Assembly: GCA_017431345.1 (NCBI GenBank)
Contig: JAFRLH010000041.1
Span: 1 to 64,000, forward strand
Direction of reading: 5' to 3'
DNA length: 64,000 bases
From: Lachnospiraceae bacterium
GTDB taxonomy: Bacteria > Bacillota > Clostridia > Lachnospirales > Lachnospiraceae
The position numbers and the translations under genes were made by a program. Within the stretch, counting starts at the first letter, position 1. The number at the start of each line of letters is the position of its first letter. The notes under the pieces were generated by a model. The model had not been told where the DNA came from, searched no databases, and saw only the letters and a program-made list of their open reading frames with translations. This document shows positions 1 to 64,000 of this stretch, one piece after another.

Positions 1-1
1 A

Positions 2-109
2 ATCCAGGAAAGAAGATACCCGAAGTACCGCTTTTTAGCGGACCAGGAAGAATGCTTGCGACACTGCCCTTTTGGGCAAGCAGAAAAAAGCCCTTTTGAG
101 GGCTTATAA
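2..109 (+). CDS. C-terminal 35 residues of an unidentified protein, possibly a transposase tail (partial)
   Basis: An open frame enters from the left edge and ends at TAA 107-109. It encodes a basic, Cys-containing tail (...YPKYRFLADQEECLRHC...). Three short palindromes lie in or just after it (65-78, 89-104, 112-134), an arrangement like the right end of IS200/IS605-type elements. I cannot see any catalytic motif because only the tail is present, so the transposase reading is an inference from the hairpin-rich end. It could equally be the end of another small protein. Confidence 0.4.
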   Translation: MQERRYPKYRFLADQEECLRHCPFGQAEKSPFEGL

Positions 110-134
110 GAAACCACCAGTTGAACTGGTGGTT
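65..134. repeat. Cluster of three short palindromes, possible insertion-element end
   Basis: TGCCC-TTTT-GGGCA is at 65-78, AGCCCT-TTTG-AGGGCT at 89-104, and an 11-bp-arm palindrome (AACCACCAGTT / AACTGGTGGTT) at 112-134. The middle one is preceded by an A-run and so could also act as an intrinsic terminator on the minus strand. The last palindrome lies 10 bases before the next gene's first ATG. Similar subterminal hairpins mark IS200/IS605 ends, but neither the left end nor a target site is visible. Confidence 0.45.
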
Positions 135-144
135 GATCACTTAG

Positions 145-1269
145 ATGGAAGAGACTAAGAAAAAGATCGCAACAGAAGAATGGCTGTTCCTGCTATGCTA
201 TGGAGTATGGTTCTTCTTCTGTTGCCTGTATTTTACAAAATATAGGAAAATGTTTCCGATCGCCGAGTATGGCAGTCTGCTCTGTTGGCTTTCCGCACCG
301 CTTTTGGTTTACAGAGCAGTCGTAAACAGGAAACTGTTTACACTGTCCGAATGGCTGCCTGCGATTGCCTTTATTGCTGTTTCCTTTTTGGTCGCGTACC
401 ATTCCGGAAGTCATAAAATGCCTGCCTACAGTATGTGGATCGTGGCTGCTTCCTATGTGGATAAAAAGCGGATCCTGAAGGTTTCCTTCTGGATCATGCT
501 GAGCTGTGTTGTATTAACTGTCGGAGGCTCTCTCCTGGGGATCCTTCCCAGTATTGTAAAAGAATCCCTTACAAGGACAAGAATGGAGCTGGGCTATAAT
601 TTTACAAGTTTCTGCAGTCATCATGTTCTGTTTCTTTCGATCCTGTTCGTAGCTGTGAGGGGAAAGGTAAGATACCCTGAACTGGCGCTGCTTCTGCTTG
701 CAAATTATGCAGTCTTTAAAGCTACTGATACCAGGGTGGATTTTGTCCTTGCCGTAAGCATTCTGCCGGTTCTGTATTTATTGCTGCATATCAAGCTTGA
801 ACCGTTAATGGATGGCTTTCCGGTCTTGTTCTTTGTCATGCCATTTCTGCTTGCTGTGATATCGTTTTCTGCGCATTATTTCTATAATGAGGAAAATGAG
901 CTGTTTGCTGCTGCAAATCAGCTGCTGAACAAAAGGCTCATGTTCGGCAACCGGGCCATGAATTACTATCCCTACATGCTGTTTGGTCAGAAAACATATC
1001 ACAATCTAAATGGAGAATACTTTTTTATAGATAATTATTATGTACGGACGATATTCAAGACTGGATTGATCTTCCCCCTGTTTATCTGGGGAGGCTTTTC
1101 CAAGGCAATCTACAGGTTCTGCAAACAACATGAGAGGGCGCTGCTTCTGGCGCTGTTCGCCATGCTTCTTCACGGTCTCATTGATCCGGAGCTGGGGGAT
1201 ATCCGATGGAATCCGTTTATCTTTTATGTAAGCAGTCTGTTTGAAAATGAGCAGAGGATGAAACTATGA
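145..1269 (+). CDS. Multi-pass membrane polysaccharide polymerase (Wzy/O-antigen polymerase-like)
   Basis: This is a 374-residue integral membrane protein with about ten hydrophobic segments and short basic loops. The layout is typical of Wzy-type polymerases that link lipid-carried repeat units into a capsule or exopolysaccharide. A C-terminal motif region (LHGLIDPELGD, then RWNPFIF) resembles Gram-positive polymerases, but the family is too divergent for a residue-level assignment. The stop overlaps the next ATG (ATGA), so it is co-translated with the chain-length factor, which supports the polysaccharide role. No ribosome-binding site precedes ATG 145, and an insertion-element-like palindrome ends 10 bases upstream. 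The original 5' end may therefore have been displaced. Confidence 0.65.
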   Translation: MEETKKKIATEEWLFLLCYGVWFFFCCLYFTKYRKMFPIAEYGSLLCWLSAPLLVYRAVVNRKLFTLSEWLPAIAFIAVSFLVAYHSGSHKMPAYSMWIVAASYVDKKRILKVSFWIMLSCVVLTVGGSLLGILPSIVKESLTRTRMELGYNFTSFCSHHVLFLSILFVAVRGKVRYPELALLLLANYAVFKATDTRVDFVLAVSILPVLYLLLHIKLEPLMDGFPVLFFVMPFLLAVISFSAHYFYNEENELFAAANQLLNKRLMFGNRAMNYYPYMLFGQKTYHNLNGEYFFIDNYYVRTIFKTGLIFPLFIWGGFSKAIYRFCKQHERALLLALFAMLLHGLIDPELGDIRWNPFIFYVSSLFENEQRMKL

Positions 1270-2681
1270 TTTATAAATTTGACAGAAAATACATTCATCA
1301 CAGACGGATCCTGCTGTTTATTGCCCTGCACTGGATCGTGATTTTTCTGATCGCCGGCGCATGTTTTTTCTTTGCCGCTGCTAAAAATTACCGCGATACG
1401 AAGATCAAAAGAGCGGTGATGCAGGAGAAATATCCGGACGGCTATAAAACTGTGACTTATAAGGTGGATGCCCTGGAGAAATCGACGCTGCAGAATTATG
1501 TTACCCAGAAAACGAGGCTGGATAAGCAGGAAGAGTACAATAAGAAAGCCGTTTTCATGAACATAGACTATCGGAATATTCCTTATGTGACCGGAAGATT
1601 TTCCATTAAGACACCGCTTCAGAATTTTACTTATGATGAGGCAGTCACAGAATTGATCGGCTATATGAAATCGAATGATGTTATGCAGGCGATTTCAAAG
1701 ATGATGAACAACAAAGGATATGATTACGGTGCGTCAAATATAAGGGAATTGGTCACCTTTGCCAAAGACGGGCAGAATCTTGTCGTTACGGTCATGACGC
1801 CGGACGCAGAAGCGTCGGAAGAGCTGTTTTCCTCAACCTTATTGTATCTTAGCAGTACGGTCGTCACAAAGGTGTCGGAGGCAAGAGGAAAATTTGTTTT
1901 GAAAAAACTCCAGTCCTATTCTTATACAGCCTCCACATTGTCTGTCAGAGATACCCAGGAAGCGTACGTGAACAGGGCAAATTCATTCTCAACTCAAGTC
2001 GCCAATATACTGGATCAGATCGAAAGCAATCCGAAACAGTATTATAAAAAGTGGGTGGATTCTGATGTGGCTCTTGGGGAGCCGGTCAGCGTAAAGGAAA
2101 AGATCGATCTTCCTGTTGTATCGAAACGGAAAGCGGTAAAGAAAGGGATCCGCGTCGGAGCGGCAGGACTTGCCGCAGCCATGATCCTGTTTGCCATTAT
2201 GTTCTGGTGCAGCAATAAGATCTGGAGCATTTACGATATTACGGATTCCTTCAGCATTCCCGGATTGGGGGAGTGGAGCGCAGACCGGAAAAAGAAAGTG
2301 CATAAGCATGGAAGGTTCCTGTGGAAAGCAGACAGCACTTTAAAACGCAACTCGATCTTGTCAGATGAGGAACTGAAATTCCAGCTTGAAAGTTTTCTGC
2401 CGGATAAGACAGGGGAACTGCTGGTGATCTCGGATGCATTTTCCCGTGATTCTGCTTTTGCCGTATCCTTTTCAGAACAGTTTTCAGATATTGCGTCGGC
2501 TATTAAAGTCCTTTCTTATGATGATCTGCTGAAAGGAGACTGCAGGGATATTTTGGAGAAAGCAGAAGCCATCGTGCTTATGGAACCGGCAGGAAAGACC
2601 TCTTTCTCCAGACTGGAGAAAGGGTTGCTGAGAATATTCCATTTTCATGAGAAGATTGCCGGCGCAGTTGTCGTCTGCTGA
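1266..2681 (+). CDS. Wzz/CapA-type polysaccharide chain-length protein with degenerate kinase-like C-terminus
   Basis: This 471-residue protein has a hydrophobic segment near residues 15-38, a long extracytoplasmic region and a second transmembrane segment near 293-315, the two-TM plan of polysaccharide copolymerases. After it comes an alpha/beta tail (about 370-471) where a BY-kinase would lie. The expected Walker A P-loop is absent: the strand-turn reads VISDAF-SRDSAF. No tyrosine-rich tail is present either. It probably sets chain length or couples export without kinase activity, and any kinase would be encoded elsewhere. Translation is coupled to the upstream polymerase by a 4-base overlap. 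Family assignment rests on topology and context, since identity is low. Confidence 0.6.
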   Translation: MIYKFDRKYIHHRRILLFIALHWIVIFLIAGACFFFAAAKNYRDTKIKRAVMQEKYPDGYKTVTYKVDALEKSTLQNYVTQKTRLDKQEEYNKKAVFMNIDYRNIPYVTGRFSIKTPLQNFTYDEAVTELIGYMKSNDVMQAISKMMNNKGYDYGASNIRELVTFAKDGQNLVVTVMTPDAEASEELFSSTLLYLSSTVVTKVSEARGKFVLKKLQSYSYTASTLSVRDTQEAYVNRANSFSTQVANILDQIESNPKQYYKKWVDSDVALGEPVSVKEKIDLPVVSKRKAVKKGIRVGAAGLAAAMILFAIMFWCSNKIWSIYDITDSFSIPGLGEWSADRKKKVHKHGRFLWKADSTLKRNSILSDEELKFQLESFLPDKTGELLVISDAFSRDSAFAVSFSEQFSDIASAIKVLSYDDLLKGDCRDILEKAEAIVLMEPAGKTSFSRLEKGLLRIFHFHEKIAGAVVVC

Positions 2682-2706
2682 TTCCCTGTCAAATACTCTG
2701 AACAAT

Positions 2707-2786
2707 AAAAAAGAACGGATGACTGCAGGTACCTCCCTCCTGATTTCTCGGGAAAGCGGGTAAACAATCGTCCGTTCTTTTCTTTT
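2707..2786. terminator. Bidirectional terminator between convergent polysaccharide genes
   Basis: The arms AAAGAACGGATGA (about 2710-2722) and TCGTCCGTTCTTT (about 2768-2780) pair with one G-U. A-runs and T-runs lie on both sides, so the hairpin can end transcription from both strands. The loop of about 45 bases is long and has its own weak pairing. Confidence 0.7.
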
Positions 2787-4041
2787 ATCCGTTTTTCAGT
2801 TTTCCGGGCAGCCACATCAGCGCATGCCCGAGACGGTATGAATTTGACTGAAGCGTATCCTCGAGCTTTTTCTGAACTTTTTCAAGATCCTGACGGAGTC
2901 TTTGATTTTCTTCTTTCAGCCTGTTCATCTCCTGCAGCTGTATTTCAGCCTCCTTAAGGGCTTTTCCGGCCGTTTTCAGATCGCTTCCCGCTTTCGCGGC
3001 TTTTTGTTTCTGGTGAATTCTTTTGGCATTTGCTTCTGTTAATTTGATGTAGGTGTAATGAAACAGGTAAGCCATGAAATCGGCGGGAGAATCAGTTTTC
3101 AAATGTTGGAGACATTCATAATGCCAGGGATTATAAAAATCTTCCTGGGATACCTCATTGAGAGAAAGCCGCTCGATCCCTGTTTCTTTCAGATATTGTA
3201 CAGACCTGAAAAATGATTCGGAGGAACTGCTTCCATTCCGCAGCATGTAAATAATATTTACCATAGCCCTGTTCAAAAAACTCTTTTTCGGGAATATATC
3301 TCGTCTGATCAATTCATCATGGATGTCGATCAGAACATTAATGGCATCCTCCGGAGCTTTTCCGGTCGAACCGACCAATGAGGATTCCTGGTTTTTCCGG
3401 TAGACCATCAGAGGCTCTTTGACAATCGTGATCGTATCAGCAATCGCGATAGCGCATTCAACAAAGAACATATCGTTCCCGTTGCGGACAGGTTGGAACT
3501 GCAGTCCGCTCTTACGTACAAAATCCCGCAGAAACAGTTTGTTCCAGGGAGCGGTATTGATAATGTTAAAGATGATATCCGATTCGGTCTTGCCGGAGAA
3601 AGGAATGGATGCGGGTTTATGCTTTTTAGAGAGATACATTCCGCCGGTTGTTTCGAAACCGATTCCATCATAATACTGATTCGCATCACAAAGACAGATG
3701 TCTGCCTGATCTTCTTCCGCCTTCCGGTACATCTTCTCCAAAGCTTCCGGATAGAAATAATCATCTGAATCCCAGAACGCCAGATATTTGCCGGAGGCAT
3801 GGCTCATGCCGTTGTTCCGGGCTACACCGGCGTATAGATTCTGCTGATGAAAGATCCGGAAACGGTTGTCAGAAGCAGCATATTCTTCAAGGATGGAAGG
3901 AGAAGCGTCCGTTGAACCGTCATCCACGCAGAGGATCTCGATTTCCTGCAGTGTCTGGGCCGCAACGCTGTCAAGACACTGCCGCAGGTGTTTTTCGGCA
4001 TTATAAACGGGAATGATTACTGATACTTTAATGCTGCACAT
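2785..4041 (-). CDS. Family 2 glycosyltransferase with C-terminal coiled coil
   Basis: This 418-residue protein has an N-terminal GT-A fold of family GT2. It opens with VSVIIPVYNAEKHL, followed by VDDGSTDAS (about 39-47) and the metal-binding DSDD motif near residue 90. Such enzymes transfer a sugar from a nucleotide donor during assembly of surface polysaccharides or teichoic-acid-like glycans at the membrane. Residues about 345-400 form a Glu/Lys/Gln-rich predicted coiled coil, perhaps for oligomerisation or complex assembly. Start ATG 4041 follows a GGGAGA site. It is convergent with the polymerase/chain-length pair, so it belongs to the same polysaccharide neighbourhood but not the same transcript. 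Sugar specificity cannot be read. Confidence 0.85.
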   Translation of the reverse strand: MCSIKVSVIIPVYNAEKHLRQCLDSVAAQTLQEIEILCVDDGSTDASPSILEEYAASDNRFRIFHQQNLYAGVARNNGMSHASGKYLAFWDSDDYFYPEALEKMYRKAEEDQADICLCDANQYYDGIGFETTGGMYLSKKHKPASIPFSGKTESDIIFNIINTAPWNKLFLRDFVRKSGLQFQPVRNGNDMFFVECAIAIADTITIVKEPLMVYRKNQESSLVGSTGKAPEDAINVLIDIHDELIRRDIFPKKSFLNRAMVNIIYMLRNGSSSSESFFRSVQYLKETGIERLSLNEVSQEDFYNPWHYECLQHLKTDSPADFMAYLFHYTYIKLTEANAKRIHQKQKAAKAGSDLKTAGKALKEAEIQLQEMNRLKEENQRLRQDLEKVQKKLEDTLQSNSYRLGHALMWLPGKLKNG

Positions 4042-4054
4042 AGTATTTCTCCCA

Positions 4055-4085
4055 AAACTTCAGCGGATCACAGGATCCGCTGGTT
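4055..4085 (-). terminator. Probable terminator after pyrBI
   Basis: The perfect 9-bp arms CAGCGGATC (4061-4069) and GATCCGCTG (4074-4082) form a tight hairpin. On the minus strand they are followed by AAGTTTTGGG. The T-run is short, so efficiency is uncertain. It lies just after pyrI and before the glycosyltransferase start. Confidence 0.55.
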
Positions 4086-4108
4086 TGCTGCAGTGACGGA
4101 AGGCGGAT

Positions 4109-4531
4109 TTACCTTCCTGCTTTCTGGTCACAGTAAATGCATCTGTAGACCCGGTTCTTCCGGTCCACCAGACGGAAGATATGATCGATCTCCTGCTCGG
4201 TGGAAGTGATGCATCTCGGATTTTTGCACTTCGCGACATTGACGATCTTCTCGGGAAGCTCCAGCTTCTTTTTTTCAACGGTCTTTCCGTCTTCGATAAT
4301 GTTAACCGTAATATCCGGATCCAGATAGCCGAGCACATCCAGATCTACATCGATACGATCGTTGATCTTGATGATATCCTTCGTGCCGTATTTGGTGCTT
4401 TTGGCGCGGCGCATGATGGCGACTGTACAGTCCAGATCGTCCAGATGAAGGTATTCATACACCTGCATGGATTTTCCGGCTTTGATATGATCCAGAACGA
4501 TTCCCTTTTCTATGGAGTCAACTTTAAGCAT
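4109..4531 (-). CDS. pyrI: Aspartate carbamoyltransferase regulatory chain
   Basis: This 140-residue PyrI chain binds nucleotide effectors and associates with PyrB trimers. The C-terminal zinc domain is intact, with C102, C107, C131 and C134 (CKNPRC ... CIYC). The N-terminal allosteric domain carries the expected beta-strand pattern (LDDLDCTVAIMRR, GTKDIIKI). It lies 51 bases after pyrB on the same strand and is clearly co-transcribed. A separate PyrI means the enzyme is probably the allosteric class B dodecamer, so pyrimidine synthesis is controlled at enzyme level by CTP/ATP. Start ATG 4531 is preceded by GAAAGGAAA. Confidence 0.95.
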   Translation of the reverse strand: MLKVDSIEKGIVLDHIKAGKSMQVYEYLHLDDLDCTVAIMRRAKSTKYGTKDIIKINDRIDVDLDVLGYLDPDITVNIIEDGKTVEKKKLELPEKIVNVAKCKNPRCITSTEQEIDHIFRLVDRKNRVYRCIYCDQKAGR

Positions 4532-4582
4532 GTCTGTTTCCTTTCCGAATTGAATAAATAAACGTTCGCAGCGCGAAGAATA

Positions 4583-5500
4583 TCAGAGAGAGAGCCCGAG
4601 CAGCTTCATGATAAGTGCTTTTCTTACGATCTTGCCGTATTCCGCCTGTTTGAAATACAGCGCACGGGGATCGGCATCGACTTTCACGGAGATCTCGTTG
4701 ACTCTGGGAAGCGGATGCAGGATCTTCAGGGATTCCTTTGCGTGCACGAGTTTTTCGGGATCCAGGATATAGGAATCCTTCAGCCTGATATAGTCCGCTT
4801 CGTTGAAGAACCGCTCTTTCTGGACTCTTGTCATATACAGGATATCCAGTTCGGGCATGACATCCTCCATACGCTCGACTTCAGTATAATCGGCTCCCTT
4901 GGCATCCAGTACTTCGTCCTTGATATAATCAGGAATACGCAGTTCGGCGGGAGAGATCAGGATGAACCGGATGTTTTCATATCTGGAAAGCTGTTTGATC
5001 AGTGAGTGTACGGTGCGGCCGAATTTCAGATCTCCGCAGAATCCGATCGTAAGATCCGAGAGTTTTCCGGTCTCTTCCTTGATGGTAAGCAGGTCTGTCA
5101 GGGTCTGGGTAGGATGTAGATGGCCGCCGTCGCCTGCATTGATGACGGGGATATCCGCATTCATGGCTGCTACCAGCGGTGCACCTTCCTTGGGATGTCT
5201 CATGGCGATAACATCCGCATATTTCGATACTGTTCTTGCAGTATCTGCAACGCTCTCGCCCTTTGCGGTGGAACTGGAATCCGCGGTCGAAAAGCCAAGG
5301 ACAGAGCCGCCGAGCTCCAGCATGGCCGCTTCAAAGCTGAGCCGTGTCCGGGTGCTGGGTTCGTAGAAAAGGGTGGCGAGCTTTTTGCCGTCAGCGACAT
5401 GGGCGTATGCTTCTTTGTTCTTTATGATATCTTCTGCCAGCGTAAGGATATCATCGATTTCAGACAAGGTCAGATCAGTGGGATCGATCAGATGTTTCAT
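4583..5500 (-). CDS. pyrB: Aspartate carbamoyltransferase catalytic chain
   Basis: This 305-residue enzyme joins carbamoyl phosphate and L-aspartate in the committed step of pyrimidine synthesis. The carbamoyl-phosphate loop STRTR is at residues 49-53, followed by HPTQ and HPLPR further along. ATG 5500 was preferred over the GTG 6 bases upstream because AGGAGG lies five bases before the ATG and overlaps the GTG. The gene is divergent from argF, so two carbamoyl-phosphate-consuming pathways start from one 166-base spacer. The transcript leader is only about 20 bases, too short for a PyrR-type attenuator, so control by PyrR in the leader is unlikely. Confidence 0.96.
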
Positions 5501-5526
5501 GAGCACCTCCTGATGTTGTTTTAAAA

Positions 5527-5555
5527 ATTATAAAGTCTTGCGTTTTTTTTGTAAA
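5527..5555 (-). promoter_or_regulatory. pyrBI promoter
   Basis: On the minus strand TTTACA (5550-5555) is separated by 17 bp from TATAAT (5527-5532). This is a near-consensus housekeeping sigma promoter that places the start about 20 bases before the pyrB ATG. Confidence 0.75.
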
Positions 5556-5579
5556 GGAGTTTCTTTGTGATGCAGTTTT

Positions 5580-5593
5580 TGAATAAATATTCA
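5580..5593. promoter_or_regulatory. ARG box (arginine repressor operator)
   Basis: TGAATA-AA-TATTCA is a perfect 6-bp inverted repeat that matches the core of ArgR/AhrC boxes. It lies 8 bases upstream of the argF -35 and about 25 bases from the pyrB -35. argR itself is 10 bases downstream of argF, so autoregulated arginine repression is expected. A weaker related sequence lies near 5634-5649. Confidence 0.7.
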
Positions 5594-5600
5594 TTCTCTC

Positions 5601-5629
5601 TTGAATTATCGGGGCATAAGTGATAAAAT
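5601..5629 (+). promoter_or_regulatory. argF-argR promoter
   Basis: TTGAAT (5601-5606), a 17-bp spacer and TAAAAT (5624-5629) lie about 38 bases before the argF start, immediately after the ARG box. Confidence 0.65.
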
Positions 5630-5666
5630 CGCTGATAAATATTAATGATTTGACAGGGAGGTCTTT

Positions 5667-6659
5667 ATGGGAATAAATCTTAGCGGCAGGAGCTTTCTGA
5701 AACTTCTTGATTTTACGCCGGAGGAAATGAGATATCTGCTGGATCTTTCGGCAGATTTTAAGAGGATGAAGCGCTGCGGCACACCGCACAGATATCTGGA
5801 GGGGAAGAATATCGTTCTCCTGTTTGAAAAAACATCCACCAGAACCCGCTGTGCATTCGAAGTGGCCGGTATGGATCTGGGAATGGGCGTCACTTATCTG
5901 GATCCCGGCAGTTCACAGATGGGAAAGAAGGAGAGCATTTCCGATACTGCAAAAGTACTGGGACGTATGTATGACGGCATCGAATTTCGCGGCTTTTCCC
6001 AGGAACATGTGGAAGAACTCGCAAAGAGCTCCGGCGTACCTGTCTGGAACGGCCTTACCGACAGTTTTCATCCGACACAGATCCTGGCTGATCTGCTGAC
6101 AATTGAAGAAAAATTCGGCGGATTAAAGGGCGTCCGGTTTACTTTCATGGGGGATGCCAGGAACAATATGGGAAATTCTCTGATGGTCGGCTGTGCGAAG
6201 ATGGGGCTTCATTTTACGGCCTGTGCACCGGCAGAACTCTTCCCTGATGAAAAGCTGGTGGAAGAGTGCCGCAGGATCGCAAAGAAGACCGGAGGAAGCA
6301 TCCGGCTGACGGACGATGTCGCGGTAGGCGCGGGCGGCGCAGATGTCATCTATACGGACGTATGGGTTTCTCTCGGTGAGCCGGATGATGTATGGGAGCA
6401 GAGGATCTCTCTGCTGAAGCGCTATCAGGTGAACAGAAAGGTGATGAACTTTGCTGCGCCCGGTGCGCTCTTCATGCACTGCCTGCCTTCTTTCCACGAT
6501 CTGAATACAACGATCGGACAATCCATCAGTGAACGGTTTGGTATCGATGAAATGGAAGTGACGGATGAGGTATTCAATTCCAAAGCATCCGTTGTCTTTG
6601 ATGAAGCTGAGAACCGCATGCATACCATTAAAGCGGTGATGTATGCCACGCTGAAATGA
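5667..6659 (+). CDS. argF: Ornithine carbamoyltransferase
   Basis: This 330-residue enzyme makes citrulline from ornithine and carbamoyl phosphate. The carbamoyl-phosphate motif STRTR is at 57-61, HPTQ is near 133, and the catalytic-site motif MHCLP is near 272. Start ATG 5667 follows GGGAGG at good spacing. argR follows within 10 bases, so the pair forms a short operon. Length and motifs fit anabolic or catabolic OTCase equally well. The upstream ARG box and linkage to the repressor favour the biosynthetic gene, but no arcA/arcC is present to settle it. Confidence 0.93.
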
Positions 6660-6669
6660 GGATGAAAAG

Positions 6670-7146
6670 ATGGGGGAAGGACGTCAGGGAATCAATGAAC
6701 GGCGTGAAGTGATTCTCGGGATCATTGCAGAGGAAGCAGTCTACACACAGACGGAACTGATGCAGCTGCTGAAGACGCGGGGGTTTGCTGTTACGCAGGC
6801 TACTGTATCGAGAGATATCAGAGAACTCAAACTGGTCAAAAAACCGGATGCCGACGGCAGATCCGTATATTCGGTACCGGAAGTGCGGAATCCGGAAACC
6901 GTGACCGGATACGGCAGTGCATTCCCTTCCTTCGGAAACGCTGTGCTTTCCGTCAGCAGCGCCGGAAACATGGTAGTCATAAAGACCGGCGCAGGCATGG
7001 CGCAGGCAGTTTGTGCAGCATTGGACCGGACAAAGTGGGATGGTATTCTCGGCACCATAGCGGGAGAGGATACGATCTTTGCTGTTGCCATGACCGAAGA
7101 ACAGGCGAAAATGACAGCGGAACGTTTAAAGGATTTCTGGAAATAA
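6670..7146 (+). CDS. argR: Arginine repressor
   Basis: This is a 158-residue ArgR/AhrC protein. The N-terminal winged helix-turn-helix contains the conserved VTQATVSRDIRELKLVK segment (about 37-54). The C-terminal oligomerisation and arginine-binding domain carries the GTIAGEDTI motif typical of hexameric repressors. It is probably transcribed with argF from the ARG-box promoter, which would make it autoregulatory. The start follows TGAGG/GATGAAAAG. Nothing is missing relative to the family. Confidence 0.95.
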   Translation: MGEGRQGINERREVILGIIAEEAVYTQTELMQLLKTRGFAVTQATVSRDIRELKLVKKPDADGRSVYSVPEVRNPETVTGYGSAFPSFGNAVLSVSSAGNMVVIKTGAGMAQAVCAALDRTKWDGILGTIAGEDTIFAVAMTEEQAKMTAERLKDFWK

Positions 7147-7204
7147 AACAGGTATTCTGAGCATACGGTGCAACGGAAAGCAAAACCGCTTTCACAGGCT
7201 GAAA

Positions 7205-7254
7205 AAAGGACTCTGAATGGCAGTATAAGACCGCCGCTCAGAGTCCTCTTTTTT
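7205..7254. terminator. Bidirectional terminator between argR and the TRAP binding protein
   Basis: The 10-bp arms AGGACTCTGA (7207-7216) and TCAGAGTCCT (7238-7247) pair perfectly. A T-run follows on the plus strand and an A-run precedes it, so the convergent genes share the structure. Confidence 0.85.
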
Positions 7255-7266
7255 GCTTCCGCCGGA

Positions 7267-8439
7267 TTATTTTATGTCAAGTGCATTATAAAGCATGTCC
7301 ATAATTTCGCTGCCGGCACTTTTTTGAATGATCTCATAGACCGGTCCTGCATCTTCCCGCATTTTTGCATAATCTGTTTCCGTAAGATCAATCATTTGAA
7401 GACCTGCATCGGCAAGGGCCTGGAGATTTTCTTCGTTCTTCTGCCTGCATGTTTCATAGGTATAACCATCCAGTTCCGTTTCCCAGAGCCAGTCGATCAG
7501 GGCCTGATAATCCTTCGGCAGGCTGTCGTAAAAATCCTGATTCATGTATACGCCGGCCCAGGTTAAAACATGGTTTGTCCGAATGACATAGTTCAGCTGC
7601 TCCAAAAAGGTCGCGTTAACGATGGATTCATAGGGGGATTCCAGCGCATCCAGTGTCCCTTCCTGCAGAGCGGTGCTGATGTTTGCATAGGCGGTAGGCG
7701 TAGAGATGCATCCCCAGTCTTTCCAGTATTCCGTCGTCAAAGGACTTTCTGAGAAGCGGATCTTCAGCTGGAGATCTTTCAGTGCTTCATAATTTGCGGC
7801 TTTTTTACTGGAGAATGTCTCCCGGAATCCGGCGGGGACAAAAGACAGGACTTTGATATCGTTTTTCTGTTCGATAATGTTTTCCGTGTACTGACGGAGT
7901 TCCGTACCGCGTCCGAACAGCTGGTAAGCCTGTTCTATGTCTGTCATAAGACAGGGAGCATCAAAATACGCAAGCCGTTCATCGATGAAGTTCCCGGCAG
8001 TGCCGGTCACCATCTGAATGGTTCCGTCACGAACGCCCTGGATATTTTCAGCGGCAGATCCCATCTGACCGCCGGAATATACTGTTACAGTGATCCTGTC
8101 TTCCGACAGTTCCTCGATTCTCTCTTTGAACATCAGTGCAGCTTGATTGATTGCTGAAGACTCCGGTGAATTGTGGCACCAGATAATATTCACCTGATCG
8201 GTACTGGTCAGCACAGGGGCTTCTCCGTCAGCGGCGGGGGATGCGGTTTCCGCTTCCGCTGTCTCTGTCTCTTCCGGAACTGCTTCGGTCTCCTCTGCAG
8301 AAGCCTGTTCGGTCTCTTCTCCGGCTTGCGTCTCTGCAGAAACAGCTTCCGTCTCCCCGGCCGAAGAGGAACTTCCGCCGCAGGCGGTCATGGAAGCAGC
8401 CAGTACAAGTGCAAGTATCACTGCAGCGAATCTTTTCAT
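7267..8439 (-). CDS. TRAP-type C4-dicarboxylate transporter substrate-binding lipoprotein (DctP family)
   Basis: This 390-residue precursor has a lipoprotein signal: a hydrophobic stretch and then a lipobox ending at C20 (ASMTAC-GG). A low-complexity Glu/Thr/Ala linker (about 24-75) leads into a DctP-like domain with the GGQMGS and GTIQMVTGT segments and the TPTAYANISTALQEGTLDALESP region that contacts the ligand carboxylate in this family. ATG 8439 was chosen over the in-frame TTG 6 bases upstream because AGGAG lies 7 bases before it. No DctQ or DctM membrane subunits are nearby, so this is an orphan binding protein. Ligand unknown. Confidence 0.88.
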   Translation of the reverse strand: MKRFAAVILALVLAASMTACGGSSSSAGETEAVSAETQAGEETEQASAEETEAVPEETETAEAETASPAADGEAPVLTSTDQVNIIWCHNSPESSAINQAALMFKERIEELSEDRITVTVYSGGQMGSAAENIQGVRDGTIQMVTGTAGNFIDERLAYFDAPCLMTDIEQAYQLFGRGTELRQYTENIIEQKNDIKVLSFVPAGFRETFSSKKAANYEALKDLQLKIRFSESPLTTEYWKDWGCISTPTAYANISTALQEGTLDALESPYESIVNATFLEQLNYVIRTNHVLTWAGVYMNQDFYDSLPKDYQALIDWLWETELDGYTYETCRQKNEENLQALADAGLQMIDLTETDYAKMREDAGPVYEIIQKSAGSEIMDMLYNALDIK

Positions 8440-8473
8440 GGTCAATCTCCTATCTGAAGAAGTTTATACCCAG

Positions 8474-8502
8474 ATTGTATATCAACTGTCCGCATCTGTC
8501 AA
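8474..8502 (-). promoter_or_regulatory. Promoter of the TRAP binding protein gene
   Basis: Minus-strand TTGACA (8497-8502), a 17-bp spacer and TACAAT (8474-8479) sit about 35 bases before the start codon. The -35 is a consensus match. Confidence 0.78.
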
Positions 8503-8511
8503 AATTTCATT

Positions 8512-8545
8512 GAAAAAAGAGAACACCCGGAGGTGTTCCCTTTTT
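8512..8545. terminator. Terminator following hppA
   Basis: The arms GAACACC (8521-8527) and GGTGTTC (8532-8538) close a 4-base loop. There is an A-run on the left (a T-run for minus-strand transcripts coming from hppA) and T5 on the right. Confidence 0.8.
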
Positions 8546-8580
8546 CAGTCATAGTTTCAGCTGCCATCCTCTTTTCATGA

Positions 8581-10593
8581 TTACATCAGCAGTCCGCCGA
8601 TCTGCATGAACAGAGGAGCGAAAACGAGAGATACAACAGTCATCAGCTTGATGAGGATGTTGATGGAAGGTCCCGAAGTATCCTTGAAAGGATCGCCGAC
8701 GGTATCGCCGACAACAGCGGCTTTGTGGGCGTCAGAACCCTTTCCGCCGTGATTTCCTTCCTCAATGAACTTCTTCGCATTGTCCCAGGCGCCGCCGGCG
8801 TTGCTCATGAAGATGGCGAGCATAACGCCTGTTACAAGTGCTCCGGCAAGCAGTCCGCCGAGGGCAGCCGGTCCGAGAAGGATGCCGACCGCTACGGGAA
8901 CGATAACAGCCATCAGGCCGGGCACGAGCATCTCATGAAGTGCAGCCTGTGTGGAAATGGAAACGCACTTGGTGTAATCGGGTTTGCCGGTACCTTCCAT
9001 GATGCCGGGGATGGTACGGAACTGACGGCGTACTTCCTCGATCATCTTATAGGCAGCCTTGGAAACGGAATCCATCGTCATGGCGGAGAATACGAAAGGA
9101 AGCATGCCGCCGATCAGGAGACCGATGGTAACATTGGAATCCAGGATGTTGATGCCTGCTTCGCTGATGCCGACAGCCTGTGCATAGGATACGAACAGCG
9201 CCAGCGCGGTCAGAGCAGCGGATCCGATCGCGAATCCCTTACCCATGGCAGCGGTGGTATTTCCGACAGCATCGAGCTTATCCGTGATCTCACGGACGGA
9301 TTCATCCAGACCGGACATTTCGGCGATGCCGCCGGCATTGTCAGCGATCGGGCCGTAAGCATCGACCGCAACGGTGATTCCCGTGGTGGAAAGCATTCCG
9401 ACAGCGGCAAGGGCAATTCCGTACAGACCAGCGGTCTTGAAGGAAATGAAGATGCCGAGGCAGATAAGCAGAAGCGGTACGCAGGTGGACATCATGCCGA
9501 CAGCGATACCGGAAATGATCGTGGTCGCGGAACCGGTCTCGGACTGTTCGGCGATCTTCTTGACATACTTGTAATCTCCGGAAGTATAGATCTCTGTGAT
9601 CTTACCGATAATAAGACCGACGATCAGGCCTGCGATCACCGCGACACCCTGATTGATGCCGCCGAAGGTCTGCATGGAGAATACCAGCGCCAGGATCGCG
9701 ACAACAACAGCGGAAGCATAGGAGCCCATGGTCAGAGCAGCCTGCGGGTTGGCGTTCTCACCGCCTCTTACAAAGAAGGTTCCGATCACGGAAGCGATGA
9801 TGCCGACAGCGGCCAGGAGAAGCGGGAAAATCGCAGCCTGTCCGGCAATACCGGCCTGAACGAAGGCGGCGGAAGTGGCGCCAAGCGTGACCGCGGAAAC
9901 GACGGATCCGACATAGGATTCGAACAGGTCAGCACCCATACCGGCAACGTCGCCGACGTTGTCACCGACGTTATCGGCGATAACTGCGGGATTACGGGGA
10001 TCATCTTCAGGAATGCCGGCTTCGACTTTTCCGACCAGGTCAGCGCCGACATCGGCAGCCTTTGTATAGATGCCGCCGCCGACACGGGCGAACAGGGCAA
10101 TGGAAGAAGCGCCGAGCGAGAAGCCGAAGAGGATCTCATAATTGCCTGTGATCAGGTAGATGAGCGAGCATCCGAGCAGGCCGAGTCCGACAACGCACAT
10201 GCCCATGACAGAGCCGCCGGAGAAGGCTACCGAAAGAGCCTTGTTCATTCCGGATTCCCTGGCTGCGTTGGCTGTGCGGACGTTCGCCTTAACAGCGACG
10301 GTCATGCCTGCATAGCCTGCTGCTACGGAGAACAGCGCACCGATCAGGAAGCAGATGGCTGTCATCCAGTTTCCGATTCCCAATCCGATAAGAACGAAGA
10401 GTACTACGATGAAGATCACGAGGATCCGGTACTCCGAGAAAAGGAACGCATGGGCGCCTTCACTGATGGCGGATGCGATTTCCTTCATTCTGTCTGTGCC
10501 TTCGGACTGTCCGTTTACAAAGTTTGCTTTGTAAAGCGCGAACAGCAGCGCGATGACTGCGCAGACAGGTGCTGCATAGATAAGATTCTGCAT
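8581..10593 (-). CDS. hppA: Membrane-bound ion-pumping pyrophosphatase
   Basis: This 670-residue protein with about 16 transmembrane helices hydrolyses pyrophosphate and pumps Na+ or H+ across the membrane. The pyrophosphate/Mg sites are visible: [18 protein letters not shown] and, near the C-terminus, [14 protein letters not shown]. At the position that separates K+-dependent from K+-independent forms, the sequence reads [10 protein letters not shown]. The Ala after NTT-A marks the K+-dependent group, which in clostridia is often Na+-pumping. The pumped ion is an inference. ATG 10593 (MQNLIYAAP) was selected because it follows AGAAAGGTG, and the upstream in-frame extension is not hydrophobic and lacks a ribosome site. 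It is monocistronic between its own terminator and divergent ftsK. Confidence 0.95.
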
Positions 10594-10769
10594 AACTGAT
10601 ACACCTTTCTCTATATTTTGAGGTGCTCTGCCGGAGGCAGAAATACCCCGTATCATACCTTATAGAATACAACAATTGGCATTTCATAGCAAGCTTTTTG
10701 ATTTATTATTTGTCTGATTTGAATTCATTTATTAAGAAACAGCGAAGGAAACATATGTTTGATTCTTTT

Positions 10770-10798
10770 TTGCCAAATCATAAATATCGTGCTATAAT
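10770..10798 (+). promoter_or_regulatory. ftsK/spoIIIE promoter
   Basis: TTGCCA (10770-10775), a 17-bp spacer and consensus TATAAT (10793-10798) put the transcription start near 10805. That excludes the longer upstream ORF extension and supports the TTG start at 10842. Confidence 0.78.
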
Positions 10799-10841
10799 AC
10801 ATCAAATGCGGACCGGGAAAGGCCTGCGCGGAGGAATCAGT

Positions 10842-13796
10842 TTGACAAAAACAAAGAACAGGACAAAAAAAGCGGACGCCCAGAAGAAGACTGCGTCGGC
10901 AAAAAAGAAAAAACAGCAGAGGGGAAAGACATCCGGCACATCATCGGCAAGGCCGGTGCTTTATACGGATGTCGTTCTTCTGCTGTTCATAACGCTCTGT
11001 GTTCTGCTGCTGCTGGGAGATCTTGAACTGGCCGGGAGCGCAGGCAAGGGACTCCGGAATATACAGATGGGGCTTTTCGGGACCTGCGGATATGTATTCC
11101 CGTTTTTCCTGCTGTGGTCGGCAATTCTGATCCACATTAATTATAAGGAAAAACCGGGCCTTACGATCCTGAAAGTCCTGTCGGCTTTCATTGTGCTTAT
11201 TTCTGCCTGCGGGATCCTGGAACTGATAAGCGGAAACAGCAGCCAGGTGACGATGACCCTGAAGGATTATTACGTTTATGGCGGAGACGGACTTGGCGGA
11301 GGCTTTTTCGGCGGATTCTTTTATACAATGCTGTATCCGCTGATCGGCATTCCCGGGACTTATCTGGTGCTGATCGTTCTGCTGCTGATCGGGCTGGAAT
11401 TTGCCAGAGGGCGTTCGCTGATCAAACCGATCAGGGAACGCGGACTGGAGATGTATGAAGAAGCACAGTCCGAACGGGAAGTCAGAAAAGAGATCAGGGC
11501 CCTGAAGCGGGAAGAGGAGGAACTGCAGCGAAAAGAACGGCTGAAAGAGATCGAATCAAAACGGGCAGAACTCCATGTAAAGAGCCTGGCCTTCGGGGAA
11601 GAGACAAAGCTGGAAGAGGATGAGATCACCGAACAGCGCATCCCCGAGCCGAAGATTGCCGGCGGGAAGAAAAAACAGCAGAGCATACCTGTGTCCGGAC
11701 CGGCGGACAGAACGGAAAAACACGGGATCGATCCCAGAGACCTGCCGAAGAGGGACAAGAGAACGCTTGCGGAACTGGAATCGCTGGACCGGAAAGCAGA
11801 GCCGGAAGCGGAGCTCACAGGGTTTGCCGGCAGGCCGCTGTTCACGGATATAACGGAGCGTGAAACACCCGCAGGGAGCAGCTTCGGAAGGAAATCCGGG
11901 ACTGTACAGACGCCGGCAGCCGCGCCTGCGGAAAAAGAGATCCAGGCTCCTGTATTCACAGAGGAACCGGAAGTGAAATTCGAACCGGTCATTCATATGC
12001 CTGCGCCTGCCCATCCGGCTGAAGAGGAACCGGATCTTGAAGACAGCATGGCTGCGTATGATGATTTTGCGGCGGCACCTGTTCCGACAAAAGAAGATAT
12101 CGAAAAAGCCGGAGCGAACAGAGAAGAACCGGAGCCTCCGGCTGCTAAGAATACCGGCAGGCCGACAGCTCATGTGTCCTCCAACAGCCATGCCGGAAGA
12201 ACAGGCAGCACCGGAACCCGCAGCGGTTCGGCGAACAGCGGTGATATCTGGCGGAAAGGGGAAGCCAGGGACGGCAATTCCGGTGTGACATTTACGGCAC
12301 CGGTAAAGCCGGCAGAGCCTGAGAAGCCGGTCGTGAAGAGAGAATATGTCTTCCCGCCGCTCAGCCTTCTGAAATCTGCGGACCAGTCTGCGGACATTTC
12401 GGCGGATTCGCTGAAGGCTACGGCACTGAAACTGCAGCAGACACTGCGGGACTTCGGTGTAGGCGTGACGGTCACCGACATCAGCTGCGGCCCTTCGATC
12501 ACACGGTATGAACTGCAGCCCGACCAGGGCGTCAAAGTCAGCCGGATCACTTCGCTGGCAGATGACATCAAGCTGAATCTGGCCGCCTCGGATATCAGGA
12601 TCGAAGCGCCGATCCCCGGAAAAGCCGCGGTCGGCATAGAAGTCCCGAATAAGACAAAACAGATGGTCCGTTTCAGGGAACTGCTGGAATCTCCGGAATT
12701 CAAAAAATCGGCTTCCCGGATCACTTTCGGTGTCGGCAAAGGAATCTCCGGCGATATTATTGTGACGGACCTTGCAAAGATGCCGCATCTGCTGATCGCC
12801 GGCGCGACCGGATCGGGAAAATCCGTCTGCATCAATACGCTGATCATGAGCATCCTTTACAAAGCACATCCGGATGATGTAAAATTCATCATGGTCGATC
12901 CCAAGATGGTCGAATTATCCGTTTACAACGGGATCCCGCATCTGCTGATCCCTGTCGTGACGGACGCCAAGATGGCTGCCGGGGCGCTCAACTGGGCTGT
13001 GGCGGAGATGACAGACCGCTATCAGAAGTTCGCCGATTACGGCGTGCGGGATATTAAAGGCTACAATAAAAAAGCGATGGAAGAAGAGGATCCGGATCAT
13101 CCGAAGCTGCCGCAGATCGTGATCGTCGTGGACGAAATGGCGGATCTGATGATGGTCGCGGCGAAAGAAGTCGAGGACGCCATCTGCCGTCTGGCGGCGC
13201 TCGCAAGAGCGGCCGGCATTCATCTGGTGCTCGCCACCCAGAGACCTTCGGCAGATGTCATTACCGGCCTGATCAAGACAAATGTACAGTCCAGGATCGC
13301 GCTGTCGGTGCAGTCGTCGATCGACTCCAGGATCATTCTTGACCAGAGCGGCGCCGAAACGCTTCTCGGGAACGGAGACATGCTTTTCTATCCCTCCAGC
13401 TATCCGAAGCCTGTCAGAGTGCAGGGCGCTTTCCTCTCGGATGAGGAGATCGCGGAGGTCATTCAATTCCTCCAGGATCAGACGGATGATACGCCTGTCT
13501 CCAATAAGGCGATTGAACAGCATATGGCCGCCACGGCCAAGGATGCGGGAACGGTAGGCGCCGGTGAGCGGGATGAACTGTTCGCGCAGGCGGGCCGGTT
13601 CATTATTGAAAAGGAAAAGGCTTCGATCGGAAATCTGCAGCGCGCGTTCCGGATCGGTTTCAACCGCGCGGCAAGGATCATGGATCAGCTGGCGGATTAC
13701 GGCGTTGTCAGTGAGGATAACGGGACCAAAGCGAGAGAGATCCTGATGAGCATGGAACAATTCGGGGCACTTCTCGAAGAACTGGGTGAATCATAA
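10842..13796 (+). CDS. ftsK: DNA translocase FtsK/SpoIIIE
   Basis: This 984-residue septal DNA pump moves chromosomal DNA through the division or sporulation septum. A Lys-rich N-terminus precedes about four transmembrane helices (about 45-185). A long Glu/Pro/Ala-rich linker then leads to the RecA-like motor with Walker A GATGSGKS and Walker B IVIVVDEMADL. The C-terminal winged-helix gamma domain (GRFIIEKEKASIGNLQRAFR...) reads the orienting sequences. The start is TTG 10842, which has GGAGG 7 bases upstream and lies after the promoter. An in-frame ATG 36 bases earlier falls at the transcription start and lacks a ribosome site. SpoIIIE and FtsK cannot be told apart here. Confidence 0.95.
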   Translation: MTKTKNRTKKADAQKKTASAKKKKQQRGKTSGTSSARPVLYTDVVLLLFITLCVLLLLGDLELAGSAGKGLRNIQMGLFGTCGYVFPFFLLWSAILIHINYKEKPGLTILKVLSAFIVLISACGILELISGNSSQVTMTLKDYYVYGGDGLGGGFFGGFFYTMLYPLIGIPGTYLVLIVLLLIGLEFARGRSLIKPIRERGLEMYEEAQSEREVRKEIRALKREEEELQRKERLKEIESKRAELHVKSLAFGEETKLEEDEITEQRIPEPKIAGGKKKQQSIPVSGPADRTEKHGIDPRDLPKRDKRTLAELESLDRKAEPEAELTGFAGRPLFTDITERETPAGSSFGRKSGTVQTPAAAPAEKEIQAPVFTEEPEVKFEPVIHMPAPAHPAEEEPDLEDSMAAYDDFAAAPVPTKEDIEKAGANREEPEPPAAKNTGRPTAHVSSNSHAGRTGSTGTRSGSANSGDIWRKGEARDGNSGVTFTAPVKPAEPEKPVVKREYVFPPLSLLKSADQSADISADSLKATALKLQQTLRDFGVGVTVTDISCGPSITRYELQPDQGVKVSRITSLADDIKLNLAASDIRIEAPIPGKAAVGIEVPNKTKQMVRFRELLESPEFKKSASRITFGVGKGISGDIIVTDLAKMPHLLIAGATGSGKSVCINTLIMSILYKAHPDDVKFIMVDPKMVELSVYNGIPHLLIPVVTDAKMAAGALNWAVAEMTDRYQKFADYGVRDIKGYNKKAMEEEDPDHPKLPQIVIVVDEMADLMMVAAKEVEDAICRLAALARAAGIHLVLATQRPSADVITGLIKTNVQSRIALSVQSSIDSRIILDQSGAETLLGNGDMLFYPSSYPKPVRVQGAFLSDEEIAEVIQFLQDQTDDTPVSNKAIEQHMAATAKDAGTVGAGERDELFAQAGRFIIEKEKASIGNLQRAFRIGFNRAARIMDQLADYGVVSEDNGTKAREILMSMEQFGALLEELGES

Positions 13797-13814
13797 TCAA
13801 AGGGGGATTATACA

Positions 13815-14789
13815 ATGATCAGAACAGCAATTGCGGGGTACGGGAACCTCGGCAAAGGTGTGGAAGCAGCGATCGCAAGAGCGGATGACATGGAGCTCGT
13901 CTGTGTATTTACAAGGCGTGATCCGGAATCGGTAAAGCCCGCAGGGGACGTGCCGGTGGTCTCCATGAGCGAAATGGCCGCATGGAAGGATAAAGTGGAT
14001 GTCGTCATTCTCTGCGGAGGAAGCGCGACCGATCTGCCGCACCAGACGCCGGAAGTTGCTTCGGTCTTCAATGTGATCGACAGCTTCGATACGCATGCGA
14101 ACATCCCGGAACATTTCAAAAATGTCGATGAGGCAGCGAAAGCTGCCGGCACGGCAGCAATCATTTCCTGCGGATGGGATCCGGGCCTGTTCTCCGTCAA
14201 CAGGGTGTATGCGGAGTCGATCCTTCCCTGCGGGAACACCTATACTTTCTGGGGCAAGGGCGTAAGCCAGGGCCATTCCGACGCGATCAGAAGGATCCCC
14301 GGCGTGAAGAGAGGCATCCAGTACACGATTCCCGTTCCGGAAGCGCTTGATGCCGTCAGAGAGGGAAAGAATCCGCAGCTTACGACACGGCAGAAGCATA
14401 CAAGAGAATGCTTTGTTGTCCCGGAGCACGGCGCTGACAAAGAAGCCATCACCGAAGCGATCGTCACAATGAAGAATTATTTCGACGAGTACGATACCAC
14501 CGTACATTTCATCTCCGATGAAGAGTTCGTAAGAGACCATTCAACGCTTCCGCACGGCGGTTTCGTAATGAGGAGCGGAATTACCGGAAAGGCAACAAAG
14601 CAGCACATTGAGTATTCGCTGAATCTGGGTTCCAACCCTGAGTTTACAGCGAGTGTCCTGGTCGCTTATGCACGAGCGCTTAAAAGACTGTATGATGAAG
14701 GAAAGACCGGTGCAATGACAGTATTTGATATTGCGCCCGCTTATCTGTCACCGCTGTCTGCCGAAGAACTCCGGAGCCATCTGCTGTAA
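13815..14789 (+). CDS. ddh: meso-Diaminopimelate D-dehydrogenase
   Basis: This 324-residue NADPH-dependent enzyme converts tetrahydrodipicolinate directly to meso-DAP, a one-step bypass of the succinylase/acetylase routes to lysine and peptidoglycan. The Rossmann motif GYGNLGKG is at residues 8-15. The substrate-binding segments SFDTHANIPEHF, CGWDPGLFS and GKGVSQGHSDA match the family. It lies 18 bases after ftsK behind AGGGGG and is followed by a GC-rich terminator, so it ends that transcript. Pairing with a DAP-type murE just downstream implies A1-gamma (meso-DAP) peptidoglycan. Confidence 0.95.
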   Translation: MIRTAIAGYGNLGKGVEAAIARADDMELVCVFTRRDPESVKPAGDVPVVSMSEMAAWKDKVDVVILCGGSATDLPHQTPEVASVFNVIDSFDTHANIPEHFKNVDEAAKAAGTAAIISCGWDPGLFSVNRVYAESILPCGNTYTFWGKGVSQGHSDAIRRIPGVKRGIQYTIPVPEALDAVREGKNPQLTTRQKHTRECFVVPEHGADKEAITEAIVTMKNYFDEYDTTVHFISDEEFVRDHSTLPHGGFVMRSGITGKATKQHIEYSLNLGSNPEFTASVLVAYARALKRLYDEGKTGAMTVFDIAPAYLSPLSAEELRSHLL

Positions 14790-14803
14790 GAAAACGATTT
14801 TGA

Positions 14804-14832
14804 CCGGGCGGAGAACCCGCCCGGGCTTTTTT
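14804..14832 (+). terminator. Intrinsic terminator after ddh
   Basis: The arms CCGGGCGG (14804-14811) and CCGCCCGG (14817-14824) close a 5-base loop, followed by GC and T6. A strong canonical structure. Confidence 0.88.
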
Positions 14833-14876
14833 ACAATATGCCCTGCAGGAAAGTCTGCGGGAGATTCGAGGATAGT

Positions 14877-16340
14877 ATGAAGAAACTTTCTGAATTATTG
14901 GAAAAAATCGAGTATACACATGTTTCCGGACCTGCGGATGCGGATATATCCGCTATTGTCTATGATTCCAGAAAAGACTGTACAGATGCGCTGTTTATCT
15001 GCATCAGCGGAACAACAGTCGATGCGCATAAGTTTATTCCGCAGGTCATAGAAAAGGGCGCTGCGGCGATCGTAGTCGAAAAGGAAGTGCCGGAATATGA
15101 AAATGTATCGGTCATCCGGGTGCCGTCTGCCAGGAAGGCGCTTTCCATGATCTCAGCGGCTTTCTTCGATTATCCTACGGAAAAAATGGTCACCATCGGC
15201 TATACCGGAACAAAAGGGAAGACCACCAGCACCTATATGCTCAAGACGATGCTCGAAGCTGCCGGGAAGAAGGTCGGCCTGATCGGGACGAACGGCGCTG
15301 TGATCGGGAGGGAGCATTTTGAAACAAAAAATACCACGCCCGAATCCTATGAACTGCAGCGGTATTTCCATGAGATGGCAGAGCAGGGCTGCGACGCGGC
15401 GATCATGGAAGTATCCTCCCAGGGACTGATGATGGACCGTGTGGCAGGGATCACCTTCGATTACGGCGTTTTTACCAATCTGTCGCCTGATCATATCGGA
15501 AAGAATGAGCACGCGTCCTTCGAGGAATACAGATACTGGAAGGGAACGCTGTTCAAACAGTGCAGGATCGGTATTGTGAATGCGGATGATCCGGAGACAG
15601 AAGCGCTCCTTGACGGACACACCTGTAAGATCTGTACTTACGGGATCCGGGAGGAGGACTATACTGCTTCAGCCATCCGTCCGGAGAAAAACGGTCCGTT
15701 CATGGGCGCAGCGTTTGAACTGAGCGGAAAAGCGCAGGCGCATGTGAAAGTCGGGATCCCGGGCGTCTTCAATGTGTACAACGCGCTGTCAGCACTGGCG
15801 GTGACGGCTGAAATGGGACTCCTGAATGAAAGAACGCTTGACGCACTGAAAGAGATCCGTGTAAACGGCAGAATGGAACTGGTCTGGTCTTCAGATGCGT
15901 TCAGCGTGATCGTGGATTATGCACACAACGGCGTCAGCACAAGGAGCCTGCTGAAGACGCTCAGGGAGTACGAACCCGGAAGGATCGTCACGGTATTCGG
16001 CTGCGGCGGAAACAGGGATCCCCACCGGAGATACGAAATGGGCGCCGCTGCCGGGGAATTATCGGATCTCAGCATTATTACGGCAGATAATTCCAGAAAT
16101 GAAGCAGTGGAGAATATCATGGCCGATATTCATATCGGCCTCGATCCGACAGGGGGAAAGAGCATCGATATTCCGGACAGGCGGGAAGCCATCGCCTATG
16201 CGATCCGGAATGCGCAGCATGGTGATGTGATCGCCATTATCGGCAAAGGACATGAGACCTATCAGGAGGTAAACGGTGTGCGGACGCACTTCTCCGACAG
16301 GGAAGAAGCGGAAGCGGTCATAAAAGAACTTCATAAGTAA
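14877..16340 (+). CDS. murE: UDP-N-acetylmuramoyl-tripeptide synthetase (MurE, DAP-type)
   Basis: This 487-residue cytoplasmic Mur ligase adds the third amino acid to UDP-MurNAc-dipeptide. The P-loop GYTGTKGKTTS is near 109-119 and the central ATPase segment MEVSSQGL is present. The C-terminal domain holds the residue-selecting motif ADNSRNE. Arg in this DNxR-type motif is characteristic of DAP-adding enzymes, as opposed to the lysine-adding type. ATG 14877 was chosen because it follows CGAGGATAG and begins the canonical N-terminus, whereas the in-frame ATG 39 bases earlier lies directly against the preceding terminator. Confidence 0.94.
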   Translation: MKKLSELLEKIEYTHVSGPADADISAIVYDSRKDCTDALFICISGTTVDAHKFIPQVIEKGAAAIVVEKEVPEYENVSVIRVPSARKALSMISAAFFDYPTEKMVTIGYTGTKGKTTSTYMLKTMLEAAGKKVGLIGTNGAVIGREHFETKNTTPESYELQRYFHEMAEQGCDAAIMEVSSQGLMMDRVAGITFDYGVFTNLSPDHIGKNEHASFEEYRYWKGTLFKQCRIGIVNADDPETEALLDGHTCKICTYGIREEDYTASAIRPEKNGPFMGAAFELSGKAQAHVKVGIPGVFNVYNALSALAVTAEMGLLNERTLDALKEIRVNGRMELVWSSDAFSVIVDYAHNGVSTRSLLKTLREYEPGRIVTVFGCGGNRDPHRRYEMGAAAGELSDLSIITADNSRNEAVENIMADIHIGLDPTGGKSIDIPDRREAIAYAIRNAQHGDVIAIIGKGHETYQEVNGVRTHFSDREEAEAVIKELHK

Positions 16341-16344
16341 AATC

Positions 16345-16373
16345 TGATCCGGATAAATTATCCGGATTTTTTA
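16345..16373 (+). terminator. Intrinsic terminator after murE
   Basis: A short hairpin of ATCCGGAT arms (16347-16354 and 16360-16367) is followed by T6. Confidence 0.8.
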
Positions 16374-16529
16374 TTAAAACATCTTAACACTTTTCAATGA
16401 ACTGAAAAAATGTAACAATTTGAGCCGATTAAGAAGGAAAACAATTTCAGATCCATAATTTTATTATATATAAAAAAAGTTTACTGAAAGACAAAAAGTG
16501 TATTCCACAAAAGAGTGTATTTATGTTAA

Positions 16530-16564
16530 TATAATTAAAGTGCAGAATCTAACTATATTCTGCA
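16530..16564 (+). promoter_or_regulatory. pckA -10 box and an 8-bp inverted repeat at the transcription start
   Basis: TATAAT (16530-16535) has no recognisable -35 at 16-18 bp, which suggests activator dependence or another sigma factor. Seven bases downstream begins TGCAGAAT-N8-ATTCTGCA (16541-16564), a perfect inverted repeat that would sit at about +1 to +24. It could be an operator or a 5' mRNA hairpin. The 263-base spacer before it is AT-rich and holds no ORF with a ribosome site. Confidence 0.5.
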
Positions 16565-16603
16565 TCCTATCACAGCAAAGCAGTATTTATAAAGGGGGTC
16601 TGT

Positions 16604-18199
16604 ATGAAGACATACGGCATCGAAAAGCTGGGTATAATCGGAGCAAAGGCAGTTTATCGTAATCTCTCACCCGCTGAACTTACGGAAGCCGCTATAAGAA
16701 GAGGAGAAGGAATGCTGAGCACCTCTGGTGCTTTGGTCGTTACGACCGGAAAATATACCGGAAGAAGCCCGAAAGACAAATTTATCGTCGACACGCCCGG
16801 CGTGCATAATGATATTGCCTGGGGCAATGTGAACCGTCCCATCTCCAGAGAAAAGTTCAATGCAATCAAAGGAAAGATCACTGCTTATCTGCAGAACCGC
16901 GAAGTGTTCATCTTTGACGGTATGGCAGGCGCTGATCCCAAGTACCAGAAAAAATTCCGTATCATCACCGAGCTTGCAAGCCAGAGCCTTTTCATGCATC
17001 AGCTCCTTCTGCGTCCTACCGAGGAAGAACTTGAGAATTACGGCCATGCAGATTTCACCCTGATCTCTGCACCGGGATTCAAGTGCAGTCCGAAGATCGA
17101 CGGCACACATTCCGAAGCGGCGATTATGATCGACTATGAAGCCCATATGATCGTTATTGCCGGAACACAGTACTCCGGAGAGCTGAAGAAGAGCGTGTTC
17201 TCCACGATGAACTATGTTCTTCCGAAGGAATTCAATGTGCTTCCCATGCACTGCTCTGCCAACATGGATCCGGATACAAAGGAATCCGCTGTATTCTTCG
17301 GCCTGTCCGGAACAGGAAAGACGACTCTGTCCGCCGATCCCGACCGTCTTCTGATCGGTGACGATGAGCACGGCTGGTCTGCCGACGGCATCTTCAATAT
17401 CGAAGGCGGCTGCTACGCAAAATGTATCGGTCTGGACCGCGACGAAGAGCCTGAGATCTATGATGCCATCCGTTTCGGCACACTGCTGGAAAATGTTGTG
17501 ATAGACAAGAATACCAGAGAACTGGATTTTGAAGACGGTTCTCTTACCGAGAATACCCGTGCGGGTTATCCGGTAGAGTACATCCCCGGCATCGCAAAGC
17601 CTGCCATGGGCGGTATCCCGAAGGTCGTGATCTTCCTGACTGCCGATGCTTACGGCGTGCTTCCGCCTATCTCCAGACTGGACAGAAATGAAGCCATGTA
17701 TCACTTCGTGACCGGCTTTACTTCAAAGCTTGCCGGTACGGAGCGCGGCATCAAGGAGCCTGTGCCTACGTTCTCCACCCTGTTCGGAGAGCCCTTCATG
17801 CCGATGGATCCCAGTCATTACGCAGAGATGCTTGGTGAGAGGATCGACGCCCATGATACGAAGGTCTACCTGATCAATACCGGCTGGTCCGGCGGATCGT
17901 TCGGCGTAGGAAAGAGAATCAACCTTCATTATACCAGAGCGATGGTCACGGCTGCGCTGGAAGGGCTTCTTGATGATGTCAATTATGATTATCATGAAGT
18001 ATTCAAACTCCATATGCCTCACGAGGTACCCGGTGTTCCTTCAGAGATCCTGAATCCCAGAAGGACATGGGCTGACAAGGACGCATACGACAAGACAGCA
18101 AATATGCTGGCAGGCCTGTTCCAGAAGAACTTCGCCGAGAAGTATCCGAACATGCCGAAGGAGATCGTAAATGCCGGCCCTGCGCCGATCGAGAAATAA
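16604..18199 (+). CDS. pckA: Phosphoenolpyruvate carboxykinase (ATP)
   Basis: This 531-residue enzyme interconverts oxaloacetate and PEP with ATP/ADP. In anaerobes it often runs in the CO2-fixing direction. The P-loop GLSGTGKTTLS, the metal-site segment MHCSANMD, and the ATP-type motif NTGWSGGSFGVGKRI are all present. The start follows AAAGGGGGT. It has its own promoter and a strong shared terminator, so it is monocistronic. With fbp about 5 kb downstream, the window holds two gluconeogenic control points. Confidence 0.96.
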   Translation: MKTYGIEKLGIIGAKAVYRNLSPAELTEAAIRRGEGMLSTSGALVVTTGKYTGRSPKDKFIVDTPGVHNDIAWGNVNRPISREKFNAIKGKITAYLQNREVFIFDGMAGADPKYQKKFRIITELASQSLFMHQLLLRPTEEELENYGHADFTLISAPGFKCSPKIDGTHSEAAIMIDYEAHMIVIAGTQYSGELKKSVFSTMNYVLPKEFNVLPMHCSANMDPDTKESAVFFGLSGTGKTTLSADPDRLLIGDDEHGWSADGIFNIEGGCYAKCIGLDRDEEPEIYDAIRFGTLLENVVIDKNTRELDFEDGSLTENTRAGYPVEYIPGIAKPAMGGIPKVVIFLTADAYGVLPPISRLDRNEAMYHFVTGFTSKLAGTERGIKEPVPTFSTLFGEPFMPMDPSHYAEMLGERIDAHDTKVYLINTGWSGGSFGVGKRINLHYTRAMVTAALEGLLDDVNYDYHEVFKLHMPHEVPGVPSEILNPRRTWADKDAYDKTANMLAGLFQKNFAEKYPNMPKEIVNAGPAPIEK

Positions 18200-18212
18200 G
18201 ACTTAAAAATGC

Positions 18213-18242
18213 AAAAGGGATGACGGTCACCGTCATCCCTTA
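18213..18242. terminator. Bidirectional terminator between pckA and folA
   Basis: A near-perfect palindrome with arms AAGGGATGACGGT and CCGTCATCCCTT is flanked by an A-run and T-rich sequence. The folA stop codon (18233-18235) lies inside the right arm, so the terminator overlaps coding sequence. Confidence 0.75.
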
Positions 18243-18733
18243 TTCTTTACCCTCGTGTAAGTGCAGAAACAGTAGGAAAGATCTTCCATGATCACATCTT
18301 CGCCCCGCTCCGTCAGTTCCCATGCCGGATCCGCATCCAGATCGGGAAAGAACACGTCTGCCGGCCTTTCCGCATGCACCTTTGTAATGTAGGCCTTGTC
18401 ACAGTATGGCAGGAACTGTTCATAGATCATTCCGCCCCCGATCACCCAGACGTCATCCGGCGCAAGCTGACCGGCCTCTGCAAGGACGTCCTGAACGCTG
18501 TGATATACTTCCACGCCCTCAGCACTGTAGAACGGGTTGTTTGTCAGCAGCAGGTGTCTCCTTCCTTTCAACGGTTTTCCGCCCGGGAAGGACTCCAGAT
18601 TCTTTCGCCCGAGGATCACGGTCTTTCCCTTCGTCATCTGACGGAAAAATTTCATATCTTCCGGAATGTGAAAAATGAGATCATTATCCGATCCGATTCC
18701 CCAGTTCTCCGATACTGCAGCAATAATATTCAT
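18233..18733 (-). CDS. folA: Dihydrofolate reductase
   Basis: This 166-residue NADPH-dependent enzyme regenerates tetrahydrofolate. The family landmarks are seen in order: MNIIAAVSENWGIG (N-terminal strand and Met20-loop region), FRQMTKGKTVILGRKNLESFP (NADPH site), WVIGGGMIYEQFL, and the C-terminal YCFCTYTR strand. The catalytic acidic residue is the Asp of IPEDMKFF. Start ATG 18733 follows AGAGAGGAAG. No thyA is adjacent. The stop is embedded in the terminator shared with pckA. Confidence 0.95.
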   Translation of the reverse strand: MNIIAAVSENWGIGSDNDLIFHIPEDMKFFRQMTKGKTVILGRKNLESFPGGKPLKGRRHLLLTNNPFYSAEGVEVYHSVQDVLAEAGQLAPDDVWVIGGGMIYEQFLPYCDKAYITKVHAERPADVFFPDLDADPAWELTERGEDVIMEDLSYCFCTYTRVKNKG

Positions 18734-18813
18734 GGCTTCCTCTCTTTTAAGTACAATTCTTTTATCCCTGTCAGTTTAACACAGACGGCTGCAAATCGGA
18801 AGAATAAGTTTTA

Positions 18814-18843
18814 TTGACACGGAACGAGAAATAAAGGTATACT
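18814..18843 (+). promoter_or_regulatory. cls-lysC promoter
   Basis: Consensus TTGACA (18814-18819), an 18-bp spacer and TATACT (18838-18843) precede the cardiolipin synthase start by about 40 bases. Confidence 0.75.
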
Positions 18844-18884
18844 GTATTAGTCTATGCAAAAATGAGAGCATGAGAGGAGATTTG

Positions 18885-20453
18885 ATGGAGACGTTATACA
18901 GACAGCGTTTTCAGAAAGGTCGGAAAGGAATATTCAGCATCATATTCAGCCGGAAGGTGATCATGATCCTTCTGGTCCTTCTGCAGGTGTCGGCACTGTG
19001 GGTTCTCTTTGCCTGGCTCTCACAGTTCGTTCTCTATGTATATGGTGCATTCCTGGTCATTCAGCTTGCCCTTGTCATTTTTATAATGAACAGACGCGGC
19101 AGCGACGCTGCGTTCAAGATGTCCTGGATGGCGCTGATCATGACGCTTCCTGTGGTCGGCGTGCTTTTCTATCTCTTTGTGGAAAGCCAGACCGGCAGCA
19201 GGCGGATCCAGAAAAGGCTCAGGAACAATATCGCAGAGACAAAAGACTATCTGACACAGAATCCGTCTGTTATCCGGGAAATGAATGAGGAGGAACCGCA
19301 CAGCATCGGTCTTGCGCTGTATATGGACCGGTTCGGCGGATACCCGGCTTATACAAATACGGATCTGAAGTATTATCCGCTGGGAGATGATTTCTTCCCG
19401 GATCTGCTTGAGAAACTGGAGGAAGCAGAATCCTTCATTTTCATGGAGTTCTTTATCCTGGACCGGGGAGAGATGCTCGAAGCCGTGCTGGATATCCTCA
19501 GGAGAAAGGCGAAAGACGGTGTTGATGTCAGGATCATGTATGACGGAACATGCTCGCTCAGCCTGCTTCCGTTCAACTACCCCGAAAGACTGAAGGCGTA
19601 CGGCATATCCTGCAGGGTCTTTTCCCAGGTGATCCCGATGTTCTCGACTTATCAGAACAACAGAGATCACCGGAAGATCGTTGTCATCGACGGCAAGACC
19701 GGTTTTACCGGCGGCGTGAATCTGGCAGATGAGTATATCAACAGGAAGGAACGGTTCGGTCACTGGAAAGACAGCGCAGTGATGCTGAAAGGAGATGCTG
19801 TCAAGAGCCTTACAGTCATGTTCCTGCAGATGTGGCATGACAGGACCGAACAGGAAAACTACAGTAAATATATCATGCCTCCCGTGCCTGCGGGAGACAG
19901 GCAGGGCGGGTTCGTGATGCCGTATGCGGACAGCCCTCTTGACGATGAACCTGTCGGAGCGTATGTGTATCTGGACATCATCAATCATGCGGAAAAATAT
20001 CTGCATATCTTTTCTCCGTACCTGGTGCTTCCCGACGAGATGATGAGCGCACTGAAGTTCGCATCCAAAAGAGGCGTGGATGTGAAGCTCATCGTGCCGC
20101 ATATTCCGGATAAAAAATATACCTATCTCCTAGCCCGGATCTCTTATGAAGAGCTGATCCCGGCAGGAGTGAGGATCTTTGAATATGAACCCGGGTTCAT
20201 CCATTCCAAATGCTTTGTTTCCGATGACAGATGCTGTACGGTCGGAACAGTCAATATGGATTTCCGGAGCCTGTATCTGCATTTTGAATGCGGTGTTTAT
20301 GCGTCAGCCCATCCTATGGTCGCTGATGTGGAAACCGATTTTCAGGAGACGCTTCGGAAATGTACGGAAATCACTGAAGAAGATGTAAACACTTATCCGT
20401 TCATAAAGAGAATGACCGGATATATCCTGCGGGTGGTTGCTCCGCAGATGTAG
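18885..20453 (+). CDS. cls: Cardiolipin synthase (phospholipase D superfamily)
   Basis: This 522-residue membrane enzyme joins two phosphatidylglycerols to make cardiolipin. Three N-terminal hydrophobic segments (about 20-45, 48-70 and 85-105) precede two HKD catalytic motifs: NNRDHRKIVVIDGKTGFTGG and HSKCFVSDDRCCTVGTVN. ATG 18885 was chosen because AGAGGAGAT lies just upstream; the in-frame ATG 15 bases earlier lacks a site. It is followed nine bases later by lysC, an unusual but clear co-transcription. Confidence 0.93.
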   Translation: METLYRQRFQKGRKGIFSIIFSRKVIMILLVLLQVSALWVLFAWLSQFVLYVYGAFLVIQLALVIFIMNRRGSDAAFKMSWMALIMTLPVVGVLFYLFVESQTGSRRIQKRLRNNIAETKDYLTQNPSVIREMNEEEPHSIGLALYMDRFGGYPAYTNTDLKYYPLGDDFFPDLLEKLEEAESFIFMEFFILDRGEMLEAVLDILRRKAKDGVDVRIMYDGTCSLSLLPFNYPERLKAYGISCRVFSQVIPMFSTYQNNRDHRKIVVIDGKTGFTGGVNLADEYINRKERFGHWKDSAVMLKGDAVKSLTVMFLQMWHDRTEQENYSKYIMPPVPAGDRQGGFVMPYADSPLDDEPVGAYVYLDIINHAEKYLHIFSPYLVLPDEMMSALKFASKRGVDVKLIVPHIPDKKYTYLLARISYEELIPAGVRIFEYEPGFIHSKCFVSDDRCCTVGTVNMDFRSLYLHFECGVYASAHPMVADVETDFQETLRKCTEITEEDVNTYPFIKRMTGYILRVVAPQM

Positions 20454-20461
20454 GAGGAAAC

Positions 20462-21781
20462 ATGAAGAAAGTAGTCAAATTCGGCGGCAGTTCACTTGCA
20501 AGCGCGGAACAGTTCAGGAAGGCGGCTGACATAGTCAGATCGGATATTTCCAGAAGATACGTTGTTCCTTCTGCGCCGGGAAAGAGGGATCCCAAGGACA
20601 CCAAGGTAACGGATCTGCTCTACCGGTGCTATGATCTTGCGGAAGCGGGCAGAAACTATCACGAAGAGCTTTTCAGGATCAGGGGCAGATATGATGAGAT
20701 CATCCGCGGACTCGGAATGGATCTTGATCTGACGGAAGAATTTGCCGAGATCGAGCGCAAGATCGATGCCCGCGCCGGACGTGCGTATGCCGCTTCCAGA
20801 GGAGAGTACCTGAACGGAAAGATCATGGCGGCCTATCTGGGATTCACTTTTGTGGATGCCGCCAAAGTCATTTATTTTAATGAAGACGGTGAATTCGATC
20901 CCGAGCTCACCGACAAAGTGCTGGCGGAAAAACTTGCCGGCATTGAAAAAGCAGTCGTTCCGGGCTTTTACGGCGCGGATCCGGAAGGCCGGATCTGTAC
21001 GTTTTCAAGAGGCGGCTCCGATATAACCGGTTCTATTGTTGCCAGGGCCATCAAGGCTTCTCTGTATGAGAACTGGACGGATGTTTCCGGATTCCTGCTC
21101 ACGGATCCTCATATCGTAAAGGATCCGGTGATCATCAATATCATTACTTATAAAGAGCTCAGAGAGCTTTCCTACATGGGCGCGGGCGTACTGCATGATG
21201 AAGCGATCTTCCCTGTGCGCAAAGCCGGTATCCCGATCAATATCAGGAATACGAACGATCCGGACGCACCGGGCACCATGATCGTCAAGACGACCGGGGC
21301 GAAATCCAGATATACCATCACCGGTATTGCCGGCAGAAAAGGATTTGTCGCGGTAAACGTGGAAAAGGACCGCATGAATTCCGAGATCGGATTTGGCAGG
21401 AAGGTGCTGGAGGCGTTTGAAAAATATGGTATTTCTTTTGAACATATGCCTTCCGGAATCGATACGCTGAGCGTATTTGTGGAACAGGAAGCGTTTGAGC
21501 CCAAGGAGCAGGCTGTACTGGCGGCGATCAACAGGATGGCAGCGCCGGATGTAATTACCATCGATACGGATCTTGCGCTGATCGCGGTCGTAGGACGTTC
21601 TATGAAGGACGCCAGAGGAACAGCCGGAAGGGTATTCGCATCGCTTGCCCATGCACGGATCAATGTCAGGATGATCGACCAGGGGTCTGACGAGGAGAAT
21701 ATCATTATCGGCGTCAAGAATGATGATTTTGAAGCCGCGATCAGGGCGATCTATTCCATCTTTGTGGATACACGCATTTAA
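20462..21781 (+). CDS. lysC: Aspartate kinase
   Basis: This 439-residue enzyme phosphorylates aspartate, the entry step to lysine, DAP, threonine and methionine. The kinase motif KFGGSSLAS is at residues 6-14, and FSRGGSDITGS lies in the aspartate-binding region. The C-terminal half carries two ACT domains (about 285-439; e.g. VAVNVEKDRMNSEIGF and VVGRSMKDARGTAGRVF) for feedback inhibition. It starts nine bases after cls behind AGGAGG. The DAP made downstream feeds ddh and murE. The inhibiting amino acid is not readable. Confidence 0.95.
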   Translation: MKKVVKFGGSSLASAEQFRKAADIVRSDISRRYVVPSAPGKRDPKDTKVTDLLYRCYDLAEAGRNYHEELFRIRGRYDEIIRGLGMDLDLTEEFAEIERKIDARAGRAYAASRGEYLNGKIMAAYLGFTFVDAAKVIYFNEDGEFDPELTDKVLAEKLAGIEKAVVPGFYGADPEGRICTFSRGGSDITGSIVARAIKASLYENWTDVSGFLLTDPHIVKDPVIINIITYKELRELSYMGAGVLHDEAIFPVRKAGIPINIRNTNDPDAPGTMIVKTTGAKSRYTITGIAGRKGFVAVNVEKDRMNSEIGFGRKVLEAFEKYGISFEHMPSGIDTLSVFVEQEAFEPKEQAVLAAINRMAAPDVITIDTDLALIAVVGRSMKDARGTAGRVFASLAHARINVRMIDQGSDEENIIIGVKNDDFEAAIRAIYSIFVDTRI

Positions 21782-21841
21782 TCCGGAGCAGAATACAATC
21801 TCTGCTCTGCTGCAATATATACAGGGGAGGAAGTACAGCAA

Positions 21842-22792
21842 ATGGAGAAATATTGTTTTGGCGTTGACGTTGGGGGAACAACGGTCAAAATCGGTCTTTT
21901 TCGGGACGATTTGCAGATGGTCAGCAAATGGGAGATCCCGACCAGGACGGAAGAGAACGGAAGAAATATCATCCCTGATATCGCGGATTCGATCAAACAG
22001 GAGATGAAGGATAAGGAACTGAAACCGGAAAATGTGCTCGGCATCGGCATCGGCATCCCCGGACCGGTACTGGAGGAGTCTGTCGTCAACAACTGCGTCA
22101 ACCTCGGCTGGGGCGTGGTAAACGTCAAGAAGGAGCTGTCTTCCCAGCTGTATTATCTTCCGGTAAAGGCCGGAAATGATGCGAATGTGGCTGCTCTCGG
22201 AGAAGCTGTTGCAGGTGCCGGAGAAGGAAGAAGGAATGTTGTCATGCTGACGCTGGGAACCGGCCTGGGCGGCGGCGTCATTATCGACGGAAACATTCAT
22301 GCGGGAGCGCATGGCGCTGCCGGTGAATTCGGACATATGCCTATGTTTGATAAAGCAGTCGATTACTGCGGATGCGGAAAGAGAGGCTGTGCTGAACAGA
22401 TCGCCGGCGCAAAAGGGATGATCTCCTATACCAGGCATCTGATCGCAGGCGGAGAGTCGCGCTCCGGATTATCTTTCCTGAGGGAATTCACCGCAAGAGA
22501 TATCTTCGATTTTGCAAAAGACGGAGACGAACTTGCCAATACTGTCGTGAATGAGATGGTCGAAACACTGGGAAAAACGCTTTCTGTTCTCGGCGCCGCT
22601 TTTGATCCGGAAGTGTTCATTATCGGCGGAGGCATGAGCCGTGCCGGAGAGTGGCTGCTGGAAAAAATAAGGGCCTCCTATGAGGAAAAAGCGTTTCATG
22701 CAGTAAAGAATACCGAAATCATTGGCGCAACGCTGGGAAATGATGCCGGAATGACAGGGGCTGCTGCGCTGATCATTAAGGGATTATCATAA
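21842..22792 (+). CDS. glk: Glucokinase, ROK family
   Basis: This 316-residue ROK-family sugar kinase has the phosphate-binding motif VDVGGTTVKIGLF (8-20). The mid-protein GTGLGGGVIIDG segment is followed by the zinc motif CGCGKRGCAEQIAGAKG. It phosphorylates glucose in the cytosol with ATP. No DNA-binding domain is present, so it is a kinase and not a ROK repressor. It lies 60 bases after lysC behind GGGGAGGAAG and is probably the last gene of the cls transcript. Confidence 0.92.
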   Translation: MEKYCFGVDVGGTTVKIGLFRDDLQMVSKWEIPTRTEENGRNIIPDIADSIKQEMKDKELKPENVLGIGIGIPGPVLEESVVNNCVNLGWGVVNVKKELSSQLYYLPVKAGNDANVAALGEAVAGAGEGRRNVVMLTLGTGLGGGVIIDGNIHAGAHGAAGEFGHMPMFDKAVDYCGCGKRGCAEQIAGAKGMISYTRHLIAGGESRSGLSFLREFTARDIFDFAKDGDELANTVVNEMVETLGKTLSVLGAAFDPEVFIIGGGMSRAGEWLLEKIRASYEEKAFHAVKNTEIIGATLGNDAGMTGAAALIIKGLS

Positions 22793-22830
22793 GAAAGAAA
22801 AGAAACAGTGGAATAAAATATAAAAATAAT

Positions 22831-22867
22831 ATTCTAAATTGCTAGAATTCGTCATATAAACTATAAT
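22831..22867 (+). promoter_or_regulatory. Promoter of the BlaI-like gene with overlapping inverted repeat
   Basis: TTGCTA (22839-22844), a 17-bp spacer and TATAAT (22862-22867) form the promoter. ATTCTA-N6-TAGAAT (22831-22848) is a perfect 6-bp inverted repeat covering the -35, a good position for an autorepressor site. It differs from the TACA/TGTA type of classical BlaI operators. Confidence 0.55.
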
Positions 22868-22913
22868 CTTGTTGGAAAGTCGGGGGGAAAAATACATATA
22901 GCTGGAGGTTGCT

Positions 22914-23252
22914 ATGAATTTTACCGATTTATCCGATCGCGAGCTAATGGTTATGAAATGTCTTTGGGAGTCGGATTCTCCGATGACAGTCGGAGAACTG
23001 ATCATCAGTATAGAAGAAGCGTATAACATTGTTTACAAGGAAACGACGGTTTATACATTTCTGAAGAGACTGAAAGACAAAAAATATGTAAGCTCTTATA
23101 AAAAGGGAACTTCCCGTTTCTCTCCGTGTGTGGGCGAGACAGAGTTTCTTGAAGATTACGCCGCAAGAATGGCGGATTTCTGGAGTGCAGGAGCTTCAAA
23201 GACATTTTTGGCTGCTTACGGACGTTATATGGAACAGTCGGAGCGGGGCTGA
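22914..23252 (+). CDS. BlaI/MecI/CopY-family transcriptional regulator
   Basis: This 112-residue protein begins with LSDRELMVMKCLWESDSPMTVGELI and continues with YKETTVYTFLKRLKDKKYV, the winged helix-turn-helix of penicillinase-repressor-type regulators. The C-terminal dimerisation and cleavage region is short. No BlaR1-like sensor protease, beta-lactamase or copper pump is adjacent, so the signal and target are unknown and it may regulate distant genes or only itself. The start follows GGAGG. A terminator follows at once. Confidence 0.85.
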   Translation: MNFTDLSDRELMVMKCLWESDSPMTVGELIISIEEAYNIVYKETTVYTFLKRLKDKKYVSSYKKGTSRFSPCVGETEFLEDYAARMADFWSAGASKTFLAAYGRYMEQSERG

Positions 23253-23281
23253 TCTGCCGTAAGACGGAAATAAATTAGCGA

Positions 23282-23318
23282 AAAAGAATGTGCAGGATGA
23301 CCTGCACATTCTTTTTTA
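23282..23318 (+). terminator. Terminator after the BlaI-like gene
   Basis: The arms AGAATGTGCAGG and CCTGCACATTCT close a 4-base loop and are followed by T6. Confidence 0.88.
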
Positions 23319-23347
23319 TGGGAGAGAAAAGAGGAGAGCAGGACTGG

Positions 23348-23440
23348 GTGAGAGCGGAGAAAGCTGAGAGCGGAAAAAAGCTGAGAGCGGAACATGCTGA
23401 GAGCGGAACATGCTGAGAGCGGAAAAAGCTGAGAGCAGTT
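23348..23440. repeat. Tandem repeat of a 16-17 bp unit (GCTGAGAGCGGAAAAA-like)
   Basis: Units begin at 23363, 23380, 23396, 23412 and 23428, with a degenerate first unit at 23348 and a truncated last one. Variation is confined to the last four bases (AAAA or ACAT). The array is noncoding and lies between the BlaI-like gene's terminator and the fbp stop. Confidence 0.85.
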
Positions 23441-23566
23441 GTTCGAACAAAAATCAGAGATTTTTGTTCTCAACACGGCTGTCGCCGTATATAATGAAAA
23501 AGGAAAACCGGGATTCAAGTAAACTTGTCTCCCGGCCTTCCTTTTTCATTATGCACTGCTCTCAGC
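23428..23566. repeat. Nested palindromes downstream of fbp, probable fbp terminator region
   Basis: The outer arms GCTGAGAGCAGT (23428-23439) and ACTGCTCTCAGC (23555-23566) enclose two inner hairpins. One has arms GAACAAAAAT/ATTTTTGTTC (23445-23454/23460-23469). The other has a 15-bp stem (23491-23505/23538-23552) plus CCGGGA/TCCCGG. The last hairpin is 23 bases beyond the fbp stop and may end fbp transcription. The outer left arm is the final unit of the tandem array, so array and palindrome are linked. Confidence 0.7.
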
Positions 23567-23574
23567 TAACGCGA

Positions 23575-25536
23575 TCATTCTTTCTCCGGAATCAGTCCCG
23601 ATCTGTAGCACTCCAGGAGGGCCTTGAGATCTTTCAGCTGCATCCGGATCCTGGTCCCGTGCTCCGTATCCCTGACCGATTTGCGTTTGCGGACACCTTC
23701 CACGACCATCGTCTCGGAATGGATATCGCTTCCGTTCCTGATCGCGTCTTCCTTGGAAGTGAAGGGCTCATGGTAGACCAGCTTCAGTCCGTAGGAATTG
23801 GAGATCAGCGTGTAACCCGCAATACCGGTGGTCTTCTGATAGGCTCTGGAGAAACCGCCGTCGATCATCAGAAGTTTGCCGCCGCACTTGATGGGAGATT
23901 CTCCTTTCTTCTGCTTGACCGGTACGTGACCGTTGATGATATGGGATTCTTCCCAGTCAAGGCCGAATTCATCGAAGATGCGTTTGATGACTTCTTCGTT
24001 GTTGTACAGTTTGTAATAAGGCGTCTTCGGTTCATTGTGCGTTTCTTTGTCGGCGATAAAGTAGCGCTCGAAAGTCGTCATCTTGTATTTGCCGAACAGC
24101 GGAGACAGCGGATGTGTCCACAGGAAGTAAATGACATCCGTTGCGTAATCCTTCTCCGGACCGGCGGGAAGATAATATCCCTTGCGGACATAATTATCCA
24201 GCACATCCATTACTTCCTTGCCTTTATAGCATTTGTTCCCAAGCGGAACCTCAGCCAGCTCTCCTTCCTCCGTAAGAGGAATGCTGCCGTGGAAGAGAAG
24301 ATTCTGGTTGTAGATCAGGTACAGTCTGCCTCTGTTCAGCAGGAAGCGGACATGGCGCTGCAGTCTTTCGCTGTTCATGAAGCTCTTCTGAAGATGAAGC
24401 ATGACGTCTTCTTCCTCTGCAGTAAGCGCGTAAGGATCTTTGGGATCCACTGTAGGGAAGCCCATTTCCTTCATGGGATATTCCTTGCCGTAGCAGTTGA
24501 TAACGCCGCGCTCCCAGTCGATCTTGTCAAGCAGCAGACGGTCTTCCATATGCCATTCGGGATGTCTCTTGATCAGCTGTCCCTCGAGCTTGAACTGGAT
24601 AACAGCGATCGCCTTATGCATCTTGATATCCTGTTCCAGATCGTTGATGTCATATGTTTTCTCATCATATTTCAGTCCGAAACAGCTGCAGGGATCATCT
24701 TTATATGCCTCCATGGCAAAACGCATCAGCGGGATCAGATTGATGCCGTAGCCGTTCTCCACGGTGTCAAGGTTGCCGTAACGGGCGGTCAGACGAAGGG
24801 CGGTGGCGATCAGTGTAAGGTTGCCGCAGGCGGCGCCCATCCATACCACATCATGATTTCCCCACTGGATATCAAGGTTCTTGATGCCCATCAGCGTGTC
24901 CATGATGATATCCGGACCGGGGCCTCTGTCGTAGATGTCGCCGATGATATGAAGATGGTTGACCGTCAGTCTCTGGATCGTCTCGGAAAACGCCACGATG
25001 CACTCTTCAACGCGTTCGGTCTGAATGAGCGCTTCCAGGATCCTGTCGTAATAATTATCTTTGTCGGCGTAATCCGTTTCACTCATCAGTTCTTCGATCA
25101 GATAAGCAAAATCTTCCGGCATGGATTTGCGGACTTTGGAACGGGTGTACTTCTTGGCAGACTGTCTTGCCATACGGATGAGACGCAGCAGCATGGTACG
25201 GTACCAGTCATGCATGTTCTCACCGGATTCCTTGACAAGCGCGATCTTTTCCTTGGGGTAATAAATCAGGGTCGCGAGATCTTTCTTATCCTGCGGGGTA
25301 AGATTAAAGCCGAATTCGTCTTCGATCTTGCTTCTTACGGCGCCGGAACCGTTCTTCATGATATGAACGAACTGCTCGTATTCGCCGTGGATATCAGTCA
25401 TGAAATGTTCGGTTTCCTTGGGGAGCTGAAGAATGGAGCACAGGTTGATGATCTCCGTGCTCGTTTTGGCAATCGACGGGAAACGGTAAGAGAGCGCTTC
25501 AAGATACTTCCTGTCGAATTCACTTGTTTCGTTCAT
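23575..25536 (-). CDS. fbp: Fructose-1,6-bisphosphatase class III
   Basis: This 653-residue firmicute-type FBPase, built on a metallophosphatase fold, dephosphorylates fructose-1,6-bisphosphate in gluconeogenesis. Metal-site motifs are visible: DIHGEYEQF near residue 48, GDIYDRGPGPD, GNHDVVWMG, and a late NGHVPVK. Length is close to the 640-670 usual for the class. Start ATG 25536 follows a perfect AGGAGG at seven bases, which rejects the longer upstream extension that runs through the promoter. It is divergent from a small phosphodiesterase gene. Confidence 0.96.
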   Translation of the reverse strand: MNETSEFDRKYLEALSYRFPSIAKTSTEIINLCSILQLPKETEHFMTDIHGEYEQFVHIMKNGSGAVRSKIEDEFGFNLTPQDKKDLATLIYYPKEKIALVKESGENMHDWYRTMLLRLIRMARQSAKKYTRSKVRKSMPEDFAYLIEELMSETDYADKDNYYDRILEALIQTERVEECIVAFSETIQRLTVNHLHIIGDIYDRGPGPDIIMDTLMGIKNLDIQWGNHDVVWMGAACGNLTLIATALRLTARYGNLDTVENGYGINLIPLMRFAMEAYKDDPCSCFGLKYDEKTYDINDLEQDIKMHKAIAVIQFKLEGQLIKRHPEWHMEDRLLLDKIDWERGVINCYGKEYPMKEMGFPTVDPKDPYALTAEEEDVMLHLQKSFMNSERLQRHVRFLLNRGRLYLIYNQNLLFHGSIPLTEEGELAEVPLGNKCYKGKEVMDVLDNYVRKGYYLPAGPEKDYATDVIYFLWTHPLSPLFGKYKMTTFERYFIADKETHNEPKTPYYKLYNNEEVIKRIFDEFGLDWEESHIINGHVPVKQKKGESPIKCGGKLLMIDGGFSRAYQKTTGIAGYTLISNSYGLKLVYHEPFTSKEDAIRNGSDIHSETMVVEGVRKRKSVRDTEHGTRIRMQLKDLKALLECYRSGLIPEKE

Positions 25537-25573
25537 GAGTTTTCCTCCTGGAAATGGAAAATTTGCATAATAT

Positions 25574-25602
25574 AGTGTAACATAAAGGAAGGATAGTGTC
25601 AA
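25574..25602 (-). promoter_or_regulatory. fbp promoter
   Basis: Minus-strand TTGACA (25597-25602), a 17-bp spacer and TACACT (25574-25579) lie about 40 bases before the fbp start. Confidence 0.72.
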
Positions 25603-25695
25603 AGATAAGAAAGATATGGTAAAATTTATCTTTCGTAATCCGGAATCCTCAGGTATAATGAATCGGAATCTCACTGAAACGGAGAAAACAGGAAT

Positions 25696-26241
25696 ATGAA
25701 ATATTTTATTGTATCGGACATCCACGGATCGGCATTTTACTGCAGGAAAGCCCTGGAAGCCTACCGAAGGGAAGGTGCTGACAGAATGCTTCTTCTGGGA
25801 GATATTCTGTATCACGGTCCCAGAAATCCGCTTCCGGAGGAATATGATCCGCCGGCGGTCGCGAAGATGCTGAACGCCATGAAAAATGAGATCCTGTGCG
25901 TCCGCGGGAACTGTGAGGCGGAGGTGGATCAGATGGTGCTGGCATTTCCCGTGATGGCAGATTATGCGCTGCTCGCCGCGGGTTCGCATATGATCTTCAT
26001 GACACACGGACATCTTTTCAACACGGAACAGCTTCCGCCGTTAATGGACGGTGATATTCTCCTGCACGGCCATACCCATTTGTCTGTCTGTGAAGATCAT
26101 GGCAGCTATGTATATATGAATCCCGGCTCGGTCTCCCTGCCGAAAGAAGACCATCCGCATGGCTATATGACCTTTGACGGAAGCGAATTTTTGTGGAAGA
26201 CGCTGGACGGGGAGATATACAGAAGACACAAACTGTCGTAA
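25696..26241 (+). CDS. YfcE-type metallophosphodiesterase
   Basis: This 181-residue calcineurin-like phosphoesterase has SDIHGS (7-12), GDILYHGP, VRGNCEAEVD, THGH and HGHTH, the complete two-metal ligand set. The YfcE/MJ0936 group hydrolyses phosphodiesters, but the natural substrate is unknown. A TATAAT at 25654-25659 without a strong -35 lies 37 bases upstream, so this gene may begin the long co-oriented run that follows. Confidence 0.88.
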   Translation: MKYFIVSDIHGSAFYCRKALEAYRREGADRMLLLGDILYHGPRNPLPEEYDPPAVAKMLNAMKNEILCVRGNCEAEVDQMVLAFPVMADYALLAAGSHMIFMTHGHLFNTEQLPPLMDGDILLHGHTHLSVCEDHGSYVYMNPGSVSLPKEDHPHGYMTFDGSEFLWKTLDGEIYRRHKLS

Positions 26242-26304
26242 CAGAGGGGCTGCAGCGGATGACGATCCGGCCCTGCAGATGCTATACTATCGGGGAAGAG
26301 CAAT

Positions 26305-27048
26305 ATGAAGAAGAATTACAGGATCATCCTTTCCTATGACGGTACCAGATTTTACGGCTGGGAACATCAGCGGGACAGGGAGATGACGATCCAGGGGAAG
26401 CTGGAGAGCGTTCTTGCCAGGCTTGCCGGAGAACCGGTGGAAGTGCTGGGCGCCGGCAGAACGGATGCAGGAGTGCATGCACTTGGCATGGTCGCGAACT
26501 TCAGGCTCGATACGGAACTGTCTGAAACGGAACTGAAAGCGTACATGAACCGATATCTGCCGGAAGATATCAGTATAAACGAGCTGGTGCAGGCAGGAGA
26601 CCGTTTTCATGCCAGGTACAATGCGACGGGAAAGACCTACCGGTATACCTGCTATATCGGTGAGGAGAAGCCTGTTTTTGAAAGACGTTTTGTTTATGTG
26701 CCGGAATGCCGGCCGGATGTGGAACAGATGAGGGCTGCCGCGGAATATCTGAAAGGCACGCATGACTATGCTTCTTTCTGCAGCAATCCGAGGATGAAGA
26801 AGAGCACGGTACGATGTGTGGATAAGATCGATATCGTCAGTAAGGGACCGTGGCTTACTTTTTATTATCACGGGAACGGATTCCTCCAGCATATGGTGCG
26901 GATCCTTACCGGGACCCTGCTCGAAGTCGGCGCGGGAAAGCGGACGCCGGAAAGCATGCAGGATCTTCTGGAAGCGAAGTGCAGAGCGCTGGCCGGCGTG
27001 ACTGCACCTGCAAAAGGGCTTTGTCTGATAAAGGTGGATTATGATTGA
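26305..27048 (+). CDS. truA: tRNA pseudouridine(38-40) synthase
   Basis: This 247-residue TruA isomerises uridines 38-40 in the tRNA anticodon arm. The catalytic motif GRTDAGVHA (about 51-59) contains the nucleophilic Asp. The YDGTRFYGWEHQ N-terminus, TGKTYRYTCY strand and FLQHMVRILTGTLLEVG C-terminal helix match the family. It overlaps the next gene by 8 bases, so translation is coupled. Confidence 0.95.
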   Translation: MKKNYRIILSYDGTRFYGWEHQRDREMTIQGKLESVLARLAGEPVEVLGAGRTDAGVHALGMVANFRLDTELSETELKAYMNRYLPEDISINELVQAGDRFHARYNATGKTYRYTCYIGEEKPVFERRFVYVPECRPDVEQMRAAAEYLKGTHDYASFCSNPRMKKSTVRCVDKIDIVSKGPWLTFYYHGNGFLQHMVRILTGTLLEVGAGKRTPESMQDLLEAKCRALAGVTAPAKGLCLIKVDYD

Positions 27049-27916
27049 ACTGAAATATATGACACCGTCATCGCCATTCTACAGAGATAAAGATATCCGG
27101 GATGCTTATCTCGAGGATGACGGCAGCGGACTGCCGCTCTTACGGTTTCACAGCCTGGATGTGCTCCCAGGTATTGATGCGGCGTTTACCACGAGATACG
27201 GCGGCGTGAGCACAGGATATCTTTCGTCGCTGAACCTGGGATTTGACCGCGGCGACGTGCCCGGAAATGTGCTGACCAATTATCAGAGGGTGATGAGGAG
27301 GCTGGACGGCTGTCTTGACGACGTGGTCATGACGCAGCAGGTGCATAAGACGAAGCTGGTGAAAGCTTCCCGTGCACTGACGGTCGGCGAAACGCTGACG
27401 CGGAAGGCCGGAGAGACGGACGGACTGTTTGCCGATGAACCGGAGCTGATCCTTTCCGCGACATTTGCGGACTGTGTGCCGGTGTTCCTTGCGGACAGGA
27501 ACGGAAGATGCATTTCGCTCATCCATTCCGGATGGAAAGGGACCGTGGAAAAGATCGCAGCACGCGGTACAGAAGCGATGGAAGCGATGGGCTGCGCGCC
27601 GGAGGATATCATTGCCGTAATCGGGCCGTGTATTTCCGGGGATCGTTATGAGTTCAGTACGGCCGGTACGGAAGTGTTCAGAACAGTCTTTAAAGAGAAG
27701 GCATGTTCTGATATAATAAAAAGAATGGATGATGCGCATTCGTTCGTGGATCTTCCCGCAGCGATCTGGCATACACTGGTCCAGGCCGGCGTCAGACCGG
27801 ATCATATCCATTTTTCGGGACTTTGTACAGACGAAAACAGAGAGCATCTGTTTTCGCATCGTGCAGTTAACGGAAGACGGGGGAATATGAACGCGTTTCT
27901 GAGAATGCGCAGATAA
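27041..27916 (+). CDS. pgeF: YfiH/PgeF multicopper-like (laccase-domain) protein
   Basis: This 291-residue member of the YfiH/LACC1 family has the metal triad context QQVHKT, FADCVPVFL and HSGWKGT, giving His-Cys-His ligands. The family was once called polyphenol oxidase. It is now known for purine nucleoside phosphorylase/adenosine deaminase-type activity and for correcting MurC mis-incorporation. Its position just before murF in a peptidoglycan-rich operon fits a cell-wall quality role (inference). The start overlaps truA. Confidence 0.88.
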   Translation: MIELKYMTPSSPFYRDKDIRDAYLEDDGSGLPLLRFHSLDVLPGIDAAFTTRYGGVSTGYLSSLNLGFDRGDVPGNVLTNYQRVMRRLDGCLDDVVMTQQVHKTKLVKASRALTVGETLTRKAGETDGLFADEPELILSATFADCVPVFLADRNGRCISLIHSGWKGTVEKIAARGTEAMEAMGCAPEDIIAVIGPCISGDRYEFSTAGTEVFRTVFKEKACSDIIKRMDDAHSFVDLPAAIWHTLVQAGVRPDHIHFSGLCTDENREHLFSHRAVNGRRGNMNAFLRMRR

Positions 27917-27961
27917 CAATTATAAAAATACAGCATTAATCTGATAAGGAGAACAGCGGAT

Positions 27962-29335
27962 TTGGTAAACGTTACAATAAAGGAGATTGCGGAGGCTGTT
28001 CAGGGAACAGTCCTCTGCGGTGATCCGGATACGATCATAGAACATGTCAGCATCGATTCCAGGACTATGCAGGGCAATGATATTTTCCTGCCGTTCATCG
28101 GCGCAAAAGTGGACGCCCACAGATTCATTGACGGCGCTTTTAAAGCAGGCGCGGCAGCCGCATTTACCATGGAACATGAGGAGATGGAGGATTCGCATCC
28201 GTTCATCCGTGTGGAGGACTCCTTAAAAGCCTTACAGGCTCTCGGCGCCTGGTACAGACGCAGATACAGCGGCATGGTGATCGGCATCACCGGCAGTGTC
28301 GGAAAGACCAGCACCAGAGCCATGATCATGGCAGCGCTCGGAGCTGCCATGAAGGTGACCGGTACGGCCGGGAACAACAATGGACAGATCGGTGTTCCGA
28401 TCACGGTCACGGAGCTTTCCAATTCTTTTGACGCTGCCGTCATCGAGATGGGCGTCAGCGAGCCGGGAGAGATGAGCCGGATCAACAGGATCGCCTGGCC
28501 GTCGCATGCCGTGGTCACCAATATCGGCGATGCCCATATCGAGAATCTCGGTTCCAGGGAAGGCATTGCGAAAGAGAAGCTGCAGATCGCGGATCTGATG
28601 CCGCCGAAGGGCTGCCTGATCCTGAACGGCGATGATGATATGCTCCTGAAAATGGGCAGGGATTACCATGACAGAGTACTGTATTACGGCCTGTCGGAGA
28701 CGAATGACCTGAGAGCAGAGAATATTCACCGGGAAGTAAATGAAACGGTGTTTACCGCAAAACTCGGCAGGAAGGAAAAGGAGATCCGGCTTTCGGTCCC
28801 CGGAGAACACCAGGTGATGAATGCACTGGCGGCTCTGGCTGTATGCGAAGTGATGAGCGTCAGCTGGGACAAAGCAGCGGAAGGCATCGCTTCCTACACG
28901 GGCTTTTCCCACAGACTGGAGATCATAAAAACAGCGGCAGCTGTTTATGTGGATGATACTTACAATGCCAGTCCTGCGTCTATGAAAGCAGCGCTTGGCG
29001 TCCTTTCAGACATGCAGACGGACGGCCGCAGGATCGCAGTGCTTGCCGATATGCTTGAACTTGGTCCGGATGAAGCCAGACTGCATTATGAGACGGGCGT
29101 GTACGGCGCCTCGAAGAAGGTCGATCATGTTGTCGTGATCGGTGAACTCGCGAAGCAGATCGGAAAGGCTTATGCGGAACATAATATTCCCGTAAGCAGT
29201 TTTGAGGACAATGCATCGGCCATCGAATTCCTGAACGGGTTCAAAAAGCCGGGGGATGTCATCCTGCTGAAAGGTTCGCACGGAATGAACCTTCTGGAAG
29301 TGCTGCATGCGCTGACAGAGGCGGATAAAGACTGA
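27962..29335 (+). CDS. murF: UDP-N-acetylmuramoyl-tripeptide-D-alanyl-D-alanine ligase
   Basis: This 457-residue Mur ligase adds D-Ala-D-Ala to UDP-MurNAc-tripeptide. The P-loop GITGSVGKTSTR lies near 107-118. NNNGQIGVPITV and VVTNIGDAHIENLGS are MurF signatures, and VDDTYNASPASMKAAL lies in the C-terminal domain. The start is TTG 27962, with AAGGAG about 10 bases upstream, and no ATG fits better. It completes, with murE and ddh, a good part of the cytoplasmic peptidoglycan pathway in this window. Confidence 0.94.
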   Translation: MVNVTIKEIAEAVQGTVLCGDPDTIIEHVSIDSRTMQGNDIFLPFIGAKVDAHRFIDGAFKAGAAAAFTMEHEEMEDSHPFIRVEDSLKALQALGAWYRRRYSGMVIGITGSVGKTSTRAMIMAALGAAMKVTGTAGNNNGQIGVPITVTELSNSFDAAVIEMGVSEPGEMSRINRIAWPSHAVVTNIGDAHIENLGSREGIAKEKLQIADLMPPKGCLILNGDDDMLLKMGRDYHDRVLYYGLSETNDLRAENIHREVNETVFTAKLGRKEKEIRLSVPGEHQVMNALAALAVCEVMSVSWDKAAEGIASYTGFSHRLEIIKTAAAVYVDDTYNASPASMKAALGVLSDMQTDGRRIAVLADMLELGPDEARLHYETGVYGASKKVDHVVVIGELAKQIGKAYAEHNIPVSSFEDNASAIEFLNGFKKPGDVILLKGSHGMNLLEVLHALTEADKD

Positions 29336-29387
29336 TATCCTCTTTGGGAGGATGTCCTGTCAGATACAGAAAGCGGAAGGTAAACCA

Positions 29388-31355
29388 TTGAAATTTGCCG
29401 GTGTTATCGTTGATATTTCCCATAAGGACGTCGATAAAAGCTACACTTATATCATCCCGGAGGAGATGTGTTCAGATATTGAGATCGGAACACCGGTCAC
29501 GGTGCCCTTCGGAAGACGGAGGATCAGCGGTTTTGTAACAGAGATCACGGATACCACGGATGTTTCTCCTGAGAAGCTTAAGCCCATTGAGGCAGTCAAT
29601 GCAAAAGAAGCTTCCATAGAGCATCAGCTGATGCAGCTTGCTGTCTGGATGAAGGATACCTACGGCTGCACGATGAACCAGGCGCTGAAAACGGTGCTGC
29701 CGGTAAAGAAAAAGGTGAAGGCCAGGACAAAAGCGGAAGACGTGCTGCCGTTCGGAAAGGAACCGCCGAAGATCCTGAACGGGGAACAGCTTGCTGCCGT
29801 AAACGGGATCCTGCAGGAATTCGGCAGGCCGGACAGGCGTCCTGCTGTCCTTTTCGGGGTGACCGGCAGCGGGAAGACCGAAGTGTACATGGAACTCATG
29901 CGGCGTACGCTGGATGCGGGCCGGCAGGCGATCCTTCTGATTCCGGAGATCTCGCTCACCTATCAGAATCTATCCCGGTTCACAAAAGTATTCGGCGAAC
30001 AGGTCGGCATTGTCCATTCAAAACTTTCTGCAGGAGAGAAATACGAATGTTTTGAACAGGCCCGGAAGGGAGAAATATCGGTTATGATCGGTCCCCGGTC
30101 AGCGCTGTTCGCGCCGTTTTCGGATCTTGGCCTGATCATCGTGGATGAAGAACATGACGGCGCCTATCTCTCTGATTCCGTGCCAAGATACAGCGCGGTC
30201 GATGCTGCCGTGAAAAGAGGGGAACTGGCCGGTGCCGGTGTCGTGCTGGGATCGGCGACGCCGTCCGTGAGAACATTTCATACGGCTATGGACCGGAAAT
30301 ATGCGGTCTTTCTTCTGAAGCACCGCGCAGCAGCCGGAAGCAGTCTGCCGCATGTCGATATCATTGATATGCGCGAGGAGCTGAAAGACGGCAACAAAGG
30401 AATGTTCAGCAGAAAGCTGGAAGCCGGGATCAGGCAGCGGCTTGCGGAGAAAGAGCAGATCATGCTGTTCCTGAACCGGAGAGGCTATTCCGGCTCGATT
30501 TCCTGCAGATCCTGCGGAAAAGTGATCAAATGCCCGCACTGCGATGTCTCCCTTACCTCGCACAGGGGCAATATCCTGAAGTGCCATTACTGCGGCTTCA
30601 CCATGAATATGCCTGACCGGTGTCCTTCCTGCGGGTCGCCGTATATCGCCGGATTCGGCGCGGGCACGCAGAAAATCGAAAGCCTGGTGAAGAAGAAATT
30701 CCCGGAAGCCCGCGTGCTCCGGATGGATATGGATACTACCGCGAGAAAGAATGCGCACGAGAAGCTGCTGCGGGCGTTCGGGGAAGGAAAGGCCGACATC
30801 CTGATCGGCACCCAGATGATCGTGAAAGGCCATGACTTTCCGAATGTAACGCTGATGGGCATTCTTGCTGCGGATCTCTCACTGAATGTCAGCAGTTATA
30901 CAGCAGCAGAGAGGACGTTCCAGCTGCTGACCCAGGCGGCCGGAAGAGCGGGAAGAGCCGGCTCCGCGGGTGAAGTGATGATCCAGACATATTCACCGGA
31001 TCATTATGCGGTCACCGCAGCGGCGGCACAGGATTATCTCTCTTTTTACAAGCAGGAACTTGTATACAGAAAACTGCTTTCCTATCCTCCCGCAGGCGCC
31101 ATGATGAACGTCGTAGCCATGGATGAGCAGGAAGACGCTGCGGAAGCCGGGATCAAGGCATTTTATGAATTCTCCGTGTCTTTTCTTGCCGGAAAGGGGA
31201 CGGTCATCGGTCCCGTGGATACAGGCGTTTCAAAGATCAAAGACATTTACAGAAAACAGTTCATTATAAAACATCCGGACAGAAAGATCCTGCTGGAACT
31301 CAGGGACAGGATCCAGTTGCTGCCCGGCTGCTTAAGACAGATCGATATCACTTAA
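29388..31355 (+). CDS. priA: Primosomal replication-restart helicase PriA
   Basis: This 655-residue 3'-5' helicase reloads the replisome at stalled forks. It has an N-terminal fork-binding domain, Walker A GVTGSGKTEVY, DEEH box, and QAAGRAGRAG motif VI. A zinc-binding insert comprises CRSCGKVIKCPHC and CHYCGF...CPSCGSPY. TTG 29388 was chosen because GGAAGG lies seven bases before it. The upstream in-frame ATG 29352 abuts its only purine run with no spacing. The gene is shorter than many PriA proteins, with a compact N-terminus. Confidence 0.94.
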   Translation: MKFAGVIVDISHKDVDKSYTYIIPEEMCSDIEIGTPVTVPFGRRRISGFVTEITDTTDVSPEKLKPIEAVNAKEASIEHQLMQLAVWMKDTYGCTMNQALKTVLPVKKKVKARTKAEDVLPFGKEPPKILNGEQLAAVNGILQEFGRPDRRPAVLFGVTGSGKTEVYMELMRRTLDAGRQAILLIPEISLTYQNLSRFTKVFGEQVGIVHSKLSAGEKYECFEQARKGEISVMIGPRSALFAPFSDLGLIIVDEEHDGAYLSDSVPRYSAVDAAVKRGELAGAGVVLGSATPSVRTFHTAMDRKYAVFLLKHRAAAGSSLPHVDIIDMREELKDGNKGMFSRKLEAGIRQRLAEKEQIMLFLNRRGYSGSISCRSCGKVIKCPHCDVSLTSHRGNILKCHYCGFTMNMPDRCPSCGSPYIAGFGAGTQKIESLVKKKFPEARVLRMDMDTTARKNAHEKLLRAFGEGKADILIGTQMIVKGHDFPNVTLMGILAADLSLNVSSYTAAERTFQLLTQAAGRAGRAGSAGEVMIQTYSPDHYAVTAAAAQDYLSFYKQELVYRKLLSYPPAGAMMNVVAMDEQEDAAEAGIKAFYEFSVSFLAGKGTVIGPVDTGVSKIKDIYRKQFIIKHPDRKILLELRDRIQLLPGCLRQIDIT

Positions 31356-31377
31356 CAGGACAGGAGGATCACCGGAG

Positions 31378-31896
31378 ATGGGACTTCGGAACGTAAGAGA
31401 ACTTGGAGACGATATTTTAAGAAAGAAAAGCAAGCCCGTAAAGGAGATGACGCCCAGGCTCAGTGCGCTGATCGACGATATGTTTGAAACGATGTATTCC
31501 GCTGACGGGGTCGGCCTGGCCGCGCCGCAGGTAGGTGTGCTCAAGCGGATCGTGGTCATGGATGTCAGCGGGGAACGCGATCAGCCGATCGTTATGATCA
31601 ATCCGGAGATCCTGGAGACCGAAGGCGAACAGACCGGTTCGGAGGGGTGCCTTTCCGTCCCCGGAAAGCATGCCGAGGTAAAAAGGGCACAGCGGGTAAA
31701 AGTGAAAGCCCTGGACAGGAACATGGTTCCTTTTGAACTGGAGGGCGAGGATCTTCTGGCAAGATGCATTCAGCATGAGACCGATCATCTGGAAGGGATC
31801 ATGTATGTCGATATTAAGACCGGGCCGCTTTTAGATAACGGTGCGGAGGAAGAGGAAGAAGGAGAAGACGGGACGGATGGACCATCTGATCAGTGA
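31378..31896 (+). CDS. def: Peptide deformylase
   Basis: This 172-residue metalloenzyme removes the formyl group from nascent proteins. All three signature motifs are intact: GVGLAAPQVG, EGCLSVPG with the metal Cys, and QHETDHLEG with the HExxH ligands. A Glu-rich C-terminal tail (EEEEEGEDG) follows the catalytic domain. It starts 22 bases after priA. A methionyl-tRNA formyltransferase gene is not seen next to it, unlike many genomes. Confidence 0.96.
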   Translation: MGLRNVRELGDDILRKKSKPVKEMTPRLSALIDDMFETMYSADGVGLAAPQVGVLKRIVVMDVSGERDQPIVMINPEILETEGEQTGSEGCLSVPGKHAEVKRAQRVKVKALDRNMVPFELEGEDLLARCIQHETDHLEGIMYVDIKTGPLLDNGAEEEEEGEDGTDGPSDQ

Positions 31897-31960
31897 ACCT
31901 GCTGCGGAAAGACCGGGGAGCATCTGACAGACCGCTGTCTGATGGGAAGGAGGACGCCTT

Positions 31961-33868
31961 ATGGCAGAACGTGTGATTTATTCAAGGGAAGAGATCGAGG
32001 AACGGGTCGATGTGCCGCAGATCGTGGAGATCGAGCTGCGGCATCTGATCGAAGAACGGCTTAAACAATGCGGCATGTATTACCGCCTGTTTTCGCGTAT
32101 CAAGACATCCGCGTCCCTCGCCAGAAAATATCAGATCAAGGAATACAGCGAATCCAAAAAGATCCAGGATCTGATCGGGCTCCGGATCGATGTCTATTTT
32201 GAAGACGATCTGAGCATCTGCCAGGACTTCCTTGAAGAAATGTTCCAGCTCGTGGAATGGGCGGAATCCGAACAGAATGATGATGAATTCCGGCCGATGA
32301 AGAAGAACGGCGTGTTCCGCCTGCCCGAGTATCTGAAGAAACAGATCTCCGATGACACCTGGGATATGTGTATCGATACGACGATGGAGATCCAGCTTAA
32401 AACGGTTTTCTTCGAGGGCTGGCATGAGATCGAGCATGATATGAAATATAAGGGCGGCGAGCTCTGGGAAGGGAAGAAGAGTACTGCGAGGTATTTCAAC
32501 AGCATCCTTGCTACGCTGGAGCTGTGTGACAAGTCGCTTGTAAGCCTGTTCGAGAATCTGGGCCATGATCTTTACAAGGAAGGCAACTGGGCCGGCATGA
32601 TGAAAGCCCATTACCGGCTGAAGATCGATGACCGTCCGATGTATCCTGAACTGGAAGAGATCCTGGACAACGATCACAGGGAACAGAACATCGGGAAACT
32701 CCTGTTCAAGACAAAACGGCAGGTGCTGATCAGGGAGCTTTTAAGCCTTCCCCGAAGAATACCGATCAATATCAATACCATTACTGCGCTGGTGAATAAC
32801 TGTGTGATCCATGATGAAAGGCTGGACAGGCTGTTTCATGAGAAGGACGTATTCAATGACGGCGCGGATCATATCGTTGAGGAAGTATCCTTCCGGCAGA
32901 TGGAACCGCTCAGGAAGAACACCGTTTTCCACGCGAAAGTACATCTGTCGACCTTTAAATACTCTGCCCATGAAGGCTGTGAGGAAGCCGCAAGGCTGAC
33001 CTGGCAGTGGATGATCGAAAAATACGGCAGCCTGTTCAAGGAACTCCCCAGGAGCCCGCAGAACGTCTTTAAGGAGATCCTGGGTTACCGTCTGCGGTTT
33101 ACGTATGAGCCCGAAAGATCGTACTGGAAGATGTACGTTACCAACATCGATCTGGAAGCCCCCGGTCAGGTCTGGGTCGTTGAAGCGGAATGCTTCCCGG
33201 GAGAGCGCTGGCAGATGCTGGATGTCAGAAATTCCTACGCCGTGGCGGAAGAACGCAGAAATTATCTGAACAGATATTTCAGCTGCCCGAGATTCTACTC
33301 CAATATTGCGGACAGGATCGGTGTCTTTGACGTCAGATACTGCTCTTCTGTAAGAAGGGTGATAAAGACAGAACAGGTAAACAAGATCATCGATCTGATC
33401 CGGCATTCAAAGAGAAGCTTCCCGGTCTGCCTGTTCATTTCAAAGGAAGAGAACGGCTGGCTCGACGAAGGATGGCTCGATCATTTCCGTATTGCCGATT
33501 TTACAAAGATGGCAGGAAGATATACCCATATCTATACCTGCAATACGGAGCTCGGCAGGGAGATCATCAACGCCATGGGCATCAGTTATGACGGGGAACC
33601 GGGCGTACATGTCTTTAAAGCGCACTGCATTATGAAAGACGGCACCGTCAGGGATATGAAGCATGTTTACTATGGCTCGCAGGACATTGCCGACTGCAGC
33701 TACGGCAGACAGCAGCTCAGGACCGGCGGAAAGCGGTTCGATATCGTGCACGGAGGACAGGCTTTTTATTACAAGCTGCTTCATGAAATGCGTGACGAGA
33801 TGCTGATCGAAAGCGATGTGGAAATATCACCCGAAGCAGAGGTGACACTGGAGGAATACCAGCCGTGA
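31961..33868 (+). CDS. Large RelA/SpoT-fold protein with unrecognised C-terminal region
   Basis: This 635-residue protein has RelA/SpoT nucleotidyltransferase-fold features in residues about 40-170: RIKTSASLARKY (46-57), KIQDLIGLRIDVYF (67-80), MEIQLKT (142-148) and EGWHEIEHDMKYK (152-164). Where synthetases carry GYxSxH, which positions the pyrophosphate acceptor, this protein reads NGVFRLP, so the conserved Tyr and His are missing. No HD hydrolase, TGS or ACT domain is seen. Residues about 250-635 match nothing I recognise; they contain two runs that look like alpha/beta domains. The start follows AAGGAGG, and the stop overlaps the next gene by 4 bases. Function unknown. Possibilities are a pppGpp-unrelated pyrophosphokinase, a tRNA-targeting ToxSAS-like enzyme, or a nucleotide sensor. 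Confidence 0.7.
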   Translation: MAERVIYSREEIEERVDVPQIVEIELRHLIEERLKQCGMYYRLFSRIKTSASLARKYQIKEYSESKKIQDLIGLRIDVYFEDDLSICQDFLEEMFQLVEWAESEQNDDEFRPMKKNGVFRLPEYLKKQISDDTWDMCIDTTMEIQLKTVFFEGWHEIEHDMKYKGGELWEGKKSTARYFNSILATLELCDKSLVSLFENLGHDLYKEGNWAGMMKAHYRLKIDDRPMYPELEEILDNDHREQNIGKLLFKTKRQVLIRELLSLPRRIPININTITALVNNCVIHDERLDRLFHEKDVFNDGADHIVEEVSFRQMEPLRKNTVFHAKVHLSTFKYSAHEGCEEAARLTWQWMIEKYGSLFKELPRSPQNVFKEILGYRLRFTYEPERSYWKMYVTNIDLEAPGQVWVVEAECFPGERWQMLDVRNSYAVAEERRNYLNRYFSCPRFYSNIADRIGVFDVRYCSSVRRVIKTEQVNKIIDLIRHSKRSFPVCLFISKEENGWLDEGWLDHFRIADFTKMAGRYTHIYTCNTELGREIINAMGISYDGEPGVHVFKAHCIMKDGTVRDMKHVYYGSQDIADCSYGRQQLRTGGKRFDIVHGGQAFYYKLLHEMRDEMLIESDVEISPEAEVTLEEYQP

Positions 33869-34848
33869 AAATACTGATCATCGGCAGTAAAGACAGATAT
33901 GACAAATACGATCCGGATATGCCCGTCAAGGACCGTGCAGAGATCGTTTTTGCCGACAGAGGTACGCCGGATGAGGCACTGATCGCTGCAGGCGCGGGAG
34001 CAGAAGTGCTCTTTGCCGATGCCATCAGTCCTGTCAGCAGGCATCTGACAGAGAACCTTCCCAGGCTCAAAATGATCCATTCCGAAGGCGTTGCTTATGA
34101 CAGGATCGATCTGGCGGCAGCAAAGGAACGCGGCATTTATGTCTGCAATAATAAAGGCTGCAATGCCGGTGCGGTCGCGGAGCATACCATTTTTCTGATG
34201 CTGGGCCTTCTCAGGAATGCGGTCGAAGGACAGGAAGCGGTCGTTTCCGGACAGCAGATCCGGATGAAGGAGCGAAGGATGGCGGAAGGCATCATCGAGC
34301 TGTCGGAATGCTCGGTGGGACTGTACGGTTTCGGGGATATTGCGAAAGCGACGGCACAGAGGCTGGCCCCTTTTGGGTGCAGCGTGTACTATACAGCCCG
34401 GCGCCGGCGGGATGAAAAGACGGAGGAGGAATACGGCGTCCGCTGGCTGGCGCCGGATGATCTGGTCAGCACCTGCGATTTCATCAGCCTTCATACAGAT
34501 GTCAATCCCGGGACAAAAGGTATGGTGGACGCGGCATTCCTTTCTAAAATGAAGCCGGAAGCGATGCTTGTGAATACTTCCAGAGGAGAACTGGTCGACA
34601 ACAGAGCGCTCCGGGAAGCGCTCCTTACCGGAAAGATCGCGGGGTTTGCTGCGGATACTATAGCACCGGAGCCCGTAACGGCGGATAATCCGCTTGTCGC
34701 GCTGCCGGCGGAAACCATGAAAAAAGTATTCTATTCGCCCCATCTCGGCGGGATCACGGCAGGCACATTCAGGCGTGCGCACAGGATGATGTGGGAGAAT
34801 GCCGCGCGGATCGCAGAAGGAAAGGAGCCGGTCAACCAGGTTTTCTGA
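33865..34848 (+). CDS. D-isomer-specific 2-hydroxyacid dehydrogenase family protein
   Basis: This 327-residue NAD-dependent enzyme has a split Rossmann domain. The dinucleotide motif reads GLYGFGDIAK. Next come the NTSRGELVDNRAL segment with the substrate-binding Arg, an acidic catalytic partner in APEPV, and the C-terminal His in SPHLGG. Members reduce 2-oxoacids or oxidise 3-phosphoglycerate. Without an ACT domain it is not a classical SerA, and the substrate is open. The GTG start overlaps the stop of the RelA/SpoT-fold gene by 4 bases, so the two are translationally coupled, a possible functional hint. Confidence 0.88.
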   Translation: MKILIIGSKDRYDKYDPDMPVKDRAEIVFADRGTPDEALIAAGAGAEVLFADAISPVSRHLTENLPRLKMIHSEGVAYDRIDLAAAKERGIYVCNNKGCNAGAVAEHTIFLMLGLLRNAVEGQEAVVSGQQIRMKERRMAEGIIELSECSVGLYGFGDIAKATAQRLAPFGCSVYYTARRRRDEKTEEEYGVRWLAPDDLVSTCDFISLHTDVNPGTKGMVDAAFLSKMKPEAMLVNTSRGELVDNRALREALLTGKIAGFAADTIAPEPVTADNPLVALPAETMKKVFYSPHLGGITAGTFRRAHRMMWENAARIAEGKEPVNQVF

Positions 34849-34936
34849 TACAGATCCGCAGGATTGTAAATACTTATTCCGGATGAAATGGTTTAAAATG
34901 GATCTCTGCAGGAATGATAAGAAGGAGGCGCGTTAA

Positions 34937-35512
34937 GTGCATATTTGGGAGATCATCCTGGTTTCCGCAGGAGTTGCATTGAATGTATTCGCGGTATCCA
35001 TATGCTGGGGAGCAGTACTTCCCGCGATCAATAAAAAATGGCTGGTCCTGGTCACGCTCCTTCTCGGGCTGTGGCAGGGCGGCGCCATGCTTCTTGGCAG
35101 GGGCGTGGTGAATCTTCCCATCTTTGAGGGCAATACGACATTTCTCACAGGTTCCGGAAGCCGGCTGTCTGTCCTGATCTTCATGGGACTTGGCCTTTAT
35201 ATGTTCTTCCGGTCGTCAAGAGCCGGCGCGCTTATGGAGCGGAGAAGAGATGTTTATGGGATCAAGGAGGCGTTCCTGCTGGCGATCACGATCAGTATTG
35301 ACGCTTTTCTGGTGGGGATCGGCATGGGCTTTCTCCGTTCCCGTATTGGTGTTTCTGCACTCTGCTTTGTTCTGATCACAATGCTTGCAGTGGTCCTGGG
35401 AACCTATACAGGATTCTGGATGGGGAGTGAAAAACGGCGCCTGGCCTATCAGGTCGGCGGCGCAATGATGGTTTTTTCCGGCGTGGAGCTTCTGGCCGGA
35501 CTGATCTTCTGA
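34937..35512 (+). CDS. MntP/YtaF-family membrane protein (putative manganese efflux)
   Basis: This 191-residue protein has six transmembrane segments in two repeats. In each the first helix carries the family's small-residue/Asp motif: VALNVFAVSICWG (Asp replaced by Asn) and ISIDAFLVGIGMGF. The pattern is shared by MntP manganese exporters and the sporulation protein YtaF. The GTG start has AAGGAGG upstream. The loss of the first repeat's Asp makes the transport function uncertain. It precedes a TetR-type gene by only 12 bases, so that regulator may control it. Confidence 0.72.
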   Translation: MHIWEIILVSAGVALNVFAVSICWGAVLPAINKKWLVLVTLLLGLWQGGAMLLGRGVVNLPIFEGNTTFLTGSGSRLSVLIFMGLGLYMFFRSSRAGALMERRRDVYGIKEAFLLAITISIDAFLVGIGMGFLRSRIGVSALCFVLITMLAVVLGTYTGFWMGSEKRRLAYQVGGAMMVFSGVELLAGLIF

Positions 35513-35524
35513 GCGGAGGAGCGG

Positions 35525-36070
35525 ATGGAAAAAAGCAATCTTACCAAGGAACTTCTGGCAGAGAGCTTCAGAGACCTGCTGCTGCACCGTGATTTTGAAA
35601 AGATCACGATAAAGCATATCACCGACCGGGCAGGAGTCATCAGACCTACTTTCTATTATCATTTTCAGGATAAATATGATGTTCTGGAATATATCCTGAA
35701 AAGGGATGTGATCGATCCGGCGTCCCGGATGATCGCAGAGGACGGCCTGAATTCTGCTGCGGTAACGCAGATCTTTTCCGCTTTTGATAATGACCGCCTG
35801 TTTTATCAGAAGGCGTTTAAAGTCACAGGACAGAACGGCTTTTTCGAGATCCTGTTCCTGAACTTTAAAAAAGAGTGTGAGACGGCCTTCAAAGCAGAAG
35901 GAAGATCCGCACCGGTCAATTCCGAAATGGCAGCAATGTATTACGCGATCGGATTGGCCCATGTGATCAGGTTCTGGATCGAAAGCGGGAAAAAGGCAAT
36001 GAGCCTGGAGGAGATCTGTACTTTATATGAATTTCTGATCACCCATTCGATTTATGATTTCATGAAATAG
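35525..36070 (+). CDS. TetR/AcrR-family regulator (DhaS-like)
   Basis: This 181-residue protein has an N-terminal TetR helix-turn-helix: FEKITIKHITDRAGVIRPTFYYHFQDKYDVLEYIL (about 20-55). Its C-terminal half resembles the TetR_C_8 group that includes DhaS. Some members of that group are co-activators and not repressors. It starts 12 bases after the MntP/YtaF-like gene behind GGAGGAG, so the two are co-transcribed. The ligand is unknown. Confidence 0.82.
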   Translation: MEKSNLTKELLAESFRDLLLHRDFEKITIKHITDRAGVIRPTFYYHFQDKYDVLEYILKRDVIDPASRMIAEDGLNSAAVTQIFSAFDNDRLFYQKAFKVTGQNGFFEILFLNFKKECETAFKAEGRSAPVNSEMAAMYYAIGLAHVIRFWIESGKKAMSLEEICTLYEFLITHSIYDFMK

Positions 36071-36138
36071 AACGCCGCTGTTCAGGGAAGGGCGGCGACG
36101 GAACAGTAAACAGGATTATCTTTTAAGGAAGGATGAAT

Positions 36139-36726
36139 ATGAGCAGGACAGCGGAGATAAGAAGGACAACCAGGGAGACCGATATCAAATGCACATTTTC
36201 GATCGACGGATCAGGATCCGGAGAACGCGATACGGGCATTGGCTTTTTCGACCATATGCTGGACGGCTTTGCCAGACACGGTCTTTTTGATCTGAATATG
36301 GAGTGCCAGGGAGATACTTTCGTGGACGGCCATCATACGGTGGAAGACTGCGGTATCGTTCTCGGAGAAGCGATCAAACAGGCCCTGGGCGATAAGGCCG
36401 GGATCAGGCGTTTCGGACACAGTTTTGTTCCGATGGATGACGCCCTGGTGCTGTGCGCGGTAGATCTTTCCGGCAGGCCTTATCTCGCCTGGGATGCAGC
36501 GTTTACCGCAGATTCGATCGGATCGATGGATACGCAGCTCGCAAAGGAATTCTTTTATGCTGTCAGTTATTCGGCAGGGATGAATATTCATGTAAAAGTG
36601 ATCTCCGGAGAGAACGATCATCATATCATGGAGGCAATGTTCAAGGCGTTTGCGAGAGCACTGGATATGGCAACGGTCACCGATCCGAGAATTGAAGGCG
36701 TGCTCTCGACAAAAGGCAGTCTGTAA
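36139..36726 (+). CDS. hisB: Imidazoleglycerol-phosphate dehydratase
   Basis: This 195-residue monofunctional HisB catalyses the sixth histidine-biosynthetic step. The two Mn-site motifs FFDHMLDGFARHG and DGHHTVEDCGIVLGEA, and the C-terminal GENDHHIMEAMFKA, are complete. ATG 36139 was chosen over ATG 36133 because AAGGAAGG ends six bases before it. No other his genes are nearby, so this copy stands outside a histidine operon in the available sequence. Confidence 0.94.
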   Translation: MSRTAEIRRTTRETDIKCTFSIDGSGSGERDTGIGFFDHMLDGFARHGLFDLNMECQGDTFVDGHHTVEDCGIVLGEAIKQALGDKAGIRRFGHSFVPMDDALVLCAVDLSGRPYLAWDAAFTADSIGSMDTQLAKEFFYAVSYSAGMNIHVKVISGENDHHIMEAMFKAFARALDMATVTDPRIEGVLSTKGSL

Positions 36727-36748
36727 GCAGGTCTTCGGGAGGGATCTC

Positions 36749-37141
36749 ATGAACGAGAAGGAACTGTATGATATTGCTGCACGTATGAGAAAGATGGCTT
36801 ACTGTCCTTATTCTCACTTTTCGGTGGGCGCAGCAGTCCTGACGGAATCGGGGAAGATCTTTACAGGCTGCAATATTGAAAATGCTTCCTATCCCGCCGG
36901 AATATGCGCCGAGAGAACAGCGATCTCCAAAGCAGTCAGCGAAGGGGAAAGGCATATTTCCATGATCGCCATTGCGGGCGGACCGGAAGAGGCAGAAGGG
37001 ATCTACACCCCGCCCTGCGGGATCTGCAGGCAGGTGATGGCGGAGTTCGGCGGCCCTTCCCTTCAGATCATCATGAAAAAAGGCGGGGAACTCGTCCGCT
37101 ATAGCCTGGCAGAACTGCTTCCGGAGAGCTTTTCCTTATAA
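36749..37141 (+). CDS. cdd: Cytidine deaminase
   Basis: This 130-residue zinc enzyme deaminates cytidine and deoxycytidine for pyrimidine salvage. The catalytic motif CAERTAISKA supplies the first Cys and the proton-shuttling Glu. PPCGICRQVMAEF supplies the other two Cys. YSHFSVGAA and GCNIENASYP line the nucleoside site. ATG 36749 follows GGGAGGG. It ends the long co-oriented run. Confidence 0.95.
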   Translation: MNEKELYDIAARMRKMAYCPYSHFSVGAAVLTESGKIFTGCNIENASYPAGICAERTAISKAVSEGERHISMIAIAGGPEEAEGIYTPPCGICRQVMAEFGGPSLQIIMKKGGELVRYSLAELLPESFSL

Positions 37142-37158
37142 AGGACAGTTATCGGTAC

Positions 37159-37188
37159 TTGCCATTTTCCTATGGTTAATGTTATAAT
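37159..37188 (+). promoter_or_regulatory. 6S RNA promoter
   Basis: TTGCCA (37159-37164), an 18-bp spacer and consensus TATAAT (37183-37188) predict a start near 37195, just before the RNA's closing stem. Confidence 0.72.
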
Positions 37189-37194
37189 CATATC

Positions 37195-37380
37195 GAACAA
37201 TCAGCCTGGGGTGCTCGAGGACCCGATTATTTTGAACCTACATTCTTACTTACGGGATTCCTAAATCGGCTGATGGATGTCAGGCCTCCTCCGAGTGGAA
37301 GGCAGTAAGTCCGCCTGCGGATACCCACCTGGCTTTCGGCTGGGACTCAAAAGACGGGAACGACACCCCGGGTATTATGA
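37195..37380 (+). ncRNA. ssrS: 6S RNA (RNA polymerase regulator)
   Basis: The 5' CCTGGGGTG (37205-37213) pairs with 3' CACCCCGGG (37364-37372), closing a long rod. Internal segments such as TTGAACCTACATT, ACGGGATTCCTAAATCGG and the GGCCTCC...GGAAGGC hairpin resemble clostridial 6S RNAs as I remember them. The rod with a central open bubble mimics an open promoter and sequesters sigma-70-type holoenzyme. Its own promoter and terminator flank it. Ends are approximate (+/- 10 bases). Confidence 0.75.
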
Positions 37381-37399
37381 ACAAACAGAAGAGCATATC

Positions 37400-37440
37400 T
37401 GACAAAGAGGAGAGTTCTGCCGGACTCTCTTCTTTGTTTT
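37400..37440 (+). terminator. Terminator of 6S RNA
   Basis: ACAAAGAGGAGAGT and ACTCTCTTCTTTGT form a 14-bp stem with one G-U, followed by TTTT. Confidence 0.82.
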
Positions 37441-37447
37441 GGAAGAT

Positions 37448-37476
37448 GGGGGACGATGACAAGAGAATCGTCCCCC
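37448..37476. terminator. Perfect 10-bp hairpin between 6S RNA and the two-component operon
   Basis: GGGGGACGAT (37448-37457) and ATCGTCCCCC (37467-37476) are perfect arms around a 9-base loop. No T-run follows, so it may be an insulator, a protein site or an mRNA structure in place of a true terminator. Confidence 0.5.
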
Positions 37477-37572
37477 TGTGTTTCGTGAATCCATTAATGC
37501 AATTTTCATCTTTATCCTTTACAATGATACAGGAAGAACTGTAATCTGCCCGGAACACAGGGAGAGAATGCT

Positions 37573-38247
37573 ATGAGGATATTGGTCGTGGAAGATGAAG
37601 CAGCTCTTAACAGAGTGCTTACAAAACATTTGAAGAAGCACGGTTATTCCGTGGATGCCTGCTTTGATGGTGATTCAGCCAGGGAGCATCTTCAGGCGGA
37701 TGCGTATGATCTTGTGGTGCTTGATATCATCCTTCCGGGAATGAACGGTTTTGAACTCCTGAAGTGGATGCGGTCCGGCGGCTCGGAGGCATCCGTGCTG
37801 ATGCTTACAGCCCTGGATTCCACGGAAGATAAAGTGAAGGGACTGGATCTCGGGGCGGATGATTATCTGACAAAACCGTTTGCGCTGGAAGAACTGTTGG
37901 CCAGGATCAGGCTGATCACCAGGAAACGGACAGGGAACAAGAGCAATGTCTTTACGATAGGGGATCTCTCTGTCGATACGGAAAAGCATACCGCTGTGCG
38001 CGCAGGACGGGAGATCATTCTTTCTGCGAAAGAGTTTTCCATGCTTGTGTATATGATCACAAATCAGGGCAGAGTGCTTTCGAGAGAGCAGTTCCTGAGT
38101 CATTTGTGGGATTTTGATTACGAAGGCGCCTCCAATATGGTGGATGTTTACATCAGGCATCTCCGGAAAAAAGTGGATGAAGGGCATGCTGTGAAACTGA
38201 TCCATACGGTTCGAGGCAGAGGCTATGTCATGAGGGAGGAACGTTGA
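37573..38247 (+). CDS. OmpR/PhoB-family response regulator
   Basis: This 224-residue protein has a receiver domain with the acidic pocket VEDEA, the phosphorylation-site Asp in VVLDIILPGMNG (about residue 51), and the switch Lys in DYLTKPFALEEL. The C-terminal winged helix (NQGRVLSREQFLSHLWDF..., VDVYIRHLRKKV, HTVRGRGYVM) binds DNA. It overlaps the downstream kinase by 4 bases. The likely targets are the PepSY and secreted-protein genes that follow (inference). Confidence 0.93.
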   Translation: MRILVVEDEAALNRVLTKHLKKHGYSVDACFDGDSAREHLQADAYDLVVLDIILPGMNGFELLKWMRSGGSEASVLMLTALDSTEDKVKGLDLGADDYLTKPFALEELLARIRLITRKRTGNKSNVFTIGDLSVDTEKHTAVRAGREIILSAKEFSMLVYMITNQGRVLSREQFLSHLWDFDYEGASNMVDVYIRHLRKKVDEGHAVKLIHTVRGRGYVMREER

Positions 38248-39623
38248 AAAGACTGTCGATCAAGAACAGAATGGCGCTCTGGTATGCATTTTCGATCCTG
38301 GCGATCATCCTGCTGACGATGGCGCTGCTTCTTGCTGTCGGAGACAGTCTGATCCTGGACGAGACGGAAAAGAACCTGATGTCGCTGACGGACAGAGCAG
38401 TCAGAGACGTGCGGATCACCGACGGCGCGCTTTCGATAGACGAGGATATTACTTATTATAATGACGGCGCGTATGTGGTCGTATGCCGTGATGACGGTAC
38501 CGTGATCTCCGGCCTTCTGATGGAAGGATTTCCGCCGCTTTCGGATTTTTCCGAAAATGAGATAAGGAAGGTGCCGGGAGACGGAAGAAATTACTACACC
38601 TATGACCGTCTTATAGAGAACCGGAAGACCGGAAGGATCTGGGTCAGAGGCATGACCTCTGCAGAGCTCAGCGATATGGCACCTTCAGCGATGAAAATGC
38701 TGTATGGGTTTCTTATCGCGCTTCCTGTCCTGTTCGTTTTGGCAATGGCCGGCGGATGGATGATCACGAGACAGGCCTTCGCGCCGTTATCCAGGATCAT
38801 TGACACGGCGGAATCGATCCGGCAGGGCGGAGATCTGAGCGCCCGGATCGGACTGGGTGATGTTCATGATTCCGACGAGATCCGGCGTACAGCCGCAGTG
38901 TTCGATGAGATGCTGGATCAGATCGAGAACGATTTTGAGAACGAGAAGCGTTTTACCAACAATGCCAGTCATGAACTGCGTACGCCGGTCGCCGTCATAA
39001 AAGCGCAGAGTGAATATGCGCTTGACAATCCGGACGACCCCGAAGAAATCAGGGAATCGCTGCAGGAGATCAAAAAGCAGGCGGACAGCATGGCTTCCCT
39101 GATCGAACAGCTTCTCCGGCTCTCCCGAGCTGACAGAGGCATCGAACAGCTGAAAAAGGAGCCGGCAGACATTTCCCTGATCGCGGAGGAAGCCGCCAGC
39201 CGGCATCTGCAGTATGCCCGGACGAAAAATATCACGATCAGAACAGATGCTGAAGAGGGCTGCTATATGCCGTGTGACGCGGTTTTTATCGGAAGAATGT
39301 TCGACAATCTGATCGATAATGCTGTGAAATACGGAACAGAAGGCGGAACCGTGGACATCATCGTCAGAAAAGAGGACGCCGGCATAGCAGTAAAGGTCGC
39401 GGATAATGGTATCGGAATCGCAGAGAAGGATCTGGATCATATCTGGGAAAGATTCTACAGGGCAGACCGGGAGAGGAGAACAGACAGTGCCGGCGAGGAT
39501 GCACGCAGCATGGGACTTGGACTGCCGATGGTACAGTGGATCGTAAGAGAGCACGGCGGTACTGTGAAAGCAGTTTCTGCACTGGGGAAAGGCACTGCAT
39601 TTATAATCTTTTTTCCGTATTGA
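38244..39623 (+). CDS. Membrane sensor histidine kinase
   Basis: This 459-residue partner kinase has TM1 (about 10-32), an extracytoplasmic sensor of about 125 residues, TM2 (about 153-176), HAMP, the phosphoacceptor box SHELRTPVAVIKAQ, and ATPase motifs DNLIDNAVKYG, DNGIGI and GLGLPMV. The TTG start overlaps the response-regulator stop and lies after GAGGAACG. The organisation (OmpR-type pair followed by a PepSY protein) is common in Firmicutes sensing envelope or metal stress. The signal is unknown. Confidence 0.92.
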   Translation: MKRLSIKNRMALWYAFSILAIILLTMALLLAVGDSLILDETEKNLMSLTDRAVRDVRITDGALSIDEDITYYNDGAYVVVCRDDGTVISGLLMEGFPPLSDFSENEIRKVPGDGRNYYTYDRLIENRKTGRIWVRGMTSAELSDMAPSAMKMLYGFLIALPVLFVLAMAGGWMITRQAFAPLSRIIDTAESIRQGGDLSARIGLGDVHDSDEIRRTAAVFDEMLDQIENDFENEKRFTNNASHELRTPVAVIKAQSEYALDNPDDPEEIRESLQEIKKQADSMASLIEQLLRLSRADRGIEQLKKEPADISLIAEEAASRHLQYARTKNITIRTDAEEGCYMPCDAVFIGRMFDNLIDNAVKYGTEGGTVDIIVRKEDAGIAVKVADNGIGIAEKDLDHIWERFYRADRERRTDSAGEDARSMGLGLPMVQWIVREHGGTVKAVSALGKGTAFIIFFPY

Positions 39624-39656
39624 TGCAGCAGTATTCATTTTACATTCATCTTCAGG

Positions 39657-40628
39657 ATGTATGATACGGTCAGAGAAGGGAAAAGGCATGCATGCAGAAA
39701 AGATTTCCCTGTTCTGACAGGAGGTGATTCCACGGGAAAGGAAAAGCATTTTTATATATTGGCCGGTGCACTGATGATGCTCATACTGATCTCCGCAGCC
39801 GCGTTGTTTTACGGGAATGTCCATGCAGATATTAAGGAGCCGGATGTTTCGTCTGACCAGGCCAGGCAGATTGCGCTGTCCGACGCGGGCGCTGCGGTCG
39901 AAGACGTTACTTTTACGAAAACAAAGCTGGATTCGGTAGAAGGGATCCTGCTGTATGAGATCGATTTTTATACGGACGAACGGGAATATGAATATGAGAT
40001 CAATGCACGGACAGGCGCGGTCAGGGAGCGAGAAGTGACTGTCCTGAAGGAAGTTGTGGTCGAAAATACGGAAAAACCTGGAACGGAAGAGTCAGACACG
40101 GAGAAGAATACAGGCGCAGAGGCACTGATCGGCGTCCAAAACGCGCAGAAAGCTGCTCTTTCGGAAGCGGGCGTTTCTGTGGATGACGCTGCGTTCTACA
40201 GTACCAGCCTCGATACGGATGACGGAAAAACGCTTTATGAAGTGAAATTCATCTGCGGGAACCGGGAATATGAGATCGAGATCGATGCATACAGCGGAAA
40301 GGTGCTGAAGCAGCAGATCAGGACCTGGGAGAACGAAGACCGTGACGGTGAGGAGACTTCTTCAGAAAATAAGACAGAAACGAACCGGCAGGAACAGACG
40401 TCTGCCGTGTTCGACGAGGGCGACGACCGCGATGATGATGACGATCGTGATGATGATCGCGACGGTGATGACGATGACCGCGACGGTGATGACGATGACG
40501 ACCGCGACGATGATGACGATCGTGATGATCGCGGCGATGACGATGATGACCGCGACGACGATGATGACGACCGCGACGATGATGATGACGACCGCAACGA
40601 TGACAGCGATGACGATGATGATGACTGA
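39657..40628 (+). CDS. Double-PepSY membrane-anchored protein with Asp-rich tail
   Basis: This 323-residue protein has one transmembrane segment (about 32-52). Two PepSY-type domains follow (about 64-125 and 157-219), each opening with an (A)xxxAxxxAG helix and closing on YEIEIDAxSGKV-type strands. The last 70 residues (254-323) are almost only Asp with spaced Arg and Gly, in a D-rich repeat. PepSY domains are linked to protease inhibition and surface assembly, and the tail suggests Ca2+/cation binding outside the cell. It follows the kinase by 33 bases. ATG 39657 lacks a clear ribosome site, while a good AGGAGG lies about 63 bases inside without a matching ATG, so the exact start is uncertain. 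Confidence 0.72.
   Translation: MYDTVREGKRHACRKDFPVLTGGDSTGKEKHFYILAGALMMLILISAAALFYGNVHADIKEPDVSSDQARQIALSDAGAAVEDVTFTKTKLDSVEGILLYEIDFYTDEREYEYEINARTGAVREREVTVLKEVVVENTEKPGTEESDTEKNTGAEALIGVQNAQKAALSEAGVSVDDAAFYSTSLDTDDGKTLYEVKFICGNREYEIEIDAYSGKVLKQQIRTWENEDRDGEETSSENKTETNRQEQTSAVFDEGDDRDDDDDRDDDRDGDDDDRDGDDDDDRDDDDDRDDRGDDDDDRDDDDDDRDDDDDDRNDDSDDDDDD
40416..40625 (+). repeat. GAT/GAC-rich low-complexity repeat encoding the Asp tail
   Basis: About 210 bases are made of GAT, GAC and CGC/CGT codons in variable order (DDDDDR-like units of 12-24 bases). The reading frame is kept and codons are mixed, which indicates selection on the protein and not pure DNA slippage. Confidence 0.8.
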
Positions 40629-40650
40629 TGAACGCAGCTGCCTGCTGCGT

Positions 40651-40704
40651 CTGTCATCCTGAGCCTGTCGAAGGATCCACACCGTAAAACGTGCGGTTTT
40701 AAAA
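40651..40704 (+). repeat. Dispersed repeat, copy 1 (CTGTCATCCTGAG family)
   Basis: It starts CTGTCATCCTGAGCCTGTCG, continues AAGGATCCACACCGTAAAAC and ends in GTGCGGTTTT. The same blocks recur at 43995-44142 and 49360-49409. It lies in the spacer between the PepSY gene and the small secreted-protein gene. Confidence 0.75.
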
Positions 40705-40741
40705 CGAAATACAAGAACCCCAAACAGAAGGAGGGAATACC

Positions 40742-41389
40742 ATGAAAAAACAAATCCGTTTATCGGTATTGATTATGGGACTGGCGGTTTTCGTGCTTGC
40801 CTTTGCCGGCGCAGATCCCGCTCTGGCAGCGAAAAAGAAGGCCCCGAAGATCAAAAAGACCGAATATGAAGGCAGCGGAAAAGTTGATGTAGACTTTAAA
40901 TATGACGTAGAGTACGGCAAAACCAAAGTAAAGGTAAAGGATTCCTCCGGCAAGGTTTACAAGGCAGTCATTACAGAAAAGGACGAAGACGATCTTGATT
41001 TCACAGTAAAGAACATTACGCCGGGGAAAAAGTACACCTTCCGCATCACAAAGGTCCGACGGGAGGGCACAAAAAAGTATTATACCGTGAAGGGAAGTTT
41101 TAAAGTGCCCGCCGCAAAAAAGGCGAAGGTGAAAAAAGTCGAATTCGACGAAGAAGACAGCGAAGTGTCTTTTGAGTTCAGGAAAGATGTAACGTGGAAG
41201 GATCCCCGCGTAATGATTACGGCAGACGAAAAAGACTATGTCGTAAAGATCGTGGAGAAGGATGAAGATGAGATCGAAGTCCGGGTGAAAGGCTTAAAGA
41301 GAGGAAATGTATACCGCTATAAGATCACCGGGGCAGCGCCGTATGGAACAAAAAAGTATAAAATAATCACCGGAAAATTTACCGCGTAA
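40742..41389 (+). CDS. Small secreted Lys/Glu-rich protein with two beta-sandwich-like repeats
   Basis: This 215-residue precursor has a Sec signal peptide (MKKQIRLSVLIMGLAVFVLAF, cleaved about ALA-AKK at 29). The mature part holds two similar repeats of about 90 residues, each with the pattern VDVDFKYDV/VSFEFRKDV, YKAVITEKDEDD/YVVKIVEKDEDE, and YTFRITKVRREGTKKYYTVKGSF/YRYKITGAAPYGTKKYKIITGKF. This looks like two fibronectin-III-like modules. It is highly charged. Function unknown. Position after the two-component/PepSY set suggests shared control, but a dispersed repeat separates them. Confidence 0.7.
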   Translation: MKKQIRLSVLIMGLAVFVLAFAGADPALAAKKKAPKIKKTEYEGSGKVDVDFKYDVEYGKTKVKVKDSSGKVYKAVITEKDEDDLDFTVKNITPGKKYTFRITKVRREGTKKYYTVKGSFKVPAAKKAKVKKVEFDEEDSEVSFEFRKDVTWKDPRVMITADEKDYVVKIVEKDEDEIEVRVKGLKRGNVYRYKITGAAPYGTKKYKIITGKFTA

Positions 41390-41408
41390 AAAAGCCTCGG
41401 AAAGGAAA

Positions 41409-41447
41409 GACAGGGGATGGTTTCACAGGAACCCGTCCCCTGTCTTA
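41409..41447. terminator. Bidirectional terminator between the secreted-protein gene and rrf2
   Basis: AGACAGGGGATGG and CCGTCCCCTGTCT pair over 12-13 bases with a G-U, and TT/A-rich flanks lie on both sides. Confidence 0.68.
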
Positions 41448-41448
41448 T

Positions 41449-41847
41449 TTACTTCACCAGATCGCTCAGTTTTTTTCCGTAAAAGAAGTTATGGACCATT
41501 TCGTCGTATTCCGACCACATCGGCAGTGTCTGGCAGGCCTCTTTTCTCGGACACTCATTTGTCCCGGCAGCAAGGCAGGCAACAGAGGAGAGCGTGCCTT
41601 CCATCAGCTCCAGGATCTCGCCGACATTGTATTCTTCGGGATGCCGGCACAGCTTATACCCGCCGCCTTTTCCGCTGGCGCCGGTAAGCAGGCCGCCCGT
41701 GACCATTTCTTTCACGATGATCTCCAGATATTTTTTCGAGATTCCCTGCCTGGCAGCGATATCCTTTAACGGAATATAGCTGTCCGTTTCATTTTCGGCA
41801 AGATCGATCATCACGCGGAGTGCGTACCGTCCTTTTGTCGAGATCAA
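41449..41847 (-). CDS. Rrf2-family regulator (IscR/CymR-like)
   Basis: This 132-residue Rrf2 protein has a winged helix-turn-helix at residues 1-75 (STKGRYALRVMIDLA, DIAARQGISKKYLEIIVKEM, GKGGGYKL). The later half holds three cysteines as C-x7-C-x5-C (CLAAGTNEC-PRKEAC). The spacing is slightly longer than the [2Fe-2S] ligand set of IscR, and CymR lacks such Cys. It diverges from iscS-iscU, and matching inverted repeats lie at its own promoter and two others. It probably senses Fe-S or cysteine status. Start TTG 41847, since no in-frame ATG is available and AGGGGG lies 10 bases upstream. Confidence 0.88.
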   Translation of the reverse strand: MISTKGRYALRVMIDLAENETDSYIPLKDIAARQGISKKYLEIIVKEMVTGGLLTGASGKGGGYKLCRHPEEYNVGEILELMEGTLSSVACLAAGTNECPRKEACQTLPMWSEYDEMVHNFFYGKKLSDLVK

Positions 41848-41875
41848 AACATCACCGCCCCCTTTCTTTTCGCCT

Positions 41876-41905
41876 ATTATACCTCAGGTTAAATAGGTAA
41901 ATCAA
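41876..41905 (-). promoter_or_regulatory. rrf2 promoter with probable autoregulatory site
   Basis: Minus-strand TTGATT (41900-41905), an 18-bp spacer and TATAAT (41876-41881) form the promoter. The spacer contains ACCTATTTAACCTGAGGT (41881-41898 read on the minus strand), a looser version of the iscS operator. Confidence 0.62.
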
Positions 41906-41923
41906 GTGTTTTGATGAATAAAA

Positions 41924-41957
41924 ACCTATTGACACAGTAGGTAAAAGGGTGTAAAAT
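41924..41957 (+). promoter_or_regulatory. iscS-iscU promoter with Rrf2-type operator
   Basis: TTGACA (41929-41934), 17 bp, TAAAAT (41952-41957). The -35 sits inside ACCTA-TTGACACAG-TAGGT (41924-41942), an inverted repeat with 5-bp arms. A bound Rrf2 dimer would block RNA polymerase. The same 19-bp site recurs at 43677-43695. Confidence 0.75.
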
Positions 41958-41987
41958 GCTGACAGTACAAAAGAAAGGAGTACGAAC

Positions 41988-43172
41988 GTGATCTATGCAG
42001 ACAATGCCGCGACGACAAAAATGAGCGAAACGGCAATCAAGACAATGATAAAGCACCTGAATGAAACCTACGGGAACCCTTCAAGCCTTTACAGCATCGG
42101 ACAGAATGCGAAGGAGGTGCTGGAGCAGGCAAGGGAAGATGTGGCCGCCGTGATCAACGCGGATCCGAGAGAGATCTATTTTACTTCCGGAGGCAGTGAA
42201 GCCGATAATCAGGCGATCCGCTCGGCTGCTTATCTCGGCAGACAGAAGGGAAAAAACCATATCATTTCCACAGCATTCGAGCATCACGCGGTCCTGCATA
42301 CGCTGAATGCGCTGGAAAAGGAAGGATTTGAGATTACGCTTTTGGACGTCCATGAAAACGGGATCGTCCGTCCGGAGGAGGTCGAAGCAGCGATCCGCGA
42401 CAATACCTGCCTGGTCACGGTCATGTATGCCAATAACGAGATCGGGACGATCCAGCCGATCCGGGAGATCGGAGAGATCTGCAGGAAAAAAGGCGTCCTG
42501 TTCCATACGGATGCGGTACAGGCTGTCGCACATATCCCGGTGGACGTCAAAGCGGACAACATCGATATGCTTTCTTCGTCCGCCCATAAGTACCACGGAC
42601 CGAAAGGCGTCGGTTTCCTTTATGTAAAGAAGGGGATCAGACTGACGAATCTGATCGAAGGCGGCGCACAGGAACGCGGAAAGAGAGCAGGCACTGAGAA
42701 TATTCCGGGAATCGCGGCAATGGCCGCGGCGCTGAAGGAATCTGCCGCAAATATGGATAGGAACGCAGCGCATCTGAAAGCGAGGAGAGACCAGCTGATC
42801 GCCGGTCTGAAGGAGATCCCTCATTCGGCGCTCAACGGTGACGCCGAAAAGCGTCTCCCGGGAAATGTTAATTTCTGCTTTGAAGGCATAGAAGGGGAAT
42901 CCCTGCTGCTGCTCCTCGATGACAAGGGGGTGCAGGCTTCCTCCGGAAGCGCATGCACGTCCGGTTCCCTTGATCCTAGCCACGTTCTCCTGGCGATCGG
43001 AAGAGTGCATGATGTAGCACACGGATCGTTAAGGCTCAGTCTCGGCGAGGATATCACCGAAGAAGAAGTGGACTATATCATCAATGCGGTAAAAGAAGTA
43101 GTAACGTATCTGAGAGGTTTTTCTCCCATCTGGAGAGATCTCATGGCCGGCAGGAAAGAATTCATTCTGTAA
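41988..43172 (+). CDS. iscS: Cysteine desulfurase (IscS/NifS family)
   Basis: This 394-residue PLP enzyme takes sulfur from cysteine for Fe-S clusters and thiolated molecules. Landmarks are YADNAATTKMS (N-terminus), SGGSEADNQAI, HTDAVQAVAHIPVD, and the PLP Lys in SSSAHKYHGPKGVGFLY. The catalytic Cys lies on the mobile loop ASSGSACTSGSLDPSHVL. GTG start with GAAAGGAG. Directly followed by an IscU/NifU scaffold gene, so the pair forms a minimal ISC/NIF-like assembly system under Rrf2 control. Confidence 0.94.
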   Translation: MIYADNAATTKMSETAIKTMIKHLNETYGNPSSLYSIGQNAKEVLEQAREDVAAVINADPREIYFTSGGSEADNQAIRSAAYLGRQKGKNHIISTAFEHHAVLHTLNALEKEGFEITLLDVHENGIVRPEEVEAAIRDNTCLVTVMYANNEIGTIQPIREIGEICRKKGVLFHTDAVQAVAHIPVDVKADNIDMLSSSAHKYHGPKGVGFLYVKKGIRLTNLIEGGAQERGKRAGTENIPGIAAMAAALKESAANMDRNAAHLKARRDQLIAGLKEIPHSALNGDAEKRLPGNVNFCFEGIEGESLLLLLDDKGVQASSGSACTSGSLDPSHVLLAIGRVHDVAHGSLRLSLGEDITEEEVDYIINAVKEVVTYLRGFSPIWRDLMAGRKEFIL

Positions 43173-43234
43173 GTCCGGGATCTGAAACGGTTTGATAAAA
43201 AGATAAAAAAGAACAACTGCCGGAGGTATAAATC

Positions 43235-43615
43235 ATGGCATTATACAGTGAAAAGGTAATGGATCATTTCCGCAACCCGCGCAATGTCGGCGTGATCGAA
43301 GATGCGAACGGCATCGGGGAAGTGGGTAATGCAAAATGCGGCGATATCATGAAAATGTATTTGAAGATCGAAGATGATATCATTCAGGATGTAAAATTTG
43401 AAACATTCGGATGCGGCAGCGCCATTGCATCCAGTTCCATGGCGACTGAGCTGATCAAAGGAAAGCCGGTGGCCGAAGCGATGAAGCTGACGAACAAGGC
43501 TGTTGCGGAGGCGCTTGACGGTCTTCCAGATTACAAAATGCACTGTTCCGTATTGGCGGAAGAGGCGATCCAGTCAGCCCTGGAGGATTATGAGAGCAGA
43601 AAAAAAGCGGAATAA
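43235..43615 (+). CDS. iscU: Fe-S cluster scaffold protein (IscU/NifU N-type)
   Basis: This 126-residue scaffold has the three cluster-ligand cysteines in GNAKCGDIM, FGCGSAIASSS and MHCSVLAEEA. The Asp between the first motifs (CGD) that promotes cluster transfer is kept. It accepts persulfide sulfur from the upstream desulfurase. No C-terminal Nfu or ferredoxin-like domains are attached. It lies 62 bases after iscS with CGGAGG before ATG. Confidence 0.95.
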   Translation: MALYSEKVMDHFRNPRNVGVIEDANGIGEVGNAKCGDIMKMYLKIEDDIIQDVKFETFGCGSAIASSSMATELIKGKPVAEAMKLTNKAVAEALDGLPDYKMHCSVLAEEAIQSALEDYESRKKAE

Positions 43616-43627
43616 ATGAGTGATGGC

Positions 43628-43662
43628 TTCGGGATCCGGATGAGAAAAGTCCGGGTCCCGAA
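43628..43662 (+). terminator. Hairpin after iscU, possible weak terminator
   Basis: CGGGATCCGGA and TCCGGGTCCCG pair over 11 bases with one G-U. An A-run, not a T-run, follows directly, with T5 further on, so termination strength is uncertain. Confidence 0.5.
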
Positions 43663-43676
43663 AAAATATTTTTAAA

Positions 43677-43710
43677 ACCTATTGACATAGTAGGCGGATG
43701 GTGATAAAGT
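43677..43710 (+). promoter_or_regulatory. Promoter of the metY leader with Rrf2-type operator
   Basis: TTGACA (43682-43687), 17 bp, TAAAGT (43705-43710). The -35 is embedded in ACCTA-TTGACATAG-TAGGC (43677-43695), which differs at two positions from the 19-bp iscS operator. It therefore appears to be a second target of the same regulator and drives transcription into the structured leader. Confidence 0.7.
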
Positions 43711-43733
43711 AACGGCAAGCAAAAACAAAGAAA

Positions 43734-43767
43734 CGGCAGAGGACAGGGGGATGAAAGTCCTCTGCCG
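43734..43767 (+). promoter_or_regulatory. 5' leader hairpin with ATG in its loop
   Basis: CGGCAGAGGA (43734-43743) and TCCTCTGCCG (43758-43767) form a perfect 10-bp stem. The loop contains AGGGGG and an in-frame ATG (43751), so folding would mask this alternative start of the small ORF. Confidence 0.6.
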
Positions 43768-43789
43768 GAACCAGACGGAGGACAGACAA

Positions 43790-43903
43790 ATGTTCAGGAA
43801 TTTCAGATCAGCGTATACATTCTGCATGATGTGTCGAATGCTTAACTCCCGGGCAGATAAAATGGCTGGGGTGTTCGGCTGCACGCAGAACGCCGCAAAA
43901 TGA
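43790..43903 (+). CDS. Small ORF (37 codons) with a Cys-Met-Met-Cys-Arg-Met run; leader peptide or microprotein
   Basis: ATG 43790 has GGAGGA seven bases upstream, so translation is plausible. The frame ends at TGA 43901-43903 and encodes 37 residues. ATG 43751, in frame, would give 50 residues with one more Cys. Codons 12-17 read Cys-Met-Met-Cys-Arg-Met, and Cys-31 follows. It lies between an Rrf2-controlled promoter and the sulfur genes metY-cysK. The codons just after the Cys/Met run (43841-43855) form one strand of a long stem. I recognise no protein family. It may be a sulfur-sensing leader peptide, a small Cys protein, or a chance ORF over a structured RNA. Confidence 0.5.
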   Translation: MFRNFRSAYTFCMMCRMLNSRADKMAGVFGCTQNAAK

Positions 43904-43972
43904 TCTGAAAGACCAAATCCAGAGATCAGCCGATTGCCCGGGAGCTTAAGCAGAAGCCTCCGGGCTTTTGTT
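43841..43972 (+). ncRNA. Structured leader element with alternative terminator before metY-cysK (candidate riboswitch/attenuator)
   Basis: CTTAACTCCCGGGCA (43841-43855) pairs with TGCCCGGGAGCTTAAG (43935-43950, one bulge). Inside, GGCT/AGCC (43864-43867/43928-43931) closes a three-way junction with a 7-bp hairpin (43870-43876/43888-43894) and a 5-bp hairpin (43902-43906/43923-43927). The 3' strand of the outer stem can instead pair with CCTCCGGGC (43957-43965), followed by TTTTGTTTT, a credible intrinsic terminator. It does not contain SAM-I, T-box or other leader signatures I know. Pairings were found by eye. Confidence 0.5.
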
Positions 43973-43994
43973 TTGGGATGGGAAGTGAAAATAA

Positions 43995-44142
43995 CTGTCA
44001 TCCTGAGGAACTTCAGTTCCGAAGGATCCTCGCCGTAAAACGATCGGTTTTACGAAAACCGAAGTTGTAAAGCAAGCGGTTCTGCTAAAACCGAAGCCGT
44101 AAAGCGGTGGATTCTTCAGGCTTACAGCCTTCAGAATGACAG
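43995..44142. repeat. Dispersed repeat, copy 2, with terminal inverted repeats (MITE-like)
   Basis: It begins CTGTCATCCTGAGG and ends with the near-complement CCTTCAGAATGACAG, giving imperfect terminal inverted repeats of about 14 bases around 120 bases of interior. The interior carries GAAGGATCC, CGCCGTAAAACG and GGTTTTACG blocks shared with the copies at 40651 and 49360. No ORF is inside. It separates the structured leader from metY. Confidence 0.7.
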
Positions 44143-44217
44143 ATAAAGAAGACTTGTAAAAACAAAAATTTCTGAAACAGAATATCCATCAATACAAAAT
44201 GAAAAGGGAGAAATAAA

Positions 44218-45498
44218 ATGAGCAAATACAAATTTGAAACACTGCAGCTTCACGTAGGACAGGAACAGCCCGATCCGGCCACAGACGCCCGCGCCGTTCC
44301 GATCTATCAGACCACATCGTATGTTTTCCATAACAGTCAGCACGCTGCAGACCGTTTCGGCCTGGCCGATCCCGGCAACATTTACGGAAGACTGACGAAC
44401 TCCACACAGGATGTCCTTGAAAAGAGACTGGCGGCACTGGAAGGCGGAAGCGCAGCGTTGGCACTTGCATCCGGCGCGGCAGCAATCACTTATACGATAG
44501 AAGCACTCGCAGCGAACGGCGGGCATATCGTAGCACAGAAGACGATCTATGGCGGCAGTTACAATCTGCTGGCGCACACGCTTCCGCAGTATGGTATTAC
44601 AACAACTTTTGTTGACGCGCATGATCTTGCCGAGGTCGAGAACGCGATTCAGGAAAACACGAGAGCGGTCTATCTGGAGACGCTCGGAAATCCCAACAGC
44701 GATATTCCGGATATCGACGCCGTTGCGGAGATCGCCCATAAACACGGACTGCCTCTGGTAATCGACAACACATTCGGTACACCGTATCTTATCCGTCCGA
44801 TCGAACACGGTGCAGATATCGTTGTTCATTCCGCTACGAAATTCATCGGCGGACACGGTACTACACTCGGCGGCATCATCGTGGAATCCGGAAAATTTGA
44901 CTGGAAGGCAAGCGGGAAATATCCGAATATCGCAGATCCCAATCCCAGCTACCACGGCGTATCCTTCTATGAGGCAGTCGGTCCCGCCGCTTTTGTGACC
45001 TACATCCGTGCGATCCTGCTGCGTGATACCGGTGCGACGATCTCACCCTTTGCGGCGTTCCTGCTTCTTCAGGGCGTGGAAACATTATCGCTGAGACTGG
45101 ACAGACATGCGGAAAATACAGTGAAAGTAATCGATTATCTGAAGAGCCATCCGCTGGTGGAAAAGGTGAATCATCCTTCGCTGCCGGATCACCCTGATCA
45201 TGCGCTTTATGAAAAGTATTTCCCGAATGGAGGCGCTTCCATCTTCACCTTCGAGATCAAGGGCGGAAAGGAAGAAGCCTGGAAGTTCATTGACGCACTG
45301 GAAATCTTCTCGCTTCTCGCCAATGTTGCTGATGTGAAGAGCCTGGTGATCCATCCGGCTTCCACGACTCACTCGCAGCTGTCAGAGGAAGAGCTTTCGG
45401 ATCAGGGGATCTATCAGAACACGATCCGCCTGTCCATCGGAACAGAACACATTGATGATATTATCGCAGACCTTGAAAAAGGATTTGCCGCGATATAA
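44218..45498 (+). CDS. metY: O-acetylhomoserine aminocarboxypropyltransferase (sulfhydrylase)
   Basis: This 426-residue PLP enzyme of the Cys/Met-metabolism family makes homocysteine from O-acetylhomoserine and sulfide. Landmarks are PIYQTTSYVF, NIYGRLTNSTQD, LASGAAAI, the aspartate/PLP segment VIDNTFGTPYL, and the Schiff-base Lys in VVHSATKFIGGHG. The long insert and 426-residue length are typical of MetY; MetB/MetC are near 380-400. ATG follows AGGGAGAA. cysK follows after 29 bases, so the two form an operon probably under Rrf2/leader control. Confidence 0.9.
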   Translation: MSKYKFETLQLHVGQEQPDPATDARAVPIYQTTSYVFHNSQHAADRFGLADPGNIYGRLTNSTQDVLEKRLAALEGGSAALALASGAAAITYTIEALAANGGHIVAQKTIYGGSYNLLAHTLPQYGITTTFVDAHDLAEVENAIQENTRAVYLETLGNPNSDIPDIDAVAEIAHKHGLPLVIDNTFGTPYLIRPIEHGADIVVHSATKFIGGHGTTLGGIIVESGKFDWKASGKYPNIADPNPSYHGVSFYEAVGPAAFVTYIRAILLRDTGATISPFAAFLLLQGVETLSLRLDRHAENTVKVIDYLKSHPLVEKVNHPSLPDHPDHALYEKYFPNGGASIFTFEIKGGKEEAWKFIDALEIFSLLANVADVKSLVIHPASTTHSQLSEEELSDQGIYQNTIRLSIGTEHIDDIIADLEKGFAAI

Positions 45499-45527
45499 AA
45501 TAAATGAAAAGGAAAGGGGAAAAAACC

Positions 45528-46460
45528 ATGTCGAACATTTATAAAGGAGCGATCGAGCTTATAGGGAACACACCGCTTGTCGAGGCCGTCAATATCGAGA
45601 AGAAGCTGGGGCTGGAAGCCACACTGCTGCTGAAGCTGGAGTATTTCAATCCGGCCGGCAGCGTAAAAGACCGTATTGCAAAAGCCATGATCGAAGATGC
45701 TGAAGAGAAAGGGCTCCTGAAAGAAGGTTCCGTGATCATTGAGCCCACCAGCGGGAATACAGGCATCGGCCTGGCTTCGATCGCTGCCGCAAAAGGCTAT
45801 CGCGCGATCTTCACGATGCCCGAGACCATGAGCGTGGAACGCAGAAATATCCTGAAGGCCTACGGTGCGGAGATCGTCCTGACGGAAGGCGCGAAGGGAA
45901 TGAAGGGCGCCATCGCGAAAGCGGAAGAGCTTGCACAGGAGCTTCCCGGCGGATTTATCCCCGGCCAGTTCGTCAATCCTGCGAACCCGGCGATCCACAA
46001 AGCGACGACTGGTCCCGAGATCTTTAAAGATACGGACGGGGCAGTGGATATCTTTATTGCCGGCGTCGGAACGGGCGGAACGGTGACAGGAACAGGAGAG
46101 TATCTCAAAGAGCAGAAACCGGAAGTCAAAGTCGTGGCTGTAGAGCCTGCCACATCGCCGGTGCTTTCCGAGGGGAGAGCCGGATCGCATAAGATCCAGG
46201 GCATCGGTGCAGGATTTGTACCGGATGTGCTGAATACGAAGGTCTATGATGAAGTCTTCAAAGCGGAAAACGAAGACGCTTTCGCAGCCGCAAAGCTGCT
46301 TGCGAAGACGGAGGGCATTTCGGTAGGCATTTCCTCCGGCGCGGCACTGCATGCAGCCATTGAATACGCGAAGAAGTCCGAAAACAAAGGAAAAGTGATC
46401 GTAGCACTGCTGCCTGACAGCGGAGACAGATACTATTCAACACCGCTGTTTACGGAATGA
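45528..46460 (+). CDS. cysK: Cysteine synthase (O-acetylserine sulfhydrylase)
   Basis: This 310-residue PLP enzyme makes cysteine from O-acetylserine and sulfide. Motifs are ELIGNTPLVEA, the PLP Lys in NPAGSVKDRIA, the substrate loop PTSGNTGIGLA, the phosphate-binding GVGTGGTVTGTG, and the C-terminal LLPDSGDRYYSTPLF. ATG 45528 was selected over the in-frame ATG 24 bases earlier because AGGAAAGGGG lies at better distance and the protein then starts at the family's usual point. Co-transcribed with metY; a strong terminator follows. Confidence 0.95.
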   Translation: MSNIYKGAIELIGNTPLVEAVNIEKKLGLEATLLLKLEYFNPAGSVKDRIAKAMIEDAEEKGLLKEGSVIIEPTSGNTGIGLASIAAAKGYRAIFTMPETMSVERRNILKAYGAEIVLTEGAKGMKGAIAKAEELAQELPGGFIPGQFVNPANPAIHKATTGPEIFKDTDGAVDIFIAGVGTGGTVTGTGEYLKEQKPEVKVVAVEPATSPVLSEGRAGSHKIQGIGAGFVPDVLNTKVYDEVFKAENEDAFAAAKLLAKTEGISVGISSGAALHAAIEYAKKSENKGKVIVALLPDSGDRYYSTPLFTE

Positions 46461-46487
46461 TCAATTGCCCGGCAAATGGGCTTCCGA

Positions 46488-46537
46488 AAAGAATGCTTCT
46501 GAAACTGTTTATTCTGTTTCAGGAGCATTCTTTTTTG
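46488..46537 (+). terminator. Terminator after cysK
   Basis: GAATGCTTCTGAAAC (46491-46505) and GTTTCAGGAGCATTC (46516-46530) form a 15-bp stem with one G-U, followed by T6. Confidence 0.9.
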
Positions 46538-46598
46538 AAAACGGATAATATATTCCGTTCCGTGGATCAGTCATAATCTTTCCTTTTTCTTAATTTGC

Positions 46599-46626
46599 TT
46601 GCAATTTAGCCGTTTTTTGGTATACT
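46599..46626 (+). promoter_or_regulatory. tRNA-Arg promoter
   Basis: TTGCAA (46599-46604), a 16-bp spacer and TATACT (46621-46626) end 20 bases before the tRNA. Confidence 0.65.
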
Positions 46627-46645
46627 GTAAAAAGTGTACGTATAC

Positions 46646-46717
46646 GCGTCTGTAGCTCAGTGGATAGAGCAGCGGCCTCCGGAGCCGCGTGCGGAGGTTC
46701 GATTCCTCTCAGACGCA
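46646..46717 (+). tRNA. tRNA-Arg (anticodon CCG)
   Basis: The acceptor stem GCGTCTG/CAGACGC pairs fully. The D-arm is GCTCAGTGGATAGAGC and the anticodon stem GCGGC/GCCGC encloses CTCCGGA with anticodon CCG. The T-arm is GGAGG-TTCGATT-CCTCT, and the discriminator is A. CCA is not encoded. It decodes the rare Arg codon CGG. The next gene starts 68 bases downstream, and the two may share the promoter. Confidence 0.96.
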
Positions 46718-46785
46718 TTTCCCTTAAAGATGCGGAACCCGCAGTGCGGACTGCGGAAAACCACCCCGCAGCAAAAGGAGGATTT

Positions 46786-48225
46786 ATGGCTAAAGATTTG
46801 GACGATAAGAAAGATCTGGTCGAAGAACTGATCGATACGGATCCTGTCAGGGAGTCTGTGGAGGATCTTGACCAGGCTGCCGACGATCTGGATGCCGCTC
46901 TGTCGGAGGTGACAGACGTACCGGAGAGCGAAGCCGAAGGATCCACGGCCGAAGAAGGAAACGGGAATGTTCTCAATGATCCTCTTGCGGATTCCGATTC
47001 CACGGAGGATATCTATTCCGGAAACTACCGCAGAGATACTTCGGACAGGGGAATCTATACCGGCGGTACAAAGCGCGACAGGATGATGTCCGATACGCTG
47101 GGCGATTACGGCGAGGAATCAAGAGCGGAGAGACGCAGAAAGAGACAGGCTGCAAGGCGCAGAAAGAATATCATCACAGTTCTGATCTGCCTGCTGCTGG
47201 CAGCGCTGATCGGATGCGGTGCCTATGCTTATATGAACGGTATGTTCGATAAGATTCCTTTCTTAAGCGGTTCTTCAAAACCTGCAGAGACACAAGCCGC
47301 CGAGACCGAGACGGAAGCTCCTGTGGAGACCGAGCCTGAGACAGAGGCTCCTGCAGAGACAGAGCCCGCTGAGACCACTCCCGCTGAGATCACCTGGGAG
47401 AAGGATCAGGATCCCGATATCAGCAAGCTTGTTTCCAATTATTACCTTGCACTCAGCGAAGGCAATATCGAGGAGATGAAGAAGGCGCTGGACGATACAG
47501 CTGTCATCAATGAAGAAGCTGTCACCAACCAGACCACTTTCATTGACGGATACCAGGATATCTCTACCTATGTCATTAACGGGGCACAGGAAGGCGAATA
47601 CGGCGTATATATCCAGTATGCCATGAAGTTCAAGGATATCGAGACGCCGGCTCCCGGACTTGTTCCGGCTTATGTGAGACTGGACGGCAACGGAGAACTC
47701 AGACTCCTCAGATACGAGGATTTTGACAACGATATCAGCGTTTACATGGGAGAAGTCTCCCAGTCCAAGCAGGTTCAGGATCTGGCTGCTGAAGTCAACC
47801 AGGCATTTGCGGATGCACAGGCAGCAGACGAGAACCTGAAGACCTTCGTGGAAGGGCTTTCCGGAAATGAATCCGGTACGGACAATGCAGGCGGCGCGTC
47901 TACAGCGACCGGCGAGACCGTTGCCGCACAGGAAACACAGCCTGCCGAATCCACGGAAGGTGCCGGACAGCAGGCCGGCAGCGCCGGAAATGTCCAGTTC
48001 AAGGATGTGGACGATATTCAGTATGTAAAGACGCAGGTCAAGTGCCGTAAGACACCTGTGATCGATGACGAATCCGAAGACTATATTCTGGTCGATGCGA
48101 AGACTAAAGTCCATGTTGTCGGTGTATCTGATGAGTGGTGCAAGGTCTATCTGTTCGATTCGAAAGGCACATCCGGGTATATCTACAAGAAGTATCTGAC
48201 GATCCTTCCGCCTGATGAATGGTAA
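46786..48225 (+). CDS. Single-pass membrane protein with acidic N-terminus and C-terminal SH3 domain
   Basis: This 479-residue protein has an acidic, disordered cytoplasmic N-terminus (1-105), a basic cluster (about 110-127) and one TM (about 129-150). A Glu/Thr/Pro/Ala-rich linker follows, then a globular region (about 205-350) with predicted mixed structure. A second low-complexity linker leads to a bacterial SH3-type domain (about 415-475: VKCRKTPVIDD, ...WCKVYL...GYIYKKYLTI). SH3b domains often bind the cell wall. ATG 46786 follows AAAGGAGGA; longer in-frame starts would overlap the tRNA. Function unknown, probably envelope-associated. Confidence 0.75.
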   Translation: MAKDLDDKKDLVEELIDTDPVRESVEDLDQAADDLDAALSEVTDVPESEAEGSTAEEGNGNVLNDPLADSDSTEDIYSGNYRRDTSDRGIYTGGTKRDRMMSDTLGDYGEESRAERRRKRQAARRRKNIITVLICLLLAALIGCGAYAYMNGMFDKIPFLSGSSKPAETQAAETETEAPVETEPETEAPAETEPAETTPAEITWEKDQDPDISKLVSNYYLALSEGNIEEMKKALDDTAVINEEAVTNQTTFIDGYQDISTYVINGAQEGEYGVYIQYAMKFKDIETPAPGLVPAYVRLDGNGELRLLRYEDFDNDISVYMGEVSQSKQVQDLAAEVNQAFADAQAADENLKTFVEGLSGNESGTDNAGGASTATGETVAAQETQPAESTEGAGQQAGSAGNVQFKDVDDIQYVKTQVKCRKTPVIDDESEDYILVDAKTKVHVVGVSDEWCKVYLFDSKGTSGYIYKKYLTILPPDEW

Positions 48226-48255
48226 AGAGGATCCGGATACGGTTAAAAGGCAATC

Positions 48256-48287
48256 ACAGAAACGGGCTGTTTACGGCCCGTTTCTGA
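48256..48287 (+). terminator. Hairpin after the SH3 protein gene
   Basis: CAGAAACGGGC and GCCCGTTTCTG pair around an 8-9-base loop. No T-run follows, so it may be a weak terminator or an mRNA-stability element before queA. Confidence 0.5.
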
Positions 48288-48311
48288 GTGTTAAAGGGAA
48301 ACTTGCAGAGA

Positions 48312-49334
48312 ATGAAAGTAAGTGATTTTGATTATGAACTGCCGGAAGAACTCATTGCGCAGGACCCTCTCGAGGACAGATCCTCGTCCAGGCTTCTGAT
48401 CCTGGATAAGGAGACAGGAGGGATCCGTCATGAGGTTTTCCGGAATATTAAGAACGAACTGCGTCCGGGCGACTGCCTTGTGATCAACAATACGAGAGTG
48501 ATCCCGGCCAGGCTGTTCGGAACAAGGGAAGGAACGGGAGGTGCGGTCGAGCTGCTTCTCCTGAAGCGCGTTACGGGAGACATCTGGGAAACGCTGGTAA
48601 GACCGGGAAAAAAAGCAAGGCCGGGGATGCGGATCGTCTTTTCGGATAAGCTGGCGGCGGAAGTGACTGAGGTCGTCGATGACGGAAACAGGCTGGTACG
48701 GTTCGAGTATGACGGAATCTTTGAAGAGATCCTGGATGAGCTGGGCGAGATGCCGCTGCCTCCGTACATAACCCATAAACTTGCTGATCCGGAACGCTAT
48801 CAGACGGTATATGCAAAATATAAGGGATCTGCAGCTGCGCCGACCGCCGGTCTGCATTTCACACCGGAACTGCTTGCGGAAATCAGGGAGATGGGCGTTG
48901 AGATCGCCGAGGTCACGCTGCATGTCGGACTCGGAACTTTCCGGCCAGTCAAAGTGGATGATGTGAAAGATCACCACATGCATTCCGAATTTTATAAGAT
49001 CGATGCAGAGACAGCAGAGAAGATCAATAAAGCCAAAGCAGCCGGCGGCCGCATTATCGCCGTAGGAACCACAAGCTGCAGGACGCTGGAATCTGCGGCG
49101 GATGAGAACGGCGTTATTCATGCCGGAAGCGATAATACGGAGATCTTTATTTATCCCGGATACAAGTTCAAAGCTGTCGATGCACTGATCACGAACTTCC
49201 ATCTGCCGAAATCGACGCTGATGATGCTGGTGTCGGCACTTGCCGGGAGAGAGAATATCATGAAGGCGTATAAAGAAGCGGTCGAACTGCGCTACCGGTT
49301 CTTCAGCTTCGGGGATGCGATGTTCATCAGATAA
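48312..49334 (+). CDS. queA: S-adenosylmethionine:tRNA ribosyltransferase-isomerase
   Basis: This 340-residue enzyme transfers the ribosyl part of SAM to 7-aminomethyl-deazaguanine in tRNA, forming epoxyqueuosine. Recognisable segments are [72 protein letters not shown] and [12 protein letters not shown] 48312 gives the canonical start [11 protein letters not shown]; the in-frame GTG 24 bases earlier lies in the preceding hairpin tail. tgt is not present next to it in this window. Confidence 0.95.
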
Positions 49335-49359
49335 GAATTGTCAGTCAAACAGTACGATT

Positions 49360-49409
49360 CTGTCATCTGATCCTGTCGAAAGATCCACGCCGGCTAACAG
49401 GCGGTTTTT
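49360..49409 (+). repeat. Dispersed repeat, copy 3
   Basis: CTGTCATCTGATCCTGTCG (49360-49378) then AAAGATCCACGCCGGCTAAC and AGGCGGTTTTT. It shares order and spacing with the copy at 40651 and fills the queA-rluF spacer. Confidence 0.65.
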
Positions 49410-49412
49410 GAT

Positions 49413-50135
49413 ATGATTGATAAAGTACGTATTAACAAATACCTCAGTGCAGCGGGTGTCTGTTCCCGCCGCGAAGCGGACAGGCTCATAGAAGCCGGGA
49501 AGATCACTGTAAACGGTCAGACTGCGGTCACGGGAATGACGGTTTCTGACGAAGACGACATTTTCGTAAACGGGAAGCCTGTGCAGAAAGAAGACAAGCC
49601 AGTCCTGCTGGCCTACAATAAGCCGCGCGGCGTAGTCTGCACATCCGCGAAGGATGAGCCGGACAATATTATTGACCGGATCCATTATCCCGTCAGGATC
49701 TATCCTGTCGGCCGTCTGGACAAGGATTCCGAAGGCCTGATCCTGCTGACGAATCAGGGCGATCTGATGGACAAGCTTCTGCGGAGCAGGAACCTGCATG
49801 AAAAAGAATACATTGTCACCGTCAACAGACCAGTCAGCGCAGAATTTGTAAAAAAGATGTCAGAAGGCGTTCCGATCCTGGATACTGTTACGAGGCCGTG
49901 CAGGGTGAAGAAACTTTCCTCCTGCGAATTCTCGATCATTCTTACCCAGGGCCTGAACCGCCAGATCAGAAGGATGTGCGAAGCGCTCGATTACCGCGTC
50001 CGGAAACTTGTGCGTGTGCGGGTGGCGAATATCACGCTTGGGGAGCTTCCGTCCGGTCAGTACCGGGAGATCCGTGGCGCAGAGCTTGACAGCCTGCTCG
50101 CAGAGGTCAGGAACGACAGGAAATTCAGCAACTGA
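49413..50135 (+). CDS. RNA pseudouridine synthase, RsuA/RluF family
   Basis: This 240-residue protein has an N-terminal S4 RNA-binding domain (VRINKYLSAAGVCSRREADRLIEAGKITVNG, about 5-36) and a pseudouridine synthase core. The catalytic Asp lies in VGRLDKDSEGLILLTNQGDL, and KPRGVV and LTQGLNRQIRRMCEALDYRV are the other core motifs. The RNRQIRRM-like region and short length favour RluF (23S rRNA U2604), although RsuA/RluB cannot be excluded. It precedes ligA by 42 bases. Confidence 0.88.
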   Translation: MIDKVRINKYLSAAGVCSRREADRLIEAGKITVNGQTAVTGMTVSDEDDIFVNGKPVQKEDKPVLLAYNKPRGVVCTSAKDEPDNIIDRIHYPVRIYPVGRLDKDSEGLILLTNQGDLMDKLLRSRNLHEKEYIVTVNRPVSAEFVKKMSEGVPILDTVTRPCRVKKLSSCEFSIILTQGLNRQIRRMCEALDYRVRKLVRVRVANITLGELPSGQYREIRGAELDSLLAEVRNDRKFSN

Positions 50136-50177
50136 GAGTCGATGAAGTTTTGAAAATACACACCAGAAGGAATACCC

Positions 50178-52148
50178 ATGGAACAGACAAAAGCAGCCAG
50201 AATCAAGGAACTCACGGACAAGCTGAATGAAGCGGCCAGGGCTTATTATCAGGAGAGCAGGGAGATCATGCCGAATCTCGAATATGACGCTCTCTATGAC
50301 GAACTGGCTGCACTGGAATCGGAGACGGGGATCGTCATGGCCGGCAGCCCCACGCAGAAAGTGGGCTACGAGCTTGTCAGCGAGCTTCCGAGAGAACAGC
50401 ATGCTTCCCCTATGCTGTCGCTCGACAAGACAAAAAATGTGGAAAATCTTGTCGACTGGCTGGGAGACCAGGAGGGCCTGCTATCCTGGAAAATGGACGG
50501 CCTGACAGTCGTGCTGACATACCGGGAGGGAAAACTCTTTAAGGCGGTCACCCGCGGCAACGGCGAGATCGGAGAAGTCGTGACGCCGAACGCGAAGGTG
50601 TTCGACAATGTGCCGCTCGTGATTCCGTATACCGGAGAACTGGTCCTGCGCGGAGAAGCTGTCATCCGCTATTCGGATTTTGAGAAGATCAATGCGCAGA
50701 TCTCTGTTGGGGAAGAGCAGTACAAGAATCCCAGAAATCTCTGCGCCGGGTCAGTCAGACAGCTGGATTCTTCCGTAACAGCGAAAAGACATGTAAGATT
50801 CTATGCATTCTCGCTTGTGTCGGCGCCCGGTGTTGATTTTAAAAATTCCCGCGCGGAACAGTTTGAATGGCTGCGCAGGCAGGGATTCGATGTGGTATAC
50901 TATGAAAAAGTAAAATCGCTCACCCTTCCAGGCGCGGTAGTCAATTTTGCCGGTATGGTCGCCGGAAACGATCTGCCTTCCGATGGTCTTGTCCTTCTGA
51001 TGGATGATATAGCATACGGAGAATCACTGGGCAGGACAGCAAAATTCCCGAGAAACTCGATCGCTTTTAAGTGGGCAGACGAGCAGAAAGAGACCGTGCT
51101 GAAAAGCATCGAATGGAGCCCGTCAAGAACAGGTCTGATCAATCCGGTGGCGATCTTCGAACCGGTGCAGCTAGAAGGGACCACCGTGAGCAGGGCGAGC
51201 GTTCATAACGTCAGCATCATGGAAGAACTGGCGCTTGGCGTGGGAGATCATATCACTGTCTACAAAGCGAATATGATCATTCCCCAGATCGCAGAGAATC
51301 TGACGCGGACCGGCCCGGATACGCCGCCTGCTGTATGTCCTGTGTGCGGCGCACCGACTAAGATCGTGCAGAATAAAGAAGCGAAAGTACTGTTCTGCCC
51401 AAATGAAAAATGTCAGGCGAAGCAGATCAAGCGGTTCACGCTGTTCGTCAGCCGCGATGCACTGAACATCGACGGCATGTCCGAAGCGACGATCGAAAAG
51501 CTGATCCAGGAAGGCATTATCGGTTCGCTTGCGGATATCTTCCGCATGGACGACAAACAGGATCGGATCGCGGCGATTGACGGCTTTGGGGCATTATCCG
51601 CTTCCAATCTTGTAAAAGCCGCAGATAAAGCCGCAGATACAACACTTCCGAGGCTGATCTACGGGCTCGGCATTGCCGGTGTAGGTGTGACAAATGCGAG
51701 AGCGGTCAGCAGATATTTCGGGGCGGATATTGAAAAGGTGCGGAATGCTTCGAAAGAAGACCTGATGGCCGTTCCCGGAATCGGCGATGTGCTTGCAGGG
51801 GATATCAGCGCTTACTTTGCAGACCAGAGCAGGCAGGAAGAACTGACAGATCTGCTGGGCGTCCTTACGATCGCGCCCCCGGAAGATACATCCGCTTCGG
51901 AAAAAGCAGGCATTTCCGGAAAGACATTCGTCATCACCGGAACGCTTGAAAAGTTCGAGAACCGCAAGGCTGCCGCGGAAATGATCGAGGCTGCCGGCGG
52001 GAAGGTGACCGGAAGTGTGACGTCAAAGACAGATTATCTGATCAACAATGACATTCAGTCACATTCTTCCAAGAACAGGAAGGCCAAGGAGCTCGGCATT
52101 CCGATTATTTCAGAGGAAGAATTCCTGGCGTTGATTTCACAGTCCTGA
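50178..52148 (+). CDS. ligA: NAD-dependent DNA ligase, divergent LigA
   Basis: This 656-residue protein has all LigA domains. The Ia-like N-terminus is followed by the adenylation domain with HASPMLSLDK and WKMDG, where the Lys is the AMP-accepting residue. An OB fold, a four-Cys zinc finger (CPVCG...CPNEKC), HhH repeats (IDGFGALSASNL, AVPGIGDVLAGD) and a C-terminal BRCT domain (about 580-656) complete it. Differences from typical LigA include SWKMDG in place of ELKIDG, and TRGNGEIGEVVTPN where TRGDGxxGEDVTxN is usual. It may be a second, specialised ligase; a standard copy would be expected elsewhere. Start ATG follows GAAGGAA. Confidence 0.9.
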   Translation: MEQTKAARIKELTDKLNEAARAYYQESREIMPNLEYDALYDELAALESETGIVMAGSPTQKVGYELVSELPREQHASPMLSLDKTKNVENLVDWLGDQEGLLSWKMDGLTVVLTYREGKLFKAVTRGNGEIGEVVTPNAKVFDNVPLVIPYTGELVLRGEAVIRYSDFEKINAQISVGEEQYKNPRNLCAGSVRQLDSSVTAKRHVRFYAFSLVSAPGVDFKNSRAEQFEWLRRQGFDVVYYEKVKSLTLPGAVVNFAGMVAGNDLPSDGLVLLMDDIAYGESLGRTAKFPRNSIAFKWADEQKETVLKSIEWSPSRTGLINPVAIFEPVQLEGTTVSRASVHNVSIMEELALGVGDHITVYKANMIIPQIAENLTRTGPDTPPAVCPVCGAPTKIVQNKEAKVLFCPNEKCQAKQIKRFTLFVSRDALNIDGMSEATIEKLIQEGIIGSLADIFRMDDKQDRIAAIDGFGALSASNLVKAADKAADTTLPRLIYGLGIAGVGVTNARAVSRYFGADIEKVRNASKEDLMAVPGIGDVLAGDISAYFADQSRQEELTDLLGVLTIAPPEDTSASEKAGISGKTFVITGTLEKFENRKAAAEMIEAAGGKVTGSVTSKTDYLINNDIQSHSSKNRKAKELGIPIISEEEFLALISQS

Positions 52149-52252
52149 GGATGCGGCAGGGGATTCGGGACGAAGACGAAAAGCAGCGGATTCTTCTCCG
52201 CAGATGTCAAATACAGCTGTGAACTTCAGAACTTCGAAAGGCGGGTGGAAAC

Positions 52253-52966
52253 ATGTTCGGAGAAATGACAAGATTCAATCCTGAAGTGATCCTTACGGCG
52301 GCGGATAATCTGGAATTTGTGATCCGCATCGTCGCTGCCGCAGTCATGGGCATGCTGATCGGCATTGAGCGTGCCAGCAGACTGAAGGAAGCCGGCATCA
52401 GGACGCATTGTATCGTGGCAATGACTTCCGCGGTTTTTATGATCCTGTCAAAGTATGCGTTTATCGATTACGCGGTCATTGAAGGCGCAAAGGTCGCCGA
52501 CCCCGCACGTATTGCCGCGCAGGTCGTCAGCGGTATATCCTTCCTGGGCGCCGGCATCATCTTCAAACATGGCAAGAATACCGTAAAAGGCCTGACGACG
52601 GCCGCCGGGATCTGGGCGACCGCCGCTGTGGGTATGGCGTGCGGTGCCGGCCTTTACTGGGTAGCCGTGACGGAATGCGCGCTGCTGCTGATCTTCCAGA
52701 CCATTCTCCATAAGCATCAGACCGGCAGCGATATGTTTACCGAACAGGAGATCAGCGTCGTTCTCGGTTCCAGAGAACGGGAGGATTTCAACCGGCTGAT
52801 CGAAGAGCATGAATGCATAATCGAGAAAAGCAATATACAGAGAAATGAGGACCGGATCGAAATGATCCTGTATGTCCGCGCAAAAAATCCTGTTTCCTAT
52901 CAGGAAGCGATCGATTTCATTCACAGCCATTCTACAGTGACGGAATTCAATGTAGATACCATGTAA
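52253..52966 (+). CDS. MgtC/SapB-family membrane protein
   Basis: This 237-residue protein has about five N-terminal transmembrane helices and the MgtC signature segments GMLIGIERASRLKEAGIRTH, GISFLGAGIIFKHG and GLTTAAGIWATAAVGMACG. A cytoplasmic C-terminal domain (about 150-237) follows. MgtC-like proteins act in Mg2+ limitation, often by modulating ATP synthase or phosphate uptake. The ACT-like tail seen here is common in non-pathogen members. Start ATG after AAAGGCGGGTGG. It is not linked to an Mg2+ ATPase. Confidence 0.87.
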   Translation: MFGEMTRFNPEVILTAADNLEFVIRIVAAAVMGMLIGIERASRLKEAGIRTHCIVAMTSAVFMILSKYAFIDYAVIEGAKVADPARIAAQVVSGISFLGAGIIFKHGKNTVKGLTTAAGIWATAAVGMACGAGLYWVAVTECALLLIFQTILHKHQTGSDMFTEQEISVVLGSREREDFNRLIEEHECIIEKSNIQRNEDRIEMILYVRAKNPVSYQEAIDFIHSHSTVTEFNVDTM

Positions 52967-53028
52967 CTTCCGGTTTCCGACACCGCGGAAGGAAAACGGC
53001 GTTTCACAAAAGATACACACTTTACCTG

Positions 53029-53056
53029 TTGACAATTACGGAACAGTTTCTATAAT
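53029..53056 (+). promoter_or_regulatory. mscS-like gene promoter
   Basis: Consensus TTGACA (53029-53034), 16 bp and consensus TATAAT (53051-53056) lie about 115 bases upstream of the ATG. The leader contains a partial match (GTCATCCTGAG, 53115-53125) to the dispersed repeat family. Confidence 0.72.
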
Positions 53057-53171
53057 GTGGATTTCGAAACCAGACGAATAGATTTTCTTGACAGAAAAGA
53101 ATCCGGCAGTGAAGTCATCCTGAGAATTACAGAGATGATGAACCGGTTTACGTTTTTACGGGAGTTTGTAA

Positions 53172-54122
53172 ATGGATACACTCGCTGAATCTTTGGAAAA
53201 TATTGAAAACTATCAGGAAATGAAATGGACAATCAAAGGCTTTCTTGCTTTAGTGACGTCAAATGATCTTTATTACGGCATCTTCCTGCTCGTGATCATG
53301 TTCATTGCAGTCAATCTGATCGACATCATGTTCTGGCCGCTAAGAAAGACGGGCAAGGAGAACATTACGCTGAACTTCATCAAGCTGTGCATAAAGGCTT
53401 TTATCGTCATCGTCCTGGGCGTGAAGATCCTGGGACTTATTCCCGGCATGGACGATTTTACAAGCCAGATCCTGATGTCCTCCTCGCTGATCGTCGTCGT
53501 GCTCGGCTTCGTTTTCCAGGAAGGCTTAAGCAATATCGTCCATGGCGTGATCATTTCGATCTTCAAGCCTTTTAATATCGGAGACAGAGTGCATGTCACG
53601 ATCGATGGTGTGAGCATCACCGGCTATATCCAGACGATCGACCTGAGGCATACGATCATCAATAATGTCATGAATGCTTCCCGCGTAGTGGTCCCGAATT
53701 CGAAGATGGATCTCTGCGTGATCGACAACTACTATTACGGAAAAGAGCATTTCAGCACCAATTTTATGGATATCTCCGTGACGTATGAATGTGATCTTGA
53801 AAAAGCGCTGAAAGTACTGGAGGAAGTCATCCTGTCGCATCCGATGGTGAAAAAGACCAGGGAAGAGAAGCATATCACCGGGTCTCTGAATCCGATGGTC
53901 AGAGAACTCGGGGATTCGGCGATCTATCTGCGCGCTGTTGTGACGACACTGACGGTAGAAGATAATTTCCAGGCCTGCAGCGATATCCGCAGGGAACTGG
54001 TAGCGCGTTTTAAACAGGATCCCGATCTTGATTTCGCCTATCCTCATCTCCATCTTGTACAGGATGATTATACGGAGAGAGTGCTGAGAAGCAAAAAAGG
54101 AGAAGGTTTCGCAGCGGACTGA
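53172..54122 (+). CDS. Small-conductance mechanosensitive ion channel (MscS family)
   Basis: This 316-residue protein has about three transmembrane helices. The pore-lining TM3 carries the Gly/Ala-rich run LGFVFQEGLSNIVHGVIIS, and the beta domain opens with FKPFNIGDRVHV. A cytoplasmic alpha/beta vestibule follows. This is the MscS layout for release of solutes on hypo-osmotic shock. The N-terminal helix is longer than in YggB. Has its own strong promoter with a 110-base leader. Confidence 0.9.
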   Translation: MDTLAESLENIENYQEMKWTIKGFLALVTSNDLYYGIFLLVIMFIAVNLIDIMFWPLRKTGKENITLNFIKLCIKAFIVIVLGVKILGLIPGMDDFTSQILMSSSLIVVVLGFVFQEGLSNIVHGVIISIFKPFNIGDRVHVTIDGVSITGYIQTIDLRHTIINNVMNASRVVVPNSKMDLCVIDNYYYGKEHFSTNFMDISVTYECDLEKALKVLEEVILSHPMVKKTREEKHITGSLNPMVRELGDSAIYLRAVVTTLTVEDNFQACSDIRRELVARFKQDPDLDFAYPHLHLVQDDYTERVLRSKKGEGFAAD

Positions 54123-54130
54123 TTCCGGTA

Positions 54131-54159
54131 TTGCAAAAATCTAAAATAATTGTTATACT
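54131..54159 (+). promoter_or_regulatory. Promoter of the small secreted protein gene
   Basis: TTGCAA (54131-54136), a 17-bp spacer and TATACT (54154-54159) precede the start by about 50 bases. Confidence 0.68.
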
Positions 54160-54211
54160 TTTAGATTGTAAGAATCAGAAGAAGACTGCTGTTTAGTCAG
54201 GAGGAAAGAAC

Positions 54212-54733
54212 ATGAAAGTCTTAAAACGATATTCGATCGTATTTTTAGCCGCCTTATTTGTCTCCATTCTGTTTACGCCTGCTGCTTTTGCCGCAGTAAA
54301 GACGACCGCGAAGAAATGTGTTCATACGGAATCCCTTAAGAAGGTCAAAAAAAATGCCGCCGCGGTCAAGAAAGGCACGACAGATCTGACTGTTCGTATG
54401 GGAGAAGGATATCTTAAATTCACTGCGCCGTCGACGAAGACCTATCAGTTCACGTTTTCAGATATGACCGGCAAATATACCATGGAAGGATATGTCCAGT
54501 TCTACAAGAAAGCGTCCAATAACAGCGTACAGACATTTAATGTCAGCACAGCAGGCGGAAAGACGGACACCCTCTGGCTTGCGATCAACGGCATCGAGCA
54601 TCAGGGCGGAAAACTGAAGAATCGCCCGCTGCAGACCCGCACCGGTAAAGTCAAACTGAAAAAAGGACAGGTGATCTACATGTATTATCAGGCGACACCT
54701 GCCCACAGTACCTGCAAACTGGTCATTAAATAA
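54212..54733 (+). CDS. Small secreted protein of unknown function
   Basis: This 173-residue precursor has a Sec signal peptide (MKVLKRYSIVFLAALFVSILF, cleavage near AAFA-AVK). The mature part is rich in Lys and Thr, has two Cys (one near the N-terminus, one near the end, CKLVIK) and a beta-rich pattern such as GEGYLKFTAPSTKTYQFTF. I recognise no family. It is transcribed alone from its own promoter and meets a convergent gene without a visible terminator. Confidence 0.68.
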   Translation: MKVLKRYSIVFLAALFVSILFTPAAFAAVKTTAKKCVHTESLKKVKKNAAAVKKGTTDLTVRMGEGYLKFTAPSTKTYQFTFSDMTGKYTMEGYVQFYKKASNNSVQTFNVSTAGGKTDTLWLAINGIEHQGGKLKNRPLQTRTGKVKLKKGQVIYMYYQATPAHSTCKLVIK

Positions 54734-54742
54734 TGCCGGCGG

Positions 54743-55030
54743 TCAGATCTTTATCTGTGTAATTTCTTCCCTGTCAAAGGCGGGGTGCCAGCGTACATAA
54801 AGCGTACCGCCATCCTGCCACATATCTTTGTCATATTCGCGGCTGTCAAGATCATATACTTTGATCCTGGCGCCGCTTTTGTCATATACGGACAGTCTGG
54901 TGTGCTTTGCCAGTACGAAATCGCTGACACAGTAGCCGGCATCGTCTTCTTCCCAGTATTCCTCCAGACAGTACGTGTACTCCCCGGATTCTATTTTTTT
55001 ATAAACTATGATCTCATCTTTTTTGTGCAT
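54743..55030 (-). CDS. Hypothetical acidic small protein
   Basis: This 95-residue protein begins MHKKDEIIVYKKI after AAAGGA and is rich in Asp, Glu and Tyr with no membrane segment. It contains repeated beta-strand-like segments (YTYCLEEYWEEDD, LSVYDKSGARIKVYDLDS). No family recognised. ATG 55030 was chosen on the ribosome site, and a longer in-frame ATG upstream has none. Convergent with the preceding secreted-protein gene. Confidence 0.55.
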   Translation of the reverse strand: MHKKDEIIVYKKIESGEYTYCLEEYWEEDDAGYCVSDFVLAKHTRLSVYDKSGARIKVYDLDSREYDKDMWQDGGTLYVRWHPAFDREEITQIKI

Positions 55031-55180
55031 GGCGGATCCTTTCCTGAACAGTGATATCCTGATTATAGCATACATTTTCCGGACGTCAAAAGAGCTCCCC
55101 GCTTTCATTGACTAAATCATGGTTTGGTGATACGATTAACTACTGGAATATTTTCAGATCCGACCGAAGGAGGGTTTGCA

Positions 55181-55669
55181 ATGATAGAAGCAACCAGTTG
55201 CGGCGGTATTGTTATATATCGTGGTAAGATCCTGCTGCTATATAAGAATATCAGAGGGAAATATGAAGGATGGGTGCTTCCGAAAGGTACTGTTGAAAAA
55301 GGAGAGACCCACGAAGAGACTGCGCTCAGAGAAGTGAAAGAGGAATCGGGCGTCAGCGGGGAGATCGTGAAATATCTTGGAGAGAGCCATTACACATTCC
55401 AGGTATCGCAGGATGAGATCAGCAAAAGCGTCCACTGGTACCTGATGACGGCCGGCAGCTATTACAGCAGGCCGCAGAGAGAAGAGTATTTCCAGGATTC
55501 GGGCTATTACAAGTATCACGAGGCCTACCACCTTCTCAAGTTTGCAAATGAAAAACAGATGCTTGAGAAAGCATACGAAGAATACAGGAACCTGCGGAAA
55601 CAGGGGCTCTGGAAAGATAAGAACCAGACGCCGGGAGCTGAGGATGGAAAAGAAGATAGGAAGAAATGA
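55181..55669 (+). CDS. Nudix hydrolase
   Basis: This 162-residue protein has a complete Nudix box, [23 protein letters not shown] (about 36-58), which binds Mg2+ and hydrolyses nucleoside-diphosphate-X compounds. The N-terminal [15 protein letters not shown] strand and late [17 protein letters not shown] helix resemble diadenosine-polyphosphate hydrolase-like members, but specificity is not readable. ATG 55181 follows GGAGGG. The last 26 bases overlap the map gene start. Confidence 0.9.
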
Positions 55670-56519
55670 ACCGTGCTGGTGCGGCAGCGGGAAGAAATAT
55701 AAGCACTGCCACGAAGCGATCGATGAAAAGATCCGCAGAGCTGCAGATGAAGGACATATCGTGCCGACACGCGATCTTCTGAAGACGCCGGAGCAAATTC
55801 AGGGCATCCGCGAGAGCGCGAAGATCAATAACGCTGTGCTGGATGCGGTCGCCGCGCAGATCCGTGCCGGCATGAGTACACAGGAGATCGATGATATTGT
55901 ATATAAAGTGACAACAGAAGCAGGCGCGATCCCTGCGCCGCTGAATTACGAAGGGTTTCCGAAGAGCGTGTGCACTTCGATCAATGATGAAGTCTGCCAC
56001 GGCATTCCCTCGGAGGATATCATCCTGCAGGAAGGCGATATCATCAATGTGGATGTTTCCACGATCTATAAAGGCTATTTTTCCGACGCATCCAGGATGT
56101 TCATGATCGGAGAAGTCAGCCCGGAACGCGAACGCCTTGTCCGTGTCGCACGGGAGTGCGTATACAAAGGCCTTGAGCAGGTAAAGCCCTGGGGCTTCAT
56201 GGGAGATATGGGTGCGGCTGTGCATGAGCATGCGCTGAAGAACGGCTATTCTGTGGTCGCGGATATCGGCGGACACGGCGTGGGAAATGAGTTCCATGAG
56301 GAACCTTTCGTAAGCTATGTCACGGAACGCGGAACAGAGATGCTGCTCGTGCCCGGTATGGTATTTACGATCGAGCCGATGGTAAACGCAGGGACAGATG
56401 AATTCTGTGAAGACGAGGACAACGGCTGGACCATCTATACCTGGGACGGCGAGGATTCCGCCCAGTGGGAGATCACCGTGCTGGTAACGGAAGACGGATA
56501 TGAAGTATTGGCGGATTGA
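55644..56519 (+). CDS. map: Methionine aminopeptidase with N-terminal SEC-C zinc motif
   Basis: This 291-residue type I methionine aminopeptidase removes the initiator Met. It has an N-terminal SEC-C motif ([18 protein letters not shown], residues 5-22) that binds zinc and probably the ribosome or SecB-like partners. The pita-bread fold follows, with metal ligands in [14 protein letters not shown] (Asp), GHGVG (His), EEPFV and FTIEPM. Start ATG 55644 follows GGGAG/GAGG and overlaps the Nudix stop by 26 bases, so both are one transcript. It complements def upstream in N-terminal processing. Confidence 0.93.
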
Positions 56520-56610
56520 ACCGGGCGATGCCGGATGCGGCAGTGGTTCATGCACATACAGCCTGGCGGAATGATACTGTCCGCTTTCGGAGGGAAGATG
56601 AGGAGCGTTT

Positions 56611-58125
56611 ATGGCGCAGAGAGGGAATAATTACAATTCGTACAGAAGACACCGCAGACGCAGGAGACTGCGTCCGCTGGCTGTCTTTCTTTGGATGCTG
56701 CTGGCAGTCCTGTGTATCGGTATGGGCCTCTTTATCGCGTACGGGTTCACCTATATATGGAATGAAAAGCCTGTGCTGACGGTGAACGGTCCGGCGGAAA
56801 TGACTCTGGAGATGCCCGAAAAATATGAGGAACAGGGTGCCTCCGCGACAGTCGGTGACAGTGATCTGTCAAAACAGCTGGTGATCTCCGGGGAAGTGGA
56901 TGATCAGACACCGGGAGACTATACGGTTACGTACACTCTGAAAAACTACAGGAGGCAGGATTTCCAGATCACCAGGACAGTCCATGTCGCAGATACCACG
57001 CCGCCGGAACTGAAACTGGAAGACGCAGAGGAAGATATTTCCGTCTCCGCGGCCGAACTCTATGAAGAGCCCGGGTATTCAGCTGTCGATGCAGTTGACG
57101 GAGATCTGACGGACAGTGTGGAAATCAATACAGAGATCATTAATGACAGTACGCGCAGGATCACTTATAAAGTGTCTGACAGCAGCGGAAATACAGCAGA
57201 GGCGGAAAGAATGGTCACAGTAAAAGATTCCGTTCCTCCCGAGATCACTCTGGAAGGGAACAATGAAATGAAAGTCGCTCAGGGTGATAATTACATCGAC
57301 CCCGGATACTCTGCTTTCGATGATGCGGACGGAGATATCACGGATTCCGTCACGGTGTCCGGCGAAGTGGATACCACCCGTCCGGGCGCGTATACGATCA
57401 TCTATTCCGTTGCGGACACTGCGGGCAATCAGACGGAGATGACCAGAACAGTCGTGGTGGATAAGGACGGCGAGCCGCTGGATCCTGACGGCAGCTATGT
57501 TTATATGACCTTTGACGACGGTCCCGGCTATCGCGTCACAGAAAGAATTCTGGATACACTGAAGGAGAACAATGTCAGAGCAACATTCTTTATTATAAAC
57601 TATCCTGACGACCGTATTCCGCTCCTGAAGCGCATGGTCGAGGAAGGACACACGATCGGCATTCATACCTGGAGCCATGAATATGCCGAATGCTATGGGA
57701 CGAAGGATTCCTACTATGAAGGCGTCCAGAAAATGAAAGAGAAGATCAAGAGCGATCTCGGCTATGACGCTTACTGCATCCGGTTCCCCGGCGGAAGTTC
57801 CAATACCGTCAGCAGGAAATACACCGAAGGCGTTATGACGTATCTGACGCAGAAGATGCACGACGAAGGCTTTAAATACTACGACTGGAATGTGGATTCG
57901 ACGGATGCCGAAGGCAATAACAGGCCGGTGGAAACGATCGTCGAGAATGTCACATCCGGCTTTAAGAAAGGCCGCGGAAACGTCGTGCTCTGCCACGATA
58001 TCGATACCAAGGAAACGACTGCAGCGGCGCTGCAGGCCATCATTGATTACGGGAAGGAGAACGGCTACGAATTCCTGCCGATCTCGAGGAATACGCCGGA
58101 AGTGCATCATTCCGTAAATAATTAA
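56611..58125 (+). CDS. Membrane-anchored polysaccharide deacetylase with Ig-like repeats
   Basis: This 504-residue protein has a basic cytoplasmic N-terminus (RRHRRRRRLR), one TM (about 24-50), and three Ig-like (HYR/DUF5011-type) repeats marked by EEPGYSAVDAVDGDLTD and DPGYSAFDDADGDITD. The NodB deacetylase domain (about 295-495) has TFDDGPG, with the catalytic/metal Asp pair, and HTWSHE, with the metal His ligands. RFPGGSSN is a further core motif. It likely deacetylates peptidoglycan or a surface glycan outside the cell. Start ATG after GGAGGG/GAGGAGCG. Confidence 0.9.
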   Translation: MAQRGNNYNSYRRHRRRRRLRPLAVFLWMLLAVLCIGMGLFIAYGFTYIWNEKPVLTVNGPAEMTLEMPEKYEEQGASATVGDSDLSKQLVISGEVDDQTPGDYTVTYTLKNYRRQDFQITRTVHVADTTPPELKLEDAEEDISVSAAELYEEPGYSAVDAVDGDLTDSVEINTEIINDSTRRITYKVSDSSGNTAEAERMVTVKDSVPPEITLEGNNEMKVAQGDNYIDPGYSAFDDADGDITDSVTVSGEVDTTRPGAYTIIYSVADTAGNQTEMTRTVVVDKDGEPLDPDGSYVYMTFDDGPGYRVTERILDTLKENNVRATFFIINYPDDRIPLLKRMVEEGHTIGIHTWSHEYAECYGTKDSYYEGVQKMKEKIKSDLGYDAYCIRFPGGSSNTVSRKYTEGVMTYLTQKMHDEGFKYYDWNVDSTDAEGNNRPVETIVENVTSGFKKGRGNVVLCHDIDTKETTAAALQAIIDYGKENGYEFLPISRNTPEVHHSVNN

Positions 58126-58136
58126 GGGAGCAGCCG

Positions 58137-58616
58137 ATGAAGAGAGAAGATTATATTTCCTGGGATCAGTATTTCATGGGGATCGCGCTGATGTCTGCGC
58201 ACAGAAGTAAGGATCCGAACACACAGGTCGGAGCATGTATCGTAGATCAGAACAACAAGATCCTTTCCATCGGATATAACGGCATGCCCAGGGGCTGCAA
58301 TGATGATGAGATGCCCTGGGAACGGGAAGGTGAAGTGCTGGACACAAAATATGCTTATGTCTGTCATGCTGAACTGAACGCCATCCTGAATTACAGCGGC
58401 GGTTCCCTGGAAGGTGCAAAGGTGTATGTTACACTCTTCCCCTGCAATGAATGCGCTAAAGCAATTATTCAGTGCGGTATAAAGGAAATTATCTATAAGA
58501 GCGACAAGTATATGGATTCAGCCGCTACGATCGCGTCCAAGCGCATGTTCGACATGGCCGGTGTAAAATACCGTCAGTACGTTTCCGGCGACAGGAATCT
58601 GGTCATAAAACTTTAA
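58137..58616 (+). CDS. dCMP deaminase
   Basis: This 159-residue zinc enzyme deaminates dCMP to dUMP for thymidylate synthesis. The zinc/catalytic motif CHAELNAIL and the PCNECAKAII Cys pair are present, with an N-terminal VGACIVDQNNKI strand and GYNGMPRGC nucleotide-site loop. Length agrees with the family. Two bases of spacing in the preceding GGGAGCAGCCG indicate coupling to the deacetylase transcript, though no functional link is obvious. Confidence 0.93.
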   Translation: MKREDYISWDQYFMGIALMSAHRSKDPNTQVGACIVDQNNKILSIGYNGMPRGCNDDEMPWEREGEVLDTKYAYVCHAELNAILNYSGGSLEGAKVYVTLFPCNECAKAIIQCGIKEIIYKSDKYMDSAATIASKRMFDMAGVKYRQYVSGDRNLVIKL

Positions 58617-58634
58617 AATATACGGAGGATAATC

Positions 58635-59834
58635 ATGGAGAAATTTGTCTATTGTTCACCGACTAAGATCGTTTTCGGGAGAGCGGCCGAAGAGAAGACT
58701 GCCGGTCTTGTAAAAGAGAACGGCGGAACAAGAGTCTTCATTATCTACGGAGGACAGTCTGCTGTCAAAAGCGGTCTGATCGGCAGGATCAGCAGCAATC
58801 TTGCAGAGGCGGGCATTGAAAACCAGGCTATGGGCGGCGTAGTGCCCAATCCGCTGGTCTCCACTGCACGGGAGATGGCGAAGGCAGCGCTGGCGTTCAA
58901 GGCCGATTTTATCCTCGGCGTTGGCGGCGGAAGCGTGCTGGATACCGCAAAAGCGGTCGCCCATACAGTGGCGTCTCCGGAACATGATATCTGGGATTTC
59001 TGGACAGGGACAAAAGTGGAAAAGACCACTCCCCTTGGTGCTGTGCTTACGATCTCAGCTGCAGGCAGCGAGACCAGCAATTCGGCCGTGCTTACGAATG
59101 ATACGATCGAAACGCCTACAAAGCGCGGCATCACGACCGAGCTGAACCGTCCGAAATTCGCGATCATGAATCCGGAGCTCACGATGACCCTTCCGAAATA
59201 TCAGATCGGAGCCGGCGCTGCAGATATCTTTATGCATACGCATGAACGTTATTTTGCCGCAGTACTCGGGAATCATCTGACGGATGAGATGGCTGAGGGC
59301 CTTTTCCGTGACATCATCAAATACGGTCCCGTCGGTGTGAAGGAACCGGACAACTATGAAGCAATGAGTGAGATCATGTGGTGCGGTTCCGTCTCCCATA
59401 TCGGCCTTACTGGAATCGGCGCACAGGGTGATACAGCCCGCGAAGGAGACTGGGCCTGCCATCAGCTTGGCATGGCCATTTCCGCGATTTATGATTCCAC
59501 GCACGGCGCGACGCTTACAGCAGTATGGGCTGCCTGGTCAAGGTATGTCATGAAGAATAATATCGCCAGATTCGCGCAGTTCGCAAGGAAGGTGTACGGG
59601 ATCAATGTATGCGACGATGAGATCGCCGCAGAGATGGGCATTGTCTGCACGAACGAATTCTTCCGGAGCCTGGGAATGCCGCTTTCCCTCACCGAGCTTC
59701 TCGGACATGCGCCGTCGGACGAGGAAATTGAAGCGCTTGCAACAGAATGCACTTACGGAAAGACCCGTAAGATCGGAAGTTTTGCAAGTCTGGATTATGA
59801 TGATATCGCTGCGATCTATAATAACTGCAGATAA
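58635..59834 (+). CDS. Iron-containing alcohol dehydrogenase (butanol dehydrogenase type)
   Basis: This 399-residue group III alcohol dehydrogenase has the nucleotide-binding GVGGGSVLDTAKAVAH (about 96-111). Metal-ligand regions are DIFMHTHERYF and DSTHGATLTAVWAAW, and TISAAGSETSNSAVLT lies in the active-site cleft. It reduces aldehydes with NAD(P)H, useful for fermentation redox balance. Resembles YqhD/BdhA-type enzymes; the substrate is not readable. Start ATG follows ACGGAGG. Confidence 0.92.
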   Translation: MEKFVYCSPTKIVFGRAAEEKTAGLVKENGGTRVFIIYGGQSAVKSGLIGRISSNLAEAGIENQAMGGVVPNPLVSTAREMAKAALAFKADFILGVGGGSVLDTAKAVAHTVASPEHDIWDFWTGTKVEKTTPLGAVLTISAAGSETSNSAVLTNDTIETPTKRGITTELNRPKFAIMNPELTMTLPKYQIGAGAADIFMHTHERYFAAVLGNHLTDEMAEGLFRDIIKYGPVGVKEPDNYEAMSEIMWCGSVSHIGLTGIGAQGDTAREGDWACHQLGMAISAIYDSTHGATLTAVWAAWSRYVMKNNIARFAQFARKVYGINVCDDEIAAEMGIVCTNEFFRSLGMPLSLTELLGHAPSDEEIEALATECTYGKTRKIGSFASLDYDDIAAIYNNCR

Positions 59835-59880
59835 TATCGATTAAGTACTGCATCTTGGAGAAAGGAGGACGAAAGCACTG

Positions 59881-61125
59881 ATGAGTGACCAGATCATATT
59901 AAACCTGATGATGCTTTCTCCTCTGGTGCTCCATCTGATCGGCCTGACGATTGCGATCATGGTGGATCCCTATGTCAGCAGAAAGCACAGAGGGATCCTG
60001 CTTGTCATCACTGAACTGATCCTCAGCCTTGTTCTGCAGGGGCAGCTTGATTATAATCTGAAACTGCACGCCAATATCCAGCAGAGAGTTGTTGTTGATA
60101 CCTATGGATATATCATGCGTCCGATCGTTCTGGCGTTGTTCTTCCATGTCAGCAATGATAAGAGCAGGAATACCGTTCCGGTATGGATACTCGTTGGGAT
60201 CAATACGATCGTCTTCCTCGTTTCGGCTTTTACGGGCATCGCTTTCAGCATTACTCCGCAGAATACATTTCAGAGGGGACCGCTCGGATATACCTGCCAT
60301 ATTATCAGTATTGTTCTGCTCTTTGCACTTTTGTTCCAGACGATCAGGGAGAAGAGCCGTGATGGAGTATCCGGTTCATTCATACCGACCATGAATGTGC
60401 TTCTGGTCGTCGGATCGATTTTTGCGGATTATCATTTCGGCAGGCTGGACACTCCGGTGTCTTTCCTGACCATTGCAATGTGCAGCGCTGCAGTGTTCTA
60501 TTATGTATGGCTCCATCTGCGGTTCGTCCGGGAACATGAAGAGGATCTGCGGGCGCAGCAGAGGATCCGGATCATGATCAGTCAGATCCAGCCGCATTTC
60601 ATGTTTAATACGCTCTCGACGATCCAGGCACTCTGCCGGATCGATCCGGAGAAGGCGTTTGAAACGACAGAGAAGTTCGGTACTTATCTCAGAAATAATA
60701 TTGAATCCCTGAATAAATCGGAACTGATCCCGCTGAGAAAAGAGCTGGAGCATACGAAAATCTATGCGGATATCGAAATGATCCGTTTCCCCAGGATACG
60801 GGTCGAATATTACATAGAAGATGAGGATTTCAACCTGCCTACGCTGACGATCCAGCCGCTTGTGGAAAATGCGATCCGGCATGGTGTCAGAGGCAGAAAC
60901 GACGGCCGGGTGATCGTGGCGACCAGGAAGGTGGACGGGTTTCATGAAGTCATGATCCGGGATAACGGAAAAGGCTTTAATGCGGAAAACATTGATGAGC
61001 TGGAAGCATCGCATATCGGCCTCAGGAATGTGAGAGACAGGATCGAGAGCATGTGCGACGGTGAGATGGAGATCGAAAGTTACCCTGACCGCGGAACAAC
61101 AATTACACTGGCAATACCGGAGTGA
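59881..61125 (+). CDS. Sensor histidine kinase, YesM/LytS type
   Basis: This 414-residue protein has six predicted transmembrane helices in residues 1-215. The phosphoacceptor motif QPHFMFNTLSTIQAL (His about 240) belongs to the His_kinase class of YesM/LytS. The ATPase domain follows (QPLVENAIRHGVRG, RDNGKGF, IGLRNVRDRIESM). No response regulator, transporter or sugar gene is adjacent, so it is an orphan in this window. A terminator overlaps its stop. The multi-TM input suggests it senses a membrane signal. Confidence 0.88.
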   Translation: MSDQIILNLMMLSPLVLHLIGLTIAIMVDPYVSRKHRGILLVITELILSLVLQGQLDYNLKLHANIQQRVVVDTYGYIMRPIVLALFFHVSNDKSRNTVPVWILVGINTIVFLVSAFTGIAFSITPQNTFQRGPLGYTCHIISIVLLFALLFQTIREKSRDGVSGSFIPTMNVLLVVGSIFADYHFGRLDTPVSFLTIAMCSAAVFYYVWLHLRFVREHEEDLRAQQRIRIMISQIQPHFMFNTLSTIQALCRIDPEKAFETTEKFGTYLRNNIESLNKSELIPLRKELEHTKIYADIEMIRFPRIRVEYYIEDEDFNLPTLTIQPLVENAIRHGVRGRNDGRVIVATRKVDGFHEVMIRDNGKGFNAENIDELEASHIGLRNVRDRIESMCDGEMEIESYPDRGTTITLAIPE

Positions 61126-61142
61126 AAGCTCCGGTTTTTTTA
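61116..61142 (+). terminator. Terminator after the sensor kinase
   Basis: ACCGGAG (61116-61122), 6-base loop and CTCCGGT (61129-61135), then T7. The kinase stop codon lies in the loop. Confidence 0.88.
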
Positions 61143-61459
61143 TGCCGTTTTTTATCGGCATTTGTTGGACATCTGTTGGACATGGTAGGGTATTATGAAC
61201 ATGGTAATATAAAAAAAGAATGGAAGCATATAAACTACAAATATAAAGTGTCAGTTCTCTTCATGCAAACGAATGAGTTTGCATTGTTTTGCGTACAATT
61301 CAAAAAATTGAAGGAAGTAGAGAGAAATATTTGTTTTATATAAAATATGACCAGACACTTCTGCAGACAATGTTTGCTGCATAAATAAGATCATACTGTT
61401 TAACAGAATCAAAGGAATCCTTTGGAAGGATTTCCTGAACAGAACGAGGGGTTGGATCC
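61143..61459 (+). promoter_or_regulatory. AT-rich regulatory spacer before the giant surface gene
   Basis: This 317-base spacer has no convincing ORF. It holds a direct repeat TGTTGGACAT at 61163-61172 and 61174-61183 (11-bp period). An inverted repeat ATGCAAAC-N6-GTTTGCAT is at 61263-61284, and an AT-rich TATATAAAAT block at about 61337-61346 may be a -10 region. Another small hairpin (about 61410-61435) precedes GAGGGG, the ribosome site. Repeats with helical period suggest regulator binding; no consensus promoter is clear. Confidence 0.5.
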
Positions 61460-64000
61460 ATGAAGCTGCTGAATAAATTAAACAGTGTATTTAAACTCAG
61501 GAGGTTGTTCCTTGCGGCAGCCGTGATTGTCGTATTTGTAACGACCTATGCGCTGGTTCTTCCCGCCATAACGATGGAAAACAAGACGTATTGCGGGATG
61601 GAAGAACATGAACACTCGGACAGCTGCTATACCGTTACCAGGGTATGTGTCTGCGGTCAGGAGGAGATCGAAGGTCATGAGCACACGGATGACTGCTATT
61701 CCGAAGAGGAGGTCCTGATCTGTGATAATGAAGAGGAGGATCATGTCCATGATGAGAAATGTTATGAGATCAGGAAGACGCTGACATGTAAAAAGGAAGA
61801 AATGGAAGGTCATAAGCATGTTGACTCCTGCTTTGTGGAAGAATCGGAGCTGACCTGCACACTGGAAGAACATATCCATGACAGCGAGTGCTTTGTTGAT
61901 CCGAATGCGGAACCGGAACCGATGAACGGGCAGGATACTGCGGATCAGGAAGACAGCGGTGAAGATCTGGAAGAGCCGGGAGACAACTATGAAGATCCCG
62001 GAAATGATAGCACATCAGATCCTGAGGATGATATAACAGATCCGGCAGATGAAAGTACCACTGAAGAGCCGGCTATGACATCCCTTGAGGAAAATTCTAC
62101 AGAGGAATATTCCACAGAGGAGAATTCCACAGAGGAGAATTCCACAGAGGAGAATTCCACAGAGGAGAATTCCACAGAAGAATATTCCACCGAAGAATTA
62201 TCCACGGAAGAAACAAACGAAACAGAGACCATGTCCGAGTCTGAACCGGAATTGACGTATCCGGAAATGGTTCTGTCAGAGAAGATAAAGAAAAACCTGC
62301 TCGAGACATGGATCGAGATCGAAGTATATGCACCGGAAGGTGCGGTGCCCGAAGGAAGCAAACTGCAGCTTGAACAGTACGAACTGGGAAAGGGATATCA
62401 GGAAACGTTTGAGGATGCGCTTGATAATGCCCTGGAAGGCGGCCTGCTGGAATACAAGGCTGTAAAGATTTCATTCATCGATGCTGCCGGTATGCCCGTT
62501 GTTCCGCTGCGTGAAGTGCAGGTATATATCAAAGACAGCATTGTAAAGGATGCTGAAAAACTCGAACTGGTACAAATCGATGACGAGGAAAAGAATGATC
62601 TGAAAACGATTCTGCTCATTATCGATGAAGAAGAGAATGAAAATACAGAAGAAGATGTCGTAACTTATCAGAGCTGGCCGAATGATCCGGCTGTGCTTGC
62701 AGTTGCTTCGACTACGCTTGAGAAAACACTGACGGCTGAAGGAGACGATTATACAATTACTGTCGGCTGCGGCGCGAAAGCATGTGTACCCGCCGGTGCA
62801 TCCCTTAAAGTAGAAGAGATTCAGCAGAACTCCCGCGATTATGATGGGTATGTTTCCGATGCCGAAAAGACACTGGATGTGGAAGAAGGAAATATCTCTT
62901 ACGCCAGATTCTTTGATATCACGATCGTGGATCGGGACGGAAATGAGATCCAGCCGAAGGAAGCGGTGGATGTGAAGATTGAGCTGGCGGATCTGCAGGA
63001 AAATATTGAGGATGATGATGAGGCGGAACCTCAGGTGCTGCACTTCGGAGAAGGCGATGAACCCGAGATGGTCGGTTCGGAACTGGATGGTGATGAAGTT
63101 AGTTTTGCAGCGGAAGGATTCTCTGTGTATGGCGTGGTGTATACAGTGGACTTCTCGTACGCGGTCAATGGCAGGATGTACGAATTCAGCATTCCCGGAG
63201 GCGGTTTTGTCAGTTTCGAACACCTTGCGGAAGTACTGGGAATGGGAAAAGCGGATGCTGATACTGCCGGAGAAGAAACTGCGGAGGAAGCGGAAGCTTC
63301 CACTGTAGAAGAGCACGCAGAAGAAGCGGGTATCACAGAGGAAGAGTATATTACAGAAGAAGCAAAGGCTTCAGAAGATGCGCTGCCTTCCGAAGAGGAT
63401 CCTTCTGCGTTTGATGAAGCCATCAGACTGAATGAGATCGAGGTCAGTGAAGATACCAGAAAGTTCGTGGCAGACGTGGAAAGAGTTGCTTTCTCAAGTC
63501 CGGAACTGGTATGGGTCGGAAAGATAAGTGAAGCAGGTACCGTTGGAGGACTGAAAGAAACCAACGGCCTGGAAGTGGAATACAGCACTGAAATGACCAG
63601 GGATCAGATCGCAGAGATCAACGCGCAGACGGTAGAGGCCGGGGACTGGGCTCTGATCAGCCTGCATCCGTTTATGAGTGAAGAGATACTGACTGTTACC
63701 ATGAAGAATGGGGAGCAGTTTGCTGTAAAGGTGACGGATGCACAGATCAGTGCGAATGTGCTGACTGCCGACGGAGAGCATTTCCGGATCACGGTTAATT
63801 ATGAAGATGATGCAGAGATCCCGAAAGGCGCTAAGCTTACAGCTGAAGAGATCCCGGAAGGGTCGGAGAAATACGAAAAGTATCTGAAAGAAACGGAGGA
63901 TAACTGGAAGAAGACCGGCAGGGAAGGGTATTTCAGTTTAGTCAGATTTTTTGATATTGAGATCACAAAAGACGGAAAGCCGATCGAACCCAAGGCTCCG
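61460..64000 (+). CDS. Large secreted surface protein with HxHxxxC repeats (partial, runs off the window)
   Basis: The frame is open for 847 residues to the window edge with no stop. A signal/TM segment (15-37) is followed by five HxHxxxC units at H50-C56, H73-C79, H95-C101, H118-C124 and H138-C144, each preceded by a Cys 5-8 residues upstream. An acidic region and a Ser-Thr-Glu-Glu repeat (213-251) come next. Large beta-rich repeats follow, with recurring phrases such as VPAGASLKVEEI / IPKGAKLTAEEI and YARFFDITIVD / LVRFFDIEITK. This is typical of Lachnospiraceae-type giant adhesins. GAGGGG precedes the ATG. Cysteine/histidine content suggests a metal-binding stalk; function unproven. Confidence 0.8.
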   Translation, partial: MKLLNKLNSVFKLRRLFLAAAVIVVFVTTYALVLPAITMENKTYCGMEEHEHSDSCYTVTRVCVCGQEEIEGHEHTDDCYSEEEVLICDNEEEDHVHDEKCYEIRKTLTCKKEEMEGHKHVDSCFVEESELTCTLEEHIHDSECFVDPNAEPEPMNGQDTADQEDSGEDLEEPGDNYEDPGNDSTSDPEDDITDPADESTTEEPAMTSLEENSTEEYSTEENSTEENSTEENSTEENSTEEYSTEELSTEETNETETMSESEPELTYPEMVLSEKIKKNLLETWIEIEVYAPEGAVPEGSKLQLEQYELGKGYQETFEDALDNALEGGLLEYKAVKISFIDAAGMPVVPLREVQVYIKDSIVKDAEKLELVQIDDEEKNDLKTILLIIDEEENENTEEDVVTYQSWPNDPAVLAVASTTLEKTLTAEGDDYTITVGCGAKACVPAGASLKVEEIQQNSRDYDGYVSDAEKTLDVEEGNISYARFFDITIVDRDGNEIQPKEAVDVKIELADLQENIEDDDEAEPQVLHFGEGDEPEMVGSELDGDEVSFAAEGFSVYGVVYTVDFSYAVNGRMYEFSIPGGGFVSFEHLAEVLGMGKADADTAGEETAEEAEASTVEEHAEEAGITEEEYITEEAKASEDALPSEEDPSAFDEAIRLNEIEVSEDTRKFVADVERVAFSSPELVWVGKISEAGTVGGLKETNGLEVEYSTEMTRDQIAEINAQTVEAGDWALISLHPFMSEEILTVTMKNGEQFAVKVTDAQISANVLTADGEHFRITVNYEDDAEIPKGAKLTAEEIPEGSEKYEKYLKETEDNWKKTGREGYFSLVRFFDIEITKDGKPIEPKAP
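62096..62212 (+). repeat. 15-bp tandem repeat encoding Ser-Thr-Glu-Glu-(Asn/Tyr)
   Basis: About eight units of TCCACAGAGGAGAAT-like sequence are nearly identical at DNA level, which points to recent slippage. They encode (STEE-N/Y/L)n, probably an extended linker in the surface protein. Copy number is likely variable between strains. Confidence 0.8.

Follow-up and report, generated by a model that had tools for sequence, protein, structure and literature searches.

Ribosome-mediated attenuation is a known form of control whose classical trp/ilv scheme includes a protector (1:2) hairpin; T-boxes read tRNA through a specifier codon in RNA structure, without a leader ORF. Among described systems, the closest to the leader analyzed here is the uORFC-8-2 motif, which in the accessible part of its description occurs in Rhodobacterales before cysS and carries tandem Cys codons, usually as codons 14 and 15 (PMC8632094). 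The polycysteine sORFs of mycobacteria are leaderless according to the title of Canestrari 2020 (cited in PMC13236596), and their regulation is presented as translation attenuation in the accessible text of PMC13236596; that of PMC1262725 reports no conserved hairpins able to serve as terminators in mycobacterial cys leaders. In Clostridium perfringens, cysteine T-boxes precede cysK-cysE, cysP1 and cysP2; the accessible text of the same source places several clostridia without a T-box before cysK and allows that other controls of cysteine metabolism may exist (PMC2940859). Histidine leader peptides are described in bacilli in place of T-boxes in the accessible part of PMC2965389, and the uORF candidates seen in that of PMC11109978 include none for cysteine.

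We analyzed a leader upstream of metY and cysK in a 64,000-nucleotide stretch of DNA from a Lachnospiraceae bacterium (contig JAFRLH010000041.1; hereafter, the window), and we interpret it, with a probability of about 0.8, as a ribosome-mediated, cysteine-responsive transcription attenuator behind an Rrf2-controlled promoter. The features of an attenuator are present: a translatable ORF with a ribosome-binding site, control codons in fixed places, and a mutually exclusive antiterminator and terminator, joined in the window by a second, non-exclusive hairpin. As far as the accessible description of uORFC-8-2 goes, the two have in common a leader ORF, tandem Cys codons at positions 14 and 15 (the commonest form here), an intrinsic terminator and predicted readthrough at low Cys-tRNA (PMC8632094). 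Whereas uORFC-8-2 is there described from alphaproteobacteria and from cysS only, with the Cys codons inside its first stem and a third stem that lacks covariation, the present leader is clostridial, precedes many sulfur genes, has three covarying helices and an Rrf2-type operator, and places its Cys codons outside, 14 to 17 nt before antiterminator helix P1. It resembles the mycobacterial polycysteine sORFs, as far as these are described in the accessible texts, in having a short ORF with Cys codons before cysteine genes, but it has a Shine-Dalgarno sequence and an intrinsic terminator and is not leaderless. With the cysteine T-box it shares the pathway, the proposed tRNA-Cys sensing, transcription termination and occurrence in a clostridium (in the accessible part of PMC2940859), but it matched no T-box covariance model. 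Control codons and mutually exclusive antiterminator and terminator are common to it and the trp/ilv-type attenuators; unlike in those, a protector hairpin (P0) is unsupported, the 5' strand of the antiterminator lies inside the ORF after the control codons, and some genomes hold several copies. Our literature searches of open-licence papers found no published description of the element, and for a cysteine attenuator leader in clostridia we found neither an Rfam match nor an earlier description.

The leader and its neighborhood

Gene order in the window is Rrf2-family regulator gene, iscS/nifS, iscU, leader, metY and cysK (Table 1), and a 6S RNA lies farther upstream at 37200-37378 (Rfam RF00013, 65 bits). 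A first-pass annotation, made from the letters of the window, had described an ORF-less, structured leader behind an Rrf2-type operator on a promoter. The operator is present where it was described, as an exact box with a TTGACA -35 element, and the -10 box sits about 80 nt upstream of the leader start codon. The switchable leader behind this operator also stood up to analysis, whereas its ORF-less reading did not: the stem is overlapped by the coding sequence of a conserved leader peptide with Cys codons, so that an attenuator in which the ribosome does the sensing (through tRNA-Cys) is much more probable than a metabolite aptamer.

Table 1. Features of the leader and of neighboring genes, in positions of the window. 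P1, P2 and P3 are helices of the antiterminator.
Feature	Position	Strand	Remarks
Rrf2-family regulator gene	41449..41847	-	scores below cut-off for both IscR and CymR
Second operator copy	41925..41941	+	exact; before iscS/nifS-iscU, beside the divergent Rrf2 gene
Rrf2-type operator, CCTATTGACATAGTAGG	43678..43694	+	identical to the box that most homologous leaders have upstream; overlaps -35
Promoter	43682..43710	+	TTGACA 43682-43687, TAAAGT 43705-43710, 17-nt spacer; -10 read by eye
5' hairpin, 11 bp	43734..43767	+	CGGCAGAGGAC 43734-43744 with GTCCTCTGCCG 43757-43767; also in the 96% identical sibling
Shine-Dalgarno sequence GGAGGA of leader peptide	43777..43782	+	seven bases before ATG
Leader-peptide ORF	43790..43903	+	37 aa, MFRNFRSAYTFCMMCRMLNSRADKMAGVFGCTQNAAK, then stop
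Control codons TGC ATG ATG TGT (Cys-Met-Met-Cys)	43823..43834	+	last Cys codon 14 nt before P1
CGA ATG	43835..43840	+	right after control codons
P1, 5' strand, CTCCCGGGCA(G)	43846..43856	+	Ser-Arg-Ala codons; inside leader ORF
P2, 5' strand	43863..43866	+	pairs with 43929-43932 (P2 3' strand, +)
P3 hairpin	43870..43894	+	GGTGTTC 43870-43876 / GAACGCC 43888-43894; conserved
P1, 3' strand, (T)TGCCCGGGAG	43934..43944	+	common to antiterminator and terminator
Intrinsic terminator	43936..43974	+	43936-43947 with 43954-43965; U-tract TTTTGTTTT 43966-43974
Competing hairpin	43948..43973	+	43948-43958 with 43963-43973, pairing the U-tract; absent from the first-pass annotation
metY, O-acetylhomoserine sulfhydrylase	44218..45498	+	TIGR01326 632 bits, cut-off 495
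cysK, cysteine synthase A	45528..46460	+	TIGR01139 444 bits, cut-off 351

The spacer between terminator and metY contains a dispersed repeat (43994-44150) with 24 matches in its own genome at E ≤ 1e-5, itself included; the other copies have 76-89% identity. This repeat may be why the metY start lies unusually far from the leader in the window. The 5' hairpin, first recorded as 10 bp, is present with 11 bp but lies outside the element common to the homologues.

Occurrence, operator and downstream genes

When 61 genomes (the window's own and 60 relatives) were searched at the DNA level, six matched: the own genome, one sibling, two genomes with the stem region only, which encode MMCCRMLISRA and MMCCRMLNSRT, and two with the operator region only. 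Searching 397 genomes of the family with the peptide identified 15 at E ≤ 0.05, some of them by chance, and a nine-row peptide alignment identified 44 of the 397 at E ≤ 0.01, weak ones included; the motif was absent from three matches of the first protein search (L012, L016 and L018) and one of the alignment search (L061), which were rejected. Among named public contigs, 12 loci were found, in records titled Lachnospiraceae, Clostridiales, Lachnoclostridium, Eubacterium, Saccharofermentans and Solobacterium. A covariance model built from 37 leaders matched 55 of 397 genomes of the family (E ≤ 0.01), 15 of 341 of the class (E ≤ 0.01) and 5 of 348 of the phylum (E ≤ 0.001), with the own genome counted each time and a few weak matches judged to be chance; these genome sets are samples of larger groups, and the scoring filters lose some weak matches. 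Up to four copies occur per genome (G270). The own genome has one leader; a second match there (E 0.065) has no leader ORF and was left out.

The 37-row alignment was made without L054, L056, L047 and L030, which were short, long, with N, or weaker, and without the near-duplicates L023, L036 and L046. Before leaders were counted, we left out L131, L134, L147 and L148 as chance or wrong-strand matches, the antisense matches on L066, L067 and L073, and the phylum matches L158 and L159; L157, from the phylum sample, looks genuine but postdates the counts. Of the resulting 97 rows, 92 were parsed into leaders; parsing returned no result for L072, L080 and L137 and passed over L120 and L153. One of the 92, L067, was misread; the peptide there (seen as L032/L036) has MWCCRML.

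As the first-pass annotation had proposed, the leader belongs to no known family by these searches: T-box and SAM covariance models were unmatched, and no Rfam family reached its gathering score in the leader region, where matches at the E-value level lay far below gathering scores (the best was ar7, on the opposite strand, E 0.038). The window's leader peptide had no Pfam match up to E 1 and no NCBIfam match up to E 10; one of two relatives' peptides matched an NCBIfam entry at E 0.061, which we judged to be chance.

With up to two mismatches, the operator box CCTATTGACANNNTAGG was found upstream of 72 of the 92 leaders (53 exact) and is lacking in 20, compared with 2 of 460 shuffled stretches; the operator region is not part of the covariance model. 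With up to one mismatch allowed, the own genome has three copies of the box, against one of a control pattern: before iscS (41925), before the leader (43678) and before a transporter-like ORF, recognized by eye, on another contig. The copy beside the Rrf2 gene likely reflects autoregulation and a regulon shared between Fe-S and cysteine genes, judging from its position. The local Rrf2 protein is the proposed binder of the leader operator, and three of its Cys residues, picked out by eye, could be Fe-S ligands. In another genome, metY has an Rrf2-type box and no leader element in between (L005:1501-1538), with the start codon about 60 nt past the box; that genome has a leader at another place (L106).

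To identify the genes that follow, which are not in the model, we grouped the ORFs after 101 hits by BLAST and scanned cluster representatives. By our tally, 87 of the 101 hits precede a sulfur-related gene: 51 Cys/Met PLP enzymes, 21 NlpA/MetQ-type lipoproteins, five amino-acid permeases, three MetN-like ATPases, and single cases of cysK, a cystine-binding-protein-like gene, a sulfopropanediol dehydratase-like gene, ThiF-rhodanese, rhodanese, GCS2 and MetK. The cysK of L086 and the MetK of L155 were recognized by eye, and several transporter assignments lie below curated cut-offs. The other 14 comprise four GST-like genes (one scanned), a LysR regulator, a cyclase, an M20 peptidase, an unassigned protein (L133), an HD-type protein and a dehydrogenase (both by eye), and four hits judged false. 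No cysS was seen among the downstream clusters, as scanned by their representatives; the window itself has metY. At L076 (1501-1661), the downstream gene scores best, below cut-off, to (2S)-3-sulfopropanediol dehydratase, the ORF as fetched covering 476 of 821 profile positions; a sulfonate-degrading enzyme is thus apparently under cysteine control there, to judge from sequence.

Control codons, helices and terminator

Cys codons peak at -17 nt from P1, in 72 of the 92 leaders, and at -14 nt, in 73; in 78, the Cys codon nearest to P1 is at -11, -14 or -17. In 43 of the 92 leaders the start codon lies at -56 from P1, so that in these the codons at -17 and -14 are the 14th and 15th. Among 57 held-out leaders, which were not used in building the model, 55 have at least one Cys codon at -32 to -11 and 45 have two, counts that lean towards Cys because the model includes those columns. 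Cys codons at -32 to -11 are UGU in 184 cases and UGC in 28, and farther upstream in the leader peptides Cys accounts for 7 of 617 codons. An SD-like motif precedes all 92 leaders, partly by construction, as the parsing script demanded one. Cysteine had been listed among candidate signals at first pass, and the control codons point to it.

Three leaders depart from this pattern. In L146 (1501-1628), upstream of a gene for a MetN-like ATPase, the peptide contains RMMRMLHSRA and is encoded with Met codons but without a Cys codon; P1 and the terminator are kept by eye, and a changed amino-acid specificity is possible. In L137 (1501-1661) a stop codon stands right before P1, so that the ribosome would not enter the antiterminator, and P1 and the terminator look kept. 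In L130, Phe and Gly occupy the positions where Cys is usual.

The signal could instead be methionine, or both sulfur amino acids, read through the Met codons around the Cys pair. AUG stands at -8 in 87 and at -20 in 55 of the 92 leaders, MetQ/MetN-like genes are among the targets, and L146 pairs Met codons with a MetN-like gene. The positioning of the Cys codons at -17 and -14, and the fact that only 2 of the 57 held-out leaders are without a Cys codon at -32 to -11, argue against this reading, which we regard as unlikely.

The two codons that follow the control codons are nearly invariant: CGA makes up 78 of the 79 Arg codons at -11 across the 92 leaders, and AUG follows at -8. None of the 40 Arg codons in the window's iscS, iscU, metY and cysK is CGA; in the rest of the leader peptides it is common (71 of 223 Arg codons). 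No supported base pairing involves CGA-AUG; a slow codon, a nascent-chain effect and a polymerase pause are candidate explanations of its near-invariance. The second of these could extend to sensing by the nascent chain, with the conserved M-C-C-R-M acting as an arrest peptide that responds not only to tRNA-Cys charging but, for example, to thiol redox, a metal or an Fe-S precursor. We consider such sensing quite improbable, because the variants MCMR, CMMC, CWC, MCCC, MCCCS and MCCL retain the architecture, which fits codon reading better than it fits a fixed peptide motif, and because the N-terminal part of the peptide is variable.

A protector hairpin, P0 (TCGAAUGC/GCGUUCGA), would have explained CGA-AUG but lacks covariation support, as 468 of 1000 nulls reached the covariation observed in 97 leaders; its 5' strand barely varies, which gives the test low power. 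On 37 sequences the signal was weak (reached by 1 of 500 shuffles for double-change cells and by 217 of 500 for pair types), and P0, though it had looked attractive by eye, was not kept as a claim.

The peptide frame stays open in most leaders within the structured region. Between the start of P1 and +36, stops occur in the peptide frame in 5 of 91 leaders and in the other two frames in 27 and 38; this is a fairer comparison than another frame count (5, 84 and 75 of 91), which is inflated because starts were picked by walking the open frame. The stop codon precedes the 3' strand of P1 in all 92 leaders, by 10 to 137 nt, and lies 0-24 nt past P3 in 73 of 88.

The stretch 43677-43990 folds 5 sd below dinucleotide shuffles, none of 100 being as stable; a repeat search with default settings found no inverted pairs, although the stem is present. 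The outer stem had been given 15 bp; in the minimum-energy fold P1 has 11 bp (43846-43856 with 43934-43944), and the outermost pairs of the longer stem are used elsewhere in that fold, though GCTTAA (43840-43845) can pair with TTAAGC (43946-43951), with one bulged base between. The three-way junction suggested for its interior does appear in the minimum-energy fold, with P3 and 43901-43906 paired with 43923-43928 as arms. Across 86 loci, the linker that would hold the second arm folds slightly better than mononucleotide shuffles (mean z -1.25).

Based on a MAFFT alignment of 37 leaders, P1 (10 bp), P2 (5 bp) and P3 (6 bp) are paired in 86% of cells, compared with 28-50% when the partner is slid, and none of 500 shuffles reached the covariation of P1-P3. 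The compensatory base changes that had been set as a check are found in all three helices and include GGCT with AGCC, GACA with TGTC and CCAGG with CCTGG and, in P2, TGACC with GGTCA. In an alignment of 97 leaders, 60 of them not used for the model and some of these close relatives of those used, each of P1, P2 and P3 outdid all 1000 replicates of a tree-based null, whether scored by double changes or by percent paired. In each replicate the columns evolved independently along a FastTree tree, with as many changes per column as were observed; the 97-leader alignment was fitted to the model structure and leans towards it, whereas the MAFFT alignment was not. A metabolite riboswitch, with P1-P3 as an aptamer for cysteine, O-acetylserine, SAM or Fe-S status and with an ORF that plays no part, would also suit covarying helices that are nested and have an alternative terminator, ahead of sulfur genes, but the peptide frame kept open after P1, the Cys codons held in position, the simple stems of P1-P3 with a coding P1 5' strand, and the lack of an Rfam riboswitch match at gathering score make this very improbable.

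The 3' strand of P1 had been predicted to switch into a terminator, and we found this arrangement in the window and in 89 of the 92 leaders, in which the strand pairs downstream ahead of a T-run. The median energy of this hairpin is -15.5 kcal/mol, compared with -1.9 kcal/mol for the downstream part without the P1 strand; the window's terminator has -18.7 kcal/mol (z -4.2 vs mononucleotide shuffles). The call of a riboswitch or attenuator is thereby borne out as an antiterminator/terminator leader.

The competing hairpin in the window gives -14.7 kcal/mol for the downstream part alone, spares the stem strand and stands beside P1 in the minimum-energy fold. By its predicted structure, it could aid readthrough by hiding the U-tract, or it could terminate weakly by itself. 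Of 89 leaders, 10 show a hairpin below -6 kcal/mol in the downstream part, the window's leader among them.

We folded 76 leaders at equilibrium with the ribosome footprint kept single-stranded. When the footprint covered the 5' strand of P1, the terminator won in all 76; stalling the ribosome at the last Cys codon favored the antiterminator in 53. The antiterminator was ahead in 42 without a ribosome and in 28 with a ribosome at the stop codon; in the window it stays ahead even then. There is no clean switch at equilibrium, so we assume that switching depends in part on the relative timing of the ribosome and the polymerase.

Proposed mechanism and significance

The ORF, the Cys codons at fixed spacing, the covarying P1, P2 and P3, the terminator that shares a strand with them, the operator and the sulfur genes are read directly from the sequence; stalling, the limiting amino acid, the direction of control, its timing and the action of Rrf2 at the operator are what we infer. 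In the mechanism that we propose, RNA polymerase would be followed by a ribosome that translates the leader peptide. A ribosome's leading edge lies about 15 nt ahead of its P site, so that with the last Cys codon in the A site it would reach just to the start of P1. When Cys-tRNA is scarce, the ribosome would stall at the Cys codons with its leading edge just before the 5' strand of P1; P1, P2 and P3 would then fold and sequester 43935-43944, and polymerase would read into metY-cysK. When Cys-tRNA is plentiful, the ribosome would pass through P1-P3 towards the stop codon, itself before the 3' strand of P1. P1 would then be occluded as its 3' strand emerges, this strand would pair downstream, and transcription would end at 43966-43974.

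Points against the attenuator reading are the failure of P0, the lack of a clean switch at equilibrium, the second hairpin, the departures from the pattern in L146, L137 and L130, and CGA-AUG. The second hairpin led us to lower our confidence in this reading from 0.83 to 0.80. Without a supported protector hairpin, an untranslated leader should read through.

A broader and more tentative proposal, which we think may well not hold in full, is a regulon-wide clostridial module that would place copies of one sequence unit ahead of around a dozen classes of sulfur genes. Such a module would have no protector hairpin and would be ON by default when untranslated, would take an Rrf2/Fe-S repressor as second input, would use an obligatory CGA-AUG, placed after the Cys codons, to time the ribosome, and would have exchangeable codon specificity (Met in L146), as in T-boxes.

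The leader element is a candidate for the type of answer that may apply in clostridia without a cysK T-box, as those are described in the accessible part of PMC2940859. Its covariance model can be used to annotate targets, and it points to unexpected ones: the sulfopropanediol dehydratase-like gene and the rhodanese and GST-like genes. In this arrangement a single leader would couple an Rrf2-type promoter to the supply of sulfur amino acids, and if the attenuator reading is true, many clostridia sense cysteine by something other than a T-box or a riboswitch.
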